From the NCBI GenBank assembly GCA_017305665.1, contig JAFKKH010000010.1, positions 159,234-223,233 on the forward strand: a DNA stretch of 64,000 bases, given 5' to 3'. The notes under the pieces are model-generated. The model saw nothing but the letters and a program-made list of their open reading frames with translations, ran no database searches and was not told the origin of the DNA. The number at the start of each line of letters is the position of its first letter. The first letter of the stretch is position 1. Shown piece after piece: positions 1-64,000 of this stretch. Made by a program: the position numbers and the translations under genes. Origin of the DNA: Hyphomicrobiales bacterium. GTDB lineage: Bacteria > Pseudomonadota > Alphaproteobacteria > Rhizobiales > Xanthobacteraceae.

Positions 1-1917
1 GTTCCGATCCTGGGCGCGCGGCTGCATGACGCCGCGCTGATGAACGTGGCGCGTTCGACCGCGCTCGCACAATTGCTTTTCGTCGGCGCCTCGTTCGCGG
101 CACTGGTGACGCTGCACGTGATCTCGGATTTTTCGGTGGTCAACGTGTTCGAGAATTCGCACTCGCTGAAGCCGATGATCTACAAGATCACCGGCGTCTG
201 GGGTAATCACGAAGGCTCCATGCTGCTGTGGGTGACGATCCTCGCGCTGTTCGGCGGGCTCGTCGCTGCGTTCGGCAACAACCTGCCGCTGTCGTTGCGC
301 GCTCATGTGCTGGCGGTGCAGGCCTGGATCGCGACCGCGTTCTATCTGTTCATCCTGCTGACCTCGAATCCGTTCCTGCGGATCGCCAATCCGCCGATCG
401 AGGGCCGCGACCTCAACCCGGTGCTGCAGGACATCGGCCTCGCCGTGCATCCGCCGATGCTCTATCTCGGCTATGTCGGGTTCTCGATCTCGTTCTCGTT
501 CGCCGTTGCAGCCTTGCTCGAAGGCCGGATCGATGCGGCCTGGGCACGCTGGGTGCGACCTTGGACACTGGTGGCCTGGATTTTCCTCACCCTCGGCATC
601 GCGATGGGCTCGTATTGGGCTTACTACGAGCTCGGCTGGGGCGGCTGGTGGTTCTGGGATCCGGTCGAGAACGCGTCGCTGATGCCATGGCTGGCCGGGA
701 CTGCGCTGCTGCATTCCGCCGTGGTGATGGAGAAACGCAACGCGCTGAAGGTCTGGACCATCCTGCTTGCGATCCTGACGTTCTCGCTGTCGCTGCTCGG
801 CACGTTCCTGGTGCGCTCAGGCGTGCTCACCTCGGTGCATGCCTTCGCAACCGATCCGACGCGCGGCGTCTTCATATTGTTGATCCTGTGCATTTTCATC
901 GGCGGCAGCCTCACGCTCTACATCTGGCGCGCATCCGCGCTGAAGCAGGGCGGCCTGTTCGCGCCGATCTCGCGCGAGGGCGCGCTGGTGCTCAACAACC
1001 TGTTCCTGACCACGGCATGCGCGACCGTATTCGTCGGCACGCTGTATCCGTTGGCGCTCGAGGTGTTGACCGGCGAGAAGATTTCCGTCGGCGCGCCGTT
1101 CTTCAACCTGACCTTCGCGCCGCTGTTCGTTCCGCTGATGATAGCGGTGCCGTTCGGGCCAATGCTGGCCTGGAAGCGCGGCGATCTGCTCGGCGCGTCG
1201 CAACGGTTGGTTGCCGCCGGTATCGGCGCGCTGATCGCGGTCGCGGTGCTGTGGGCCTGGACGTGGGGCGGCAGCGCCTTCGCGCCGCTCGCAATCGGGC
1301 TCGCCGTGTTCGTGATCCTCGGCGCGCTCTGCGATCTCGCCGAGCGGATCAGCCTGTTTCGCGCGCCGCTTCCGGTATCCTTCCGCCGTGCCCGCGGATT
1401 GCCACGCGCCAGCTGGGGCACGGTCTTCGCTCATGCCGGAATCGGTGTCGCATTGATCGGCATCGTCTGTGAAACCACCTGGAACAGCGAACATATCGCG
1501 TCGATGAAGCCGGGCGACGTGGCACAGGTCGGCGGCTATAGCCTGACCTTCGATGGCACGGCACAGCGGCAGCGATCGAATTTCCGCGAGCAGATCGCGC
1601 GCTTCACGGTGCGCAAGGACGGTCAATCCATCGCGGTCATGACGCCGTCGAAGCGCAATTTCACCACGCGCGGATCGTCGACCACCGAAGCGGCGCTGTT
1701 GAGGCGCGGTGTGAGCCAGCTTTATATCTCGCTCGGCGATGCCAAGCCCGATGGCACGATCGCCGTGCGGATGTATTACAAGCCGATGGTGCTGCTGATC
1801 TGGTTCGGTCCCGTCCTGATGGCGTTCGGCGGCATGCTGTCGCTGTCCGACCGCCGCCTGCGGGTCGGCGCGCCGAAGCCGGCCAAAGCCGGCCGCGCGC
1901 TGCAGCCCGCGGAGTGA
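1..1917 (+). CDS. ccmF: Cytochrome c maturation protein CcmF (CycK), 5' end outside window
   Basis: Integral membrane component of the system I cytochrome c maturation apparatus. It works with CcmH to attach heme to apocytochromes c at the periplasmic face. The reading frame is open from base 1 and an ATG at 40 falls inside conserved sequence, so the gene starts upstream and about 30-40 N-terminal residues are missing. The visible part has many hydrophobic segments and the tryptophan-rich WWD heme-handling motif WGGWWFWDPVENAS at about 637-678. A large periplasmic loop lies near the C-terminus, before a last membrane segment. The stop is followed after 4 bp by ccmH, so the two are co-transcribed. 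Family assignment is firm. Confidence 0.96.
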   Translation, partial: VPILGARLHDAALMNVARSTALAQLLFVGASFAALVTLHVISDFSVVNVFENSHSLKPMIYKITGVWGNHEGSMLLWVTILALFGGLVAAFGNNLPLSLRAHVLAVQAWIATAFYLFILLTSNPFLRIANPPIEGRDLNPVLQDIGLAVHPPMLYLGYVGFSISFSFAVAALLEGRIDAAWARWVRPWTLVAWIFLTLGIAMGSYWAYYELGWGGWWFWDPVENASLMPWLAGTALLHSAVVMEKRNALKVWTILLAILTFSLSLLGTFLVRSGVLTSVHAFATDPTRGVFILLILCIFIGGSLTLYIWRASALKQGGLFAPISREGALVLNNLFLTTACATVFVGTLYPLALEVLTGEKISVGAPFFNLTFAPLFVPLMIAVPFGPMLAWKRGDLLGASQRLVAAGIGALIAVAVLWAWTWGGSAFAPLAIGLAVFVILGALCDLAERISLFRAPLPVSFRRARGLPRASWGTVFAHAGIGVALIGIVCETTWNSEHIASMKPGDVAQVGGYSLTFDGTAQRQRSNFREQIARFTVRKDGQSIAVMTPSKRNFTTRGSSTTEAALLRRGVSQLYISLGDAKPDGTIAVRMYYKPMVLLIWFGPVLMAFGGMLSLSDRRLRVGAPKPAKAGRALQPAE

Positions 1918-1921
1918 CGTC

Positions 1922-2413
1922 GTGAAGCGCTTGTCCGCATGTCTGGTTCTGGCCTTGCTTGCGTTCACCGCGCCAGTCGCTCATGCCGTGCAGCCCGACG
2001 AGGTCATGGCCAATCCGGCGCAGGAAGCGCGTGCCCGAAGCCTGTCGCGCGAATTGCGCTGCATGGTGTGCCAGAACCAGTCGATCGACGATTCCGAGGC
2101 GCCGCTGGCGCGCGATATCCGCCTGCTGGTGCGCGAACGCATTGCGGCGGGCGACACCGATCAGCAGGTGCTGGATTTTCTGGTCGCGCGTTATGGCGAG
2201 TTCGTGCTGCTGAAGCCGCGCTTCGAGCCAAGCACCTTGCCGCTCTGGCTGCTGACGCCCTTACTCCTGATCGGAGGCGGGATTGCGTTATGGGGTTACA
2301 ACCGGCGCAGGGCCAAAGTCGTGCCGGCGGATGAATCGCGGCTGAGCGCGGACGAGGAGGCACGGCTGGCCAAATTGACCGGGGTGGAACCCGCGTCCGG
2401 CGAGCGCCTTTAG
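1922..2413 (+). CDS. ccmH: Cytochrome c maturation protein CcmH (CycL)
   Basis: Thiol-disulfide component of the system I heme lyase that keeps the CXXCH motif of apocytochrome c reduced and presents it to CcmF. The 163-residue protein has a signal peptide (about residues 1-22, ending AHA), the diagnostic LRCMVCQN motif with redox cysteines C47 and C50, and one C-terminal membrane anchor at about 106-126 followed by a short charged tail. The length matches the short CcmH form that lacks the TPR domain (CcmI). It starts 4 bp after ccmF. The 146 bp downstream, before degP, contain no gene and probably hold the degP promoter. Confidence 0.95.
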   Translation: MKRLSACLVLALLAFTAPVAHAVQPDEVMANPAQEARARSLSRELRCMVCQNQSIDDSEAPLARDIRLLVRERIAAGDTDQQVLDFLVARYGEFVLLKPRFEPSTLPLWLLTPLLLIGGGIALWGYNRRRAKVVPADESRLSADEEARLAKLTGVEPASGERL

Positions 2414-2559
2414 TCTGCGCCAAACTGCCGCACGAGATGTGGCCATTGTTACAAAACATTAATTTCCCGGCCAGCGCACCGTAAGGCGCCAATCCCCATC
2501 TTCAGGACCATGAAGTGCTGGCTTCCGGCACTGTTCCACCTGGTTTCTGGAGACACTGC

Positions 2560-4125
2560 ATGACTGACCGGCCCACCGATCTCTCGTCGCTTCCTTCGTT
2601 CAAGCCCGCCCGCCGTTCACTGTTCTCCGCGCGCAAGTTCGCGCTGATGGCCTCGGTCGTCGCCGGCCTCGGTATTGCCGCTTATGGGCTGAGCCCCTCG
2701 ACGGGCAGCGTCGATCTGTTCACGAGCCCTGCGCATGCACAGGTCAACAACGATGTCAGCAAGGTCGCGCAGCCGGTCGGCTTCGCCGATATCGTCGAGC
2801 GCGTGAAACCCTCGGTGATTTCGGTCAAGGTCCGGATCAAGGACAAGGCTGACAACAGCGATGCCGAGTCGCCATTCCGGCCCGGATCGCCGATGGAGCG
2901 TTTCTTCCGCCGCTTCGGTGGTCCGGATGGTCTGCCACCTGGCCTGCGTCAGCACCATGGCATCGTGACCGGGCAGGGGTCCGGCTTCTTCATCTCGGCG
3001 GACGGCTATGCCGTGACCAACAATCACGTGGTCGATGGCGCCGACAAGGTCGAAGTGACGACTGATGACGGCAAGACCTACACCGCAAAGGTGATCGGCA
3101 CCGATCCGCGCACCGACGTGGCGCTGATCAAGGTCGAGGGTGGCTCCAACTTCTCGTTTGCGAAACTGTCCGATGACAAGGCGCGGATCGGCGATTGGGT
3201 GCTCGCGGTCGGCAATCCGTTCGGCCTCGGAGGTACCGTGACCGCCGGCATCGTGTCCGCGAGCGGCCGCGACATCGGCAACGGTCCCTATGACGATTTC
3301 ATTCAGATCGACGCGCCCGTCAACAAGGGCAACTCCGGCGGTCCCGCCTTCAACATGAAAGGTGATGTGATCGGCGTGAACACCGCGATCTACTCGCCGT
3401 CCGGCGGCAGCGTCGGCATCGCGTTCTCGATTCCTGCCAACACGGTGAAGAGCGTCGTCGCCCAGCTCAAGGACAAGGGCTCGGTGAGCCGCGGATGGAT
3501 CGGTGTTCAGATCCAGCCGGTGACGGCCGACATTGCCGATAGCCTCGGCCTGAAGAAAGCGGAAGGCGCACTGGTCGCCGAGCCGCAGGACAACAGCCCG
3601 GCTGCGAAGGCCGGTATCGAGTCCGGTGACGTCATCACCGCTGTCAACGGCGAGACGGTGAAGGATGCGCGCGAACTGGCACGCACCATCGGCGGCTTCG
3701 CGCCGGGAACGTCGGTCAAGCTGAATGTCCTGCACAAGGGATCGGACAAGGTCGTCAACCTGACGCTCGGGACGCTGCCGAACAATCTCGAAGCCAAGGC
3801 CGACACGCACGACGGCGGTCGCGACTCGTCGCGCGGCCGGGAAGTGCCCAAGCTCGGCATGACAGTTGCCCCGGCGACATCGGTTGCGGGCGCCGGCAAG
3901 GAGGGCGTCGTTGTGACCGACGTCGATCCGAAGAGCGCCGCCGCCGAACGCGGGTTCAAGGAGGGCGATGTGATTCTCGAAGTCGCGGGAAAGAGCGTCT
4001 CCAGTTCATCCGACGTGCGCGAAGCGATCAAGGCGGCGCACGCCGATAACAAGAACAGCGTTCTGATGCGGGTTCGAACCGGCGGTCAGGCCCGCTTCGT
4101 CGCGGTGCCGATCGCAAAGGGCTGA
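2560..4125 (+). CDS. degP: DegP/HtrA-type periplasmic serine protease, first copy
   Basis: Envelope quality-control protease/chaperone of the HtrA family, 521 residues. The ATG at 2560 was preferred to an upstream in-frame GTG at 2515 because GGAGA lies 7 bp before it. It has a basic N-terminus, a membrane segment or uncleaved signal at about 27-45, and a trypsin-like domain with catalytic triad H156 (NNHVV), D186 (TDVALI) and S259 (GNSGG). Two PDZ domains follow, at about 300-390 and 420-515. A second, clearly related protease lies at 45632-47164. A two-component pair follows after a 266-bp gap that contains hairpins, so DegP probably ends its own transcript. A role in envelope stress is inferred from the family. 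Confidence 0.95.
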   Translation: MTDRPTDLSSLPSFKPARRSLFSARKFALMASVVAGLGIAAYGLSPSTGSVDLFTSPAHAQVNNDVSKVAQPVGFADIVERVKPSVISVKVRIKDKADNSDAESPFRPGSPMERFFRRFGGPDGLPPGLRQHHGIVTGQGSGFFISADGYAVTNNHVVDGADKVEVTTDDGKTYTAKVIGTDPRTDVALIKVEGGSNFSFAKLSDDKARIGDWVLAVGNPFGLGGTVTAGIVSASGRDIGNGPYDDFIQIDAPVNKGNSGGPAFNMKGDVIGVNTAIYSPSGGSVGIAFSIPANTVKSVVAQLKDKGSVSRGWIGVQIQPVTADIADSLGLKKAEGALVAEPQDNSPAAKAGIESGDVITAVNGETVKDARELARTIGGFAPGTSVKLNVLHKGSDKVVNLTLGTLPNNLEAKADTHDGGRDSSRGREVPKLGMTVAPATSVAGAGKEGVVVTDVDPKSAAAERGFKEGDVILEVAGKSVSSSSDVREAIKAAHADNKNSVLMRVRTGGQARFVAVPIAKG

Positions 4126-4204
4126 GATTCGCACGTTGCAAGCAACGTTGCACGAGTTGGGAAGCGTCGCCGGCATCAGTCGCCCCCGCTGACGGCACTT
4201 TCCG

Positions 4205-4229
4205 GGGGGCGGGCCAAAAGCCCGTCCCC
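4205..4229. repeat. GC-rich hairpin downstream of degP
   Basis: Ten-base arms (4205-4214 and 4220-4229) pair with a single G-T position around a 5-base CAAAA-type loop. It lies 80 bp after the degP stop and about 50 bp before the T-tailed hairpin at 4277. No T-run follows directly, so it may be a 3' stabilising structure rather than a terminator. Confidence 0.55.
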
Positions 4230-4276
4230 TTGAGCTACCTTCCGGTGGAATCAGCCCCCCTCCGTCGGAAGGACTA

Positions 4277-4317
4277 GGGGCGGTGGAGTGCCCCCAAGCT
4301 TCACCGCCCCGCTTTTT
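4277..4317 (+). terminator. Rho-independent terminator after degP
   Basis: GGGGCGGTG at 4277-4285 pairs perfectly with CACCGCCCC at 4302-4310 across a 16-base loop, followed by GCTTTTT. It ends about 75 bp before the start of the response regulator, which suggests that the two-component system has its own promoter in the remaining short gap. Confidence 0.65.
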
Positions 4318-4391
4318 CCCGACGGCGGGGAGCATCTCGCAGTCTTGCGCGCGGGCGGCGGGCGCGCCATGGTGACAGAGAGACCCACATC

Positions 4392-5093
4392 TTGTCCGAT
4401 TCCAGCAATCAGATGCGCCTGCTGATCATCGAAGACGATCGCGAGTCCGCGGACTATCTCGTCAAGGCATTTCGCGAAGTCGGTCACGTCGCCGAACTCG
4501 CCAGCGATGGCGAGGAAGGATTGTCGCTGGCCGACGGCGGCGATTACGACGTTCTTGTCATCGACCGGATGCTGCCGAAACGAGACGGGCTGTCGGTGAT
4601 CGGCTCACTGCGCGACAAGGGCAATCGGACGCCGGCGCTCATCCTGTCCGCGCTCGGCCAGGTCGACGATCGCATCAAGGGCCTGCGTGCCGGCGGCGAC
4701 GACTACCTGCCAAAGCCGTATGCGTTCGCCGAACTGCTGGCGCGGGTCGAAGTGCTCTCGCGCCGCCACGGCGGCCCTGCCGAGGAGACCGTCTACCGCG
4801 TTGGCGACCTCGAGCTTGACCGGCTGTCGCATCGCGTGATGCGCGGTGCGGAGGAGTTGACGCTGCAGCCGCGCGAGTTTCGCCTCCTGGAATATCTCAT
4901 GAAGCATGCCGGGCAGGTCGTGACCCGGACCATGCTGCTGGAGAACGTCTGGGACTATCATTTCGATCCGCAGACCAACGTTATCGACGTACATATTTCG
5001 CGGTTGCGCTCCAAGATCGACAAAGGTTTCGAGCGGCCCCTGCTGCATACGATTCGGGGCGCTGGATACATGATCCGTGACGGCGTTCGGTAA
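4392..5093 (+). CDS. OmpR/PhoB-family response regulator
   Basis: Two-component DNA-binding response regulator of 233 residues. The receiver domain (about 8-120) shows the acidic pair after LLIIE, the phospho-acceptor D58 in the LVIDRM segment and the conserved lysine in YLPKPY. A winged-helix DNA-binding domain fills about 135-230, with the usual FRLLEYL and GAGYMI signatures. The first possible start is TTG at 4392; an ATG at 4413 would give a protein seven residues shorter. The partner kinase overlaps its 3' end by 17 bp, so the two are translationally coupled. The signal is unknown; proximity to degP makes envelope stress an attractive guess but no more. Confidence 0.92.
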   Translation: MSDSSNQMRLLIIEDDRESADYLVKAFREVGHVAELASDGEEGLSLADGGDYDVLVIDRMLPKRDGLSVIGSLRDKGNRTPALILSALGQVDDRIKGLRAGGDDYLPKPYAFAELLARVEVLSRRHGGPAEETVYRVGDLELDRLSHRVMRGAEELTLQPREFRLLEYLMKHAGQVVTRTMLLENVWDYHFDPQTNVIDVHISRLRSKIDKGFERPLLHTIRGAGYMIRDGVR

Positions 5094-6546
5094 GCTGTTT
5101 CGCACCACGGCGTTCCGGTTGACGCTGGTCTATCTTTTATTGTTTGCGTTGTTCGCGGCGTCGCTGCTCGGCTATTTCGCCTGGAATACCCGCCGTCTGA
5201 TCACCGATCAGATCACCGCCGGTGTCAGCGAGGAAGTCGGCCTGCTCACGGGCGTCTTCGATCGGCGCGGCTTGCGTGGCCTTGTCTTCGCCATTGAAAA
5301 TCGCGCGCTGCGGCCCGGCTCCAACCTCTATTTGGTAACGACGCCGGCGGGACTAGCGGTTGCGGGTAACGTCGGGTCATTGCAGCCCGGCGTGATGGCG
5401 ACGACCGGCTGGACCGAAACCGCCTACCGCCGTCTCGACGAGCAGGACAAGACCGATCATCGTGCGCTGGTCAACGTGACGGCGTTGTCGAACGGCTTCC
5501 GCCTGCTGATCGGCCGCGACTTGGAGGAGCGCCATCGCATTTTCAGCGTTGTGGCCTCGGCCGCGCAATGGTCGTTGCTGATCGTCGTGGTGCTCGGACT
5601 CGGCGGCGGCGTATTCGTAGCGCGCCGCGTGCTGCACCGGATCGATGCGATGACCGGAACGACGCAACGCATCATGGCCGGTGACCTGAGCGGGCGGCTT
5701 CCAGTCGGACGCAGCGGTGACGAACTGGATCGGCTTGCGGAAAATCTCAATGCGATGCTTGAGCGCATTGAGGCGCTGATGAACGGACTAAAAGAAGTCT
5801 CCGACAATATCGCGCATGACCTGAAGACGCCGCTGACGCGGTTGCGCAATCGCGCCGAGGAGGCGCTCGCCAAATCCAGCAACGAAAGCGAGTATCGCAC
5901 CGCGCTGGAGCGGACCATCGAGGAATCCGACGGACTGATCAGCACTTTCAACGCGCTATTGATGATCGCGCGCGCCGAATCCGGGCAGGCGCGGGACAAT
6001 ATGACGGATTTCGATGCCGCTGAGGTCGCGCAAGGCATCCACGAACTCTACGAGCCGCTGGCCGAAGACAATGGATTGACGCTCAGCGTCCAGGCGCAAC
6101 CAGCGCCGTTGCACGGCAATCGCGAACTCATCAGTCAGGCGCTTGCCAATCTCGTCGAAAACGCCATCAAGTACGGGCAGCCGAAGCCGGCCCCGCAGCC
6201 GCTCGGTGCCGATGCTGCCGTCGCCGCCGAGACCGACAAGACGATCCTGATCGAGGCGCGCCGGGAGGGTGACTGCGCCATACTCGCGGTGGTCGATCAT
6301 GGCGGCGGTATTCCCGAAGCCGACCGCAAGCACGCTATCGAACGGTTCGTGCGGCTCGAGGCCAGCCGGACCCTGCCGGGATCGGGTCTGGGGTTGAGTC
6401 TCGCGTCGGCGGTCGCCACGCTGCACGGCGGCGACCTTGCGCTGAGCGACGCGCATCCGGGCCTGCGGGCAACACTCTCGATCCCCGCGCGAACCGGCGA
6501 GGGACTTGCGGCGTCAACGCCGGACGTGCAACAGAATGGGGCATGA
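5077..6546 (+). CDS. Membrane sensor histidine kinase, partner of the upstream regulator
   Basis: Sensor kinase of 489 residues starting at GTG 5077 inside the regulator gene. It has a first membrane segment at about 11-32, a periplasmic sensing region to about 160, a second membrane segment at about 165-185, and a HAMP linker. The phospho-accepting H247 lies in IAHDLKTPLTR. The C-terminal HATPase domain has an N-box (NLVENAIKYG) and glycine-rich loops (DHGGGIP, GSGLGLSL). A proline/alanine-rich insertion sits in the ATPase domain just after the N-box. Its stop overlaps the glnE start as ATGA, so regulator, kinase and glnE probably share one transcript. Confidence 0.92.
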   Translation: MTAFGKLFRTTAFRLTLVYLLLFALFAASLLGYFAWNTRRLITDQITAGVSEEVGLLTGVFDRRGLRGLVFAIENRALRPGSNLYLVTTPAGLAVAGNVGSLQPGVMATTGWTETAYRRLDEQDKTDHRALVNVTALSNGFRLLIGRDLEERHRIFSVVASAAQWSLLIVVVLGLGGGVFVARRVLHRIDAMTGTTQRIMAGDLSGRLPVGRSGDELDRLAENLNAMLERIEALMNGLKEVSDNIAHDLKTPLTRLRNRAEEALAKSSNESEYRTALERTIEESDGLISTFNALLMIARAESGQARDNMTDFDAAEVAQGIHELYEPLAEDNGLTLSVQAQPAPLHGNRELISQALANLVENAIKYGQPKPAPQPLGADAAVAAETDKTILIEARREGDCAILAVVDHGGGIPEADRKHAIERFVRLEASRTLPGSGLGLSLASAVATLHGGDLALSDAHPGLRATLSIPARTGEGLAASTPDVQQNGA

Positions 6547-9506
6547 TTTCATCCGCGAAGGGCGACGCGGACCGAGCCTCTCTGGCGACGCGTCTTGTCG
6601 ATGGGCCGAAGGTTTTCGCGCTCGCCGACTCCGAACGCCGTCTTGAGGACTGGCTATCCGATCTGACGCCCGAGCAATCGGGCGCAATCCGGACTCTGGC
6701 GGGCGCATCCCCCCGGCTTCAGGCCATCCTGCTCGGTGTTGCCGAGTCATCGCCTTATCTCTTCGATCTGATGCGTGCCGATCCGGATCGGATGTTGCGC
6801 TTGTTTCGCGGTGAGCCGGAGCGCGAACTCGCACGTTTGATCGGAACTATGTCGGATGTCGTCACGGCTGAAGATGAAGCCGAGGCCATGCGGCGGCTTC
6901 GTGCCACCAAGGCGGAAGCAGCACTCCTGATCGCGCTCTGCGACATCGGCGGCGTCTGGCCGGTGATGCAGGTCACGGCCGGGTTGACCGATCTTGCCGT
7001 GACCTCAGTTCAGAGTGTGCTGCGATTCCTGCTGCGGCAGGAGGCGGGACGTGGCCGGTTACAGCCTCCGGACCTGGATCACCCCGAGGACGGCAGCGGC
7101 CTTGTTGTGCTCGCGATGGGCAAGATGGGGGCAGGCGAGCTGAATTATTCCAGCGATATCGATCTGATCGTGTTCTTCGATCTCGCCGCGCCGACGCTGG
7201 CGCCGGACATCGAGCCGCAGCCGTTCTTCGTGCGTGTCACGCAAGGTCTTGCGCGGATGCTGCAGCAGCGGACCGGCGACGGCTACGTCTTCCGTGTCGA
7301 TCTGCGTTTGCGGCCCGATCCTGCCTCGACACAGGTTGCGGTCTCGACCGCCGCAGCGCTCGACTATTACGAGCGGGAAGGGCGGACCTGGGAGCGCGCC
7401 GCCATGATCAAGGCGCGGCCGTGCGCCGGCGATCAGAAGGCGGGCGACGCCTTGATCGCGGAAATCGCGCCGTTCGTCTGGCGCAAGCATCTCGATTTCG
7501 CGGCACTTGCCGATGTCCATGACATGAAGCGGCAGATGCAGACCTATCGCGGGCAGAGCGAAATTTCCGTCGAAGGCCACAACGTCAAGGTCGGGCGCGG
7601 CGGTATCCGCGAAATCGAGTTCTTCGCCCAGACCCAGCAGTTGATTGCCGGCGGGCGCCATCCCGAATTGCGGGTGCGCCCGACTCTGGAGGTACTCAAT
7701 GTTCTGGCTGCGAGCAACTGGATCACGCCGCAGGCGCGCGATGAATTGACAGCTGCTTATCTGTTTCTGCGCAAGGTCGAGCATCGAGTCCAGATGATGG
7801 CCGATGAGCAGACCCATGCGCTTCCTGCCGATGTTGAGGCGATGGAGCGCTTCGCGCGCTTCCTCGGATTCGAGGATCGCGCGAGCTTCGCCGCTGAACT
7901 GCTGACGCATCTCAATTGCGTTCAGGGACATTACAGCCGGCTGTTCGAAGGCGATCCGGCGGGCACGGCCAAGTTGCCGGCAATCGACTACGGCGCCGGT
8001 CCTGATGACCTCAGGCTTGTCGATCAGTTGGTGAAACTCGGCTTCAAGCAGCCCAAGATGGTCGCGGGCACCCTCCAGCAATGGATGAGCGGCGATTACC
8101 GGGCTCTGAAGGTTGAGGCAACGCGCACGGCGTTCGAGGCGTTCGTGCCGGCGCTGATCGACGGTCTAGCGCACGCCGAGGAGCCGGATAGTGCGGTGAT
8201 GGCATTCGACCGCTTCCTGCAGGCGTTGCAACGCGGCGGCCGACTGATCACGCTGCTCAGCCAGAATAGGGATCTCGTTGCGCTCGTGGCGCTTGTGCTC
8301 GGTGCGGCACCGCGGCTTGGCGACATGCTGGCGCGTCGTCCGCAAATCATGGATGGCCTGATCGATCCGCGCTTCTTCGGGGCCATGCCGGACCGGCAGG
8401 AACTGTCGGCCCGGTTGGCCGCGACGCTTGAGGATGCGGATTCCTACGAGGAGTTTCTCGACCGGCTGCGGCTGTTCGGCCAGGAAAGCCTGTTCTTGAT
8501 TGGCACGCGCATCCTGTCCGGTACTGTGTCGGCGCGGCAGGCTGGACTTGTGTTTGCGGACGTCGCCGAAGGCATCGTCGATACCGTTCATGGCCTGGTG
8601 AAGGATCAGTTCGCGGCCCAGTATGGCCGGATCGCACGGCAGGAGACCGCGATCCTTGCGATGGGCAAGCTCGGCAGCCGCGAGATGACCGCGTCATCCG
8701 ATCTCGACCTGATCTTGCTGTATGATTTCGACCCGGAGCAACCGGATTCCGATGGACCGCGGCCATTGCACGGCGCGCAGTATTTTGCCCGCTTCACCCA
8801 GCGTCTGATCAGCGCATTCACCACACGGACGAACTACGGTGTCCTGTATGAGGTGGATATGCGCCTGCGCCCGTCAGGGCGCGCGGGCCCCGTCGCGTCG
8901 CATATCGCGTCCTTTGCCGACTATCAGGACCATGAGGCATGGACCTGGGAACACATGGCGTTAACCCGGGCGCGCGTGATTTCGTCATCGCCGGAATTCC
9001 GTGCACGGATCGAAGCCGTCATCCGGGAGGTTCTGACCCGGCCGCGCGACGCTCGCCTGATCGCCAACGATGTCGCGGAAATGCGCCGTGCGATCGCGCT
9101 CGAAAAGGGCGAAGACGATATCTGGGATCTCAAATATGCCGCCGGTGGCATGGTCGATATCGACTTCATCGCGCAGTATCTTCAGCTTGTCCACGCGGCG
9201 GAGACGCCCGATATTCTCAGCATCGATACCCAGCAAGCGCTCGACAACGCGCATCGGCTCCGGGTGCTGTCGCGGACCGACGTGGAAATTCTGCGGCCGG
9301 CTGCGCGACTCTATCACGACCTCACGCAGATCCTGCGGCTGTGTGTAAGCGACAAGTTCAAGCCGGATACGGTCGGTGACGACCTGCTGCGGGTCATGGC
9401 GCGCGCAGGCGATGCACCCGACTTCTCCGCGCTGGAAGCCCGCGTCCGCGATTTTCAAGCCGATGTACGCGGTGTGTTTCTCAGGGTGATGGAAAGCAGC
9501 GCCTAG
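6543..9506 (+). CDS. glnE: Bifunctional glutamine synthetase adenylyltransferase / deadenylylase GlnE
   Basis: Cytoplasmic 987-residue enzyme that reversibly adenylylates glutamine synthetase in response to PII proteins and so tunes nitrogen assimilation. Two nucleotidyltransferase modules are visible. The N-terminal one (deadenylylating) has its metal-binding core GELNYSSDIDLIVFFD at about residues 198-213. The C-terminal one (adenylylating) has SREMTASSDLDLILLYD at about 710-727. A helical linker joins them and each half ends in a helical GlnD/PII-type domain. The length is normal. The start overlaps the kinase stop by 4 bp. Its stop lies in a CTAG that also supplies the stop codon of the convergent gene on minus. 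Confidence 0.97.
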   Translation: MISSAKGDADRASLATRLVDGPKVFALADSERRLEDWLSDLTPEQSGAIRTLAGASPRLQAILLGVAESSPYLFDLMRADPDRMLRLFRGEPERELARLIGTMSDVVTAEDEAEAMRRLRATKAEAALLIALCDIGGVWPVMQVTAGLTDLAVTSVQSVLRFLLRQEAGRGRLQPPDLDHPEDGSGLVVLAMGKMGAGELNYSSDIDLIVFFDLAAPTLAPDIEPQPFFVRVTQGLARMLQQRTGDGYVFRVDLRLRPDPASTQVAVSTAAALDYYEREGRTWERAAMIKARPCAGDQKAGDALIAEIAPFVWRKHLDFAALADVHDMKRQMQTYRGQSEISVEGHNVKVGRGGIREIEFFAQTQQLIAGGRHPELRVRPTLEVLNVLAASNWITPQARDELTAAYLFLRKVEHRVQMMADEQTHALPADVEAMERFARFLGFEDRASFAAELLTHLNCVQGHYSRLFEGDPAGTAKLPAIDYGAGPDDLRLVDQLVKLGFKQPKMVAGTLQQWMSGDYRALKVEATRTAFEAFVPALIDGLAHAEEPDSAVMAFDRFLQALQRGGRLITLLSQNRDLVALVALVLGAAPRLGDMLARRPQIMDGLIDPRFFGAMPDRQELSARLAATLEDADSYEEFLDRLRLFGQESLFLIGTRILSGTVSARQAGLVFADVAEGIVDTVHGLVKDQFAAQYGRIARQETAILAMGKLGSREMTASSDLDLILLYDFDPEQPDSDGPRPLHGAQYFARFTQRLISAFTTRTNYGVLYEVDMRLRPSGRAGPVASHIASFADYQDHEAWTWEHMALTRARVISSSPEFRARIEAVIREVLTRPRDARLIANDVAEMRRAIALEKGEDDIWDLKYAAGGMVDIDFIAQYLQLVHAAETPDILSIDTQQALDNAHRLRVLSRTDVEILRPAARLYHDLTQILRLCVSDKFKPDTVGDDLLRVMARAGDAPDFSALEARVRDFQADVRGVFLRVMESSA

Positions 9507-11830
9507 GCGGCGACACTGGTGGCCATCGCCTCCTGATGACCGTCACGGGGCAGGGTGACGCGGACCACCGTTCCCGTTCCAAGCTTCGAGCGAAGCCGCA
9601 TCGAGCCGCCGTGCAGATTGGTCAGCGATTTGGCGATCGCCAGGCCGAGTCCGGAGCCCGCATAGGTTTTGGTCAACTGGCTCTCGACCTGTTCGAACGG
9701 CTTGCCCAGCTTCCGCAGCGAATGCGGCGCGATACCGATACCCGTATCGGCGATCATCAGCACGATCGAATCCTCGAGTACGTGGCTCCGCACCATCACC
9801 CGTCCACCATCCGGCGTAAACTTGACTGCGTTGGACAGCAGGTTGACGATCACCTGCTTGACCGCGCGGCGGTCTGCAACGATGGAAATATCGCCATCAA
9901 TCCTGGCATCGAGAACCAGGTTCTTGTCGTCGGCGCGCCCCGATACGACACGCACCGATTCCGCCAGGGTCTTGGCGAGGTCGAGCGGCTCCATGTCGAG
10001 CTTCATGCGACCGGCCTCGATCTTGGACATGTCCAGGATGTCGTTGATGACCTCGAGCAGATACTGACCGCTGGTCAGGATGTCGTGGCAATACTCGTCG
10101 TATTTTTCCGAACCGAGCGTGCCGAACATGCCGCTGCCCATGATTTCGGAAAAGCCGATGATGGCATTGAGCGGCGTCCGCAGTTCGTGACTCATGTTGG
10201 CGAGGAATTTCGATTTGGCCTGATTGGCTTCCTCGGCGCGATCCTTTTCTTCGGCGTATTTTTGCGCGAGGTCGGCGAGTTCGATGGCCTGCTTCTCGAG
10301 CGTGGCCTGGGTCCGTTTCAGATCGATCACGGTGGCGCGCAGTCGAAGATCGTTTTCGACCAGCTTTTGTTCGTGCTCCTTGATCCGGGTGATGTCGGTT
10401 CCGACCGAAACGTAGCCGCCATCCTTGGTGCGGCGCTCGCTGATGTGAAGCCAGCTGCCGTCGTCGAGCTGCGCTTCGAAGGTGCGTGCTCCCGGCATGA
10501 TGGTGCGGGTTTCGGGCTGCCGGGTTCTCACCTCGGGCATGCGGCCGACCTCGATCACGGTCTCGTAGGACGTGCCCGCCGCGACCGCGCTGTCGGGAAG
10601 CTTGTGCAGACGCTGGAAGTGGGAATTGCAGAGGACAAGGCGATCGTCCGCGTCCCACAGCACAAAGGCCTCCGGGATCGTCTCGATGGCATCCCGCAGC
10701 CGAAGGTCGGCTTCGATGGTTTTCTCCGCCAGGCTCTTTTGCTCGGTGATATCGACCGCGATCCCGATCAGATGGGTACCGCCATCGCTTGCGCCCTGAC
10801 TGAGCTCGCACCGGACCCGCAGCCAGATCCAGTGGCCGCCGCTGTGCTGCATCCGAAAACTCTGGTCGATGTTTTTGATTTTTCCCGAGATGAGCTGGTC
10901 CGCGATTGCGAACAGGTCGATGTCGTCGGAATTGACCAGCGAGTTGACCTCGCCGAAGGTGAGCAGATCGCTGCGGCTTTCCAGACCCAGCAAGGTGAAC
11001 ATCGATTGCGACCAGAAGATCCGCCCGCGCGACAGGTCCCAGTCCCAAAGGCCGCATCGGCCGCGATTGAGCGCGGTATCGATCCGGCCGCGCACCGCGT
11101 CGTTGATGAGATCGCCTTCACGCGCGCGGGTGGATTGCCAGTGGAATGCGAAACCGAGGATGAGGACCACGAAACCGGTGGTGGCCGACAACGTGATCGA
11201 CAGGGCTGTGTCCGAGCGCCACAGGGAGTCGGTCTTCTCCTGAATGACGATGACCTGACCCGGTAACGATTTGACGATGCGCTGGGTCGCAAGCGCGCCA
11301 CTGCCGTTTGGCAGGACGATGTCGGTGACCCCGGCCGGTGGTGTGCCACGCATGATCAGCGGTTGCGCGGCGCTGAGAACCTCCAGAATTCGGTGGGTTT
11401 CGCCCGGCGCGATCTCGACCGGCACGCGCGCCAGAATACGCTGGTTGGCGCCGGTGACGATGACATGGCGGCCAGCGGCGATGCCCCATGACGGAATCAA
11501 GGCAGGCAACAGATTCTGCAGACGCTCGATCGAGGCAGGGCGGTCCTGACGGACGATGCCGATATGTTCGAGACGCTCGGCCAGGAGGTCGGCGAGTGCC
11601 AGCAGATCGCGCTTGGTCGCTGATTGCTTTTGGCGGGTCTGATCGATGACCTGCACGAAGGCGCCGAAGCAGATCGTAATCAGGAAAGCGATGATCAGGG
11701 TCGGGACAGCGCGGCGAAGCGCGGGCTCAGCTACCAGCAGCCTGTGGTAAGCAGGTTTTGCGATCGATTGCGCCAATCCCTTGATCGAATCGGATTGCGC
11801 GCAAGCGCTCGCCGCGTGAGCGTGCGCCAT
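9503..11830 (-). CDS. PAS-domain sensor histidine kinase, PleC/DivJ-like
   Basis: Membrane histidine kinase of 775 residues. It has a first membrane helix at about 42-62, an extracytoplasmic region to about 200, a second helix at about 205-228, and two PAS domains at about 255-365 and 375-490. A coiled-coil stretch (about 490-540) precedes the dimerisation domain, whose phospho-acceptor histidine lies in MSHELRTPLNAIIGFSEIM, and the ATPase domain has DTGIGI and GSGLGLAI loops. The H-box and the following GSEKYDEYCHDI segment resemble PleC-type cell-cycle kinases of Rhizobiales. No receiver domain or adjacent regulator is present, as expected for an orphan kinase acting on a shared regulator. 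Specific identity with PleC is an inference. Confidence 0.88.
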   Translation of the reverse strand: MAHAHAASACAQSDSIKGLAQSIAKPAYHRLLVAEPALRRAVPTLIIAFLITICFGAFVQVIDQTRQKQSATKRDLLALADLLAERLEHIGIVRQDRPASIERLQNLLPALIPSWGIAAGRHVIVTGANQRILARVPVEIAPGETHRILEVLSAAQPLIMRGTPPAGVTDIVLPNGSGALATQRIVKSLPGQVIVIQEKTDSLWRSDTALSITLSATTGFVVLILGFAFHWQSTRAREGDLINDAVRGRIDTALNRGRCGLWDWDLSRGRIFWSQSMFTLLGLESRSDLLTFGEVNSLVNSDDIDLFAIADQLISGKIKNIDQSFRMQHSGGHWIWLRVRCELSQGASDGGTHLIGIAVDITEQKSLAEKTIEADLRLRDAIETIPEAFVLWDADDRLVLCNSHFQRLHKLPDSAVAAGTSYETVIEVGRMPEVRTRQPETRTIMPGARTFEAQLDDGSWLHISERRTKDGGYVSVGTDITRIKEHEQKLVENDLRLRATVIDLKRTQATLEKQAIELADLAQKYAEEKDRAEEANQAKSKFLANMSHELRTPLNAIIGFSEIMGSGMFGTLGSEKYDEYCHDILTSGQYLLEVINDILDMSKIEAGRMKLDMEPLDLAKTLAESVRVVSGRADDKNLVLDARIDGDISIVADRRAVKQVIVNLLSNAVKFTPDGGRVMVRSHVLEDSIVLMIADTGIGIAPHSLRKLGKPFEQVESQLTKTYAGSGLGLAIAKSLTNLHGGSMRLRSKLGTGTVVRVTLPRDGHQEAMATSVAA

Positions 11831-11985
11831 GCGTTAGGCCCCCTTGGAAAATTTTCTGTACGCTGATCGGAAGGACTCCCCGGTCTTTCCGAATCACAGC
11901 GATTTGAATCCACTTTTCGCGGCCTGTCGAGAGTCAACGATTCGTTAATGCAAAATAAATCTTGTCCAACGGAGAATCGGAGCAG

Positions 11986-12001
11986 CTTGAGAGCTCTCAA
12001 G
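11986..12001. repeat. 16-bp perfect palindrome CTTGAGAGCTCTCAAG
   Basis: Fully self-complementary sequence in the 208-bp gap between the PAS kinase and the CDF transporter. It lies 37 bp past the transporter stop and about 156 bp upstream of the kinase start. No T-run follows on either strand, so it looks more like a protein-binding site or mRNA 3' structure than a terminator. The rest of this gap holds an AT-richer stretch (about 11941-11970) that could carry the kinase promoter. Confidence 0.5.
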
Positions 12002-12038
12002 TGAGTCCGAAACGAGAACGTTGGTTGCGGAGGCGTGG

Positions 12039-13421
12039 TTAACTGCCGTGCGGCGGCTCGGCGTGACTGATGACGCGCTTCACTGTCGGAAAGGCGCGGC
12101 GCAACATGCGCTCGATCTCATCGACGCTTTCGTGCACTCTGGCGACGCTCATCGTCGGCGCCGCGCGGCAATGGAAGTTAACGATTTCGCCGGCATCGGT
12201 GTCGCGGACGCGGACATTGTGGATGTCATGGATCGGGCTGCCGGTGGCGAAACGCGACAACGCTGCCTGAATTGCTACGGTTCGCGCCGGTGCGGCATCG
12301 GTGCCGAGAGGCAGCTCGGGCTCCAGCGGTTCGATATGGGTGTCGACCTCGACATCGGTGCCGAACTCGTCCCTGATATTTTGCTCCAGCCGGTGTGCGA
12401 TCGTGTGGGCATCCACCAGTGCCATTTCACCATCGACCTCGAGGTCGATACTGACGATCAGCTTCTCGCCGAGGTCGTGGACGGTGACGTGGTGGATCGC
12501 GAGGCCGGAATTGCGGGCGATCACCATGATGCGATCGCGAACGCTTTCGTTGTCGCGTGCGACCGGTACCGCGGTGAATGTCAGATCCGCCTCACCAAGT
12601 GCCGCGGATACAGCGTCCTGCGCCTGCTGCTTGATGGTATCGATGCGATCGATCGGATAGGTGCGCGGGACTTTTGCAGTCACGTCGACAAAATGCCGGG
12701 GACCGACCATCCGCACCCGCAGCCGCTCGATATCGACGACGCCAGGCAATGCCTTGATCGCGGCGCCGGCTTTTTCCGCAGCGCCTTCCGGCGCGCGATC
12801 GAGCAGGGTTTCGATGGTGGCGCGTCCGAGCCGCAAGCCGAGGATCGAGATCAGGACCGCCACGCCAATCGCCGCTGCGGCATCGCCCCACGCATAGCCC
12901 AAGCCGGACAAGGCCAGTCCGATAATGACGGCGACCGAGCCGAGGACGTCGGATGCGAAGTGCAGCGCGTCGGCCTCCAGCGCCTGACTGCGCGTGTCCC
13001 GCGCGGCGCGGTGCAGCGCGCGGGCACGCCACAGATTGACGCCGATGTCGATCAGCAGCACGACGAACGGAATCGCCGAGAGCCGGGGTGGGGGAAGACC
13101 TTCGCGCAGGTGACTGTAGGCCTGCACCACGATGCCGCCTGCCAGGATATACAGCAGCGCGATGACACCCAGCGCCGACAGGCTCTCGATCTTGCCGTGA
13201 CCGTAGTGGTGCTCTTCATCCGCCGGACGATCGGAAATCCGCACCACGATCCAGGTGACGATTGTCGCGGCGAGATCAACCGAGCTATGCAGCGCTTCTG
13301 AAATCAGCGCGAGACTTCCGATGGCAACGCCGACGACGAACTTGATGACCGCCATACTCGCGCTGGCGATCATCGAGACAGCGGCGACTCTGGTTTTCGA
13401 GCTGGAGGCGGGGCTGGACAT
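12039..13421 (-). CDS. Cation diffusion facilitator (CDF) metal transporter with three C-terminal domains
   Basis: Divalent metal/proton antiporter of the CDF family, 460 residues against about 300 for typical members. Six membrane helices span about 10-205. The binding-site pairs are H45-x3-D49 in helix 2 and H154-x3-D158 in helix 5, a pattern usual for zinc-type members, with a histidine-rich HHYGHGK loop at 71-77. The extra length is made of three consecutive ferredoxin-like cytoplasmic domains, at about 215-288, 295-365 and 382-456, each of the ZT-dimer type. No metalloregulator is adjacent. An 8+8 inverted repeat lies 64 bp upstream of the start. The metal is not proven by sequence. Confidence 0.9.
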   Translation of the reverse strand: MSSPASSSKTRVAAVSMIASASMAVIKFVVGVAIGSLALISEALHSSVDLAATIVTWIVVRISDRPADEEHHYGHGKIESLSALGVIALLYILAGGIVVQAYSHLREGLPPPRLSAIPFVVLLIDIGVNLWRARALHRAARDTRSQALEADALHFASDVLGSVAVIIGLALSGLGYAWGDAAAAIGVAVLISILGLRLGRATIETLLDRAPEGAAEKAGAAIKALPGVVDIERLRVRMVGPRHFVDVTAKVPRTYPIDRIDTIKQQAQDAVSAALGEADLTFTAVPVARDNESVRDRIMVIARNSGLAIHHVTVHDLGEKLIVSIDLEVDGEMALVDAHTIAHRLEQNIRDEFGTDVEVDTHIEPLEPELPLGTDAAPARTVAIQAALSRFATGSPIHDIHNVRVRDTDAGEIVNFHCRAAPTMSVARVHESVDEIERMLRRAFPTVKRVISHAEPPHGS

Positions 13422-13484
13422 GCGCGGGGTTTAGCAGCCCTCTGCCCAACATAAAAGCTAGGCTCGGAGTCGCGACCGCCATTC

Positions 13485-13507
13485 ATTCGCAACTCGATCT
13501 TGCGAAT
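13485..13507. promoter_or_regulatory. Possible operator ATTCGCAA-N7-TTGCGAAT upstream of the CDF gene
   Basis: Perfect 8-base inverted repeat with a 7-base spacer, 64-86 bp before the CDF start codon and 38 bp past the stop of the quinone-oxidoreductase gene. There is no T-run on the strand of the upstream gene, so a regulator site is more likely than a terminator. The family of the cognate protein cannot be told from the site. Confidence 0.4.
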
Positions 13508-13544
13508 TATTCCGAATTCAAGCTCTGCCAGCGGAGCCGGAAAT

Positions 13545-14519
13545 CTAGAGCGTCACGACGATCTTGCCGAGATGCTTGTTGGCTTCCATGCGTTCGAACG
13601 CCTTGCCGATCTGGTCGAACGGCAGCACCTTGTCGATCGGCAGTTTTAACTTGCGGGATTCGACCGCAGACCAGATGTCGCTACGGACCGCGCTAAAGAT
13701 GTCGCGGATTTCCTCGATGGTGCGGGTGCGGAAGGTGACACCGATATAGTTGATGCGGCGTGCCGCATGCAGATCGAAGTTGAAATCGCCGTGGCTGCCG
13801 CCGAGCCTGCCGACGTTGACGATCCGTCCCTTCACCTTGGTTGCAGCGAGGTTCTGGTTGGCGACGCTGGCGGAGACCTGATCGACGATCAGATCGACGC
13901 CCTCGCCATTGGTTGCCTTCAGGACTTGATCGACCCAGCCGGGATCGCGGGAATCGATCGCGAGATCGGCGCCGAATTCCTTGAGGCGCTCGCGGCGTGT
14001 CGCGTCGGTCGATGATCCGACCACGAGTTTGGCACCCTTCAGCTTCGCGATCTGCATTGCCATCAGCCCGACGCCCGAACTCGCGCCCTGAATCAGGACG
14101 GATTGCCCGGGCTGCAATGCGCCGTTGGTGACGACGGCGTTGTGCATGGTTGCGAGCGCGACGGGCAGTGTGGCAGCCTCCTCAAAGCCCATGTTGCCGG
14201 TTGAGGGGATGTGAAACAGCCGGCCATAATCGGCGAGCGTGTATTCGGCGAACGCCGCCGCGCCCGATCCCATCACGCGATCGCCGACCTTGACGCCCTT
14301 GGCATCCGGTCCGATCTCGGCGACTTCGCCGGCCCATTCCATGCCGAGCACGGTCCCGACGCCGCCAGCACTGCCATGCGCATGACCTTTGGTCATGCCG
14401 AGGTCGGCGCGATTGAGTCCGCACGCGCGGACCCGCACCAGCACCTGCGCGCCTTTCGGCGCGGGCTTCGCGACATCGGTGACCTCGGCGCCATTGGCGC
14501 CATAGACATAAGCCTTCAT
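13545..14519 (-). CDS. NADPH:quinone oxidoreductase-like MDR-family protein
   Basis: Medium-chain dehydrogenase/reductase of 324 residues. It starts at MKAYVYGA (ATG at 14519), with AAGGAA 9-10 bp before it; the frame is open further upstream into the neighbouring gene but without homologous sequence. The N-terminal GroES-like domain has GLNRADL and GMEWAGEVAEIG. The Rossmann domain carries the NADPH-binding motif GASSGVG at about residue 150. The catalytic and structural zinc cysteines are absent, which places it with zeta-crystallin/QOR-type enzymes. It lies 32 bp downstream of the nitronate-monooxygenase-like gene and is probably co-transcribed with it. The physiological substrate is unknown. 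Confidence 0.88.
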   Translation of the reverse strand: MKAYVYGANGAEVTDVAKPAPKGAQVLVRVRACGLNRADLGMTKGHAHGSAGGVGTVLGMEWAGEVAEIGPDAKGVKVGDRVMGSGAAAFAEYTLADYGRLFHIPSTGNMGFEEAATLPVALATMHNAVVTNGALQPGQSVLIQGASSGVGLMAMQIAKLKGAKLVVGSSTDATRRERLKEFGADLAIDSRDPGWVDQVLKATNGEGVDLIVDQVSASVANQNLAATKVKGRIVNVGRLGGSHGDFNFDLHAARRINYIGVTFRTRTIEEIRDIFSAVRSDIWSAVESRKLKLPIDKVLPFDQIGKAFERMEANKHLGKIVVTL

Positions 14520-14551
14520 CGATTGGTGTTCCTTCTTTCGTGCAGCGCTGA

Positions 14552-15592
<1,041 letters not shown>

Positions 15593-15628
15593 TCATCTCT
15601 CAGGAAAGGATGCCGCTGACAAGGGCAA

Positions 15629-15669
15629 ATGTCCATCTGCCGGAGATGACGTCTCCAGCAGATGGATAT
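15629..15669. repeat. Long intergenic hairpin between the CBS and nitronate-monooxygenase genes
   Basis: Arms at 15632-15646 and 15652-15666 pair at 14 of 15 positions around a 5-base loop (TGACG). The pairing can be extended by three more pairs, one of them G-T, to 15629-15669. No T-run follows on the minus strand, where both flanking genes are transcribed. It could be a transcript 3'-end structure of the CBS gene, a processing site or a protein-binding site. Confidence 0.55.
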
Positions 15670-15736
15670 GCAAAAATGCCGAAAGGCTCACGTCAGCGCG
15701 AGATGCGCGACATTGGACGCATGAGGACGGCAGCAA

Positions 15737-16168
15737 TCAAGCGATCATGCGCTCGCGTGTATTCGCATTGTCCGCTTCGAACGCCGCGCTGATATCCCTG
15801 ATGCTGATCACGCCGATCAGGGTGTGGTTGTCGATCACGGGCATGTGCCGGATATGGTGACTGTTCATTAGGTGACGGACATGCTCGAGCGTGTCCGTTG
15901 ATGTGCAGGAGATCAGTTGCTGCACCGAAATCAGGCTAGACACCTTGAGATTGAGGCCGGCCGTTCCATGCGCGGCGACAGCGCGAACGACGTCGCGCTC
16001 CGTGAACATTCCCACCGCGGTGTTGCCTTCGGTTCGCACCACGTCTTTCACCACCAGCGCGCTGATATTGCTGGCGCGGAGCAATTGAGCCGCGATCGCG
16101 ACGGTTTCATTCATTCGCACCGTGACAATTCGGGTGCCTTTCTTGCGCAGGATGTCTTCGACTTTCAT
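15737..16168 (-). CDS. Two-CBS-domain protein, probable oxalate-regulon member
   Basis: A 143-residue protein made of two CBS domains, about 7-62 and 75-135, and nothing else. Such Bateman modules bind adenosyl ligands such as AMP, ATP, NADH or SAM and modulate partner proteins. The motif GMFTERDVVRAVA in the first half and GVISIRDISAAFE in the second are typical. The start ATG at 16168 is preceded by GAGG. A perfect copy of the TGGYAT-N5-ATRCCA operator is centred 60 bp upstream, the same spacing seen before the gntR and MFS genes, so it is predicted to be under the same control as oxalate uptake. Its binding partner is unknown. Confidence 0.88.
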   Translation of the reverse strand: MKVEDILRKKGTRIVTVRMNETVAIAAQLLRASNISALVVKDVVRTEGNTAVGMFTERDVVRAVAAHGTAGLNLKVSSLISVQQLISCTSTDTLEHVRHLMNSHHIRHMPVIDNHTLIGVISIRDISAAFEADNANTRERMIA

Positions 16169-16219
16169 CGCAACCTCCTCGGGGTTCGCTGGGTTTTATA
16201 TTTTGAACCTCCATCATAT

Positions 16220-16236
16220 TGGTATACATTATACCA
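16220..16236 (-). promoter_or_regulatory. GntR-type operator, copy upstream of the CBS gene
   Basis: TGGTAT-ACATT-ATACCA, perfect inverted repeat (arms extend by one T/A pair on each side to 16219-16237). It is centred 60 bp upstream of the CBS start codon. It matches the TGGYAT-N5-ATRCCA consensus at 12 of 12 arm positions. Confidence 0.7.
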
Positions 16237-16311
16237 AATGTCAACGCGCAATTGTCGCGCAAGCGGGATTTGGCAAGGCGGGGCGCAGGAGTCGGTCTTC
16301 TCCAGACAAAC

Positions 16312-16340
16312 AAAAAGGGCGCACCAGGTGCGCCCTTTTT
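16312..16340 (-). terminator. Terminator after the first OFA/MFS carrier gene
   Basis: AAAAAGGGCGCACC at 16312-16325 and its complement at 16327-16340 flank one central base. This gives a strong stem with a T-run on the minus strand, beginning 18 bp after the MFS stop codon. Its symmetry means it could act on both strands. Confidence 0.85.
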
Positions 16341-16358
16341 CGGAAATCAGATTTTCGA

Positions 16359-17654
16359 CTATTCGGCGGGCTGCCCCACGGCACCCTTGTTCTCGGATGC
16401 ACTGATCGATAGCCGCATCGGTCGCACTACAAACAGCGCCAGCGCCACCACGATGAAGTTCATGATCGCGGCAACAATGAACACCGCGTGCCAGCTCCCG
16501 GTGTGGGTTTTCAGCACGTTCGCGATCGGCACCAGGAAGGCCGATAGTCCCTTCGCGGTGTAGAGCAGGGCGGTGTTGGTGGTCGCGTATTTCGGCCCGA
16601 ACATATCCGTGCAGGTCGAGGGAAACAGGCTGAAGATCTCGCCCCAGGTAAAGAAGATCAGCGCCGCGCAGATCACGAAGGTCCATGGCGTGGTGCCTGC
16701 GGTTCCAAGAAGCCAGAACGCGAGACCGCCGGCCGTGAATGCGATCGCCATGGTGTATTCGCGGCCGATTTGATCGGACACCCATCCGAAGAAAGGTCGT
16801 GCGCTGCCGTTTGCGAGGTTGTCGATAACGCCGGACACGATCAGGGTTGTTCCACCAAACAGGATGACCGATTGGGCGACACCGTAGTCCTTTGCGATCA
16901 GCGCGACCTGTGCGGCCACCATCAGACCGCTGGCCGACACCATCACGAACATCAGGTAAAGCAGCCAGAAGATCGGTGAACGAAGCATTTGGCCGGGCGT
17001 GCTGCTGGTCTTCGACTGCAAAACCTTGACGGCCGAAGCGGACGGCACCTCGCGCGGAAGCGGCGGACGCAGAAACCAGGCGAGCACGAAAATGATGATG
17101 CCCTGGCCAATCGCGAACCAGAAGAATGTCGCCGCATAACCCGATGATGCGATCATCTTCTGAATTGGAATGACGGTTAGCGCAGCGCCGGCACCAAATC
17201 CTGCCGCCGTCAGACCGACAGCGAGGCCGCGCCGATCCGGAAACCATTTGACGGCGTTGCCGACGCAGGTCGCATAGATTGCACCGGCGCCTACGCCCGA
17301 CAGCGCTGCACCGAAGTAGAGCATCTCAAGTGACGAAGCGAATGAGTTGATGAGCCAGCCGGCCGAGCCAAAGATTGCGCCGAAAGCAACGGCAAGCTTC
17401 GGGCCGCGCGGTCCGAGCGAGTCCACGATCCATCCCTCAAGGGGCGTCAGCCATGTCTCGAGCGCGATAAAGATACTGAAGGCGACCTGGATCTGGGCGA
17501 TCTCCCAGGAGTGCGCCTTGGCCATGGGGCCGACGAAGTAAGTCCAGCCGTATTGCAAGTTGGCGATCGTCGCCATGCAGACGAGGCCGATGATCAACTG
17601 CATCCAGCGGAAGCTGTTTGATGGAGCTGATGCGCCTGTTGTTTGCGAATCCAT
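16359..17654 (-). CDS. MFS transporter, OFA (oxalate/formate antiporter) type, copy 1
   Basis: Major facilitator carrier of 431 residues with 12 predicted membrane helices, resembling the OxlT-type oxalate:formate antiporter group. The start MDSQTTG (ATG at 17654) has GGAGG about 5 bp upstream; longer in-frame starts lie in the promoter region. Family-like segments are NLQYGWTYFVGP in helix 1, GVGAGAIYATCVGNAVKWFPDRRGLA in helices 4-5 and the cytoplasmic WVSDQIGREYTM loop. It sits in the oxc/frc neighbourhood beside a second carrier with about the same architecture, which supports oxalate or another dicarboxylate as substrate. It has its own terminator and a probable operator 83 bp upstream, so it forms a separate transcription unit. 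Confidence 0.87.
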   Translation of the reverse strand: MDSQTTGASAPSNSFRWMQLIIGLVCMATIANLQYGWTYFVGPMAKAHSWEIAQIQVAFSIFIALETWLTPLEGWIVDSLGPRGPKLAVAFGAIFGSAGWLINSFASSLEMLYFGAALSGVGAGAIYATCVGNAVKWFPDRRGLAVGLTAAGFGAGAALTVIPIQKMIASSGYAATFFWFAIGQGIIIFVLAWFLRPPLPREVPSASAVKVLQSKTSSTPGQMLRSPIFWLLYLMFVMVSASGLMVAAQVALIAKDYGVAQSVILFGGTTLIVSGVIDNLANGSARPFFGWVSDQIGREYTMAIAFTAGGLAFWLLGTAGTTPWTFVICAALIFFTWGEIFSLFPSTCTDMFGPKYATTNTALLYTAKGLSAFLVPIANVLKTHTGSWHAVFIVAAIMNFIVVALALFVVRPMRLSISASENKGAVGQPAE

Positions 17655-17736
17655 CTTTCCTCCCCGCGCTTTGTTGGAATGTGGCGTATCGCCGCAATTA
17701 TTGTGACTTATCGTCGCAAGCGCTGTGAAGGAAATC

Positions 17737-17753
17737 TGGTATATCATATTCCA
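17737..17753 (-). promoter_or_regulatory. GntR-type operator, copy upstream of MFS carrier 1
   Basis: TGGTAT-ATCAT-ATTCCA matches the consensus TGGYAT-N5-ATRCCA at 11 of 12 arm positions. It is centred 91 bp before the start codon of the carrier, slightly further than the other copies. Confidence 0.6.
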
Positions 17754-17865
17754 AAATGCAAGCGGGAATCCTGCCCGACACGAAGACATTGGTGGTGCAT
17801 TGCAATATCGATGTGCCGATTAGCGACGCGCCGGAGTCTGACGGTTGCGGAACCGGGTCTGCAAT

Positions 17866-17902
17866 GGAAACGCGCCCGTCGCGGTGCGACGAGCGCGTTT
17901 CC
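17866..17902 (-). terminator. Hairpin terminator after MFS carrier 2
   Basis: Seventeen-base arms (17866-17882 and 17886-17902) pair at 16 positions around a 3-base loop, 16 bp past the stop codon of carrier 2. The minus-strand arm ends in CGTTTCC rather than a long T-run, so termination may be less than complete. Confidence 0.65.
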
Positions 17903-17918
17903 TGAGAGTGCAGTCGGG

Positions 17919-19208
17919 TTAGGCCGTTACTGCCTTGGCTACCACGGTCTTGCGCCATGGCTTGAGCACGATGATCGCAAGCAGCGAGGCAAGAATATTT
18001 GCCGCTGCGGCGAGCAGGAACACCCCGTCCCAACTCCCGGACGACTGCTGCATGTAATTGCCGAGCGGGACCAACAGCGATGCCGTGCCCTTCGCGGTGT
18101 AGAGCAGGCCGGCATTGGTGGTCGCGAACTTGGCGCCGAACGTATCGGTGCAGGTCGACGGGAACAGCGAGTAGATCTCGCCCCAAGCGAAGAACACGAA
18201 GCCGGACAGGATCACGAACGCGATCGGGTTATGGCCCCACAGGTACAGCATGTAGATGCCGATACCTTCGAAGCCGAAGGCAAGGAACATGGTGTTCTCG
18301 CGCCCGATCTTGTCCGACACCCATCCGAAGAATGGACGGGTCAGGCCGTTGAGCACACGATCGATCGTGGCCGCGAACGTTACCGTCGTCATCGTCAGCC
18401 CCATGAGAGTGACAGGCACCGCTGCGATCTTCCAGTCGGCCGCGATCGGTTTCAGGTTCGCGGTGACGAGCAAGCCGCCGGCACCGACCAGGACGAACAT
18501 CAGATACATCAGCCAGAAGATGGGCTGTCGAATGACTTCGGATGGTCCGTAGTTGCGCCGGCTCTGCATGATGGTCGCGTTCTGCAGCGCCTCGGGCACC
18601 TGTCCGGCTTTGGGAGCCACCAGGAAGAACGCGAGAATGATGACGACGATTCCCTGGCCCAATCCGAAATGAAGGAAGGTGCTTTGGAAGCCGTCACTCT
18701 TGATCATCGACTGGATAGGCGCGACGGTAAGCGCCGAACCCGCGCCGAAGCCTGCCGCCGTGATTCCAGCAGCGAGACCGCGTTTGTCGGGAAACCATTT
18801 CAGCGCGTTGCCGACACACGTTCCATACACGGCGCCGGCGCCGATGCCGGCGATGATCATCCCGAAATAAAAGCCGCCGAGGTTCGCCGCGAACGAATTA
18901 ATAGCCCAGCCTGCGCCGCAGAGGATGCCACCGATAAGCACAATGAGGCGAGGGCCGTATCGGTCCACGAACCAGCCCTCGACCGGCACCAGCCAGGTTT
19001 CGAACAACACGAAGAGAGTGAAGGCCCACTGGATCGACGCGCGATCCCATCCGAATTTTTTTTGGATGTCGGGGACAAAGAATGTCCAGCCGTATTGATA
19101 GTTGGCAATCATGACCATCGCACCAACACCGATGGCCAATTGCGTCCAGCGATAGCCGTCGCTGACGCGTGCGGCGCTCGGCGCCGCCCCATGAACTGTG
19201 TCTGTCAT
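17919..19208 (-). CDS. MFS transporter, OFA (oxalate/formate antiporter) type, copy 2
   Basis: Carrier of 429 residues with 12 predicted helices, clearly paralogous to copy 1. It shares the helix 1 pattern NYQYGWTFFVPD, the GIGAGAVYGTCVGNALKWFPDKRGLA segment and the WVSDKIGRENTM loop. ATG at 19208 was chosen because GGGAGCG precedes it; a TTG four codons upstream would overlap that ribosome site. It probably exchanges oxalate for formate or takes up oxalate, inferred from the frc and oxc genes nearby. An operator copy is centred 62 bp upstream and a strong hairpin follows the stop, so it is transcribed alone. Confidence 0.87.
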   Translation of the reverse strand: MTDTVHGAAPSAARVSDGYRWTQLAIGVGAMVMIANYQYGWTFFVPDIQKKFGWDRASIQWAFTLFVLFETWLVPVEGWFVDRYGPRLIVLIGGILCGAGWAINSFAANLGGFYFGMIIAGIGAGAVYGTCVGNALKWFPDKRGLAAGITAAGFGAGSALTVAPIQSMIKSDGFQSTFLHFGLGQGIVVIILAFFLVAPKAGQVPEALQNATIMQSRRNYGPSEVIRQPIFWLMYLMFVLVGAGGLLVTANLKPIAADWKIAAVPVTLMGLTMTTVTFAATIDRVLNGLTRPFFGWVSDKIGRENTMFLAFGFEGIGIYMLYLWGHNPIAFVILSGFVFFAWGEIYSLFPSTCTDTFGAKFATTNAGLLYTAKGTASLLVPLGNYMQQSSGSWDGVFLLAAAANILASLLAIIVLKPWRKTVVAKAVTA

Positions 19209-19261
19209 TGTCGCTCCCAAGCTGCGCTTCTGTTCCGGACGTGAGCGCTAGCCGGCGATTT

Positions 19262-19278
19262 TGGTATCCGATATGCCA
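19262..19278 (-). promoter_or_regulatory. GntR-type operator, copy upstream of MFS carrier 2
   Basis: TGGTAT-CCGAT-ATGCCA fits TGGYAT-N5-ATRCCA at all 12 arm positions and is centred 62 bp before the start codon. Confidence 0.65.
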
Positions 19279-19364
19279 CCGAGCAAGCATTTCGAGCTTC
19301 AAAACGTCATCCGTGCGCAAATGTCGCAGGGGCGGTCCGGAGTTTGCAGAAGTGGTTTGCCAAA

Positions 19365-19390
19365 AGAAAAAGGCCCCGAAAACCGGGGCC
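19365..19390 (-). terminator. Rho-independent terminator after the 45-residue gene
   Basis: GGCCCCG at 19372-19378 and CGGGGCC at 19384-19390 form a stem with a 5-base loop. On the minus strand it is followed by TTTTTCTTTT, a classic terminator. It lies 88 bp past the stop codon of the small gene, the only minus-strand gene that it can serve. Confidence 0.85.
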
Positions 19391-19477
19391 AAGTCTGGGA
19401 GGAAGTCTGAAGATGAGGCATCAAGCCTGAACCCGGCGGAAGCCTTGGCCGCGCGCCGAGTGGCTGAACCTACTGAG

Positions 19478-19615
19478 TTACAGGCCGAAATACGGGACGT
19501 CGCCGTTGCGCACCGAAGCCTCGTGCCAGGTCAACAGGAGACGGTCGAGGGAGGCCATGAAGCGGGCGAAGATCGACGGGGCCGGGTTGAAGGCGGTGGA
19601 GGTGGTATCGGACAT
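19478..19615 (-). CDS. Small 45-residue protein of unknown function
   Basis: Short gene starting at MSDTTSTAFNPAP (ATG at 19615) with GGGAA about 5 bp upstream, ending in RNGDVPYFGL. The middle (FARFMASLDRLLLTWHEA) could form an amphipathic helix; there is no signal peptide or clear membrane segment. Three things argue that it is expressed: a ribosome site, a strong terminator downstream on the same strand, and an operator-like sequence centred 64 bp upstream. It vaguely recalls other short alphaproteobacterial proteins of the DUF1127 kind, but the typical arginine-rich core is missing. No function is proposed. Confidence 0.6.
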   Translation of the reverse strand: MSDTTSTAFNPAPSIFARFMASLDRLLLTWHEASVRNGDVPYFGL

Positions 19616-19670
19616 TGGGTTCCCTTTCGGAGGGCAGCGATCACGCTGCGTTTTGATCTGGGACCAATCT

Positions 19671-19687
19671 ATGTATACCAGATGCCA
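19671..19687 (-). promoter_or_regulatory. Weaker GntR-type operator upstream of the small gene
   Basis: On the minus strand the site reads TGGCAT-CTGGT-ATACAT. It matches TGGYAT-N5-ATRCCA at 10 of 12 arm positions, with the last two bases of the proximal arm differing. It is centred 64 bp before the start codon, the same spacing as at gntR. Confidence 0.45.
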
Positions 19688-19759
19688 GAAACAATTCATT
19701 TGTTTGCATAGCAGCATAGTTTCTTTTGCATCGCGGCATGATCGGACCTTCCCATAACG

Positions 19760-19785
19760 AAAAAGACCGCCGGTCTGACCGGCGG
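19760..19785 (-). terminator. Terminator after frc
   Basis: CCGCCGGTC at 19767-19775 and GACCGGCGG at 19777-19785 are complementary around one base. On the minus strand the stem is followed by TCTTTTTCG. It starts 28 bp after the frc stop and so ends the gntR-oxc-frc transcript. Confidence 0.8.
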
Positions 19786-19813
19786 CCTTTATTCGGAAGC
19801 GAAAAAGCTTCGA

Positions 19814-21091
19814 CTATTCTGCGGCTTGCTTACGCGGCGGATCGAGTGCGCCGGAGTCGTGGATATCCGCGACCTGGTGGTCGCTGAATCCAAGAACCTC
19901 GCGCAGGATCTCGTCGGTGTGTTCGCCGAGCAGCGGAGAGCGCTTCACGTCCGCCGGGCTGTCGGACAGCTTGATCGGATTGCCGACCGACAGATACTTG
20001 CCCCGGGTCGGGTGATCGACCTCGACCACTGTGCCGGTTGCACGCAGCGACTTGTCTTCCGAAAGCTCCTTCATCGACAGGATCGGACCGCAGGGGATGT
20101 CATCCTTGTTGAGGATGTCCATGGCCTCGAACTTGGTCTTGGTCATGGTCCATTGTTCGATGCGTGCGAAGATTTCGTTGAGACGCGGCAGCCGCGCCAC
20201 CGGCTTCGCGTAGTCCGGATGCGTCTTCCAGTCGGGCTCGCCGATGACGTCGCAGATCTTCTCCCACACCGGCGCCTGGGTGATGAAATAGATGTAGGCG
20301 TTGGGATCGTTCTCCCAGCCCTTGCACTTCAGGATGCGGCCGGGTTGTCCGCCACCGGAATCGTTGCCGGCGCGCGGTGTGGCTTCGCCGAACGGGATGC
20401 CTTCGCCGAACTGGCTGTATTCCTTGAGCGGGCCGTGGGCGAGACGCTGCTGATCGCGCAGCTTGACCCGGGCCAGATTGAGCACGCCGTCCTGCATTGC
20501 CGCGGTGACGCGCTGGCCCTTGCCTGAGTGCGTGCGGTGATAGAGCGCGGTGACGATACCGAGCGCGAGATGCAATCCCGTGCCGCTGTCGCCGATCTGC
20601 GCGCCGGTGACGAGTGGGGGACCGTCGCGGAAGCCGGTGGTCGAGGCCGCGCCGCCGGTGCACTGGGCGACGTTTTCGTAAACCTTGCAGTCCTCGTAGG
20701 GGCCAGGGCCAAAACCCTTGATCGACGCGACGATCATCTTCGGGTTGATGCTCTGGATCTTCTCCCACGGAAAGCCCATGCGATCGAGAACGCCGGGACC
20801 GAAATTCTCCACCAGCACGTCGCACTGCTTGATCAGCGCGGTCAGGACTTCCTTGCCCTTCGGGTTCTTGGTGTCGAGGGTGATCGACCGCTTGTTGTGG
20901 TTCAGCATGGTGAAATACAGGCTGTCCACGTTCGGGATATCCTGCAACTGACCGCGGGTGATGTCGCCGACGCCCGGCCGTTCGATCTTGATCACATCGG
21001 CGCCGAACCATGCCAGAAGTTGCGTGCAGGTCGGCCCTGACTGGACATGGGTGAAATCCAGAATGCGAACGCCCTTCAGCGCCTGTGACAT
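19814..21091 (-). CDS. frc: Formyl-CoA:oxalate CoA-transferase
   Basis: Class III (CaiB/BaiF) CoA-transferase of 425 residues that moves CoA from formyl-CoA to oxalate, giving oxalyl-CoA and formate. The N-terminus [20 protein letters not shown], the catalytic aspartate in [10 protein letters not shown] (near residue 169) and the glycine-loop GGGQPG near residue 260 are as in characterised Frc proteins, and the length is the family length. It follows oxc by 86 bp on the same strand and a terminator ends the unit. The pairing with oxc makes the oxalate assignment firm. Confidence 0.95.
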
Positions 21092-21177
21092 GGTCTTGCT
21101 CCTGTATCGTATCTGCTCCTGCCGGAGCAGGAAGGAATAAAGGACGGGCCTGTAATCGTCCCGTCCCGACGAAAGAT

Positions 21178-22914
21178 CTATTTCTTCTTCAACTGGCTTT
21201 GCGGATTGAGATTGCCGATGCGGCCGCTCTCGCTGCCGGCTGCCGGATCGAGCACGGCGTTGATCAGTGTCGGCTTGCCGCTGTCCATTGCCGCATTGAC
21301 CGCGCGCTTCAATTCGTCCGGGGACGTCGCATTGACGCCGACGCCGCCGAAAGCCTCCATCATCTTGTCGTAGCGAGCGCCCCTGACGAAGACGGTGGTG
21401 GCCGGATCGGAACCGGCCTTGTTCACGTCGGTGCCGCGATAGATGCCGTCATTGTTGAAGATGACGATGCAAACCGGCAGGTTGTAGCGGCAGATGGTTT
21501 CGATCTCCATGCCGGAAAAGCCGAAGGCGCTGTCGCCTTCAACGGCGAGCACGGGCTTGCCGGTCTCGACCGCGGCGGCGATCGAATAACCCATCCCGAT
21601 GCCCATGATGCCCCAGGTGCCGACATCGATGCGCTTGCGCGGCTGGTAGATATCGACGATGCCGCGCGCGAGATCGAGGGTGTTGGCACCTTCGTTCACC
21701 AGGATGGCGTCCGGCCGTTCCTTGATGATGGTCCGCAGCACGCCGAGCGCGCCGTGATAGTCCATCGGCGAGTTGTTGTTCATCAGCCGCGGCGCCATCT
21801 TGGCGACGTTCTCTTCGCGCTTTTTGGCGACAGCACCCGTCCAGTCGGAGGGCGGCGCGGACCAGTTGTTGCCCATGCCGGCGAGCAAGGCAGACACGCA
21901 TGAGCCGATGTCGCCGACCACAGGCGCAACGATCTCGACGTTCGAGTCCATTTCCTTGGGCTCGATGTCGATCTGGATGAATTTCTTCGGCGCGCTGCCC
22001 CAGGTCTTGCCCTTGCCGTGCGAGAGCAGCCAATTCAGCCGCGCGCCGATCAGCATCACGACATCGGAGTCTTTCAGCACCGTCGAGCGCGCGGCGCCTG
22101 CGCACTGCGGATGGGTGTCGGGAAGGAGACCCTTCGCCATGCTCATCGGCAGGAACGGAATGCCGCTTTTCTCGACCAGTTGGCGGATGGCATCATCCGC
22201 CTGCGCGTAGGCCGCGCCCTTGCCGAGAATGATCAACGGCTTCTTAGCGCTCTTGAGAACGTCGAGTGCGCGGCGGACTGAATCGGGCGCTGGAAGCTGG
22301 GCGGGAGCCGCATCGATGACCTTCACCAGCGACTTGCGACCGGCTTCGGCATCCATCACCTGGCCGAACAGTTTTGCCGGTAGATCGAGATAAACGCCGC
22401 CGGGACGCCCCGAGACCGCGGCGCGGATCGCGCGGGCGAGGCCAATGCCGATATCCTGCGCATGCAGCACGCGGAACGCCGCCTTGCACAGCGGCTTGGC
22501 GATCGCGAGCTGATCCATTTCCTCATAGTCGCCCTGCTGGAGGTCGACGATCTCGCGCTCGGACGATCCCGAGATCAGGATCATCGGAAAGCAGTTGGTC
22601 GTGGCGTGGGCAAGCGCGGTCAGGCCGTTGAGGAAGCCCGGAGCCGACACGGTAAGGCAGATGCCCGGCTTCTTGGTGAGGAAGCCCGCGATCGACGCCG
22701 CGTAGCCGGCGTTCTGCTCATGACGAAACGACAGCACGCGAATGCCCGCGGCCTGCGCCATGCGGCCGAAGTCGGTGATCGGAATACCGGGCACGCCGTA
22801 GATCGTGTTGAGGCCGTTAAGCTTGAGCGCGTCGATGACGAGGTTGAAACCGTCGGTCAGTTCGCGCTCGGCTTCAACGGCATTTGCAGTCATGCTCTGT
22901 ACGGTTGCGGACAT
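21178..22914 (-). CDS. oxc: Oxalyl-CoA decarboxylase
   Basis: Thiamine-diphosphate enzyme of 578 residues that decarboxylates oxalyl-CoA to formyl-CoA, the CO2-releasing step of oxalate breakdown. It has the N-terminal pyrimidine-binding domain with the catalytic glutamate region ([13 protein letters not shown]), a central domain at about 205-340, and the C-terminal diphosphate-binding motif starting GDSAFGFSG and ending in NNDGIYRG. The lysine-rich tail (QSQLKKK) is typical of Oxc. It lies 61 bp downstream of gntR and upstream of frc. No separate operator is visible in that gap, so gntR-oxc-frc is probably one operon. Confidence 0.96.
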
Positions 22915-22975
22915 TCCGCTAGTCTCCCTGATCTCGTGACGGACGACTTCGTCGTCTTCTTGTTATCGTCAGCGG

Positions 22976-23707
22976 TTATGTGAACAATTCTTGGCCATGG
23001 GCCTCGACATAGGCCGCCAGTCCAAGTGTGTGGTCGCGCGCGCGCTTTTCGGCGAGTTCTGTGTTGCGTTCCTCGAGTGCCTCGATGATCGCCATGTGTT
23101 CGGGCAGCGAGACCGCGGTGCGGTCGGTGCGTCCGATGGTCAACTGACGGTAGCCGCGCACGTGCAGCAAGATGTCATTGGTCATGTCGACCAGCGTCGG
23201 CGACTCACTCAGCGAGATCAACGCCTGATGGAAGGCAATGTTCGCCTTCGAGTATTCCTCGACGTGATCCTGGGGCAGGCGATCCTTGTTGAAGTCCTTG
23301 AAGAAGTCGCGCAGCGCCGAAATGTCCTTTTTTCGCGCGGTCGTCGTGATCAGCCGGGCGGCCATGCTTTCGAGCGCGGCCCAGGCGCGGATCATGTCGA
23401 CGATCTCGTTTTTGGTTCGGCGCACGACGACGATGCCGCGGCGCGGCACTGTTTTCACAAGGCCGTCCTGCTCGAGCATCGCGATCGCTTCGCGGATTGG
23501 AGTGCGGCTGACACCAAGACGTTCCGACAGTGCGCGCTCATCGAGCATCACGGGCTCGGGCGTCGTGTAGATATCCATCTTCAAAATGGCTTCCTTCAAG
23601 GCGTCGTACGCCTTGTTCTTGAAGCTCATTTCCGGTGCGATCCGGACGATGGCGATATCTGCCTCGGCCATTGCGGGAGACGCCTTGGTTGATTTCATAT
23701 CGGACAT
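22976..23707 (-). CDS. GntR-family transcriptional regulator with FCD domain, probable oxalate regulator
   Basis: DNA-binding regulator of 243 residues starting at MSDMKSTK (ATG at 23707, AGGAG 9 bp upstream). A winged helix-turn-helix occupies about 28-100, with the recognition region ALSERLGVSRTPIREAIAMLEQ and wing PRRGIVVV. The C-terminal all-helical FCD ligand domain (about 110-235) keeps histidines in IAFHQALI and EHMAIIEAL that usually bind a metal and an organic acid. It is first in the oxc-frc operon and a perfect 17-bp operator is centred 64 bp upstream, consistent with autoregulation. The inducer (oxalate, oxalyl-CoA or formyl-CoA) is a guess. Confidence 0.9.
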   Translation of the reverse strand: MSDMKSTKASPAMAEADIAIVRIAPEMSFKNKAYDALKEAILKMDIYTTPEPVMLDERALSERLGVSRTPIREAIAMLEQDGLVKTVPRRGIVVVRRTKNEIVDMIRAWAALESMAARLITTTARKKDISALRDFFKDFNKDRLPQDHVEEYSKANIAFHQALISLSESPTLVDMTNDILLHVRGYRQLTIGRTDRTAVSLPEHMAIIEALEERNTELAEKRARDHTLGLAAYVEAHGQELFT

Positions 23708-23762
23708 GACAAAGCTCCTAGGGAAGGAACTTTGTAATACCAGATTAGCGTAGGATATTTTT

Positions 23763-23779
23763 TGGCATACCAAATGCCA
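23763..23779 (-). promoter_or_regulatory. GntR-type operator upstream of gntR-oxc-frc
   Basis: On the minus strand TGGCAT-TTGGT-ATGCCA, perfect 6-base arms, centred 64 bp before the gntR start. The same 17 bases recur exactly at 23844-23860 in the divergent promoter region. Confidence 0.75.
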
Positions 23780-23843
23780 GGATGTCAAGATATCCGTATT
23801 TTCCAGATGCCGACGTCAATGGCAGTCTTGACAACATCCATTC

Positions 23844-23860
23844 TGGCATACCAAATGCCA
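23844..23860 (+). promoter_or_regulatory. GntR-type operator, identical second copy in the divergent region
   Basis: Exact duplicate of the 17-bp site at 23763, 81 bp away in the same orientation. It is centred 186 bp before the acyl-CoA synthetase start and 145 bp before the gntR start. It may control the plus-strand promoter or allow looping between two bound dimers. The rest of the 330-bp divergent region (23708-24037) holds no gene. Confidence 0.75.
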
Positions 23861-24037
23861 TGAGGAGACAACATCGCCCGCAGTTGCGGCGTCAGGATCG
23901 CTTGCGGCTGCGGCAGCCTTTCCGCGAACGCGCCCAGGCAGTTGCGACAGGCCAACTTCGCGATGTGGCGCTGGATCGTCAGCGATCGCATCCGCAGCGA
24001 GGCCGAACAAACAAAAAGGACGCGAAGGAGGAAGCCT

Positions 24038-26167
24038 ATGTCTCAATCCAAAGATGCAGTTCGCAAGATTCTCGATGCGGTCAAGGCGGACAAGCGCACG
24101 AGTCTGACAGCACCCGAAGGCAAGCTGGTCTGCGACGCCTACGGCATTCCGGTGCCCGGTGAGGGCGTCGCGAAGTCGGCCGGCGAGGCGGCGAAACTCG
24201 CTTCCGGCATGGGCTTTCCGGTGGTGATGAAAATCGTCTCGCCGGACATCCTGCACAAGACCGAGGCCGGCGGTGTTATTGTGGGCGTCAAGACTGCGGC
24301 GGATGCCGAAAAGGCCTACGACACCATTCTGGCGAACGCCAAAAAATACAAGGCAGACGCCAAGATTGAGGGCGTGCAGGTTCAGCAGATGCTGGCCGGG
24401 GGAACCGAGGTCATCGTCGGCTCGATCACCGATGGCTCGTTCGGGAAACTCGTGGCGTTCGGTCTCGGCGGTGTGCTGGTCGAAGTGCTGAAGGACGTCA
24501 CGTTCCGTTTGGCGCCGGCGACCAAGCAGGACGCGCTGTCGATGCTCGACGGCATCCAGGCCAAGGAAATGCTGAAGGGCGTGCGTGGCGGCGATCCTGT
24601 CAACCGTGAGGCGCTGGCCGACGTGATCGTGAAGGTCTCGCAGCTCGTCACCGACTTCCAGGAAATCGTCGAGCTCGATCTCAATCCCGTCTTCGCCACC
24701 AAGAAGGATGCGGTGGCCGCCGACGTGCGTATCGTCGTCGACTTCAACTACAAGCCACGGCCGGCGCCGCGCCCGACCGCTGAAATCGTGGCTGCGATGA
24801 ATCGCATCATGATGCCGAAATCGGTCGCCGTCGTCGGTGCGTCCTCCGAAGAGGGCAAGATCGGCAACTCCGTGATGAAGAACCTCATCAACGGCGGCTA
24901 CAAGGGTGACATCTATCCGATCCACCCGAAGGCCGACGAGATCATGGGCCGCAAGGCCTACAAGAGCGTCAAGGACGTGCCGGGCGTGATCGATGTCGCG
25001 GTGTTCGCGATTCCAGCGAAGTTCGTTGCCGGCGCGCTGGCCGAATGCGGTGAGAAGAAAATTCCGGGTGCCGTTCTGATTCCGTCGGGCTTTGCCGAGG
25101 CCGGTGCGCCGGAACTGCAGGCGGAAATTGTCGAGGTCGGCAAGAAATACGACATCCGCCTGATGGGGCCGAATATCTACGGCTTCTACTACACGCCATC
25201 GAATCTCTGTGCGACATTCTGTACCGCGTACGACGTGAAGGGCTCGGCCGCGCTGTCGTCGCAGTCCGGCGGTATCGGCATGGCGATCATCGGATTCTCG
25301 CGCTCGGCCAAGATGGGCGTGTCGGCGATTGTTGGCCTCGGCAATAAGTCCGACCTCGACGAGGACGATCTGCTGGCGTTCTTCGAGCAGGATCCGAATA
25401 CGAGCGTCGTCGCGATGCATTGCGAAGATTTGAAGGATGGTCGCGCCTTCGCCACCGCCGCCAAGCGCGTCGCGGAGAAGAAGCCTGTGATCGTGCTGAA
25501 AGCGGGCCGCACATCCGCTGGTGCGAAGGCTGCCGCCTCACACACCGGTGCGCTTGCCGGCAACGACAAGATCTATGAGGACGTCCTGAAGCAGTCAGGC
25601 GTCATTCGTGCGCGCTCGCTGCGGCAGTTGCTCGATTTCGCGCGTGGCGTGCCCGTGCTGCCAACACCGAAGGGCGAGAACGTCCTCATCATTACCGGCG
25701 CCGGTGGCTCGGGTGTGCTGCTGTCGGACTCAGTTGTCGACAACGGGTTGTCGCTGATGGCAATGCCGAAGGATCTCGACGCGGCGTTCCGGAAATTCAT
25801 TCCGCCGTTCGGCGCTGCGGGTAATCCTGTCGATATCACTGGCGGTGAGCCGCCGATCACCTACGTCAATACGGTCAAGCTCGGCCTCACGGACGATCGC
25901 ATTCATTCGCTGATCCTCGGCTATTGGCACACCATCGTCACGCCGCCGATGGTGTTTGCGAAGAACATGGTCGAGGTGAAGAACGAAATGAAAGCCAAGG
26001 GTATCGAGAAGCCGATCGTGGCGTCGCTTGCCGGCGACATCGAGGTGGAAGAGGCCGCCGAATATCTCTACCAGAACGGCATCCCGGCCTACGCCTACTC
26101 CACCGAAATCCCGGTTGAGGTTCTGGCCGCCAAATACAAGTGGGCGCGGGGCGCGGGTCTGCTCTGA
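24038..26167 (+). CDS. Acyl-CoA synthetase, ADP-forming (ATP-grasp plus CoA ligase fusion)
   Basis: Single-chain NDP-forming acyl-CoA synthetase of 709 residues. The start MSQSKDAV (ATG at 24038) has AAGGAGGAA upstream. Domain order is ATP-grasp (about 10-225), then CoA-binding Rossmann domain (from VAVVGASSEEG, about 260-350), then ligase domains. The phospho-histidine H502 lies in ASHTGALAG. So the beta-type part precedes the alpha-type part, the reverse of many fused bacterial versions. The enzymes interconvert acyl-CoA + ADP + Pi and acid + ATP + CoA. Placement divergent from gntR-oxc-frc, with an operator between, suggests a role in oxalate or formate activation or in recovering ATP from formyl-CoA. 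The substrate cannot be read from sequence. Confidence 0.88.
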   Translation: MSQSKDAVRKILDAVKADKRTSLTAPEGKLVCDAYGIPVPGEGVAKSAGEAAKLASGMGFPVVMKIVSPDILHKTEAGGVIVGVKTAADAEKAYDTILANAKKYKADAKIEGVQVQQMLAGGTEVIVGSITDGSFGKLVAFGLGGVLVEVLKDVTFRLAPATKQDALSMLDGIQAKEMLKGVRGGDPVNREALADVIVKVSQLVTDFQEIVELDLNPVFATKKDAVAADVRIVVDFNYKPRPAPRPTAEIVAAMNRIMMPKSVAVVGASSEEGKIGNSVMKNLINGGYKGDIYPIHPKADEIMGRKAYKSVKDVPGVIDVAVFAIPAKFVAGALAECGEKKIPGAVLIPSGFAEAGAPELQAEIVEVGKKYDIRLMGPNIYGFYYTPSNLCATFCTAYDVKGSAALSSQSGGIGMAIIGFSRSAKMGVSAIVGLGNKSDLDEDDLLAFFEQDPNTSVVAMHCEDLKDGRAFATAAKRVAEKKPVIVLKAGRTSAGAKAAASHTGALAGNDKIYEDVLKQSGVIRARSLRQLLDFARGVPVLPTPKGENVLIITGAGGSGVLLSDSVVDNGLSLMAMPKDLDAAFRKFIPPFGAAGNPVDITGGEPPITYVNTVKLGLTDDRIHSLILGYWHTIVTPPMVFAKNMVEVKNEMKAKGIEKPIVASLAGDIEVEEAAEYLYQNGIPAYAYSTEIPVEVLAAKYKWARGAGLL

Positions 26168-26199
26168 GGTCGCTGCTTAATCAACCCAAAAAAATTGAG

Positions 26200-26229
26200 A
26201 TGCCGCCCGGTTCGCCGGGCGGCATTTTT
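26200..26229 (+). terminator. Strong terminator after the acyl-CoA synthetase gene
   Basis: Perfect 11-base arms (26200-26210 and 26215-26225) around a TTCG loop, followed by TTTT. It begins 33 bp after the stop. An A-run on the left side may let it act on the convergent VanZ-like gene as well. Confidence 0.9.
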
Positions 26230-26246
26230 ATGCGCGACGACGTAGC

Positions 26247-26602
26247 TTATTGCGGCTCCGATCCGCGCCACCGCGTCACGAGCCAGCCGATCATCGCCGC
26301 CCCGGCGAGGCCGATGCAGGCTGTTACAGCGTCGACGACAAAGTCCTCAAGCCGGGCGTGGCGGCCGGGCGCCCACAATTGTAAAAGCTCGAGCAGGCCG
26401 ATCAGGATGGCGGACACGGCTGCGACGAACAGCTTACGCTTTGGAAACGCGAGGCCGACGGCGAGACCAACCAGAACAAAGGCGAGCGCGTGTTCGCCGT
26501 CCTGCCCCAGCGGGGAGTGCGGGCGATAGCGTGGTGGACCGAGGGTGGCGAATCCACCGCCGCGATCAGGACGGCCGCGCCGATGCGGAGCAAGATTTTC
26601 AT
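26247..26602 (-). pseudogene. VanZ-like small membrane protein, apparently frameshifted
   Basis: The C-terminal part, in one frame, reads GQDGEHALAFVLVGLAVGLAF and two more hydrophobic helices with LEDFVVDAVTAC, which looks like a VanZ-family protein. The only plausible start, ATG at 26602 (MKILLRIGAAVLIAAV), lies in another frame, and the switch needed is near 26553-26561. Joining the two gives a normal-looking N-terminal helix followed by the VanZ core, about 117 residues. One missing base would explain it. It may be a true pseudogene or an assembly error. The stop lies 18 bp from the terminator at 26200-26229. Confidence 0.6.
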
Positions 26603-26659
26603 GGCTGGCGCATAGCACAGTTCGCCGCCGGATAACGACCATCTGAGCCGTTCAGCGCT

Positions 26660-27274
26660 TCAAATCTGCTTGCGAACGCCGAGGCCGAGCATGAATCGCT
26701 GCCGGATCTGAACCGGATCGCGGTCGGTGGTGCCGGCGCCGGGTTTGTCGTCGATCCGCACGGCGATGAAGTTTGGTCCGTCGTTCGTCAGTGCATTATC
26801 GATCAGGCGTTCGAAATCGTCTTCGTCAGCCGCCCATGTGCTCTGTGTGAGGCCGGCACCGGTTGCGATCGCGACGATATCCGATACGGTTGCAGCTGGC
26901 GTCGGCTGTGCACCGGTGATCTGATAGATGCCGTTGTCCATCACGATCATCGTCAGATTCTTCGGCGCGAGCGATGCGATGGTTGCGAGGCAACCCAGTT
27001 GCATCAGGAGCGACCCGTCGCCTTCAAGAGCGAAGATGTGCCGCGACGGCTGCGCGAGCGCGGCGCCGAGCGCGATCGGGAAGGCGAGCCCCATGCTGCC
27101 GAGCATGTAGAAATTCTGCGGCCGATGACCTGCGGTCCAGAGATCGAAATTGGTGTTGCCGATACCGCCGATCACGGCTTCTTCGTTCTTTAGCCTGGCA
27201 ACCAGACGTTTCGTAAGATCGAAGCGATCCATCACCTTGGTATTGCGGGTTGGCGCGGTAGGGGCATGGTTCAT
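26660..27274 (-). CDS. ThDP-dependent decarboxylase, beta subunit (sulfopyruvate/phosphonopyruvate decarboxylase-like)
   Basis: Diphosphate-binding half of a split thiamine-diphosphate enzyme, 204 residues. The binding motif runs from GDGSLLMQLG to MDNGIYQITG, preceded by GSMGLAFPIALGAAL. The size and split match ComE-type subunits of sulfopyruvate decarboxylase and relatives acting on small 2-oxoacids. It starts 10 bp after the alpha subunit stop, so the pair is co-translated. No coenzyme M or phosphonate genes are present, so the true substrate is probably another 2-oxoacid. Confidence 0.85.
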   Translation of the reverse strand: MNHAPTAPTRNTKVMDRFDLTKRLVARLKNEEAVIGGIGNTNFDLWTAGHRPQNFYMLGSMGLAFPIALGAALAQPSRHIFALEGDGSLLMQLGCLATIASLAPKNLTMIVMDNGIYQITGAQPTPAATVSDIVAIATGAGLTQSTWAADEDDFERLIDNALTNDGPNFIAVRIDDKPGAGTTDRDPVQIRQRFMLGLGVRKQI

Positions 27275-27284
27275 GATGCGATCC

Positions 27285-27830
27285 TCACGCGGTGAATACT
27301 TTGCCGCCGGTCAGGAGCGGCGACAGGATCAGCGCAACGGGCGCTTGCGTTGCAATGGCTTGCTTGATGGATCGATCGACGGTGAATTCCAGTTCGTCGA
27401 GCCGGGTCATCGTGTGATGCTCCATCGCGAGCGAATCCAGCACCGGCCGCATGGTGCGGCACACCAGCGATTGCCCGTAATTGAATTCGCCGAGCGTTCC
27501 GCGCTCCGAAACGAACATGATGAGTGGGATCTGGTAGGGCAGCGCGAGCGAGGCGAGCGCATTGGGCAGCGTCGCGAAGCCGCTGGTCTGCATCAGTACA
27601 GCGCCGCGCATGCCGCCCATCCAGGCACCCGACACGATGCCGACTGCTTCTTCCTCCCGGGCGGTCGGAAAGGTCGTGAAGAACGGATCGGCGTGGATAT
27701 TCTTGATGAGCGTCGTCAGCACCCGATCGGGCACGTAAGGCACGAGCCGGATGTCATTCTTCTTGAGGGTTTGCAGGACGATCTCGTGCCATGCCCGAGA
27801 TGATGTCGGTTCAGCCGCGGCTTCCGCCAT
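27285..27830 (-). CDS. ThDP-dependent decarboxylase, alpha subunit (sulfopyruvate/phosphonopyruvate decarboxylase-like)
   Basis: Pyrimidine-binding half of the split enzyme, 181 residues. The catalytic glutamate sits in REEEAVGIVSGAW, followed by the typical GAVLMQTSGFATLPNALAS stretch. ATG at 27830 is preceded by GGAGGAATGAGG. It is first in a two-gene operon and is divergent from the 2-hydroxyacid dehydrogenase at 28113. The 282 bp between them (27831-28112) hold no gene and presumably both promoters, which links the decarboxylase to the hydroxyacid cluster only by position. Confidence 0.85.
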   Translation of the reverse strand: MAEAAAEPTSSRAWHEIVLQTLKKNDIRLVPYVPDRVLTTLIKNIHADPFFTTFPTAREEEAVGIVSGAWMGGMRGAVLMQTSGFATLPNALASLALPYQIPLIMFVSERGTLGEFNYGQSLVCRTMRPVLDSLAMEHHTMTRLDELEFTVDRSIKQAIATQAPVALILSPLLTGGKVFTA

Positions 27831-28112
27831 GAATCCTCATTCCTCCGGTTCGGTCCCGCGAGGACCGGCGTTGTTATTGTCGTTGCAGCACAAGCCTTGA
27901 CGCGATCGGCGCGATTGTCAACGGATGGGGTTTGTGGTCGCCGTGCCGCCGTTGCGTCGTGCGATTGGCTCTATATGGCGCAAGTCCACGAGCAGGCAAA
28001 AGCGGACGCACAAAACATGGCTGTTTTGCCGTCATGCCGGTTGCGGAACCAGGGGAAATTGGTCAGGACTGACAGCCAACGAAACCGATAAGTGTGTAGG
28101 GCGGGGCAGGAA

Positions 28113-29159
28113 ATGTCAGTCAACAACAAGCGAGTTTTCTACGTCAAATACCTGGCAAGCCCTGTCTATGCGGAAATCCTGCAGGCGCGTCCCGATGTGC
28201 GGCTGGACCGGCTTGAGACCGACAGCCCCGACGACGTCGCGGCACCGATCCTCGCCGCCGCGCACGCCTACCAGATCGGCGCTGCCCGCGACGAAATGGA
28301 AAGGTTTCAGGTCGACCGCGACTTCCTGAAACGGACGCCGGACCTGCTGATCGTGTCCAGTAACGGGGCGGGCTTCGATACCGTTGATGTCGACGCTTGT
28401 ACCGACGCCGGTGTGGCTGTTGTCAATCAGTCCGGCGGTAACGCGCATTCGGTTGCGGAGCATGCATTGGGTATGATGCTGACGCTGTCGAAACGGATCA
28501 TTCAGTCCGATCGTCTGCTGCGGCGCCAACCGAACGTCGATCGTAATTCCCTGATCGGCAATGAAATCCATGGCAAGACCATCGGCATTATCGGGATCGG
28601 CAACGTCGGTCGCCGTCTCGCCGAGCTCTGCAAGGGGCTGTTCGGCATGACCGTGCTTGCCTACGACCCCTATGTTTCGGCGGAAGAGACCACTGCGCGT
28701 GGCGCGCGCAAGGTCGAACTCGATGACCTGCTGCGGCAGTCCGATTTCGTCTCGATCAACTGCCCGCTGACCAAGCAGAACCGCAGCATGATCAGCACCC
28801 GTGAATACGCGCTGATGAAGCCTAGCGCTTATTTCGTCACGACCGCGCGCGGTTTCATCCATGATGAAGCCGCGCTGCTTGAGGCGCTGCGCGCGAAGAC
28901 GATCGCCGGCGCTGGGCTGGATGTCTGGTCCAAGGAACCGCCGCCGCCCGAGCATCCCCTGCTGCAACTCGACAATGTCCTCGCAAGCCCTCACACGGCG
29001 GGCGTGACCATCGAGGCCCGGACCAATATGGGGCGTATTGCGGCCGAGCAGATGCTGGGTGCGCTTGATGGCAAACGGCCACCCCGCCTCGTCAATCCTG
29101 AGGTGTGGCCGGCTTACGCGAAACGCTTCGAGAAGACGTTCGGTTTTGCGCCAGGATAG
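28113..29159 (+). CDS. D-isomer specific 2-hydroxyacid dehydrogenase
   Basis: NAD(P)-dependent reductase of 348 residues, starting at MSVNNKRV (ATG at 28113, GGCAGGAA upstream; a GTG seven codons earlier is less likely). The Rossmann motif is GIIGIGNVG. Catalytic residues of the family are visible: arginine in TTARGFIHDEAAL, glutamate in WSKEPPP and histidine in SPHTAGVT. Members act on glyoxylate, hydroxypyruvate, phosphoglycerate or similar. It opens a run of plus-strand catabolic genes including a sugar-acid type dehydratase, so a small hydroxyacid from that pathway is plausible. Confidence 0.88.
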   Translation: MSVNNKRVFYVKYLASPVYAEILQARPDVRLDRLETDSPDDVAAPILAAAHAYQIGAARDEMERFQVDRDFLKRTPDLLIVSSNGAGFDTVDVDACTDAGVAVVNQSGGNAHSVAEHALGMMLTLSKRIIQSDRLLRRQPNVDRNSLIGNEIHGKTIGIIGIGNVGRRLAELCKGLFGMTVLAYDPYVSAEETTARGARKVELDDLLRQSDFVSINCPLTKQNRSMISTREYALMKPSAYFVTTARGFIHDEAALLEALRAKTIAGAGLDVWSKEPPPPEHPLLQLDNVLASPHTAGVTIEARTNMGRIAAEQMLGALDGKRPPRLVNPEVWPAYAKRFEKTFGFAPG

Positions 29160-29252
29160 CGGCTTCCCGATTGAAGTGGGTCATCGCAAGGACTTTAATG
29201 CAGCGCTGAGGGGAGTCGGTTCTTGTCCGGCTACGCGTAAGGAATAGCCGAT

Positions 29253-30989
29253 ATGGCCAAAAGGAAATCCGCCGACTCCTTGCGTAGCGCTCGCTGGTTC
29301 GCGCCCGATGATCTCAGGGCGTTCGGACATCGCTCCCGCGCCATGCAGATGGGTTACGCGCCGGAGGAATGGGCGGGCCGGCCGGTCATTGCGATCCTCA
29401 ATACCTGGTCGGACGCGCAGCCCTGCCATATGCACTTCAAATCGCGCATCGACGACGTCAAGCGCGGTGTTTTGCAAGCGGGTGGCTTCCCGATCGAACT
29501 CCCGGCTCTGTCGCTGTCGGAGTCGCTGCTGAAGCCGACCACGATGCTTTATCGCAATCTGCTGGCGATGGACGCCGAGGAATTGCTGCGCGGTCATCCC
29601 GTTGATGGCGTTGTGCTGATGGGTGGCTGCGACAAGACAACACCTGCGTTGCTCCTGGGTGCAACCAGCATGGGTCTGCCGACGATCTATCTGCCGGCAG
29701 GACCGATGCTGCGCGGCAACTGGAAAGGCAAGACGCTCGGCTCGGGCTCAGACGCCTGGAAATACTGGGACGAGCGCCGCGCCGGAAAGATTTCCGACAA
29801 GGACTGGGTCGACGTCGAGGCAGGCATCGCGCGCAGCTATGGCACCTGCATGACCATGGGTACGGCCTCGACCATGACCGCGATGGCCGAATCCATCGGC
29901 ATGTCGCTGCCGGGTGCATCGTCGATTCCGGCCGCCGACGCCAACCACATTCGCATGAGCTCGGAATGCGGCCGCCGCATCGTCGAGATGGTTTGGGAGG
30001 ATCTGACGCCGAGGAAGATCCAAACGCGCAAGGCGTTCGAGAACGCCATCACCGTCGCCATGGCGATGGGCTGCTCGACCAATGCGATCATTCATCTGAT
30101 CGCACAGGCGCGCCGCGCCGGGCAGGACATTGGTCTCGACGATTTCGAGAAAGCCAGCCGCAAGGTACCCGTCATCGCCAACGTGCGACCCAGCGGCGAC
30201 ACCTATCTGATGGAAGATTTCTTTTATGCGGGTGGATTGCCGGGCCTGATGACGCGGATCAAGGACCATCTCCATCTCGACGTCATGACAGTGACCGGCA
30301 AGACGCTGGGCGAAAACATTGCGCGCGCCGAGGTCTACAACGACGACGTGATCCGCAACGTGGACAATCCGATCTATGCCGAAGGCGCACTCGCTGTGCT
30401 GAAGGGCAATCTGGCGCCGGATGGCTGCGTTATCAAGCCGAGCGCCTGCGATCCGCGCTTCTTGAAGCACACCGGGCCGGCGCTGGTGTTCGACGACTAT
30501 CCCTCCATGAAGAAGGCCATTGACGATCCCGATCTCGATGTCACGGCCGATCATGTGCTGATCCTGCGCAATGCCGGGCCGCAGGGCGGGCCAGGGATGC
30601 CGGAATGGGGCATGCTGCCGATCCCGACGAAACTGGTGAAGCAGGGCGTACGCGACATGGTGCGGCTGTCGGATGCGCGCATGAGCGGCACGAGCTACGG
30701 CGCCTGCATTCTGCACGTCTCGCCGGAGTCCTACATCGGCGGTCCACTGGCCCTGGTGAAGACCGGCGACATGATCACCCTCGATGTGGCGGCGCGGACC
30801 ATCAACCTCGATGTGTCCGAAGCGGAGATTGCGAAGCGGCGGGCGGCATGGAAAGCGCCGGAGCCACGCTATGAGCGTGGCTATGGCTGGATGTTCACGC
30901 GCCACATCCGTCAGGCCAACGAAGGCTGCGATTTCGACTTCCTCGAAACCGGGTTTGGCAGCCCGGTGAGCGAGCCGGCGATCTACTGA
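29253..30989 (+). CDS. IlvD/Edd family dehydratase, pentonate (L-arabonate) dehydratase-like
   Basis: Iron-sulfur dehydratase of 578 residues that converts an aldonate-type acid to its 2-keto-3-deoxy product. The three cluster cysteines are C58 (WSDAQPC), C126 (GGCDKTT) and C199 (YGTCMTMG), with the metal-site lysine at K128. The spacing and total length nearly equal those known for the [2Fe-2S] L-arabinonate dehydratase of Rhizobium, and fit less well with biosynthetic DHAD. Followed 21 bp later by an RraA-like aldolase gene, so the product is probably cleaved there. The exact sugar acid is unresolved. Confidence 0.88.
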   Translation: MAKRKSADSLRSARWFAPDDLRAFGHRSRAMQMGYAPEEWAGRPVIAILNTWSDAQPCHMHFKSRIDDVKRGVLQAGGFPIELPALSLSESLLKPTTMLYRNLLAMDAEELLRGHPVDGVVLMGGCDKTTPALLLGATSMGLPTIYLPAGPMLRGNWKGKTLGSGSDAWKYWDERRAGKISDKDWVDVEAGIARSYGTCMTMGTASTMTAMAESIGMSLPGASSIPAADANHIRMSSECGRRIVEMVWEDLTPRKIQTRKAFENAITVAMAMGCSTNAIIHLIAQARRAGQDIGLDDFEKASRKVPVIANVRPSGDTYLMEDFFYAGGLPGLMTRIKDHLHLDVMTVTGKTLGENIARAEVYNDDVIRNVDNPIYAEGALAVLKGNLAPDGCVIKPSACDPRFLKHTGPALVFDDYPSMKKAIDDPDLDVTADHVLILRNAGPQGGPGMPEWGMLPIPTKLVKQGVRDMVRLSDARMSGTSYGACILHVSPESYIGGPLALVKTGDMITLDVAARTINLDVSEAEIAKRRAAWKAPEPRYERGYGWMFTRHIRQANEGCDFDFLETGFGSPVSEPAIY

Positions 30990-31010
30990 TCGGATAGCAG
31001 CGGAGGTGTC

Positions 31011-31727
31011 ATGGCGCTCAGCGATACAACGCGCAACAAATTGAAAGCCGCGAGCACGGCTACGGTTGCGACCGCGCTCTACAAGCGCGGCTTTCGGATT
31101 CAAGTGATCCAGGACGTGCATCCGCTGAGCCCCGAGCAGCCGACGCTGGTCGGCGAAGCCTTCACGCTGCGCTACATGCCGGCTCGGGAGGACCTCAATC
31201 CGGTGTCCGTTTTCCGCGACCGCAGCCATCCGCAGCGCAAGGCGGTCGAGGAATGTCCGCCGGGCGCCGTCCTGGTGATGGATAGCCGCAAGGATGCCCG
31301 GGCGGCGTCCGCCGGATCCATTCTCGTTACCCGGCTGGTGAAGAGGGGCGTAGCCGGGGTCGTGACCGACGGCGGGTTTAGGGACTCGGCGGAAATCGCC
31401 AAGCTCGGCTTTCCCGCCTTCCACCATCGTCCGAGCGCGCCGACCAACCTGACGCTGCATCAGGCCATCGAAATCAATGTTCCGATCGGCTGCGGCGACG
31501 CCCCGGTATTCCCGGGCGATGTCATCCTTGGCGATCAGGATGGCGTCATCGTCATTCCAGCGCATCTGGCCGAGGAAATCGCCGAGGAGGCGACGGAAAT
31601 GACGGCCTTCGAGGATTTTGTCACGGAACGGGTCAACAACGGTCGTTCGATTCTTGGTCTGTATCCGGCGACCGACGCGCAGACGCTGACGGATTTTGCG
31701 GCATGGCGGAAAGCCAACGGGCGCTAG
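31011..31727 (+). CDS. RraA-like / HMG aldolase family protein
   Basis: Protein of 238 residues in the RraA / 4-hydroxy-4-methyl-2-oxoglutarate aldolase family. The metal and substrate site is visible as AGSILVTRLVKRGVAGVV followed by TDGGFRD, with GDQDGVIVIP near the end. Members with the intact arginine-aspartate pair are divalent-metal pyruvate aldolases; RNase E inhibition is limited to true RraA. Placed directly after the dehydratase, a retro-aldol role on a 2-keto-3-deoxy acid is a reasonable inference. An 81-bp gap separates it from the molybdoprotein gene. Confidence 0.85.
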   Translation: MALSDTTRNKLKAASTATVATALYKRGFRIQVIQDVHPLSPEQPTLVGEAFTLRYMPAREDLNPVSVFRDRSHPQRKAVEECPPGAVLVMDSRKDARAASAGSILVTRLVKRGVAGVVTDGGFRDSAEIAKLGFPAFHHRPSAPTNLTLHQAIEINVPIGCGDAPVFPGDVILGDQDGVIVIPAHLAEEIAEEATEMTAFEDFVTERVNNGRSILGLYPATDAQTLTDFAAWRKANGR

Positions 31728-31808
31728 CTTCGGTGAGGCCTTTGCATTGCATGCCGAGGCCGCAATATCCCGTTCTCAGCCTCACTATTTGATGATATTT
31801 CTCGGCTC

Positions 31809-33920
31809 ATGAACCAGCGCGCCAAGATCGATATCCGCCATTCGACGTGTCCGCACGACTGTCCGTCCGCCTGTGCGCTGGATATCGAGGTGATCGACAA
31901 TTCGACGATCGGCCGCATCCGTGGATCGAAGATCCAGACCTACACCGCCGGCGTCGTATGCGCCAAAGTCGCCCGCTACGCCGAGCGTATTCATCATCCC
32001 GATCGCGTGACCCATCCGCTGCGCCGCACAGGTCCGAAAGGATCAGGGCAGTTCGAACGGATTTCGTGGGACGAGGCGCTCGACGAAATCGCAGCGAGGT
32101 TCGACGAGGCCGAGCGCGAGTTCGGCGGAGAATCGGTCTGGCCCTACTATTACGCCGGTACCATGGGCATCGTGCAGCGTGACGGCATCAACCGTCTTGC
32201 CCACGTGAAGAAGTATTCGCGCTTCTACAGCACGATCTGCGCCAACGTCGCCCGCGTCGGCTTCGTCGCCGGCACCGGCAAGATTGCGGGAGCCGATCCC
32301 CGTGAGATGGGTGTCTCCGATCTCGTCGTGATCTGGGGCACCAATCCGGTGTCGACGCAAGTCAATGTGATGACCCATGCGTCCCGCGCGCGCAAGGAGC
32401 GCGGCGCGAAGATCGCAGCGGTGGACGTCTACAACAACGAGACGATGAAGCAGGCGGATATCAAGATCATCCTGCGGCCCGGCACCGACGGCGCGTTCGC
32501 CTGCGGGGTCATGCACGTGCTGTTTCGCGAAGGTTTCGCCGATCGCGCCTACATGGACAAGTACACCGATTGCCCCGGTGAACTCGAAGCACATCTGGCA
32601 ACGCGCACGCCGGAATGGGCCTCGGCAATCTGCGGCGTGCCCGTTGAGGAGATCGAAGCATTCGCGCGCGCTGTTGGCCAGACCAAGCGCACATTCGTAC
32701 GTCTCGGCTACGGCTTTACGCGAAGCCGCAACGGCGCAGCCCAGATGCACGCGGCGCTTTGCATTCCCGCTGTCACCGGCGCGTGGCAGTATGAGGGTGG
32801 TGGCGCGTTCTTCAACAACTACGCGCTCTGGCGATTCGACGAATCCATCATCGAGGCTCACGACGCCATCGATCCGAAGACGCGGCGGCTGGATCAGTCG
32901 AAGATCGGCCGCATCCTGACCGGCGACGCCGAGGCGCTACATAGCGGTCCTCCGGTCAAGGCGATGCTGATCCAGAACACCAATCCGATGACGGTCGCGC
33001 CGGAGCAGGCGCTGGTGCGTCGCGGGTTTGCGCGCGAAGACCTGTTCATGGTGGTGCACGAGCAGTTCATGACCGAGACGGCGCAGATGGCCGACATCGT
33101 GCTGCCGGCCACCATGTTCATGGAGCACGACGATCTCTATTATGGCGGTGGGCATCAGCATATTTCGGTCGGTGCGAAGCTGATCGAACCGCCCGGCGAA
33201 TGCCGCTCGAACCACCAGGTGCTGCAAGGTCTGGCGTCGCGCCTCGACGCAAAGCATCCCGGCTTCGACATGACCGCGCGCGAGCTGATCGATGCTACGC
33301 TGAAGAAGAGCGGCCACGGCGATATCGAAGGTCTGGAGGCTGACATCTGGCGCGATCTTCAACCGGATTTCCGAACGTCCCACTACCTCGACGGGTTTGC
33401 GCATTCGGACGGGAAATTTCACTTCAAGGCCGACTGGGAGCATGTTCCGATGGGTCATGCGGGCATGATGGGCCGTTGGCAGCAATTGCCGTCGTTGCCC
33501 GATCATTGCAGGTTGATCGAGGAGGCGGATGCGGAGCATCCGTTTCGCCTCGCGACCAGTCCGTCGCGCAGCTATCTCAACACCACGTTCAATGAAACGC
33601 CGTCATCGCAGGCACGTGAGGGCGCGCCGTCCGTGATGATCCATCCGGACGATGCCGCCGGGCTTGCCATTGCCGATGGCGACGCGGTGACGCTTGGCAA
33701 TACGCGCGGCGAGACCACGCTGACTGCGAAGCTGTTCGATGGCGTGCGGCGCGGTGTGCTGATCGCCGAGTCTGTGCATCCCAATCGCTCCCATATCGGC
33801 GGCCGCGGCATCAACATGCTGACGGGCGCCGAGGCCGTCGCACCGGTGGGCGGCGCGGCGTTCCATGATAACAAGGTGTGGATTCGGAAAGCCGCCGCGG
33901 AGCTTCAAAAGCAACAATAG
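31809..33920 (+). CDS. Molybdopterin-dependent oxidoreductase, DMSO-reductase family
   Basis: Cytoplasmic-looking molybdenum enzyme of 703 residues without a Tat signal. An N-terminal [4Fe-4S] site is formed by C14, C18, C22 and C51. The molybdopterin oxidoreductase domain spans about 60-480 (SDLVVIWGTNPVSTQ, GTDGAFACGVMHVLF) and the dinucleotide-binding C-terminal domain about 580-690. A cysteine near residue 143 (FYSTICANVARVG) might ligate molybdenum, but this is uncertain. No partner iron-sulfur or membrane subunit is next to it, so the electron partner is unknown. Formate-dehydrogenase-like and generic oxidoreductases of this clade cannot be told apart here. Confidence 0.85.
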   Translation: MNQRAKIDIRHSTCPHDCPSACALDIEVIDNSTIGRIRGSKIQTYTAGVVCAKVARYAERIHHPDRVTHPLRRTGPKGSGQFERISWDEALDEIAARFDEAEREFGGESVWPYYYAGTMGIVQRDGINRLAHVKKYSRFYSTICANVARVGFVAGTGKIAGADPREMGVSDLVVIWGTNPVSTQVNVMTHASRARKERGAKIAAVDVYNNETMKQADIKIILRPGTDGAFACGVMHVLFREGFADRAYMDKYTDCPGELEAHLATRTPEWASAICGVPVEEIEAFARAVGQTKRTFVRLGYGFTRSRNGAAQMHAALCIPAVTGAWQYEGGGAFFNNYALWRFDESIIEAHDAIDPKTRRLDQSKIGRILTGDAEALHSGPPVKAMLIQNTNPMTVAPEQALVRRGFAREDLFMVVHEQFMTETAQMADIVLPATMFMEHDDLYYGGGHQHISVGAKLIEPPGECRSNHQVLQGLASRLDAKHPGFDMTARELIDATLKKSGHGDIEGLEADIWRDLQPDFRTSHYLDGFAHSDGKFHFKADWEHVPMGHAGMMGRWQQLPSLPDHCRLIEEADAEHPFRLATSPSRSYLNTTFNETPSSQAREGAPSVMIHPDDAAGLAIADGDAVTLGNTRGETTLTAKLFDGVRRGVLIAESVHPNRSHIGGRGINMLTGAEAVAPVGGAAFHDNKVWIRKAAAELQKQQ

Positions 33921-34013
33921 TTCAGCCGTCGTGAGATGCACCTTCTCCCTTTCGCTGATTTACCCCTACCGTTCACCCATTGTCTCCTTCCGTTCTGAAC
34001 CAGTGAGGTTGTC

Positions 34014-35093
34014 ATGTCCGCCAACGACACGTTCCATATTGCTGTGCTCGCTGGTGACGGCATCGGGCCGGAGGTGATGGCGCCGGCGCTGGAAGTTCTG
34101 AAAAGGGTCGAAGCTACGTCGAAGGTGAAATTCCGTTTCACCGAAGCGCCGGCGGGCGCCAACAATTATCGCGAGACCGGCAAGTCGATGCCGGAAAGCA
34201 CCGTAAGGCTATGTGACGAGGCCGACGCGATCCTGCTCGGTGCCTGCGGTTTGCCGAGCGTGCGCTATCCCGACAACACCGAAATCATGCCGCAGGTCGA
34301 ACTTCGTTTTCTGTTCGATCTCTATGCTGGGGTTCGGCCGGCGCGGCTCATTCCGGGGGTGCCGAGCCCGATCGTCGGTGCGGCCGAACATGGCATCGAT
34401 CTGGTGCTGATCCGGGAATCGACCGAAGGCCTGTTCGCCTCGATGGGGAAGGGCGTGGTGACCCATGACGATGCGCGCGAAACAATGGTGATTACGCGCA
34501 AGACATCCGAGCGGCTGTTCGACTTCTCGTTCCGTCTCGCGCAGCGGCGCAAGGCACAGGGCAAGCGCGGCATGGTGACGTGCGTCGACAAGGCGAACGT
34601 GTTCAAGGCATTTGCGTTCTTCCGCAGCATCTTCGACGAGACTGCTGCGCGCTATCCGGATGTGCCGACCGAGCGTATCTACGTCGATGCCTGCGCGGCG
34701 ATGCTGGTCAAGCGGCCCTGGGATTTCGATGTGATGCCGACCGAGAACATGTTCGGCGACATCCTGTCGGATCTGACCGCCGGCCTCGTCGGCGGCATGG
34801 GAATGGCGCCATCGGCCGATATTGGCGATCGCCACGCGGTGTTCCAGCCGTGTCACGGCACCGCGCCCGATATCATGGGGCAGGGCAAGGCCAACCCGAC
34901 TGCGATGATCTTGTCCACGGCGATGATGCTGGACTGGCTCGCCGACAAGCACGGCCATGACGGCGCGGCCGAGGCTGCGCAACGCATCGAGCGCGCCGTG
35001 GACAAGGCGTTCGCGGAAGGCATCCGGCCGCTCGACCTTGGCGGGCGCAGCGGAACGGCGGACACGGCAAAGGCGGTTCTGGCCGCGCTTTGA
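34014..35093 (+). CDS. Isocitrate/isopropylmalate dehydrogenase family enzyme (LeuB/TtuC-like)
   Basis: Metal- and NAD-dependent beta-decarboxylating dehydrogenase of 359 residues. It opens with the family motif IAVLAGDGIGPEVM. The substrate arginines lie in LRFLFDLYAGVRPARL, the catalytic lysine in TCVDKANVFK, and the metal-binding aspartates in DILSDLTAGLVGGMG. The family covers 3-isopropylmalate, tartrate, malate and homoisocitrate dehydrogenases. Location beside hydroxyacid and aldonate enzymes, with no other leu genes, favours a catabolic substrate such as tartrate or a substituted malate. Start ATG at 34014 follows GTGAGG. Confidence 0.87.
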   Translation: MSANDTFHIAVLAGDGIGPEVMAPALEVLKRVEATSKVKFRFTEAPAGANNYRETGKSMPESTVRLCDEADAILLGACGLPSVRYPDNTEIMPQVELRFLFDLYAGVRPARLIPGVPSPIVGAAEHGIDLVLIRESTEGLFASMGKGVVTHDDARETMVITRKTSERLFDFSFRLAQRRKAQGKRGMVTCVDKANVFKAFAFFRSIFDETAARYPDVPTERIYVDACAAMLVKRPWDFDVMPTENMFGDILSDLTAGLVGGMGMAPSADIGDRHAVFQPCHGTAPDIMGQGKANPTAMILSTAMMLDWLADKHGHDGAAEAAQRIERAVDKAFAEGIRPLDLGGRSGTADTAKAVLAAL

Positions 35094-35121
35094 GCGCAAA
35101 GCTTGCGCAGGAATCTCGGCG

Positions 35122-35277
35122 TCAGTGCGCCGCCGCGTACATGATCTTTTCCTCGGTTGCTTCCAGCGCCGAGAATTCCTCGACCACCTTGCCTTGCCGC
35201 GATATCAGGTCGCGGTCGGACAGTGCCATGATCTCGGGCAGATAGGACGAGATCACGACCACAGCTTTGCCTTCAGC
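35122..35277 (-). pseudogene. C-terminal remnant of a sugar ABC transporter ATPase (RbsA/XylG type)
   Basis: The last about 51 codons read AEGKAVVVISSYLPEIMALS, DRDLISRQGKVVEEFSALEA and TEEKIMYAAAH. This is the characteristic C-terminus of the double-ATPase subunit of ribose/xylose-type importers. Upstream in the same frame the homology stops and there is no Walker A, signature or start. It is convergent to the dehydrogenase gene, 28 bp away. It is best read as the tail of a deleted sugar importer that once served this catabolic cluster. Confidence 0.7.
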
Positions 35278-35488
35278 CGGGGCGGGGACGCTGGCTAGCG
35301 AGAGAGCCTGATCGTAGGACGAGACGGCACCCCGATGGCTGATTCTCGGCGGTAAGTCGGCCTCCGAGGCCAGGTCAACCCATCGCGGGCTCTGCGAAGT
35401 TAGCTGTATAAATCCCGGAAACCCTGTTTTTTTGGCTCGATTTCGAAATATTGTTCTTTCGGCCGAATCAACCAACAGGGATTTCCAA

Positions 35489-35788
35489 ATGGCTACCCAG
35501 ATGACCAAATCGCAACTGATCGAGAAAGTCGCCACCGAGGCCGATCTCGCCAAGAAGGACGTCAAGGGCGTCCTCGAGGCATTGGCCACGACGGGTTACA
35601 AGGAACTCAAGAAGAACGGCATTTTCCTGCTGCCGGGCTTCGCCAAGTTCGTTGTGATCAAGAAGCCGGCGACCAAGGCGCGCAAGGGCACCAACCCCTT
35701 CACCGGCGAGCCGATGATGTTCAAGGCGAAGCCCGCCCGGAAGATCGTCCGGGCCCGGCCGGTCAAAGCTGCGAAAGACGCGGTATAA
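35489..35788 (+). CDS. HU-family DNA-binding protein
   Basis: Small basic nucleoid-type protein of 99 residues. Starts at MATQMTKSQLIEKV (ATG at 35489). The helix-turn-helix-like N-terminal dimerisation half is followed by the DNA-bending beta-arm region (GFAKFVVIKKPATKARKG, NPFTGEPMMFKAKPARK) and a basic tail. The arm differs from canonical HU in having FVVIKKPATK, typical of alphaproteobacterial paralogues. It is monocistronic with a near-perfect terminator. The 211 bp upstream (35278-35488) hold its promoter region and no other gene. Confidence 0.88.
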   Translation: MATQMTKSQLIEKVATEADLAKKDVKGVLEALATTGYKELKKNGIFLLPGFAKFVVIKKPATKARKGTNPFTGEPMMFKAKPARKIVRARPVKAAKDAV

Positions 35789-35790
35789 TG

Positions 35791-35818
35791 CAAGGGCCCT
35801 TCGGGGCCCTTGTTTTTT
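35791..35818 (+). terminator. Terminator of the HU gene
   Basis: Perfect 9-base arms CAAGGGCCC / GGGCCCTTG around a TTCG tetraloop, followed directly by TTTTTT, starting 3 bp after the stop codon. Confidence 0.95.
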
Positions 35819-35920
35819 GCTCCTGTTGGTTATGGCGGGCGTTGCCGTAGGCAGCCGGATGGGCACGCCGGTTTGGTGGTCCAGGAATGGTCCGCAGGTA
35901 TTCCGATCATCACATTCATG

Positions 35921-35954
35921 TGCCGGGCGGGTCAGAGCAGAAAGACGCCCGGCA
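35921..35954 (+). repeat. Hairpin in the leader of the CO-dehydrogenase-like operon
   Basis: TGCCGGGCG (35921-35929) and CGCCCGGCA (35946-35954) pair perfectly around a 16-base loop, 122 bp before the GTG of the first gene. A second, looser GC inverted repeat follows to about 35985. The 257-bp gap from 35819 to 36075 contains no gene. The hairpin could be part of a leader or a protein site; no known riboswitch was recognised. Confidence 0.4.
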
Positions 35955-36075
35955 TAAGTGCCCGGATATTCAGGGCATTGCCCGAAATGTCATACGACGA
36001 AAATTCCAGTTACAAAGTTCCTCAGGCATGGTTCTATTTGAACTAGACCAATGAAAAACTGCCTGGGAGGATTAC

Positions 36076-36561
<486 letters not shown>

Positions 36562-36648
36562 TCATCAGGCAGTCCACGCTTCAAGAAAGATCAGGTCGCC
36601 GTATTCGATGGAAGCGGCGCGATAACACTCCGACAGGGAGAGCGAATC

Positions 36649-38988
36649 ATGGGAATCGAGGGAATTGGCGCCCGCGCGCTGCGCAAGGAAGACAAGCGTT
36701 TCATCACCGGCAAGGGCCGGTATGTCGACGATATTCGCCTGCATGGCATGACCTATGCGGCATTCGTCCGCAGCCCCCACGCCTATGCCAAGGTGGTGTC
36801 GATCGACACGGCGCCGGCGTTGGCGATGCCGGGCGTGGTGGCCGTTCTGACCGGCAAGGAACTGGTCGATGACAAGATCGGCAATCTGATCTGCGGCTGG
36901 ATGATTCATTCCAAGGACGGATCGCCGATGAAGATGGGCGCGTGGCCCGCGATGGCGCCGGACACCGTGCGCTTCGTCGGGCAGGCCGTCGCCGTCGTGA
37001 TCGCTGAGACGCGCAACCAGGCGCGGGATGCGGCGGAAGCGGTCGCCGTGACCTACCAGGAACTCAATGCCGTCACCGACATGCGCGACGCCGTCGCCAA
37101 GGGCGCGCCGCAGCTTCATCCGGAAGCGCCGGGCAATGTGATCTACGACTGGACCATCGGCGATGAGGCAGCGACCGATGCCGCGTTCAAGTCGGCGGCC
37201 AATGTGGTCTCGCTCGACATCGCCAACAACCGCCTCGTGCCCAATGCCATGGAGCCGCGCGCGGCGATCGCCGAGTACAATCCGGCCGAGGAGCATTTCA
37301 CCCTGCATACGACGTCGCAGAATCCGCACGTCGCGCGGCTGGTGCTGTCGGCATTTTACAACATCGCGCAGGAGCACAAGCTGCGCGTGATCGCTCCCGA
37401 TGTCGGCGGCGGTTTTGGCTCGAAAATTTTCATCTATCCGGAAGAGATGGTGGCGCTGTGGGCCTCAAAGAAGACGGGCCGGCCGGTGAAGTGGACGAGC
37501 GACCGTACCGAAGCGTTCCTGACCGACGCGCACGGCCGCGATCACCTGACCAAGGCCGAAATGGCGTTCGACAAGGACAATCGCGTAACCGGGCTGCGGG
37601 TCAAGACCTACGCCAACCTCGGCGCCTACATGTCGCTGTTCTCGTCGTCGGTGCCGACTTATCTTTACGCGACGCTGCTGTCCGGCCAGTACAACATTCC
37701 GAACATCTTCGCGGAGGTGATAAGCGTTTACACCAACACCACGCCGGTCGATGCCTATCGCGGCGCGGGTCGTCCTGAGGCGAGCTACGTGGTTGAGCGG
37801 CTGATGGAGACGGCGGCACGCCAGCTCAAGGTCGATCCGGCCGAGTTGCGGCGGAAAAACTTCATCACCCAGTTTCCGCATCAGACGCCTGTGATCATGG
37901 CTTACGATATCGGCGACTTCAACGCATCGCTCGATGCGGCGATGAAGTCGATCGATTATGCGGGCTTCCCGGCGCGCAAGGCCAAGGCGAAGAGCGAAGG
38001 CAAGCTGCGCGGTATCGGCGTGTCTTGTTACATCGAAGCCTGCGGCATCGCGCCATCGAAGGCGGTCGGTAGCCTGGGGGCCGGCGTCGGTCTTTGGGAA
38101 TCCGCGGAGGTGCGGGTCAATCCGGTCGGCACCATCGAAATCCTCACCGGATCGCACAGCCACGGCCAGGGTCATGAGACAGCGTTCGCGCAGGTCGTGG
38201 CCGGCCGGCTCGGCATTCCGATCGATCAGGTCCAGATCGTCCATGGCGATACCGACAAGGTGCAGTTCGGCATGGGGACCTACGGTTCGCGTTCCGCCGC
38301 TGTCGGCCTGTCGGCCATCGTGAAGGCGATGGAAAAGGTCGAGGCCAAGGCGAAGAAGATCGTCGCTCACCAGCTCGAAGCTTCGGAGAACGACATCGTC
38401 ATCGAGGAGGGCCAGTTCAAGGTCGCCGGCACGGATAAGGCCATCGCGTTGCCGATGGTGGCGCTGGCGGCCTACACCGCGCACAACCTGCCTGATGGCA
38501 TGGAGCCGGGCCTGAAGGAGAGCGCGTTCTACGATCCCTCCAACTTCACGTTCCCGGCCGGCTCCTACATCTGCGAGGTCGAGGTCGATCCCGGCACCGG
38601 CAAGACCACGTTCGTGAACTTTGTGGCCGCTGACGACTTTGGACGGCTGATCAACCCGATGATCGTGGAGGGACAGGTCCACGGCGGTCTCGCCCAGGGC
38701 ATCGGGCAGGCGCTCTTGGAGCACGCGGTCTATGACAAGAGCGGTCAGCTCTTGACGGCTTCCTTCATGGATTATGCGATGCCGCGAGCGGAGGATCTTC
38801 CGTCGTTCAAGGTGCAGCACACCATGACGGAATGCCCGGGCAATCCGCTCGGCGTGAAGGGCTGCGGTGAGGCCGGTGCGATCGGTGCATCCGCTGCCGT
38901 CATCAACGCCATCACCGATGCCATCGGCAACAACAATCTCAGTATGCCCGCATCACCCGATCGCGTCTGGCACGCGATCCACGGCTAA
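36649..38988 (+). CDS. CO dehydrogenase-like large molybdenum subunit, form II type
   Basis: Molybdopterin-binding catalytic subunit of 779 residues in the xanthine oxidase family. The active-site loop reads AYRGAGR at residues 369-375, the form II signature, not the AYxCSFR loop with the copper-ligating cysteine of true (form I) CO dehydrogenase. Cofactor loops GGGFGSK and GQGHETA and the C-terminal catalytic glutamate region KGCGEAGAIG are present. Start ATG at 36649 has GGGAG upstream. Form II enzymes often oxidise substrates other than CO, such as aldehydes, aromatic acids or purine-like compounds. Confidence 0.92.
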   Translation: MGIEGIGARALRKEDKRFITGKGRYVDDIRLHGMTYAAFVRSPHAYAKVVSIDTAPALAMPGVVAVLTGKELVDDKIGNLICGWMIHSKDGSPMKMGAWPAMAPDTVRFVGQAVAVVIAETRNQARDAAEAVAVTYQELNAVTDMRDAVAKGAPQLHPEAPGNVIYDWTIGDEAATDAAFKSAANVVSLDIANNRLVPNAMEPRAAIAEYNPAEEHFTLHTTSQNPHVARLVLSAFYNIAQEHKLRVIAPDVGGGFGSKIFIYPEEMVALWASKKTGRPVKWTSDRTEAFLTDAHGRDHLTKAEMAFDKDNRVTGLRVKTYANLGAYMSLFSSSVPTYLYATLLSGQYNIPNIFAEVISVYTNTTPVDAYRGAGRPEASYVVERLMETAARQLKVDPAELRRKNFITQFPHQTPVIMAYDIGDFNASLDAAMKSIDYAGFPARKAKAKSEGKLRGIGVSCYIEACGIAPSKAVGSLGAGVGLWESAEVRVNPVGTIEILTGSHSHGQGHETAFAQVVAGRLGIPIDQVQIVHGDTDKVQFGMGTYGSRSAAVGLSAIVKAMEKVEAKAKKIVAHQLEASENDIVIEEGQFKVAGTDKAIALPMVALAAYTAHNLPDGMEPGLKESAFYDPSNFTFPAGSYICEVEVDPGTGKTTFVNFVAADDFGRLINPMIVEGQVHGGLAQGIGQALLEHAVYDKSGQLLTASFMDYAMPRAEDLPSFKVQHTMTECPGNPLGVKGCGEAGAIGASAAVINAITDAIGNNNLSMPASPDRVWHAIHG

Positions 38989-39010
38989 GCGGCAACAGGG
39001 AGACATCGTC

Positions 39011-39811
39011 ATGTATCAGACCACCTATCATCGCCCGTCCAGCGTCGATGAAGCTGCTTCGCTGTTCGCCAAGGGTTCCGAAGCCAAATATCTCGCCGGC
39101 GGCCATACGCTGCTACCGGTCATGAAGCAGCGGCTTGCGGCGCCGTCGGACGTCATCGATCTCGCCAAGATCAAGGAACTGGTCGGCGTCGAGGTGTCCG
39201 GCGACACGCTCACGATCGGGGCCGCGACGACCTACTACGACGTCCTGAGCAACGCCGACGTGAAGAAAACGATTCCGGCGCTGGTGCACCTGACCTCGGT
39301 GCTCGGCGATCCGGCCGTGCGTCATCGCGGCACCATTGGCGGCTCGATCGCCAATAATGACCCGGCCGCGGATTATCCGGCGGCCGTGCTCGCGCTCGGT
39401 GCGACCGTGAAGACCAACAAGCGCAGCATCGCGGCTGATGATTTCTTCAAGGGCCTGTTCACGACCGCTCTGGAAGACGGAGAGATCATCACGGCGGTAT
39501 CGTTCCCGATTCCCGCCAAGGCTGGCTATGCCAAGATGCGTCATCCCGCCTCGCGCTTCGCGCTGACTGGCGTGTTCGTCGCCAAGACCAAGTCGGGCGA
39601 TGTCCGCGTCGCCGCGACCGGTGCGTCCCAGAACGGCGTCATGCGCGTTGGCGCGATCGAGGCGGTGCTGAAAGCCAACTGGTCGGCGTCAGCTCTGGAG
39701 TCGATCAAGATTCCGGACGCAGACATGATCGCCGACATCCATGGGACGGCGGCTTATCGGGCCAACCTGGTCAAGGTCATGGCGCAGCGCGCGGTGCAGC
39801 AGGCGGGCTAA
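39011..39811 (+). CDS. CO dehydrogenase-like medium FAD subunit
   Basis: Flavoprotein subunit of 266 residues starting at MYQTTYHRP (ATG at 39011, 22 bp after the large-subunit stop). FAD-binding motifs AGGHTLLPVMK (about 36-46) and TIGGSIANNDPAAD (about 111-124) are intact, and a CO_deh_flav_C domain follows. Order small-large-medium differs from the M-S-L order of classical cox operons. Assembly and sulfuration genes (coxD-G type) are not in the window. Only 6 bp separate its stop from the convergent ABC transporter operon. Confidence 0.93.
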   Translation: MYQTTYHRPSSVDEAASLFAKGSEAKYLAGGHTLLPVMKQRLAAPSDVIDLAKIKELVGVEVSGDTLTIGAATTYYDVLSNADVKKTIPALVHLTSVLGDPAVRHRGTIGGSIANNDPAADYPAAVLALGATVKTNKRSIAADDFFKGLFTTALEDGEIITAVSFPIPAKAGYAKMRHPASRFALTGVFVAKTKSGDVRVAATGASQNGVMRVGAIEAVLKANWSASALESIKIPDADMIADIHGTAAYRANLVKVMAQRAVQQAG

Positions 39812-39817
39812 ACCCGT

Positions 39818-40798
39818 CTAGCCGCCCTCATTGAGGAAACAGGCCGCCTGGTGACGGGGGCCTGTGTCCTTGAGTTTTGGCGTCTCGATCCTGCAACGGT
39901 CCATCACGTAGCGGCAGCGGGTGTGGAAAGCGCATCCGGACGGCGGGTTGATTGGACTCGGCACGTCCCCTTCGATCAACGGCGCCGTGTTTTTCTTCTT
40001 GGGGTCTGCAACCGGAACCGCGGCAAGAAGCGCCTGTGTGTAGGGATGCTTCGGACTTGCGAACAAGTCGGCCTTGTCGGCGATCTCGACGATGCGTCCG
40101 AGATACATCACGGCGATGCGGTGGCTGATATGGGCCACCACGGCCAGATCGTGCGCGATGAAGAGATAGGACAGGCCCCTGGCGCGCTGGAGGTCGATCA
40201 GGAGGTTGATCACCTGAGCCTGGATCGACACGTCGAGCGCCGAGACCGGCTCGTCGCACACTAGCAGGCTTGGCCCCAATGCCAGCGCACGCGCGATACA
40301 GATGCGCTGACGCTGCCCGCCGGAAAACTGGTGCGGAAAGTTCTGCATCTGGTCAGGTCGCAGCCCGACCTGTTCGAACAACTCCGCGACGCGTTCCTGT
40401 TTGGCTTTGCCCGTGGCAATGCCGTGAACGCCGAGCGGCTCCGCCACGATGTCACCCGCCCGCATGCGTCCGTTGAGAGATGCAAAGGGATCCTGGAAGA
40501 CGATCTGCATCGAGCGCCGGTAAGGCCGCATCTCGGCTTTGCCGAGCCGGGTGATATCGTCGCCGTTGAGCCGGATGGTCCCGGACGTCGGCTGTACGAT
40601 CCGCATGATGCTGCGTGCGACGGTGGATTTTCCGCAGCCGGACTCGCCGACAAGGCCAAGCGTTTCCCCGACGCCGAGCGTCAGGCTGACGCCGTTCACC
40701 GCGTAGACCTGGCCGATCGTGCGCCGGAGCATGCTGCCGCGCACGGGATAATGTTTCGTGAGATCGGTGACCTCAAGCAGGGCAGGGCTATCGATCAT
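39818..40798 (-). CDS. Peptide-type ABC transporter ATPase, DppF/OppF-like
   Basis: Second ATPase of a five-component oligopeptide/dipeptide-type importer, 326 residues. It starts at [13 protein letters not shown] (ATG at 40798) and overlaps the DppD-like stop by ATGA. Walker [10 protein letters not shown], signature [14 protein letters not shown] and Walker B with CDEPVSALD are intact. The C-terminal oligo_HPY extension contains conserved cysteines ([14 protein letters not shown]) typical of this subfamily. Last gene of the operon. Confidence 0.92.
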
Positions 40799-41808
40799 GG
40801 CACGCCTGCCGTTTCTGTGGCCCGCCAGCACGCCGCGGCATGGTCGGGGGTCACAGTCTGCATTGGCGGATAGTCTTCGTGGCAGCGCGCGATCGCGAGC
40901 TGGCATCGGGGCGCGAACGCGCAGCCGGCGGGAAGTCGTGTCAGCGACGGAACCGTGCCGGGGATTTCGACGAGCCGCGCCTGATCCGGCGTGTCCGCGG
41001 AAGGGACGGCCGGAATCGAAGCCATCAGGCCGCGGGTGTAGGGATGCCTCGGATCTTCGAACAGGCGCTCCACGGTCGCTTCCTCGACCTTCTTGCCGGC
41101 ATACATGACGATCACCCGTTGTGCGGTCTGTGCGACCACGCCAAGGTCATGGGTGATGAGGACCAACCCCATGCCGAATTCCTTCTGAAGGTCGAGCATC
41201 AACGCGAGAATCTGCGCCTGAATGGTGACGTCCAGAGCGGTGGTCGGTTCGTCCGCGATCAACAGGGCCGGCCGGCAGGCGAGCGCCATGGCGATCATCG
41301 CGCGCTGGCGCATGCCGCCGGAAAGCTGATGCGGATATTCCTTCGCTCGCCGCTCGGGTTCCGGAATGCGGACGAGACGCAGCATCTGGACGGCTTCTGC
41401 CCACGCCTCCTTGGCATCGACGTCCCGATGCAGCCGGATCGTTTCGGTGATCTGGTCGCCAATGCGCATCACCGGATTCAACGATGTCATCGGTTCCTGA
41501 AAAACCATCGAGATGCGGGATCCCCGGATCTCCCGTATTCCGTTCTCGTCGAGGGCGAGCAGGTCGGTGCCCTCGAGCAGAATCGATCCGCCCACCACGC
41601 GCCCCGGCGGGTCGGGCACCAGCCGCATGATCGAAAGCGCCGTAACGCTCTTGCCGCAGCCGGACTCACCGACAATGGCGAGCGTTTCGCCGCGACGGAC
41701 CGAGAACGAGACATCGTCGACAGCCTTGAACAGCCCGGAATTCGTGAAGAACACCGTGCGCAGGTTCTTCACATCAAGAACCGTTTCCCCGTTTTGCGAG
41801 ATATCCAT
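40795..41808 (-). CDS. Peptide-type ABC transporter ATPase, DppD/OppD-like
   Basis: First ATPase of the importer, 337 residues, starting at [10 protein letters not shown] (ATG at 41808). The frame is open upstream over the permease gene but that part is not homologous. Walker A GESGCGKS, signature [14 protein letters not shown] and Walker B with ADEPTTALD are intact, and the oligo_HPY tail follows. TGATG overlap with the permease stop and ATGA overlap with the next ATPase show tight translational coupling. Confidence 0.92.
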
Positions 41809-42701
41809 CAGCCGCGCTGCCTCGGATCGAGAATGTCGCGAAGCGCGTCGCCAAACAGGTTGGTTCCGAACACCGCGAGGCTGATCGCGATGCCTGGGAA
41901 GATGACGAGCCATGGCGCGGTGCGGACGTATTCGGCTGCCGACTCCGACAGCATCCGCCCCCAGGACGGATAGGGTTCGGGGATGCCGAGACCCAGAAAC
42001 GACAGCGACGCTTCGGTCAGAATGGCGGAGCCGAGCTGGGCCGTCGCCAGCACGATGAGCGGCGCCAGCGTGTTCGGCAGGATATGCCGGAAGACGATAC
42101 GCATTTCGCTCATGCCGATGGCGTTGGCCGCCTCGACAAACGGTAATTCCCTCAGCGCCAGCGTGTTGGCGCGGATCACGCGTGCGACCGAGGGCACGAG
42201 CGGGATCGCAATCGCGATGATGACGTTCTCCAGCGACGGCCCGAGCGCGGCCGTCATCACCAGCGCGAGCACCAGCAGCGGCAGCGCCTGCAGGATATCG
42301 ATGATGCGCTGGAAGATCAGGTCGACCCAGCCCGAGAGATAACCGGAGGCGAGGCCGATCACGACTCCGATCGATCCGCCGAGCGCGGTCGAGCCTAGAC
42401 CGACAGCAAGCGAAATTCGGGCACCGTGAATGATGCGGCTGAAGACGTCGCGGCCGAATGCATCGGTGCCCAACCAATATTTGGCGCTGGGAGCCGCAAG
42501 GGCATGAACGGAATCGACTTCCAGCGGGTCGAACCGTGCGATTACATTGGCGAAGATCGCCGCCAGCACGAAAATGACCATGATGACGAGGCCGATCGTG
42601 CCGAGCACGTGCCGTCCCGCCATGTACTTATACTTGCGCCAGCCCCTCGTGGCATGAGCGCCCGCGCGTCTGAGTTCGACGTCGTAGTTGATTGCACTCA
42701 A
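41808..42701 (-). CDS. Peptide-type ABC transporter permease, DppC-like
   Basis: Inner-membrane permease of 297 residues with an N-terminal cytoplasmic stretch, a first helix at about 35-60 and a BPD_transp_1 core of five helices. The EAA loop for ATPase contact lies near EAANAIGMSEMRIVFRHILP. The start lies 21 bp after the DppB-like stop. Together with that subunit it forms the translocation path. Confidence 0.92.
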   Translation of the reverse strand: MSAINYDVELRRAGAHATRGWRKYKYMAGRHVLGTIGLVIMVIFVLAAIFANVIARFDPLEVDSVHALAAPSAKYWLGTDAFGRDVFSRIIHGARISLAVGLGSTALGGSIGVVIGLASGYLSGWVDLIFQRIIDILQALPLLVLALVMTAALGPSLENVIIAIAIPLVPSVARVIRANTLALRELPFVEAANAIGMSEMRIVFRHILPNTLAPLIVLATAQLGSAILTEASLSFLGLGIPEPYPSWGRMLSESAAEYVRTAPWLVIFPGIAISLAVFGTNLFGDALRDILDPRQRG

Positions 42702-42722
42702 CGGGAGACCTCGAATATCGGA

Positions 42723-43670
42723 TTAATCATTGTATCTGATCCGGGGATCAAATACGGCGTACAGCATGTCCACGGTGAAATTCGCCAGGACCACGATGAG
42801 TGCGCAGAACATCACGAGGTTCTGCACGATCGGATAGTCGCGCCAGCGGATCGCCTCCACGAGAAAGCGGGCGATCCCCGGAATATTGAAGACGGTTTCG
42901 GTTACGATAAGGCCGCCGACCAGAAAGGCGGCTTCGATTCCCAGAACCGTGATGATCGGAAGCATTCCGTTTTTCAAGGCATGCCGGAAGTTGACCGTTG
43001 TTTCGGATGCGCCCTTGGCTCGCGCGGTCCGGATGTAGTCCTGCCGCAGAACCTCGAGCATCGAAGATCGCGTGATGCGCATGACCAAGGCCGCGCTCCG
43101 GAATCCAACTGCCATCGCCGGAACGCAATAGATCGCCACTGCCTGGCCGAAGCTTTGCGGGTTAGGCGTATAGATCGGCATGGTCCCGAACATCGACACG
43201 GAGGCCATCAGGATCAGCAGTCCCAGCCAGAACGAGGGGAGGGACAGTCCACTGAGACTGACGGCACGCAGGATGTAGTCCAACCGGGAGCCCTGCTTCA
43301 GCGCGCTGAGAACGCCGAGTGGAATCCCGATTGCCGCGGAGAACATCAGGGCGAGGCCGGCCAGCCGCGCAGTGATCGGAATGCGCGGCAGGATTTCGTC
43401 CAGCGCAGGTTTCTCGGATACGTAGGAGTATCCGAGATCACCGTGCAGCAGGCCGCCGATCCAGTGCAGATACTGCACCACGATGGATTGATCGAGCCCA
43501 AGCTCCCGTTCAAGGTTGGCCTTGTCGGACGGGTCGACGAAGCCAGCCGCATCGAACAGGATATCGACGATGTTGCCGGGGACGATCCGCAACAGCACAA
43601 AGATGATGACCGATATCCCGAACAGGGTGATCAGCATCAGTGCCAAGCGGCGAACAATATATCCAAGCAC
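42723..43670 (-). CDS. Peptide-type ABC transporter permease, DppB-like
   Basis: Inner-membrane permease of 315 residues that starts at GTG 43670 with MLGYIVRRLALMLITLFG, the usual N-terminal helix of DppB-type subunits. Six helices, with an EAA loop around TARAKGASETTVNFRHALKN. It lies 54 bp downstream of the substrate-binding protein. Confidence 0.92.
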   Translation of the reverse strand: MLGYIVRRLALMLITLFGISVIIFVLLRIVPGNIVDILFDAAGFVDPSDKANLERELGLDQSIVVQYLHWIGGLLHGDLGYSYVSEKPALDEILPRIPITARLAGLALMFSAAIGIPLGVLSALKQGSRLDYILRAVSLSGLSLPSFWLGLLILMASVSMFGTMPIYTPNPQSFGQAVAIYCVPAMAVGFRSAALVMRITRSSMLEVLRQDYIRTARAKGASETTVNFRHALKNGMLPIITVLGIEAAFLVGGLIVTETVFNIPGIARFLVEAIRWRDYPIVQNLVMFCALIVVLANFTVDMLYAVFDPRIRYND

Positions 43671-43724
43671 CCGACTGCTCCAGTTGGTCGGTTGGCGCGG
43701 TATGGTTCTTGTTTGTTGCGATGG

Positions 43725-45317
43725 CTACTTATCGAGCCATACGTCCTCATAGCGGTAGCCGTTGTATGAGCTGTTCACCATAACGGTGACGCCCTTTACA
43801 TAAGGCTGCCAGCACGTGCCGGTACGCGAATGATAGATGATCGGTCGTGCGACGTCCTCCTGGATCTGCTTGTCGATTTCCCACACAAGCTTCTTTCGCT
43901 TGTTGAGATCGGTCTCCAGAGACTGCTTGTCGAACAGCTTCTCGATCTCCGGATTGCAGTATTTCGTGTAGTTCCGCTCGGAGTTGCAAGAATAGTTCTC
44001 GTAGAACGCCTGATCCGGATCGTCGACCGCATTTCCAGTCAGGTTGAGGCCGAGCGCATAGTCCTTGCGGGCGATCTTGGAGAACCAGTTCGCGGTTTCG
44101 ACCACATCGAGCTCGCCGTCGATGTAGATGTCCTTGAGCTGATCGATCAGGATGACGGCTGGATCGCGGTAGACCGCGATATTGCGGGTCGAAACCTTCA
44201 CTGGGAGGTGCTTGTTCGGGCCGTATCCGGCTTTTTCCATCAGCTTGCGGGCTTCCTCCCGATTAGCCTTCACGTCGGGGCCATAGCCGGGAATGGTTTC
44301 GAGCATTTCCTTGGGCATGCCCCAGATGCCGTCCGGTTGCGGCAGCATGGTGCCGCCGATGTCGGCCTGACCCTCGAACAGGATCGAGATGAATGCCTTC
44401 CGGTCGAGAGCGAGCGCCATCGCCTTGCGTATATCGGGATTGTCGAATGGCGGCGACGCGCGGTTGACGATGATGTTGGTGCTGACGTTATTGGGCGCAA
44501 CCACACAAATTGCCTTCGGGTCCTGTGCTTTGACGTCCTTCAGGAGGGGAATTGACACCTCGGTCGGGAACGTCATGTCGAACTTGCCCGAAACGAAGCC
44601 CAGGATCGCGGTCGAACGGTTGGGAATGATGGTGTATTCGATGCCGTCGAGGTGTGGCAGGCCTTTTTTCCAGTAGTCAGGATTGCGGGTCAGCTTGATG
44701 GATTCATTGGCTTTGAATTCGACAAATTTGAACGGTCCGGTTCCGATCGGATGCGTGCGCATCTGAGCCGGCGAAACATGACAGGGGTAGATGGGCGAGT
44801 AGCCGGAAGCGAGAAGGGTGATCAGCGCCGGCTGCGGCCGCTTCAGATTGAAAGATACCTCGTAGTCGCCATTCGTCGTGATGTCTTCGACTTGGTTGTA
44901 CCAGGCCTTGCGCGGATTCTTGCGGAATTTTTGCTGCGATTTTCCCATCACCATGTCAAACGTGCACTTGACGTCGGCAGAGGTGAACGGCTTGCCGTCG
45001 TGCCACTTGACGCCCTGGTGCAATTTGAAGGTGAGTTTTTTCTTGTCGTCGCTCCAGGCCCAGCTCGTCGCGAGCTCGGGCACGATCGAGTCGATGCTGT
45101 TCTGAGCTACATCCTGCTTGTACATCACCAGGTTATTGAACACCGCCATGAAGGGGACGTTTACGGAATACGTCGCTTCTTCGTGGATCGATGCGCTGGC
45201 GGGACTGTCGCGGTGGTACATCCGAAGGATGCCACCCTGCTTCTCTGCTGCAAGGCCAGCGCTGCTGGTGATCAGCAAAGACACAATAAGCACGCCGAGC
45301 ATTTTCATGCTGCGCAT
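43725..45317 (-). CDS. Periplasmic substrate-binding protein, family 5 (DppA/OppA-like)
   Basis: Extracytoplasmic solute-binding protein of 530 residues that gives the importer its specificity. ATG at 45317 is chosen because GGGAGGAAG lies just upstream; an in-frame ATG five codons earlier overlaps that site. A signal peptide runs to about residue 23 (SAGLAA). The SBP_bac_5 fold is evident from LATSWAWSDDKKKLTFKLHQ, GVKWHDGKPFTSADV and GTGPFKFVEF. Peptides are the default substrate, but this family also carries nickel, sugars and opines, so the ligand is uncertain. First gene of the five-gene operon. Confidence 0.92.
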   Translation of the reverse strand: MRSMKMLGVLIVSLLITSSAGLAAEKQGGILRMYHRDSPASASIHEEATYSVNVPFMAVFNNLVMYKQDVAQNSIDSIVPELATSWAWSDDKKKLTFKLHQGVKWHDGKPFTSADVKCTFDMVMGKSQQKFRKNPRKAWYNQVEDITTNGDYEVSFNLKRPQPALITLLASGYSPIYPCHVSPAQMRTHPIGTGPFKFVEFKANESIKLTRNPDYWKKGLPHLDGIEYTIIPNRSTAILGFVSGKFDMTFPTEVSIPLLKDVKAQDPKAICVVAPNNVSTNIIVNRASPPFDNPDIRKAMALALDRKAFISILFEGQADIGGTMLPQPDGIWGMPKEMLETIPGYGPDVKANREEARKLMEKAGYGPNKHLPVKVSTRNIAVYRDPAVILIDQLKDIYIDGELDVVETANWFSKIARKDYALGLNLTGNAVDDPDQAFYENYSCNSERNYTKYCNPEIEKLFDKQSLETDLNKRKKLVWEIDKQIQEDVARPIIYHSRTGTCWQPYVKGVTVMVNSSYNGYRYEDVWLDK

Positions 45318-45354
45318 ATCTTCCTCCCTCATGGCGGTCTCGTGACGGACCTCT

Positions 45355-45369
45355 TATCGTGCAACGATA
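45355..45369 (-). promoter_or_regulatory. Possible operator TATCGT-GCA-ACGATA upstream of the ABC importer operon
   Basis: Perfect 6-base inverted repeat with a 3-base spacer, 38-52 bp before the start codon of the binding-protein gene. The whole 314-bp gap (45318-45631) has no gene: it holds this site, the operon promoter and the terminator of degP copy 2. Confidence 0.4.
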
Positions 45370-45576
45370 CCATGATGAGGCTTTGCATCAACACCCCCTG
45401 ACATCCCGGATATTCGCCCTTTGGATGAGGCGTTGAAGCTTTCGAGCAAAATACGCTTGAATTCAGTGCGCTGCGATATTCGATGCGTGAACCAATGGTT
45501 CTATTCCGTTTGAGTCGGAAAAATACGTTGAAAGCTGTGCTTCGCCGCAGCGCAGCAGCGCGTCATCAATGACGAA

Positions 45577-45602
45577 CAAGCCCGGCATCAGGGCCGGGCT
45601 TG
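45577..45602 (-). terminator. Terminator after the second degP gene
   Basis: Perfect 10-base arms CAAGCCCGGC / GCCGGGCTTG around a 6-base loop, starting 29 bp past the stop. On the minus strand it is followed by only TTCG, so the T-run is weak. Confidence 0.7.
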
Positions 45603-45631
45603 CCGCATTGTGGAAAATTTTGGCGACGACT

Positions 45632-47164
45632 TTATCCGATCGGAACCGCGACAAAATGCGTCGCATCTGCGGACTTCACGCGCATCAGAACATCGTGCTT
45701 GCCGTCAGCCTTCGCATTCTTCAAGGCGCTGCGGATATCCCGCACGCTCGAGACCGATTTGCCGCCCACGTCAAGAATGACGTCGCCTGACCGGAAGCCG
45801 TGTTCCGCCGCAGGACCATCGGGGTCGACACTTGTGACCACGACGCCCTTGGTGCCGGCTCCTGCGACATCGTCTGCTGGCGCAAGCGTGAGGCCGAGAT
45901 GCGGGATTCCACGCGCGGACTCGGTAGGCTCCCGATCCGCTTTGGCCTGTCGCTGGTTAGGCAGTGTGCCGAGCTCGACGGTTACGGTCTTCGCTTCACC
46001 CTTGTGCAGAATGTCGAGTTTGGCCGAAGTACCCGGAGCCATCGCCGCGATCCGACGAGCCAGATCGCGAGAGTCCTTGACCGGCGTGCCGTTCACCGCG
46101 GTGATGACGTCTCCGGCGGTGATGCCGGCCTTGTCCGCCGGACTTCCATTCTGCGGCTCGTCAACCATCGCACCCTTCGCCTGCTTCATGCCGAGGCTGT
46201 CTGCGATACCTTTGGTGACGGGCTGGACCTGAACGCCGAGCCAGCCGCGTGTTACCGAGCCCTTATCCTTGAGCTGGGCGATGACAAGCTTGGCGGTCTG
46301 CGCGGGGATATCGAAGCCGATGCCGATCGAACCGCCTGACGGCGAATAGATCGCCGTGTTGATCCCGATCACGTTGCCATTCATGTCGAAGGCCGGCCCG
46401 CCGGAATTGCCCTTGTTGATGGGAGCGTCGATCTGGATGTAGTCGTCATACGGCCCGGCGCCGATATCGCGGCCGCTAGCCGATACGATTCCGGCGGTGA
46501 CGGTCCCGCCAAGGCCGTACGGATTGCCGACAGCGACGACCCAGTCGCCGACGCGCGGTGCGCGATCTTCAAAATTCACATAGGCGAAGTCGCTTTTGCC
46601 GTCGACCTTGATCAGCGCCAAGTCGGTCTTGGCGTCGGTCCCGATCACTTTCGCGGTGTATTTCGTCCCGTCATCGGTCGTAACCTGGACGGATTTCGCA
46701 TGATCGACCACGTGATTGTTCGTGACGGCATAACCGTCCGGCGAAATGAAGAATCCCGAGCCGAGCCCGGTGATGATCTGATGGCCTTGATGCATGCCGC
46801 GCGGCATCTCCCCGAACTGCTTGAAGAATTTTTCGAACGGCGTGCCTTCCAGGCCGGGAGGCAGCATATTGTCGCTATTTTTCATGTCGCCGGATGAATC
46901 GGCGCTTTCGTCGACCCTGACGCGGACCGAAATGACGGCGGGCTTCACCTTTGCCACCAGGTCGGCGAACCCTTGTGGGCCGTGCTGGGTGGTTTCGGCG
47001 GCATGCGCGCTGGTTGTCCAGCCCTCGGGCGCGAGCCGGGTATATCCGGCGCTGCCGGCCAGGGCGACGGCAATACCCACGGCTGCCACCGAGGCGAGAA
47101 GCGTCAGGCGGCGTGCGGGCAGGACCGACCGGGAATGGGGTCGTTCGTTGCGTTCGTCAGTCAT
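45632..47164 (-). CDS. DegP/HtrA-type periplasmic serine protease, second copy
   Basis: Protease/chaperone of 510 residues starting at MTDERNERPH (ATG at 47164). A basic N-terminus and a hydrophobic segment at about 20-40 precede the trypsin-like domain with triad H151 (NNHVV), D181 (TDLALI) and S254 (GNSGG), then two PDZ domains. It closely resembles the copy at 2560-4125, including the start MTD and the sequences around the active site, so it is a paralogue. It stands alone between the importer operon and the glucan operon, without a two-component system. A 102-bp gap upstream (47165-47266) must carry its promoter. Confidence 0.95.
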   Translation of the reverse strand: MTDERNERPHSRSVLPARRLTLLASVAAVGIAVALAGSAGYTRLAPEGWTTSAHAAETTQHGPQGFADLVAKVKPAVISVRVRVDESADSSGDMKNSDNMLPPGLEGTPFEKFFKQFGEMPRGMHQGHQIITGLGSGFFISPDGYAVTNNHVVDHAKSVQVTTDDGTKYTAKVIGTDAKTDLALIKVDGKSDFAYVNFEDRAPRVGDWVVAVGNPYGLGGTVTAGIVSASGRDIGAGPYDDYIQIDAPINKGNSGGPAFDMNGNVIGINTAIYSPSGGSIGIGFDIPAQTAKLVIAQLKDKGSVTRGWLGVQVQPVTKGIADSLGMKQAKGAMVDEPQNGSPADKAGITAGDVITAVNGTPVKDSRDLARRIAAMAPGTSAKLDILHKGEAKTVTVELGTLPNQRQAKADREPTESARGIPHLGLTLAPADDVAGAGTKGVVVTSVDPDGPAAEHGFRSGDVILDVGGKSVSSVRDIRSALKNAKADGKHDVLMRVKSADATHFVAVPIG

Positions 47165-47266
47165 GATGAAAATCTCCAGAGATTCGGATCCGAGCCCCAA
47201 TGGAGATTTAGAAGATCAAGATTACCACGTCCTGTCGGGCATATTAATTCGCCGCAAGGATACGCG

Positions 47267-49762
47267 TTACGTTATAGGTACGTTCCAGATATCCTCGGCA
47301 TATTCACGGATGGTGCGGTCGGAGGAAAACCACGCCATCCGGGCGACGTTGAGGATGCTGGAGCGGATCCAGTCTGGGGTCGGCCAGGTCGCATCGACGG
47401 CGCGCTGAGTGCGGTAGTAATCGTCGAAATCTGCCGAAACCAGATAGTGGTCGAGAAAACGCAGCGCATGGGCGATCGGTGTAAACCGGGACACATCATC
47501 CGGCGAAAATGCGCCGCGTTCGATGGCGTCGATGGCACCGGCAAGAGCTGGAGATGACGAGATGATATCGGTGGCATCGAGCCCCATGGCCCGGCGCCGA
47601 ACCACCTCGTCAGCCTTCATGCCAAAAATGAAGATGTTGTCATCGCCGACGTGTTCGAGAATCTCGATGTTGGCGCCATCGAGCGTTCCGATGGTGATCG
47701 CGCCGTTGAGCGCAAGCTTCATGTTTCCGGTCCCGGAGGCTTCCATGCCGGCCGTGGAGATCTGCTCGGACAGATCGCTCGCGGGGACAATGATCTCAGC
47801 CGTGCTGACATTGTAGTTCGGGATGAAAACGACCTTCAGAAGTCCCTTGATCGATGGGTCGTTGTTGATGACATTGCCGATGTCGTTGATGAGCTTGATG
47901 ATCAGCTTGGCCTGATGGTAACTCGCAGCGGCTTTTCCGGCGAAAATCTTGACACGCGGCGTCCAGTTGCCGTCGGGATTTGCCTGGATCGCGTGGTAGA
48001 GTGCAATCGTTTCGACCGCGTTAAGAAGCTGCCGCTTGTATTCGTGAATGCGTTTGATCTGGACGTCGAACAGCGCCGAGGGGTCGACGACGACGCCGAG
48101 TCGTCTGGCAATGGTCTGGGCCAGCGCGATCTTGTTGGTCCGCTTGACCGCCTGGAAACGTTTCTGGAATGCACGGTCGTCGGACAGACGCTCCAGCATC
48201 CGCAGCCGCTCGGGCTCATCGAGCACGGCCGTGCCGCAGGCATCCTGCAGCAGGGATGTAAGGCCGGGATTGCATTGGTGCAGCCAGCGGCGGAACGTGA
48301 TGCCGTTGGTCTTGTTGGTGATGCGACCGGGATAAAGGCTGTTCAGGTCGGCGAACACGGTTTCCCGCATCAATTCGCTGTGCATGGCCGACACGCCGTT
48401 GATGCGATGGGAGCCGACGAAGGCGAGGTGCCCCATGCGGACGCGGCGGCCGCCGGTTTCGTCGATCAACGAAACCGCTGCGCGGTAGCGCGTGTCTCCT
48501 TGCGCATGCCGTTCCGCTTCGGCGAGATGCTCGACATTGATGCGATAGATGATGTCGAGATGACGTGGAAGCATGCGCTCGAACAGGTCGACCTGCCAGG
48601 TTTCCAGTGCCTCCGGCAGCAGCGTGTGGTTGGTGTAGGAGATCGTTTTGGTGGTGATCTCCCAAGCCTCGTCCCAGCCGATATGATGCTTGTCGACCAG
48701 TAGCCGCATCAATTCGGGAACGGCGAGGCTGGGATGGGTGTCGTTGAGCTGAATTGCCGCGAGCGAGGGCAATGATTGGATATCGCCGCCCATGCGCAAA
48801 TGGCAGGCGATGATGTCCTGCAATGAGGCCGAGACGAAGAAATACTCCTGACGCAGACGCAGTTCACGGCCGGCCGGTGTTTCGTCGCTGGGATACAGGA
48901 ATTTTGAGATCGCCTGCGCTCGCGCCATCTCCGACATCGCGCCGAGGTGATCGCCGCTGTTGAAGGCATCGAGCCGCATTGGGTCGACCGCGCGCGCCGA
49001 CCATAGCCGCAGTGCGTTGACGTGATGACCGCGCCAGCCGACGATCGGCGTGTCGTAGGCCACAGCCTGGATGGTCTCGCCCGGAATCCAGTTTACTTCG
49101 GATGTTCCGTCGCTTCGTTCAGTACGCTCGAGCCGTCCGCCGTAGTGGATGTCGAACACCACGTCGCTGCGCTCGAATTCCCAAGGGTTTCCGGAAAGCA
49201 GCCACTGTTCGGGAAATTCCTCCTGCCAGCCGTCGGATACGATCTGGCGGAATAACCCGTGTTCGTAACGGATGCCGTAGCCCTGCGCCGGAATTGCGAG
49301 GGTCGCCATGCTCTCCATGAAACACGCGGCAAGGCGTCCCAATCCGCCATTGCCGAGCGCCGCATCCGGCTCGATCTCGCGCAGTTCCCCGAAATCGATG
49401 CCGAGGTCCTCGAGCGCCGTGCGGAACGGCTCCATCAGGGACATGTTGGTCAGAGCATCAGTCAGCAGGCGCCCGATCAGAAATTCGAGCGACAGATAAT
49501 AGACGTGCTTGTCCCCGTGATTGTGAGCTACGCGATCGGATTGAAGCCACTGGTGAACAATGCGGTCGCGCAGCGTCAGCGCCGCCGCGATGTACCAGTC
49601 GTGGAGGCTGGCACGATCGACGTCCTTTCCAGCCACCAGGACGATCTTGGACAGCATCGTACTTTTGATATCCGCCACAATATCGCTGTCCTTCGGCACC
49701 GACCGGGTCGGCGCATCGTATTCGAGGATGCGATATCGCTTGGGAAAGAGTTCAAAGACCAT
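47267..49762 (-). CDS. glgP: Glycogen / alpha-glucan phosphorylase
   Basis: Pyridoxal-phosphate enzyme of 831 residues that releases glucose 1-phosphate from glucan ends. The start MVFELFPKRY (ATG at 49762) gives the family length; the frame is open further but without homology. The PLP lysine lies in EASGTGNMKLALNGA, and EDLGIDFGELREIEPDAALG and NGGLGRLAACFMES are diagnostic. Last gene of the seven-gene glucan/trehalose operon, 64 bp after treY. Confidence 0.95.
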   Translation of the reverse strand: MVFELFPKRYRILEYDAPTRSVPKDSDIVADIKSTMLSKIVLVAGKDVDRASLHDWYIAAALTLRDRIVHQWLQSDRVAHNHGDKHVYYLSLEFLIGRLLTDALTNMSLMEPFRTALEDLGIDFGELREIEPDAALGNGGLGRLAACFMESMATLAIPAQGYGIRYEHGLFRQIVSDGWQEEFPEQWLLSGNPWEFERSDVVFDIHYGGRLERTERSDGTSEVNWIPGETIQAVAYDTPIVGWRGHHVNALRLWSARAVDPMRLDAFNSGDHLGAMSEMARAQAISKFLYPSDETPAGRELRLRQEYFFVSASLQDIIACHLRMGGDIQSLPSLAAIQLNDTHPSLAVPELMRLLVDKHHIGWDEAWEITTKTISYTNHTLLPEALETWQVDLFERMLPRHLDIIYRINVEHLAEAERHAQGDTRYRAAVSLIDETGGRRVRMGHLAFVGSHRINGVSAMHSELMRETVFADLNSLYPGRITNKTNGITFRRWLHQCNPGLTSLLQDACGTAVLDEPERLRMLERLSDDRAFQKRFQAVKRTNKIALAQTIARRLGVVVDPSALFDVQIKRIHEYKRQLLNAVETIALYHAIQANPDGNWTPRVKIFAGKAAASYHQAKLIIKLINDIGNVINNDPSIKGLLKVVFIPNYNVSTAEIIVPASDLSEQISTAGMEASGTGNMKLALNGAITIGTLDGANIEILEHVGDDNIFIFGMKADEVVRRRAMGLDATDIISSSPALAGAIDAIERGAFSPDDVSRFTPIAHALRFLDHYLVSADFDDYYRTQRAVDATWPTPDWIRSSILNVARMAWFSSDRTIREYAEDIWNVPIT

Positions 49763-49826
49763 ACTGAATCCCTGCCATCGTCGTTTCCGACTCGCGAACT
49801 GCCGGAGTTTAGAATCTTGAGGTCCC

Positions 49827-52697
49827 TTATGCAGTCTTTGAGCGGTTAGCAGTTTTGCCAACATGGTGCTTGACCGCCGATTGCTCCACAGGTTCCTTCG
49901 ATGGAACTTTGGTTCCGCGATTGAATGAACGGAAATATCGCGACGATTTTTTGGCATGTGCAGGCAGCACAATGGCCGGAACGTGGGTGAGAACCTCGCT
50001 TAGCCTGAGCTTATTGGCCGGGCCGGGATGATCGAGCGAAAGTCCCGCGATGTCGATCGTCGCATCGAGCCGTTCGTAGGCGGGCCAAATCGTTCCACTG
50101 TCTGTTAGCGGCGCGAAGTGGCGCAGCGTGGCCACGATCACCGCGTCATTCTGATGAATGCGGGCGAAGGCGATCACATGATTTCTGTCCGCACCCTCGA
50201 CGGCGAGAGGGTGATAGCTCCCCTCGGTAAAAAGCACCAAATGGCGGCGCCGAAGCTCCAGAAGTTGTCGCATCCAGACGAGTTTGAGGAGGCCGTCACT
50301 CCAGGTATTGGCTAAATCCGCCATATCGCTGATTTCGCCGTCGAGAATTGCTTCACGTCGCGAAAAATCAACCGGGCGCCGGTTATCGGGATCGACCAGC
50401 GAAAAATCCCAGAGTTCCGTTCCCTGATAAAAATCCGGGACACCGGGGATCGTTGCTTTCAGCGTGATCTGGCTGAGGGAGTTCAGGGCACCGATCAGCG
50501 ACGTGCGTCGTGCGAAGGTGCTCAGGGATTGTAGAAAGTCTCCTGATCGGCGACTGTCCAGAATCCCGGTCAGAAATTCTCGAACGCCAGCTTCGTAGTT
50601 CGTATCTGGATTGAGCCAGCTCGTCTGCAGTTTGGCTTCCCGGCAGGCCTTTTCGACGTAGCCTTGCATGCGCGCGACAAACTCTGGCGTGATACCGTCG
50701 AGAGGCAATGCGCCGATCAATGCCTGATACAGCATGTATTCATCCGCCACGGATGGGCTGCGTACACCATTGCGCGTGGAAATGATCCCCGCGTTCATGG
50801 TCTTCCAGCGCGCGACCATGCTTGTCCATTCGCCAGGAAGTTCGGTCAGTGCAAGGATGCGGGCGCGGGCATCTTCACCGCGCTTGGTGTCGTGGGTCGC
50901 CGTGGCGGTCAGCCCATGCGGCCAGCGATGCGCTTGCTCGCTCATGAATCGGTGGAATGTTTCAACGTCGATAGCTGGCGCGGCCGGATCACCCCCGACC
51001 TCATTGAAGGCCAACAAGCGGTGATAGCGATAGAAGGCGGTGTCCTCGAGCGACTTCGCCATGGTCGGACCGGTGAATTGCTGGACCTTGAATGCAAACC
51101 GGCGCACGCGCGGCCGGCTGTGCGCGGGTCGGCCCGGCGCCAGCAAGTCGAGTGTCAACGCATCCTGCAGGAAATCGAAGATGCCATCGTCGGCCGCGAA
51201 CCAGTCCTCCCGCGCCTTCGCGATCGTCTCTGCGATGAGCTGTCGGTCGCCTTCAGCCGGCCCGGCCGGTGTGATGTAGGTGCGGTAGACCGGAAAATGC
51301 AGAACGAACAGTTCAAGTGCCTGACGGAGACTATCCTCGGAATAGTCGCGGGTAGAGTAGTGGCCGGCAGCGATGCGAGCGAGTAGCCGCGTCAGCACCG
51401 TGAACTCGCTCACGAGTAAGGTCGCCAGTACGCGCTGCTTGGCGGCCCGCAGGACAGGATCGAAGGAGGGAGATGCATTGCTGATCTGACGCCAGATCTC
51501 GTCAAGAGCGTCGAGACCGGTTCGGTCGGCAAGAACATGGGTAATGGCATTCAACCATTCATATCCAGTCGTCCCATCGATGCCGACAAATTTCGGGAGC
51601 GCTTCGTGTTCTCCAAGGATCTTCTCGATCAAAAGATAGAACGGACGGCGATGAGAGCCTTGCGCGTCGTGGATCAACCGCCGGAGCCGCTGGCAATATT
51701 GCGCGGGATCCCGCAATCCATCGATGTGGTCGAGCCGCAAGCCCTGGATTTTGTCCTCGGCGATGAGTCTGCGTACGAGGCCATGGATACGCTCGAACGT
51801 GTCGCGATCTTCGACACGAAGTCCCGCCAGCTCGTTGACATCGAAGAAGCGGCGATAGTTGATCTCGCTGGCCGCCAGCTTCCAATGTGCTAACCTGTAA
51901 TGCTGCCGCTCGAGCAGATGATGCAGCGTCTGTGTCTGCGCGGGCCTGTCAGGGCCGGCTCGGTAGGCATCGAGACCATGGTCGATCGCTGCCGTGCCGC
52001 CGTCTATGGCCGCAATCTCCCGCTTGAGTTCAGAAGCGCGGTCGCGCTTGGGATTGTCCAGACCTGCATAACGATCCGCGATCGCCAGCAGGGCCTTTGT
52101 GGTGTTCGGGCGATCTTCCGGAGCCTGTGCTGCAACCGAACGCAGGATCTCGCTGTACCGTTCCGGCGCGATCGGCAGGCGATGCTGAAAATACCAAGCG
52201 GAGAAGCTTCCGCTGGACGGATCGAATTTCAGTTCGATGTCGCCTTGCGTCAACGACTGTCCGTAGGACGAACCCAGGATAGGAAGCAGCACGCCCGGCT
52301 TTTTGCGGAACGGCAGCATGTCCCAATCGATGTCGAAGGATTCCGCGAATGGCGAGCGCTGTCCCCATTCCAGAACATCGAGCCACCAGCGATTGTCAGC
52401 GTAATGCACGCCCATATGGTTCGGAACGAAATCCAGGATCAGGCCAAAACCGTGAGATTTCAGCGTGGCACTCAGCCGGTTGAAACCATCCTCGCCGCCA
52501 AGTTCGGGATTGATCGCATTGTGGTCGACGATGTCGTAGCCGTGGGTGCTGCCCCGGCGTGCCTTCATGAAAGGCGACGTGTAGAGGTGCGTGATACCGA
52601 GTTTTTTGAGATACGGCACAATAGCCGCGGCGTCATCGAACGTGAAACGCGGCGTGAGTTGTACGCGGTAGGTCGCGCCGGGAATTCCTGTCTTCAT
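49827..52697 (-). CDS. treY: Maltooligosyltrehalose synthase
   Basis: GH13 enzyme of 956 residues that converts the reducing end of a maltodextrin to a trehalosyl end. The start MKTGIPGATYRVQ (ATG at 52697) is the usual TreY N-terminus. The nucleophile lies in GLRLDHIDGLRDP, the acid in LIEKILGEHEALP and the third carboxylate in TATHDTKRGEDARAR. A basic C-terminal tail of about 25 residues follows the last homologous part. Its ATG shares one base with the treZ stop (TGATG). Confidence 0.95.
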   Translation of the reverse strand: MKTGIPGATYRVQLTPRFTFDDAAAIVPYLKKLGITHLYTSPFMKARRGSTHGYDIVDHNAINPELGGEDGFNRLSATLKSHGFGLILDFVPNHMGVHYADNRWWLDVLEWGQRSPFAESFDIDWDMLPFRKKPGVLLPILGSSYGQSLTQGDIELKFDPSSGSFSAWYFQHRLPIAPERYSEILRSVAAQAPEDRPNTTKALLAIADRYAGLDNPKRDRASELKREIAAIDGGTAAIDHGLDAYRAGPDRPAQTQTLHHLLERQHYRLAHWKLAASEINYRRFFDVNELAGLRVEDRDTFERIHGLVRRLIAEDKIQGLRLDHIDGLRDPAQYCQRLRRLIHDAQGSHRRPFYLLIEKILGEHEALPKFVGIDGTTGYEWLNAITHVLADRTGLDALDEIWRQISNASPSFDPVLRAAKQRVLATLLVSEFTVLTRLLARIAAGHYSTRDYSEDSLRQALELFVLHFPVYRTYITPAGPAEGDRQLIAETIAKAREDWFAADDGIFDFLQDALTLDLLAPGRPAHSRPRVRRFAFKVQQFTGPTMAKSLEDTAFYRYHRLLAFNEVGGDPAAPAIDVETFHRFMSEQAHRWPHGLTATATHDTKRGEDARARILALTELPGEWTSMVARWKTMNAGIISTRNGVRSPSVADEYMLYQALIGALPLDGITPEFVARMQGYVEKACREAKLQTSWLNPDTNYEAGVREFLTGILDSRRSGDFLQSLSTFARRTSLIGALNSLSQITLKATIPGVPDFYQGTELWDFSLVDPDNRRPVDFSRREAILDGEISDMADLANTWSDGLLKLVWMRQLLELRRRHLVLFTEGSYHPLAVEGADRNHVIAFARIHQNDAVIVATLRHFAPLTDSGTIWPAYERLDATIDIAGLSLDHPGPANKLRLSEVLTHVPAIVLPAHAKKSSRYFRSFNRGTKVPSKEPVEQSAVKHHVGKTANRSKTA

Positions 52698-54460
52698 CAG
52701 GCGGCTCCGATCGACCAGAATACCGACCACGCCGGCATGCGCGTCGGCGGCAGACCGCCCCAGATCGGGCGGCCAGGCATGGCGGGGGCGTCATTGGAGA
52801 CGGCCTGATCCGAGATGTTGGCGCGCAGGTGCAACGGAGTGCCGTCGCCGAGCGTCCAGCGGGTAATCAGCAGGCGGTCGTCTTGCCGGAGATCGGCTGT
52901 GGCGAAAGCTGAGCCGGCAAGATGCGGCATGAGTTCGGTGCTGCGGATGCGCAGCAGATTCCTGATGAACGCAAGACGCGGTGGATTCCGATTTTTATCG
53001 GGCCATGCCAGAACGGCGGATTTGAATGTCGACAGCGCGAGGGGATCGGGAACGTCGTCGCCGAACGTCTCATAGGCACCGGCAAACTCGCGCCGCCGCC
53101 CGGCCCGCACCGCATCAGCGAGGTCGCCTTTGAAGTCGCAGAAGAACGGGAAGGGTGTGGTTGCGCCCCATTCCTCGCCCATGAACATCAGGGGCGGCAT
53201 GGGAGCGAGTAGTGTGATCGCCAGAGCTGCTTCGATGGCGCGCGCGTCGGCGGTCCACTCGAGGCGATCGCCGAGCGCGCGATTGCCGATCTGGTCGTGA
53301 TTCTGGAGGAAGTTCACGAAGGCCGCTGGCGGAAGCGAGCCGACCGATTCGCCACGCGCTTGTCCTCCGCGATGAGCAGAAGGTTCACCCTGATAGGCGA
53401 ACCCCGCGCGCAGCGTTCGCGCCAGCAGGCGCCGTGGATGTCGCGCATAGTCGCGGTAGTAGCCCTGCGTTTCCTGGGTAAGGATCACGTGCCAGACGTG
53501 GTGATAGTCGTCATTCCACTGCGCGCGATATCGTCCAGCGGGGATCGCGGAGGTTGGGTCGAGCAGGTGGGCGCGGTTGTCGTCATTCTCCAGCACGAGA
53601 TGGATGTGCCGCCCGGTTTGCTGCGCCAGGATGCCGACGGCACGGCTGATATCGGTCAGGATCGATGGCTCGCCCGGCTGGACGATGGCGTGCACGGCAT
53701 CGAGACGCAGCCCGTCGAACCGGTAGTTGTCGAGCCAGTGCAGCGCGTTGTCGATCGTGAAGGCGCGAACCTCGGGAACGCGGTAATCGATCGCCGCCCC
53801 CCAAGGAGTCTGGACGTCGCAGAAGAACTGCGGTGCATAATGTCCGAGGTAGTTACCTTCCGGTCCGAAGTGATTGTAGACGACATCGAGAAAGACCATC
53901 AGCCCGCGCAGATGGGCCTGATCGATCAGCTCCTTGAGATCGTCCGGCGTGCCATAGACATGATCAGGCGCATACCACAGCACACCGTCATAACCCCAGT
54001 TTCGCGTGCCGGCGAAGTCGCCGAGCGGCATGAGTTCGAGCGCGGTGATTCCAGTTGAAACCAGATGATCGAGCTTGTCGATGATGGCCCGATAGGTACC
54101 TTCCGGCGTGAATGTGCCGACGTGGCATTCGAGGATGATCGCGTCATGCCAGGGGCGTCCGCGCCAGCCGGTCGCCTTCCATTGGAATCGGTCGTGATCG
54201 ACGAGCTCGCTTGGGCCTGAAACATCCGCGGGCTGAAATGCCGAAGCGGGGTCCGGTACGTCCAGCTCGTCATCAATCCGGAAGTGATAGAGCATCCCGG
54301 CATGTGCCGATGCGACTTCGGCGGTGAACCAGCCGTTGTCGTCCTTCGCCATTTTGTGCGTGCGGTCGCTGATGACGGCCACTTCGCGGGCCGCAGGTGC
54401 CCAGAGCCGGAATATCGCGCTTTCCGGTGTAAGAATGGGGCCAAAGCGCCCCTCGTTCAT
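52697..54460 (-). CDS. treZ: Maltooligosyltrehalose trehalohydrolase
   Basis: GH13 enzyme of 587 residues that hydrolyses the trehalosyl end made by TreY and so frees trehalose. It has an N-terminal CBM48-like domain at about 8-95, then the catalytic barrel with the nucleophile in FDGLRLDAVHAI, the acid in HLVLENDDNRA and the third carboxylate in FLQNHDQIGN. The start overlaps the glgX stop by ATGA. Confidence 0.95.
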   Translation of the reverse strand: MNEGRFGPILTPESAIFRLWAPAAREVAVISDRTHKMAKDDNGWFTAEVASAHAGMLYHFRIDDELDVPDPASAFQPADVSGPSELVDHDRFQWKATGWRGRPWHDAIILECHVGTFTPEGTYRAIIDKLDHLVSTGITALELMPLGDFAGTRNWGYDGVLWYAPDHVYGTPDDLKELIDQAHLRGLMVFLDVVYNHFGPEGNYLGHYAPQFFCDVQTPWGAAIDYRVPEVRAFTIDNALHWLDNYRFDGLRLDAVHAIVQPGEPSILTDISRAVGILAQQTGRHIHLVLENDDNRAHLLDPTSAIPAGRYRAQWNDDYHHVWHVILTQETQGYYRDYARHPRRLLARTLRAGFAYQGEPSAHRGGQARGESVGSLPPAAFVNFLQNHDQIGNRALGDRLEWTADARAIEAALAITLLAPMPPLMFMGEEWGATTPFPFFCDFKGDLADAVRAGRRREFAGAYETFGDDVPDPLALSTFKSAVLAWPDKNRNPPRLAFIRNLLRIRSTELMPHLAGSAFATADLRQDDRLLITRWTLGDGTPLHLRANISDQAVSNDAPAMPGRPIWGGLPPTRMPAWSVFWSIGAA

Positions 54461-56532
54461 GGCCGACCTGCGAATGCGATCACGCTGCGCGGCGGTGCCT
54501 GCATGGTCGCGTGAGGCTTGTGGACACTGTGATCGACATCATCGGCCGCGGTATGCAGTATCAGCGACCATGCCTTGTAGTCCTCCATGTCGGGGAGCTT
54601 GAATTCGATCGGTTCGGGCGCGGCGTTCAGGACCACATAAAGGGCTTGGTGACCGTGCTCCATCGGCCCGAGCACATAAGAGAGGAACCGGCCTTCCGGA
54701 AAATTCCAGTCGGCTTCAGTCATCTCATTGCCATCGGGCGTCAGCCATAGCACGCCATAGGAGCCATCCGCCTTCTTCCCGACGATCCATTGTCGGGCTC
54801 TGATCTGGGGAAATTGCCTGCGGATCGCTGTCAGGTGGCCGACAAAATCCGTCATGTCGTCGGCATCATTCCCGAGATTGCCCCAGTCGATCCATCCGAC
54901 CTCGTTGTCCTGGCAATAGGCATTGTTGTTTCCGCTCTGACTGTTGCCAACCTCGTCGCCGGCGAGAATGAGGGGGACTCCTTGGGCAAGCAGCAGGCAG
55001 GCGAGCTGGTTCTTGTGAAGCTGTCGCCGCAACGCGAGAATCGCGGGATCGTCGGTCGGCCCTTCGTGTCCGCAATTGTTGCTGTGGTTGTCATTGGAGC
55101 CATCGCGATTGTCCTCGCCGTTGGCCTCATTGTGTTTTTCGTTGTAGGAAAATAGATCGGCGAGCGTGAAGCCGTCGTGGACGGTGACGTGATTGATTCC
55201 GGCGCGCGGTGAGCGATCGTCGTGGTTGAAAAGGTCGGATGAGCCCGTCATGCGTCCACTGACATCGCCGATCAGGTTGCCTTCGCCGGCCCAGTAACGG
55301 CGCAGCGTGCTGCGATATCGATCGTTCCACTCCGACCACTGCGACGGGAAACTTCCGACCTGATAGCCGCCGGCGCCGACGTCCCAGGGCTCGGCGACGA
55401 GCTTGACGCTCGCCAGAACCGGATCCTGCCGCACGGCGTTGAGGAACGAACTATTGCGATCGAATCCTTGCGGGCCACGCGCCAGCGTACTCGCCAGATC
55501 GAAGCGGAAGCCATCGATGTGGCAAACCTCGACCCAATAACGCAGTGAATCCATGACAATCTGCAAAACGCGAGGATGGGTCAGGTTCAGCGAATTTCCG
55601 GTGCCTGTGAAGTCGTCGTAATAGCGCGCGTTGTCCGGCATCAGCCAGTAATAGGACGCATTGTCGATGCCGCGGAACGAAAGCGTCGGGCCAAGGTGAT
55701 TGCCTTCGGCCGTGTGGTTGTAAACGACATCGAGCATGACCTCGAAGCCGGCATCGTGCAGCCGGGCGACGGACATGCGGAATTCGTCCAGCGCGCTATC
55801 CTGGGCATAGCGCTGCTCCGGCGCGAAGAATGAGATCGAATTGTAGCCCCAGTAATTGCAGAGCTTGCGCTCGACCAGTTGCCGGTCGTCGACAAAGCCG
55901 TGAATCGGCAGAAGCTCGACGGTTGTGACGCCGAGACGTCGCAGATGAGCGATCGTTGCCGGTGCTGCGAGTGCACGATAGCTGCCGCGCAATTCGGGGG
56001 AGACATCCTGACGTGTCCTGGTCAGGCCCTTGACGTGCGCCTCGTAGATGATCGTGTCTTCCCAGGAAATGCTGGGCCGTGGCTCACGCCGTCCCCAGTT
56101 GAACGTTTCGTCGATCACGGTTGCCTTCGGCATGGCGCGCGCATTGTCGCGCCGGTCGAAGGAAAGATCTTCGCGCGGACTGCCGGTGCGATAGGCGAAG
56201 TGCGCATCGCTCCAGACCAGCCGGCCGCTGACTTTCCTCGCATAAGGATCGAGCAGAAGCTTGTGGGGATTGAAGCGATGGCCATGCTGGGGATCGTAGG
56301 GGCCGTAGACGCGGTAGCCGTAGAGTTGCCCCGGCGAGATATCGTTCAGATAACCATGCCAGACGCCTTCGTTGTGTTCGGGCAGCGTGACGCGTTCGAT
56401 TTCCCGGCGACCCTGGCCATCGAACAGGCAGAGCTCGACTTTTTCCGCATTGGCGGAGAAGAGCGCGAAATTCGTTCCGCGCCCATCCCAGTTTGAACCG
56501 AGGCGGACATGAGTGCCTTCGGACAGTCTCAT
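54457..56532 (-). CDS. glgX: Glycogen debranching enzyme GlgX (isoamylase type)
   Basis: GH13 debranching enzyme of 691 residues that removes short alpha-1,6 branches, yielding linear maltodextrins for TreY and GlgP. The start [12 protein letters not shown] is at ATG 56532; the frame runs open for another 318 bp over glgB without homology. CBM48 domain at about 5-100, nucleophile in GFRFDLASTLAR, acid in KLVAEPWDVG, third carboxylate in NHVTVHDGFT. The GlgX-type segment NEKHNEANGEDNRDG is present. Confidence 0.95.
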   Translation of the reverse strand: MRLSEGTHVRLGSNWDGRGTNFALFSANAEKVELCLFDGQGRREIERVTLPEHNEGVWHGYLNDISPGQLYGYRVYGPYDPQHGHRFNPHKLLLDPYARKVSGRLVWSDAHFAYRTGSPREDLSFDRRDNARAMPKATVIDETFNWGRREPRPSISWEDTIIYEAHVKGLTRTRQDVSPELRGSYRALAAPATIAHLRRLGVTTVELLPIHGFVDDRQLVERKLCNYWGYNSISFFAPEQRYAQDSALDEFRMSVARLHDAGFEVMLDVVYNHTAEGNHLGPTLSFRGIDNASYYWLMPDNARYYDDFTGTGNSLNLTHPRVLQIVMDSLRYWVEVCHIDGFRFDLASTLARGPQGFDRNSSFLNAVRQDPVLASVKLVAEPWDVGAGGYQVGSFPSQWSEWNDRYRSTLRRYWAGEGNLIGDVSGRMTGSSDLFNHDDRSPRAGINHVTVHDGFTLADLFSYNEKHNEANGEDNRDGSNDNHSNNCGHEGPTDDPAILALRRQLHKNQLACLLLAQGVPLILAGDEVGNSQSGNNNAYCQDNEVGWIDWGNLGNDADDMTDFVGHLTAIRRQFPQIRARQWIVGKKADGSYGVLWLTPDGNEMTEADWNFPEGRFLSYVLGPMEHGHQALYVVLNAAPEPIEFKLPDMEDYKAWSLILHTAADDVDHSVHKPHATMQAPPRSVIAFAGRP

Positions 56533-58682
56533 CACGAGAATTCCGGAACCAGAAAGATCACCGCGAGCGGCGGCAGCGTCAGGCTTAGTTCGGGAATGAC
56601 CCCGCTCAGCGTCTCGACCATCCCGCTGTTTCCGACGTTGCTGCCGCCGTAATGCGCTGAATCCGTATTGAGCACCTCGCGCCATTTGCCGGGGAAGGGG
56701 ACCCGCACCCGGAAGTCGCGATGCACGCTTGGCGTGAAGTTGGCGATCACCAGGCAGCGGGCATGGCCGTCTTCGCCCTTGCGCATCCAGGCGAATACGC
56801 TGCGGTCGGCGTCGTTGGCGATAATCCATTCGAATCCTGCCGGATCGCAATCCAGTTCATGCAGTGCGGGGACGCTGCGATAGAGCGCGTTGAGATCGCG
56901 AATGACGGCTTGAATGCCTTGATGGCGCGCCTGATCGAGAAGGTACCAGTCGAGTGAGCGGTCGTGGTTCCACTCGCGTTCCTGGCCGAATTCCGCGCCC
57001 ATGAACATTAGCTTTTTGCCGGGATGACCGAACATGAATGCGTAGTAGGCACGCAAGTTGGCGAAGCGCTGCCAGTCGTCGCCCGGCATACGGCCAAGGA
57101 TCGAGCGCTTTCCGTGCACCACCTCGTCATGGGAGAGCGGCAGAATGAAATTCTCGGAAAAGGCATAGTGCAGGCCAAACAGGATCTGGCCGTGATGATG
57201 CTTGCGGTAAATCGGATCCTTGCTGATGTAGTTCAGCGTGTCGTGCATCCAGCCCATGTTCCATTTGTAGCCGAAGCCAAGACCGCCGAACTCGATCGGC
57301 CGCGATACCTGCGGCCACGCCGTCGATTCTTCAGCCGCTGTGGTGGCGTGCGGAAATTTGCCGAAGACTTCGCGGTTGAACCGGCGCAGAAATTCGATGG
57401 CTTCGAGATTCTCGCGCCCGCCATGCTTGTTGGGAATCCAGCCGCCTTCGGGCCGGCTGTAGTCGAGATAGAGCATGGACGCGACGGCATCGACACGAAG
57501 CCCGTCAACGCCGTAGCGATCGAGCCAGAACAGCGCATTGGACACGAGGAAGTTCACCACCTCGGTGCGGCCGTAGTTGTAGATCAAGGTGCCCCAGTCG
57601 AGATGGCGGCCCTGTAGCGGATTGGCATGTTCGTAAAGCGCGGTGCCGTCGAAATGTCCGAGACCGTGCGGGTCGTCAGGGAAGTGGCCGGGGACCCAAT
57701 CCAGCAGGACGCCGAGTCCTTCACGATGACAGGCATCGACCAGATGGGCGAAGTCGACTGGGGAGCCGAAGCGGCTGGTCGGTGCAAAGAGGCCGGTGGG
57801 TTGATAGCCCCACGATCCGTCGAATGGGTGCTCGTTCACCGGCATCAACTCGATGTGGGTGAAGCCGAGCTCGCGGACATAGCGGGGCAGGGTGTCCGCA
57901 AGGTCGCGGTAGGATAGCCACTGGTTGTCGTTGCCGCGTCGCCACGATCCTAGGTGAACCTCGTAAATTGAAATCGGTGCGCTGCGCGCGTTGATCGTAT
58001 CCGCCGCAGACGTGGGATGCGGCAGCGTCGTTTCGTCGAATACGATGGACGCCGTGTTCGGCCGAACTTCTGCGGCAAATGCCATCGGATCGGATTTCAG
58101 CGGCAGCAGGCTTCCGTTGCGATCCGTGATTGCGAATTTGTAGTGGCTGCCTGTCCGTGCGCCGGGAACAAACAGCTCCCAATATCCGGCGCCGCGCACG
58201 CGCATCGGGTGCCGCCGCCGATCCCAGAAATTGAAATCGCCGACGACGGCGACGGTGCGGGCATTGGGAGCGAGCACGACGAATCCGATTCCGTCTACGC
58301 CGTCCATTGTCATCGGATGGGCGCCAAGCGTGTCATAGAGCCGTTGATGGGTGCCTTCGCCGAGCAGATACATATCGAAATCGCTGAGGATTGGCGGAAA
58401 GCGATAGGGGTCCTCGAACTCGACCGTGTCGGCACCGTAGCGGGCGCGCAGACGATAACGCTCCGTGCCGTTCGGCAGGTCGCCCAGGAAAAGGCCGGCG
58501 TCGTGAATGCGATCCAGCGTGATTTTGCCACCGTGTTCGTCGACGACGAGAACCTCGGATGCGTCTGGCAGGTAGGTACGAACTACCTGACGGCCGTTCT
58601 CGCGATGGCGACCGAGGTAGTGAAAGGGGTCTGAGTGCCGCCCCTCGATAATGGCGCGGGCTTCGGAAGACAGTTCGGTCAT
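56532..58682 (-). CDS. glgB: 1,4-alpha-glucan branching enzyme
   Basis: GH13 branching enzyme of 716 residues that creates alpha-1,6 branches in the growing glucan. N-terminal GlgB N domain and CBM48 at about 1-215, then the catalytic barrel with nucleophile in [18 protein letters not shown], acid in [12 protein letters not shown] and third carboxylate in [12 protein letters not shown]. The stop and the glgX ATG share one base. It lies 15 bp after the treS-mak gene, consistent with the GlgE pathway, in which GlgB branches the maltosyl-extended chains. Confidence 0.96.
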
Positions 58683-58697
58683 GCGCGATTCCGCTTC

Positions 58698-61600
58698 CTA
58701 TTTACGCAGCACGCGAAGCGCGCCGCCCAATGCGACACGAAGCCAGTCCGGGCGATGGGCGAGTTCGTAATCGATTTCGTAGAACGCCTTCTCGAGAAGG
58801 AAAAACTGCAAGGTCCGGTCGGCGGCGGCCTCGTCTTGTGGCCACAATCGTGGGTCGGACATCGCCTCCCGATAAGCGCTGAGGAAGGTTTGTGTCGCCT
58901 CGTCGCGCCAGGCCGACAATGCTTCTGCCAGGCGTCCGTCGTCATCAGTCCCCGTTTTGAGCGCTCGCTCCTGTGCGGAGGTGACGGAATAGTCGATGGA
59001 TCTGATCAGTCCCGCGACGTCGCGTGCGGCGGGCGCCTTCATCCGGCGCTCTGCGAGGCTACGGCGCGGCTCGCCTTCGAAATCGATGATGAAGATATCG
59101 TCACGGACGACGAGGATCTGCCCAAGATGGAAGTCGCCGTGATGTCGGATGTTGTGCATCTTGATCGACGAGGGCAGCAATTCGAGCAGCCGGCCGTGCA
59201 GCATGGTGCGGATGCCCAACACCTCGTCGGCAAGAAGTCGATCCGACTCGGACAGTTTGGCCTGGGCGAGGCGGTCGAACGTCTGTTCGGCGCGGCTCAT
59301 CAGGCGATTGATCAAGCGCTCGACGTCGGGCGGTGTCACCGGCTCAGGATGGAAGTCCGGAATATCGTCGCGGCTCGCCAACGCCACCTGCATTTCGGCG
59401 ACGCGCTTGCCGGTCTGCGTCATGTAGCGTTGATACACCGCCTTTTCTTCCAGGGCCGGCGTGGAATCGCTGGCGCCGACCAGCCGCTGCTCGTCGATAA
59501 ACCGGTCCAGAGCCGCGCTGCTGACTGTCCAGGCATCGCCCTGGTTGCCGACAAAGGCATGGACGATGGCGACGGCACAATCCGAGTCCTGCCCCGAGAG
59601 CTCCACGCTGCCGAGCAGGGCGGGGGTATTGGCGAAGCCGGCGACATCGGTGAGGAAACGCCCCACCTCGACCTCCGGATTGATGCCATTCTCGAGCTTT
59701 CGATAGAGCTTGACGACGAATTTATTGTCGACCAGTGCGGTACTGTTGGATTGCTCGGTCTGCACCGCACGGACAATGTCGATCGGCTCGTCCGGGATTG
59801 AAGCCAGCCGGTCTGTCGGAATGTAGGCGAGCCGCAACTCGCTTTCCTCAAAGACCGAGCGGCCACGCAGGTTATCGATGATGCCGGCGATCAGATCCTT
59901 CTCGAAGGCGCTGTCGATCAGCGTGCCTTCACGCGCGCCCTGCCGTACAGCGGCGATGGTTCTGGCATCATACTGGCGCCGGTCGAGCCGTTCCCACTTG
60001 ATCCGGATCGGCATCGCATACCGTCCCGATTGTCCGTGGTGGGTCACATCGAAGATCATCAGCCACGGCCGCGAAATCATATCCTCCAACAGCGGAATCG
60101 CCGCCGGAACACGTGCCGTGATGGCGCTGGCCGAGCGTTCCGGGAACCAGCGCGCGCGGGCGAGATGCGACGGCAGGACGTCGTGCTCGAAGATCGCGCG
60201 GGTTCGCGCCAGCGACATCCAGGTCGAGCCGAGGGGAACCACGAGGGTTTCGTAGTCCGGGACAATGGTTGTTGGGACATTCGGTGACGGCGGCTTCTCA
60301 GTCAGGCGAAACCAGTAGAAGCCGTAAGGCGCGAGCGTGATCAGATAAGCGAGTTCGCCGATGTCGGGGAACGTCGTCCTGCCCAGCATTTCCTGAGGAC
60401 AGCGTCCTTTCCATTGCGACAAATCCAACTCGGATGCCTGTGCCGATCGCGACAAGTTGGCGACGCAGAGGACGACCTCGTCGCCGTGCTGCCGGACATA
60501 AGCGAGGACGCTGCGATTGGACGAGCGCACGAATGACATGGTCCCGCGACCGAAAACCTGGCTCGATTTGCGCACCGAGATCAGCTTTTTCGTCCAGTTC
60601 AAGAGCGAAGACAGGCTGCGCGACTGGGCCTCGACGTTGACGGATTCGTAGCCGTAAACCGCGTCCATGACCGGCGGCGCATAGAGGCGCGCAGGATCGC
60701 AGCGCGTAAAGCCGCCATTACGGTCCGGCGTCCACTGCATTGGGGTGCGGACGCCATTGCGGTCGCCGAGATAGATGTTGTCACCCATTCCGATTTCGTC
60801 GCCGTAATAGATGATCGGCGTGCCAGGGAAGGACATCAGCAGCGAATTCATTAATTCGATCTTGCGACGGTCGTTGTCCATCAAAGGCGCGAGGCGACGG
60901 CGAATGCCGAGATTGATGCGCGCACGGGGATCGGCGGCATAAGTCGACCACAGATAATCGCGCTCCACGTCGGTCACCATTTCGAGCGTCAGCTCGTCGT
61001 GGTTGCGCAGAAACATTGCCCACTGGCAGTTCGCGGGGATGTCGGGCGTCTGCCGCAAGATGTCAGTGATTGGGAAGCGATCTTCCTGCGCGATGGCCAT
61101 GTAGATGCGTGGCATCAGCGGGAAGTGATAGGCCATGTGGCATTCGTCGCCGTCGCCAAAATAGAACTGCACGTCCTCCGGCCACTGGTTGGCCTCCGCC
61201 AGCAGGACCTTGCCTTTCGCATAGGCATCAAGCTCCGCGCGGATATGCTTGATGACCGCATGGGTTTCCGGAAGATTCTCGTTGTTGGTGCCGTCGCGCT
61301 CGCAGAGGTAGGGAATGGCATCGAGTCGGAATCCGTCGACACCGGCGTCGAGCCACCGCTTCATCACCTGAACGACGGCCCTGACCACCCGCGGGTTGTC
61401 GAAATTGAGATCCGGCTGATGGGAAAAGAAGCGATGCCAATAATATGCGTTGGCCTCGGCATCCCAGGTCCAGTTGGATTTCTCCGTATCGGTAAAGATG
61501 ATGCGGGTTTCTTCGTATTTCTTGTCGGTATCGCTCCAGACGTACCAGTTGCGGGCGCTTGATCCCGGCGGACTGCGCTGGGCGCGCTTGAACCATTTGT

Positions 61601-61964
61601 GCTGGTCGGAGGTGTGGTTGATGACGAGCTCGGTAATCACCCGCAGGCCGCGGCGTCGCGCCTCGGAAATGAAGCGGCGAAAGTCCTTCATCGTGCCGAA
61701 GTCGGGATTGATCGAGCCGTAGTCCGCGATGTCGTAGCCGTCGTCGCGCCCCGGAGACGGGTAGAACGGCAGCAGCCACAGTGTGGTGACGCCGAGCTCC
61801 TGCAGATAGTCCAGCTTGTTGGTGAGTCCGACGAAGTCGCCGATGCCGTCATTGTTGCTGTCGGCGAAAGCCTTCACGTGCAACTGGTAGATGATGGCAT
61901 CTTTGTACCAGAGGTCGTCCGTGTGGATGTATCTGTCCGCTTCGATCTGGGTCATCTCGTTCAT
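58698..61964 (-). CDS. treS: Trehalose synthase / maltokinase fusion (TreS-Mak)
   Basis: A 1088-residue fusion of two GlgE-pathway enzymes. Residues about 1-560 are GH13 TreS (trehalose-maltose isomerase), with nucleophile in DGFRLDAIPYL, acid in LLAEANQWPED and FLRNHDELT. Residues about 580-1088 are a maltokinase that makes maltose 1-phosphate, with the kinase-like catalytic loop HGDFHLGQ and metal-binding IIDFEGEP. Fusion channels maltose straight to the kinase. It follows glgE by 9 bp, whose product uses maltose 1-phosphate. Confidence 0.95.
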   Translation of the reverse strand: MNEMTQIEADRYIHTDDLWYKDAIIYQLHVKAFADSNNDGIGDFVGLTNKLDYLQELGVTTLWLLPFYPSPGRDDGYDIADYGSINPDFGTMKDFRRFISEARRRGLRVITELVINHTSDQHKWFKRAQRSPPGSSARNWYVWSDTDKKYEETRIIFTDTEKSNWTWDAEANAYYWHRFFSHQPDLNFDNPRVVRAVVQVMKRWLDAGVDGFRLDAIPYLCERDGTNNENLPETHAVIKHIRAELDAYAKGKVLLAEANQWPEDVQFYFGDGDECHMAYHFPLMPRIYMAIAQEDRFPITDILRQTPDIPANCQWAMFLRNHDELTLEMVTDVERDYLWSTYAADPRARINLGIRRRLAPLMDNDRRKIELMNSLLMSFPGTPIIYYGDEIGMGDNIYLGDRNGVRTPMQWTPDRNGGFTRCDPARLYAPPVMDAVYGYESVNVEAQSRSLSSLLNWTKKLISVRKSSQVFGRGTMSFVRSSNRSVLAYVRQHGDEVVLCVANLSRSAQASELDLSQWKGRCPQEMLGRTTFPDIGELAYLITLAPYGFYWFRLTEKPPSPNVPTTIVPDYETLVVPLGSTWMSLARTRAIFEHDVLPSHLARARWFPERSASAITARVPAAIPLLEDMISRPWLMIFDVTHHGQSGRYAMPIRIKWERLDRRQYDARTIAAVRQGAREGTLIDSAFEKDLIAGIIDNLRGRSVFEESELRLAYIPTDRLASIPDEPIDIVRAVQTEQSNSTALVDNKFVVKLYRKLENGINPEVEVGRFLTDVAGFANTPALLGSVELSGQDSDCAVAIVHAFVGNQGDAWTVSSAALDRFIDEQRLVGASDSTPALEEKAVYQRYMTQTGKRVAEMQVALASRDDIPDFHPEPVTPPDVERLINRLMSRAEQTFDRLAQAKLSESDRLLADEVLGIRTMLHGRLLELLPSSIKMHNIRHHGDFHLGQILVVRDDIFIIDFEGEPRRSLAERRMKAPAARDVAGLIRSIDYSVTSAQERALKTGTDDDGRLAEALSAWRDEATQTFLSAYREAMSDPRLWPQDEAAADRTLQFFLLEKAFYEIDYELAHRPDWLRVALGGALRVLRK

Positions 61965-61973
61965 GATGAGCCC

Positions 61974-63950
61974 TCACACCAGACAGCGGAACAACAGCGC
62001 GGGATCGCGCAACGGATCAAGTCGCAAGCGCACGCCACCCCATTCGACGGCATGACGTTCGCTGGTCATGAGGTTTTCCAGGACGACTGGAACCTTCGAT
62101 CCGCCGGTGGTCTGCACCTGGATGGAATCGAGCGGAAGCCAGAACTCGCTGGCGTCGCGTGACAGCGCGATGGCACCAACGACAGTATTCCTGCCGTCGG
62201 TGGATTGCTTGGTGAAGGCGATGATTTGATCGTTGTCGATCGGCAGGAATTTCAGATTGCGCGTCTGCAGCAGCGCCGGATTGGCGCGGCGGGCTTGATT
62301 GAGTGCCGTGATATACGGCTTGATATTGCCCGGCGCGTTCCAGTCGCGAGTCCTGATCTCGTACTTTTCCGAGTTGAGATATTCCTCGCGTCCCGGAATG
62401 GAATCGTGTTCGAGTAATTCGAAGCCGTTATAGACGCCGTAATTGCTCGACAGCATCGCGGCCAATGCCACGCGCGACTTGAACATCCAGGGTTCGCCGC
62501 TTTGCAGGTGATAAGGGAGGATGTCCGGCGTGTTGACGAAGAAATTGGGCCGGTAGTAGTCGCGCTCGGGATATCCCGTCAGCTCATTGAGATAAGATTC
62601 GATTTCCCACTTCTGGGTGCGCCATGTGAAGTACGTATAGGACTGCGTGAAGCCGAGCTTCGCCAGGCCTTTCATCACCTTCGGCCGCGTGAAGGCCTCC
62701 GCGAGGAAGATAACGCCGGGGTCCTTGGACTGGACTTCGCGGATCAGCCATTCCCAGAAATGGAACGGTTTGGTGTGCGGGTTGTCGATGCGGAAGATCC
62801 GAACGCCATGACCGATCCAGAACAGGATGACATCGCGCAGCGCATTCCACAGCGAGCCGGCGTCCTCGCAACTGAAATCCGGATTGACGATATCTTCGTA
62901 TTTCTTCGGCGGATTTTCCGCGTAGCGCATCGAGCCATCCGGGCGGCGCTTGAACCAGTCTGGATGCTGCGTCAGCCAGGGATGGTCTGGCGAACACTGC
63001 ACGGCGATATCGAGGGCAACCTCCAGCCCATGGGTCTTGCAAGCCGCGACGAGGTCGCGAAAATCGTCGAACGTGCCAAGATCGGGGTGGATCGCATCGT
63101 GACCGCCTTCACGGGCGCCGATGGCATAGGGGCTGCCGGGGTCGCCCTCGGTTGCGGTGAGCGCGTTGTTGCGCCCTTTGCGATTGATCCTGCCGATAGG
63201 ATGGATCGGCGTGAAATAAAGAACGTCGAATCCCATCGCGGCGATATCCGGCAATCGGGCGATGCAGTCGCGGAACGTCCCGTGCTGGCCGGCGACTGTA
63301 CTCTGGCTGCGCGGCACCATCTCGTACCAGGCGCCTGCGATCGCACGGTCCCGGTCGATCGTCAGGGGATAGAGTTGCGACCGGGTCAGGTCGCTGCGCT
63401 CGCGGCCTTCTCGCATGGCTGCGACAAGCTCCGGAACGAGCAGGCTTGCGGGATCGCCATTCTGGAGAAAGTCTTCGCACTGACGAACGATGATCGCGGT
63501 GCACTCCTTGCTGCCGAACTGGGCGCGTGTCAGCAGTGCGGCGCCTTCCAGTGCATCGAGGCTGACATCTTGGCCGGCTTTCTGTTTTAGCTCGAAGCCA
63601 TGCTTCCAGGTGGCGAACTCGTCGGTCCACGCCTCGATGGCATAGACATAACGTCCGGGTTCCCCCGGCATAAAGACGCCAAACCAGCGATCGTTGTCAT
63701 GCAGCGTCATTGGCGACTTCTGCCAGTCGTGACTGTCCTCGCGGCGCCAGATCAATTGCGCCGCAATGATGTCGTGACCGCTGCGGAAAATATCGGCCCA
63801 GACGTCAATCGTCTCGCCTGCAAGCCGCTTGACCGGAAACCGCCCGGCATCGACGGACGGGTAGACATCTTCGATATGAAATGCGCCGGCTGTCGCACCT
63901 CGTTCCCCCGCCCGTAACGGCATGTTTTTTTGCGTCGATACGGACATCAC
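61974..63950 (-). CDS. glgE: Alpha-1,4-glucan:maltose-1-phosphate maltosyltransferase
   Basis: GH13_3 enzyme of 658 residues that transfers maltose from maltose 1-phosphate to a glucan chain. N-terminal domain at about 20-120; the GlgE-type loop FTPIHPIGRINRKGRNN is present. The nucleophile lies in GVRIFRIDNPHTKPFHFWEW and the acid in FLAEAFTRPKVM. The start ATG at 63950 (or the next codon) makes this the first gene visible of the operon. The 50 bp left upstream hold no gene and may include the operon promoter or the end of another gene's leader. Confidence 0.95.
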   Translation of the reverse strand: MMSVSTQKNMPLRAGERGATAGAFHIEDVYPSVDAGRFPVKRLAGETIDVWADIFRSGHDIIAAQLIWRREDSHDWQKSPMTLHDNDRWFGVFMPGEPGRYVYAIEAWTDEFATWKHGFELKQKAGQDVSLDALEGAALLTRAQFGSKECTAIIVRQCEDFLQNGDPASLLVPELVAAMREGRERSDLTRSQLYPLTIDRDRAIAGAWYEMVPRSQSTVAGQHGTFRDCIARLPDIAAMGFDVLYFTPIHPIGRINRKGRNNALTATEGDPGSPYAIGAREGGHDAIHPDLGTFDDFRDLVAACKTHGLEVALDIAVQCSPDHPWLTQHPDWFKRRPDGSMRYAENPPKKYEDIVNPDFSCEDAGSLWNALRDVILFWIGHGVRIFRIDNPHTKPFHFWEWLIREVQSKDPGVIFLAEAFTRPKVMKGLAKLGFTQSYTYFTWRTQKWEIESYLNELTGYPERDYYRPNFFVNTPDILPYHLQSGEPWMFKSRVALAAMLSSNYGVYNGFELLEHDSIPGREEYLNSEKYEIRTRDWNAPGNIKPYITALNQARRANPALLQTRNLKFLPIDNDQIIAFTKQSTDGRNTVVGAIALSRDASEFWLPLDSIQVQTTGGSKVPVVLENLMTSERHAVEWGGVRLRLDPLRDPALLFRCLV

Positions 63951-64000
63951 GCGCTGCCAATCCGTGTATGAATGAGAACCCGGAGATCTAACACCCGCAT

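Follow-up and report, generated by a model that had tools for sequence, protein, structure and literature searches.

A probable GntR-repressed oxalate regulon with two operator classes in a Hyphomicrobiales bacterium

Oxalotrophy counts for plant-soil carbon flow and oxalate removal. The locus described here, from a soil bacterium, raises the question of which protein controls the genes for oxalate use, and from which sites. Among the listed matches from the open oxalate literature, at the level of titles and abstracts, none names a GntR regulator of oxc or frc. Koch 2014, which reportedly treats oxalotrophy in Bradyrhizobium japonicum, lies outside that scope.

The window, the whole 64,000-nucleotide stretch analysed, encodes oxc, frc and two antiporter equivalogs that all score over their cut-offs (TIGR03254, TIGR03253 and TIGR04259 twice) and together identify an oxalate degradation cluster. 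Its genes are as follows.

15737..16168, minus strand: CBS-domain pair protein (PF00571, two stretches)
16359..17654, minus strand: MFS1, oxalate/formate antiporter family (TIGR04259, 523 bits, cut-off 335)
17919..19208, minus strand: MFS2, oxalate/formate antiporter family (TIGR04259, 644 bits, cut-off 335)
19478..19615, minus strand: small ORF of 45 aa, a conserved microprotein (33 orthologues, excess third-position changes)
19814..21091, minus strand: frc, formyl-CoA transferase (TIGR03253, 744 bits, cut-off 504)
21178..22914, minus strand: oxc, oxalyl-CoA decarboxylase (TIGR03254, 1033 bits, cut-off 739)
22976..23707, minus strand: gntR, 243 aa, presumed repressor (GntR winged helix and FCD domain)
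24038..26167, plus strand: ADP-forming-type acyl-CoA synthetase with ATP-grasp and succinyl-CoA-ligase domains (PF13549, PF13607, PF19045)

The small ORF has no Pfam or NCBIfam match, and no NCBIfam model scores above cut-off for the synthetase.

The regulator combines an N-terminal winged helix (PF00392, 50.8 bits, cut-off 27) with a C-terminal FCD domain (PF07729, 78.7 bits, cut-off 24.3) whose fold matches FCD structures; the structure model has a mean pLDDT of 83.3. Residues E57, R58, R68, T69, R72 and E73 are invariant in a 35-sequence alignment and presumably correspond to FadR E34, R35, R45, T46, R49 and E50, as matched by eye to the FadR sequence. The FadR DNA contacts were taken from Table 1 of PMC4494728 (partial text). 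Asn156, His160, His204 and His226 are also invariant in the 35 sequences and, by residue identity, form a predicted metal site. Scores remain below cut-off for PhnR_burk (TIGR03338, 99 bits against 271.5) and for NanR (NF003011, 64 bits against 260), and the inverted outer operator arms likewise speak against a NanR assignment.

Foldseek ranks a chain of Atu1419 third, behind two chains of 7u5q, a GntR protein without a given function. Atu1419, a VanR-type FCD GntR of Agrobacterium fabrum (PDB 6z74, 6za0, 6za3, 6za7), has the same FCD fold (E about 1e-9). According to PMC7797058 (in part), the zinc site of Atu1419 is built from an identical Asn-His-His-His set, with N-x3-H and a final H-x21-H spaced as here, and the palindromes it binds lie over or between the -10 and -35 boxes, two of them in its own divergent promoter. 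However, Atu1419 shares only about 25% identity with the regulator, is a tetramer, has a 10-bp recognition palindrome (ATGTATACAT), governs hydroxycinnamate genes and has sites 190 bp apart, compared with 81 bp here.

A sequence-only reading of this DNA had proposed that a 17-bp inverted repeat with TGGYAT-type arms marks a GntR-controlled oxalate regulon. The six sites are as follows.

16220..16236, minus strand: operator of the CBS-domain gene, two half-sites, TGGTATAATGTATACCA reading toward the gene
17737..17753, minus strand: operator of MFS1, two half-sites, TGGAATATGATATACCA reading toward the gene, TTGCAT box at -8
19262..19278, minus strand: operator of MFS2, two half-sites, TGGCATATCGGATACCA reading toward the gene, TTGCTC box at -8
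19671..19687, minus strand: variant operator of the small ORF, three half-sites, TGGCATCTGGTATACAT reading toward the gene
23763..23779, minus strand: operator of gntR and presumably also of oxc-frc, three half-sites, TGGCATTTGGTATGCCA toward the gene, TTGACA at -9
23844..23860, plus strand: operator of the acyl-CoA synthetase, three half-sites, TGGCATACCAAATGCCA, TTGACA at -16

All six were recovered where that reading had placed them, with the arm matches it gave (12/12 at 16220, 19262, 23763 and 23844, 11/12 at 17737 and 10/12 at 19671) and with one shared sequence at 23763 and 23844. The distances it gave from site centre to start codon also hold, at 60 (CBS), 91 (MFS1), 62 (MFS2), 64 (small ORF) and 64 bp (gntR). 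For the synthetase, the distance to the predicted start is 186 bp in the window and 33-187 bp in relatives.

The six sites are genuine and far beyond chance. Matches with at most two mismatches number 14 in the window against a shuffle mean of 4.5 (sd 2.3), and 0 of 100 shuffles reach 14. The sequence-only reading was to fall if the motif proved equally common elsewhere in the genome, and the motif is rare: the 5.03-Mb genome holds five exact places, four of them in the cluster. At one mismatch or fewer there are 32 places, five in the cluster, and 11 for a reversed control pattern. The sole exact match off the cluster (C7:77556) lies between sfsA-like and Na/H-exchanger-like genes. It has a GC-rich centre, lies some 127-131 bp from these two unrelated genes, was rejected as a target and looks like chance. 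Five related genomes (6.1-8.0 Mb) contain 34 exact places, and the reversed control gives 0 in each. These comprise 22 within 18 kb of gntR, five before sucC (one per genome), four copies of one identical 17-mer and three without explanation. In the one genome where its context was read, the identical 17-mer sits 56 bp ahead of a NuoF-type gene.

The sites also recur at orthologous promoters. The comparison set consists of the window and the best 80 oxc matches; close relatives dominate it and its counts are not independent. A site with at most one mismatch precedes the synthetase in 56/57 cases (exact in those 56), gntR in 69/81, the CBS gene in 23/25 and MFS2 in 43/48. MFS1 has one in four of five matches, window included, all four with a TGGAAT arm. 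Markov-resampled upstreams predict at most 0.2 per class, and for the close relatives this conservation rules out an origin by chance or composition. The set holds 84 frc matches in 81 loci, 81 gntR matches in 79 and 49 MFS2 matches in 37. The MFS2 count excludes one locus without an upstream (L038) and scores one at a contig end (L026) as a miss, and tblastn rows below 40% identity were left out (OXC 21, MFS2 4, MFS1 3, SMALL 2, FRC 1, GNTR 1). A one-mismatch site before an NMT1-like protein (PF16868) at one locus (L014) was rejected as a target at 120 bp distance.

No site with at most one mismatch occurs in the 81 oxc or the 84 frc upstreams, and the 250 bp before oxc or frc hold no match with at most two. 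Operators belonging to oxc or frc themselves were thus rejected, and their absence fits a gntR-oxc-frc operon.

Where gntR is at least 80% identical, an exact site lies upstream in 54/54 matches and two exact sites in 53/54. Below 80% (n=27), an upstream site with at most one mismatch is present in 15 and absent in 12. Thirteen of 20 gntR loci at 57-62% identity have no such site anywhere in 2.5-3.7 kb, and several of the remaining seven have one downstream of gntR. Two loci with a 51-58% gntR beside oxc (L200 and L202) have no site in 19 kb, and several distant orthologues keep the 17-bp geometry while the arms drift. A lack of conservation at orthologous promoters had been named as grounds for dropping the proposal; in close relatives the sites are conserved (gntR 54/54, synthetase 56/57). 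The small ORF has a site near -65 in 32/32 loci, with one mismatch in three and two in 29, ending in CAT (23), CGT (6), CCT (2) or CAA (1). The weak site at 19671 is a conserved variant.

The gntR and synthetase operators lie 81 bp apart in the window. Among the 53 loci with two exact sites the spacing is 81 bp in 40, 79-83 bp in 52 and 71 bp in one, a near-constancy that would suit cooperation through DNA looping between the paired sites. Against looping, 81 bp does not correspond to an integral number of helical turns, and two back-to-back promoters could also fix the spacing.

The sites keep a fixed register with predicted promoters. A TTG occurs at -8 in 24/24 CBS, 4/4 MFS1 and 43/44 MFS2 sites, at -9 in 54/54 gntR sites and at -7 in 18/32 small-ORF sites, and a T at +4 in 95-100% of CBS, MFS1 and MFS2 sites. 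At the CBS operator (16220), a TTGACA box starts 8 bp ahead and a -10-like CAATAT follows a 17-bp spacer. At CBS, MFS1, MFS2 and the small ORF, the site occupies the promoter spacer between the predicted -35 and -10 boxes, which suggests repression. The synthetase operator (23844) overlies the expected -10. Predicted -10 boxes are weak, and gntR has no clear one.

We distinguish two putative operator classes: three half-sites for the regulator, the synthetase and the small protein, versus two for the transporters and the CBS protein. A third half-site is present in 54/54 gntR, 55/56 synthetase and 32/32 small-ORF sites, versus 0/24 CBS, 0/4 MFS1 and 3/44 MFS2 sites. The geometry of a 17-bp inverted repeat stands at all six places but is a partial description, since two architectures exist.

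FadR-subfamily operators surveyed by Suvorova 2015 have a GTM-KAC consensus close to the nested TGGTATGCCA or TGGTATACAT here, and the outer arm, 9 bp from the nested-palindrome centre, falls within the 7-12 bp of their extra boxes; the survey also contains double-site divergons (PMC4494728, partial text). Set against NyGTM-N0-1-KACNy, most nested 10-mers of the three-half-site operators read TGGTATGCCA or TGGCATGCCA, which differ from it at one or two letters, or TGGTATACAT. Unlike the survey's operators, those of CBS and MFS1, and almost all of those of MFS2, have no nested palindrome, and the nested TGG is absent from CBS, MFS1 and 41/44 MFS2 sites. The word "oxalate" has 0 occurrences in the survey (PMC4494728). 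NanR of E. coli is likewise an FCD GntR repressor with a half-site, GGTATA, that resembles TGGYAT, but it uses three same-direction repeats and three dimers, whereas the outer arms here are inverted and the third half-site is optional (PMC8012715, in part). EvgA of E. coli controls frc and oxc homologues in yfdXWUVE but is an acid-response two-component regulator, not a GntR protein (PMC3720670, in part). We take the six sites to define a new regulon, under a regulator whose family is known.

The regulon seems to extend beyond the cluster. The motif precedes sucC by 65-68 bp in 10 of 297 genomes of the order, exactly those with a GntR orthologue of at least 89% identity, and the ten form one clade of three genera. 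A genome from the window's own genus (G315) has neither GntR nor oxc nor the sucC site. At five other loci, sucC is part of the oxalate cluster and is preceded by a one-mismatch site of its own at -71 to -80; this is a second sucCD copy in both genomes checked. Five further genomes with an 81-92% GntR have no site on the best sucC copy; in two of them an in-cluster sucC carries one, and in G301, G321 and G333 no sucC found does. A TctCBA transporter carries the site in relatives, and an Rfam search of three loci with tctCBA leaders (L045, L060, L095) returned nothing in them. A formate-dehydrogenase-like gene has a site in one genome read; its counterpart in the window genome has a degenerate one with two mismatches. 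The proposal of a GntR-controlled oxalate regulon is supported by rarity and conservation, but its scope seems too narrow.

We infer that the six sites are bound by the GntR protein of 22976-23707. That the repeats are an artefact of composition or selection in a GC-rich genome is hardly credible: the genome count at one mismatch exceeds the control outside the cluster too, and six of 11 places viewed in context (the sucC case excluded) lie within long ORFs, but the AT-rich cores, promoter positions, conservation and empty oxc and frc upstreams all argue against it. It is very unlikely that another FCD-type GntR of the genome binds the sites and that the gntR beside oxc is a mere passenger. 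A loose search gave 27 candidate stretches for GntR in the genome, only one of which passed E 1e-40; related half-sites are often common to FCD regulators (PMC4494728, partial text), and the 13 distant gntR loci without a site would agree with a passenger. Opposed to this are the paired exact sites of the close matches, the sucC site in exactly the sampled genomes with a close GntR, the drift of the arms with GntR divergence in several loci, and G333, which has gntR without a true oxc and retains the sites.

The six sites are probably operators of one oxalate-responsive, GntR-repressed regulon. Sites, conservation, promoter register and co-occurrence are read from sequence, and binding, operon, repression, inducer, graded order and the SucCD role are our interpretation of them. 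Without oxalate, GntR would occupy every site. Lying in the -35/-10 spacer or over the -10, bound GntR would block RNA polymerase and so repress oxalate transport, activation and decarboxylation together with the gntR-oxc-frc operon. Oxalate or a close product may bind the FCD metal site and release GntR, and all units would be induced together. Three-half-site operators may bind more GntR, or bind it more tightly, than two-half-site ones, giving a graded order of induction.

Some FCD regulators act both ways, for example E. coli FadR, and the synthetase site lies far upstream of its start codon in the window. An activator or dual role for GntR at these promoters is nevertheless unlikely: a position over the -10, or between boxes that resemble a -35 and a -10, fits blocking, and repression from palindromes so placed is described for Atu1419, a close structural match (PMC7797058, in part). 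A CoA ester or one-carbon product (oxalyl-CoA, formyl-CoA, formate or glyoxylate) as inducer instead of oxalate is a possibility we regard as somewhat doubtful. Likely targets include CoA ligases and the formate-dehydrogenase-like gene, but the predicted metal site belongs to a type that accommodates small carboxylates, such as citrate in Atu1419, and oxalate chelates metals strongly. Arabinose raises Frc and Oxc in B. diazoefficiens, in favour of another inducer, and the authors propose that glyoxylate is partly converted to oxalate there (PMC5996035, in part).

In the sucC clade, the same GntR circuit would raise succinyl-CoA synthetase with oxalate use, perhaps for CoA-donor supply. We tentatively suggest, as a reading that falls short of probable, that the FCD GntR repressor puts sucC, and with it a housekeeping enzyme of the citric acid cycle, under oxalate control, that succinyl-CoA starts or refills the formyl-CoA/oxalyl-CoA cycle and that the two architectures order the response. 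One lineage might then have placed the operator at the native sucC promoter and others an in-cluster sucC with its own operator, a view we hold equally tentatively. The related enzymes YfdE (E. coli) and UctC gave no product from succinyl-CoA and oxalate (PMC3720670, in part).

The gain is a named protein with defined operators, for which the oxc and frc upstreams are built-in controls. A prediction outside the pathway follows, namely that succinyl-CoA synthetase would rise with oxalate. The 45-aa protein and, in relatives, the TctCBA transporter probably take part in oxalate use. The circuit that controls how bacteria use oxalate is now open to direct testing.

The sequence-only reading had placed six copies of the inverted repeat TGGYAT-N5-ATRCCA at 16220-23860 of the window, and all six were found there with the arm matches and distances to start codons that it had claimed. 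Pfam and NCBIfam models identify in this cluster a CBS pair, two oxalate/formate antiporters (TIGR04259), frc (TIGR03253), oxc (TIGR03254) and a GntR/FCD regulator. The acyl-CoA synthetase, of the ADP-forming type, matched no NCBIfam model above cut-off, and the 45-aa small ORF matched no Pfam or NCBIfam family. The small ORF has 33 orthologues of 45 or 47 aa, mostly ending in RFGL or YFGL, and the differences among 32 equal-length sequences (6336/3771/9039 at codon positions 1/2/3) are as expected of a translated gene. The window also carries the Bradyrhizobiaceae small RNA BjrC80 (4155-4315, + strand; Rfam RF02354, 140.8 bits).

The operator pattern is rare in the genome. A pattern scan of 5,025,433 bases found the exact repeat at five places, four of them in the oxalate cluster. 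Allowing one mismatch gives 32 places, of which the cluster holds five; the reversed control pattern gives 11, a number that the 27 matches outside the cluster also exceed. Six of 11 genomic places read in context lie inside long ORFs, and the ORF script also scores L007, the sucC case discussed below, as inside an over-long ORF.

Conservation was assessed within 250 bp upstream in the best 80 loci from an Oxc scan plus the window (81 sequences). The exact site precedes gntR in 59/81 hits (69/81 with up to one mismatch), the synthetase in 56/57 (56/57), CBS in 22/25 (23/25) and MFS2 in 20/48 (43/48), and a site precedes MFS1 in 4/5; these counts are not independent trials because the loci are related and many are from Bradyrhizobium. 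Markov-resampled upstream regions yield at most 0.2 sites per class. Neither oxc (0/81) nor frc (0/84) has a site, exact or with one mismatch, within 250 bp. The small ORF has no exact site (0/32) and 4/32 with up to one mismatch. A site with one or two mismatches nevertheless lies near -65 in 32/32, ending in CAT in 23, so that it looks weak only against the consensus of the sequence-only reading. Where GntR identity is at least 80%, every gntR has an exact site (54/54) and 53/54 have two; below 80% (n=27), five have an exact site and 15 a site with up to one mismatch. Comparative evidence from close relatives thus lends good support to the proposed GntR-controlled regulon. Counting the distant loci without sites against it, we consider it likely that the six sites are operators of a single oxalate regulon bound by the cluster's GntR.

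The operators keep a fixed register with putative promoter elements. A TTG lies 8 bp before the operator at 24/24 CBS, 4/4 MFS1 and 43/44 MFS2 sites; the distance is 9 bp at 54/54 gntR sites and 7 bp at 18/32 small-ORF sites. Housekeeping promoters of B. japonicum are given as TTG-N(16-18)-TATA (PMC4842269). A spacer of 17 bp puts the start of the -10 hexamer within the operator's last bases; the hexamer's sixth position is a T conserved in 95-100% of CBS, MFS1 and MFS2 sites, and the -10 boxes are weak because their first letter is usually C here. The window's synthetase has TTGACA 16 bp upstream of the operator, which covers the expected -10. The operator therefore occupies core promoter space, a position that points to repression by the bound regulator. 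A conserved box, ATGCAAACAA (19700-19709, - strand), lies upstream of the small-ORF operator and stops 12 bp short of it; ATGCAAACA occurs there in 24/32 loci and ATGCAA in 31/32, and the box is perhaps a second regulator's site.

The regulator has GntR and FCD domains (Pfam), and its AlphaFold2 model (mean pLDDT 83.3) matches FCD structures, Atu1419 among the best. An alignment of 35 sequences keeps Asn156, His160, His204 and His226 without exception, and these four residues correspond in kind to the Atu1419 zinc ligands Asn137, His141, His192 and His214 (PMC7797058). Atu1419 is also reported to take citrate close to its metal (PMC7797058), so that oxalate or another small carboxylate would be a natural guess for the ligand. 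In several loci whose gntR has 46-53% identity, the palindromes upstream of that gene retain the 17-bp geometry but have drifted arms, TGGAAT...ATACCA or TGTAAT...ATTACA, a pattern that joint evolution of protein and site would produce; no clear site is seen at other distant loci.

The regulon may extend to sucC. The window genome has a one-mismatch place 68 bp before sucC. Among 30 family sucC loci, three (window genome, G035, G236) have a site at -65 to -68, one has a one-mismatch match at -117 and 26 have none. A joint pattern of operator and sucC start, shaped on those three sites, occurs in 10/297 genomes of the order, exactly the ten in that sample with a GntR of at least 89% identity; all ten belong to a single clade spanning three genera. 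No GntR, oxc or sucC site is present in G315, which shares the window's genus. There are counter-cases: G301, G312, G319, G321 and G333 have a GntR of 81-92%, but their best sucC lacks a site. G312 and G319 carry, inside the oxalate cluster, a second sucC that has a one-mismatch site and is followed by a sucD (NCBIfam-named in G312); such a site likewise accompanies an in-cluster sucC in the named Afipia loci L021, L025 and L029. Six further loci with sucC in reach (L024, L038, L062, L075, L082, L201) have none within 250 bp. Among 20 distant gntR loci (57-62%), 13 have no site with up to one mismatch at all. Seven of the 20 adjoin a SucC-like ligase of 37-39%; the gap holds an exact site in L108, L109 and L111, L117 has one with a single mismatch there, and the other three have none. 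In L109 (1174-2414), the distant gntR is followed by the exact operator and a 39% SucC-like ligase, which scores 372 bits against a cut-off of 370 for succinate-CoA ligase, its best model score, and 340 against 604 for malate-CoA ligase.

Relatives show other targets. Of 37 tctC matches, 21 have a site with up to one mismatch within 500 bp and 16 have none; 19 of the 21 belong to one group at -273 to -372, the others being L062 and L085. In L045, L060 and L095 about 290-340 bp separate the operator from tctC, and the resulting long leader matched no Rfam family; close to CCGAAAGGAGCGGATGCC, the tctC leader of many Bradyrhizobium loci has a conserved block. tctCBA is absent from the cluster in the window, and the genome encodes five TctA-like genes elsewhere. 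The exact 17-mer TGGCATCTGGCATGCCA is common to 4/5 related genomes. Its context was read in G253, where it stands 56 bp upstream of a NuoF-type gene that we take to encode a formate dehydrogenase subunit. Arabinose-grown B. diazoefficiens is reported to have raised Frc and Oxc, and to yield blr2316, a 'probable NADH-ubiquinone oxidoreductase chain F', on arabinose alone in one of the two fractions (PMC5996035). G333 keeps the regulon with its operators, no true oxc was found there, and a 25%-identical thiamine-diphosphate enzyme (L197:7445-9202) stands in its place; its closest model is PRK05858 acetolactate synthase, with a score under cut-off. In G321 (L198:7497-12960), gntR, frc and tctCBA adjoin without oxc.

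The operators fall into two classes. Every gntR site (54/54), every small-ORF site (32/32) and 55/56 synthetase sites contain a third half-site, TGG at positions 8-10 or CCA on the opposite strand; 3/44 MFS2 sites have it, and the CBS (0/24) and MFS1 (0/4) sites lack it. This half-site also occurs in relatives' native sucC sites and the formate-dehydrogenase-like site, and is absent from in-cluster sucC sites. The nested 10-mer of three-half-site operators resembles the consensus of the FadR subfamily, for which additional half-sites that the arm left over would fit have been reported (Suvorova et al., PMC4494728). We infer that the two classes may differ in affinity. Among the oxalate papers listed, we found no GntR regulator of oxc/frc. 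Beyond the sequence-only reading, this analysis adds a wider regulon, a division of the operators into two classes and the proposed repression geometry.
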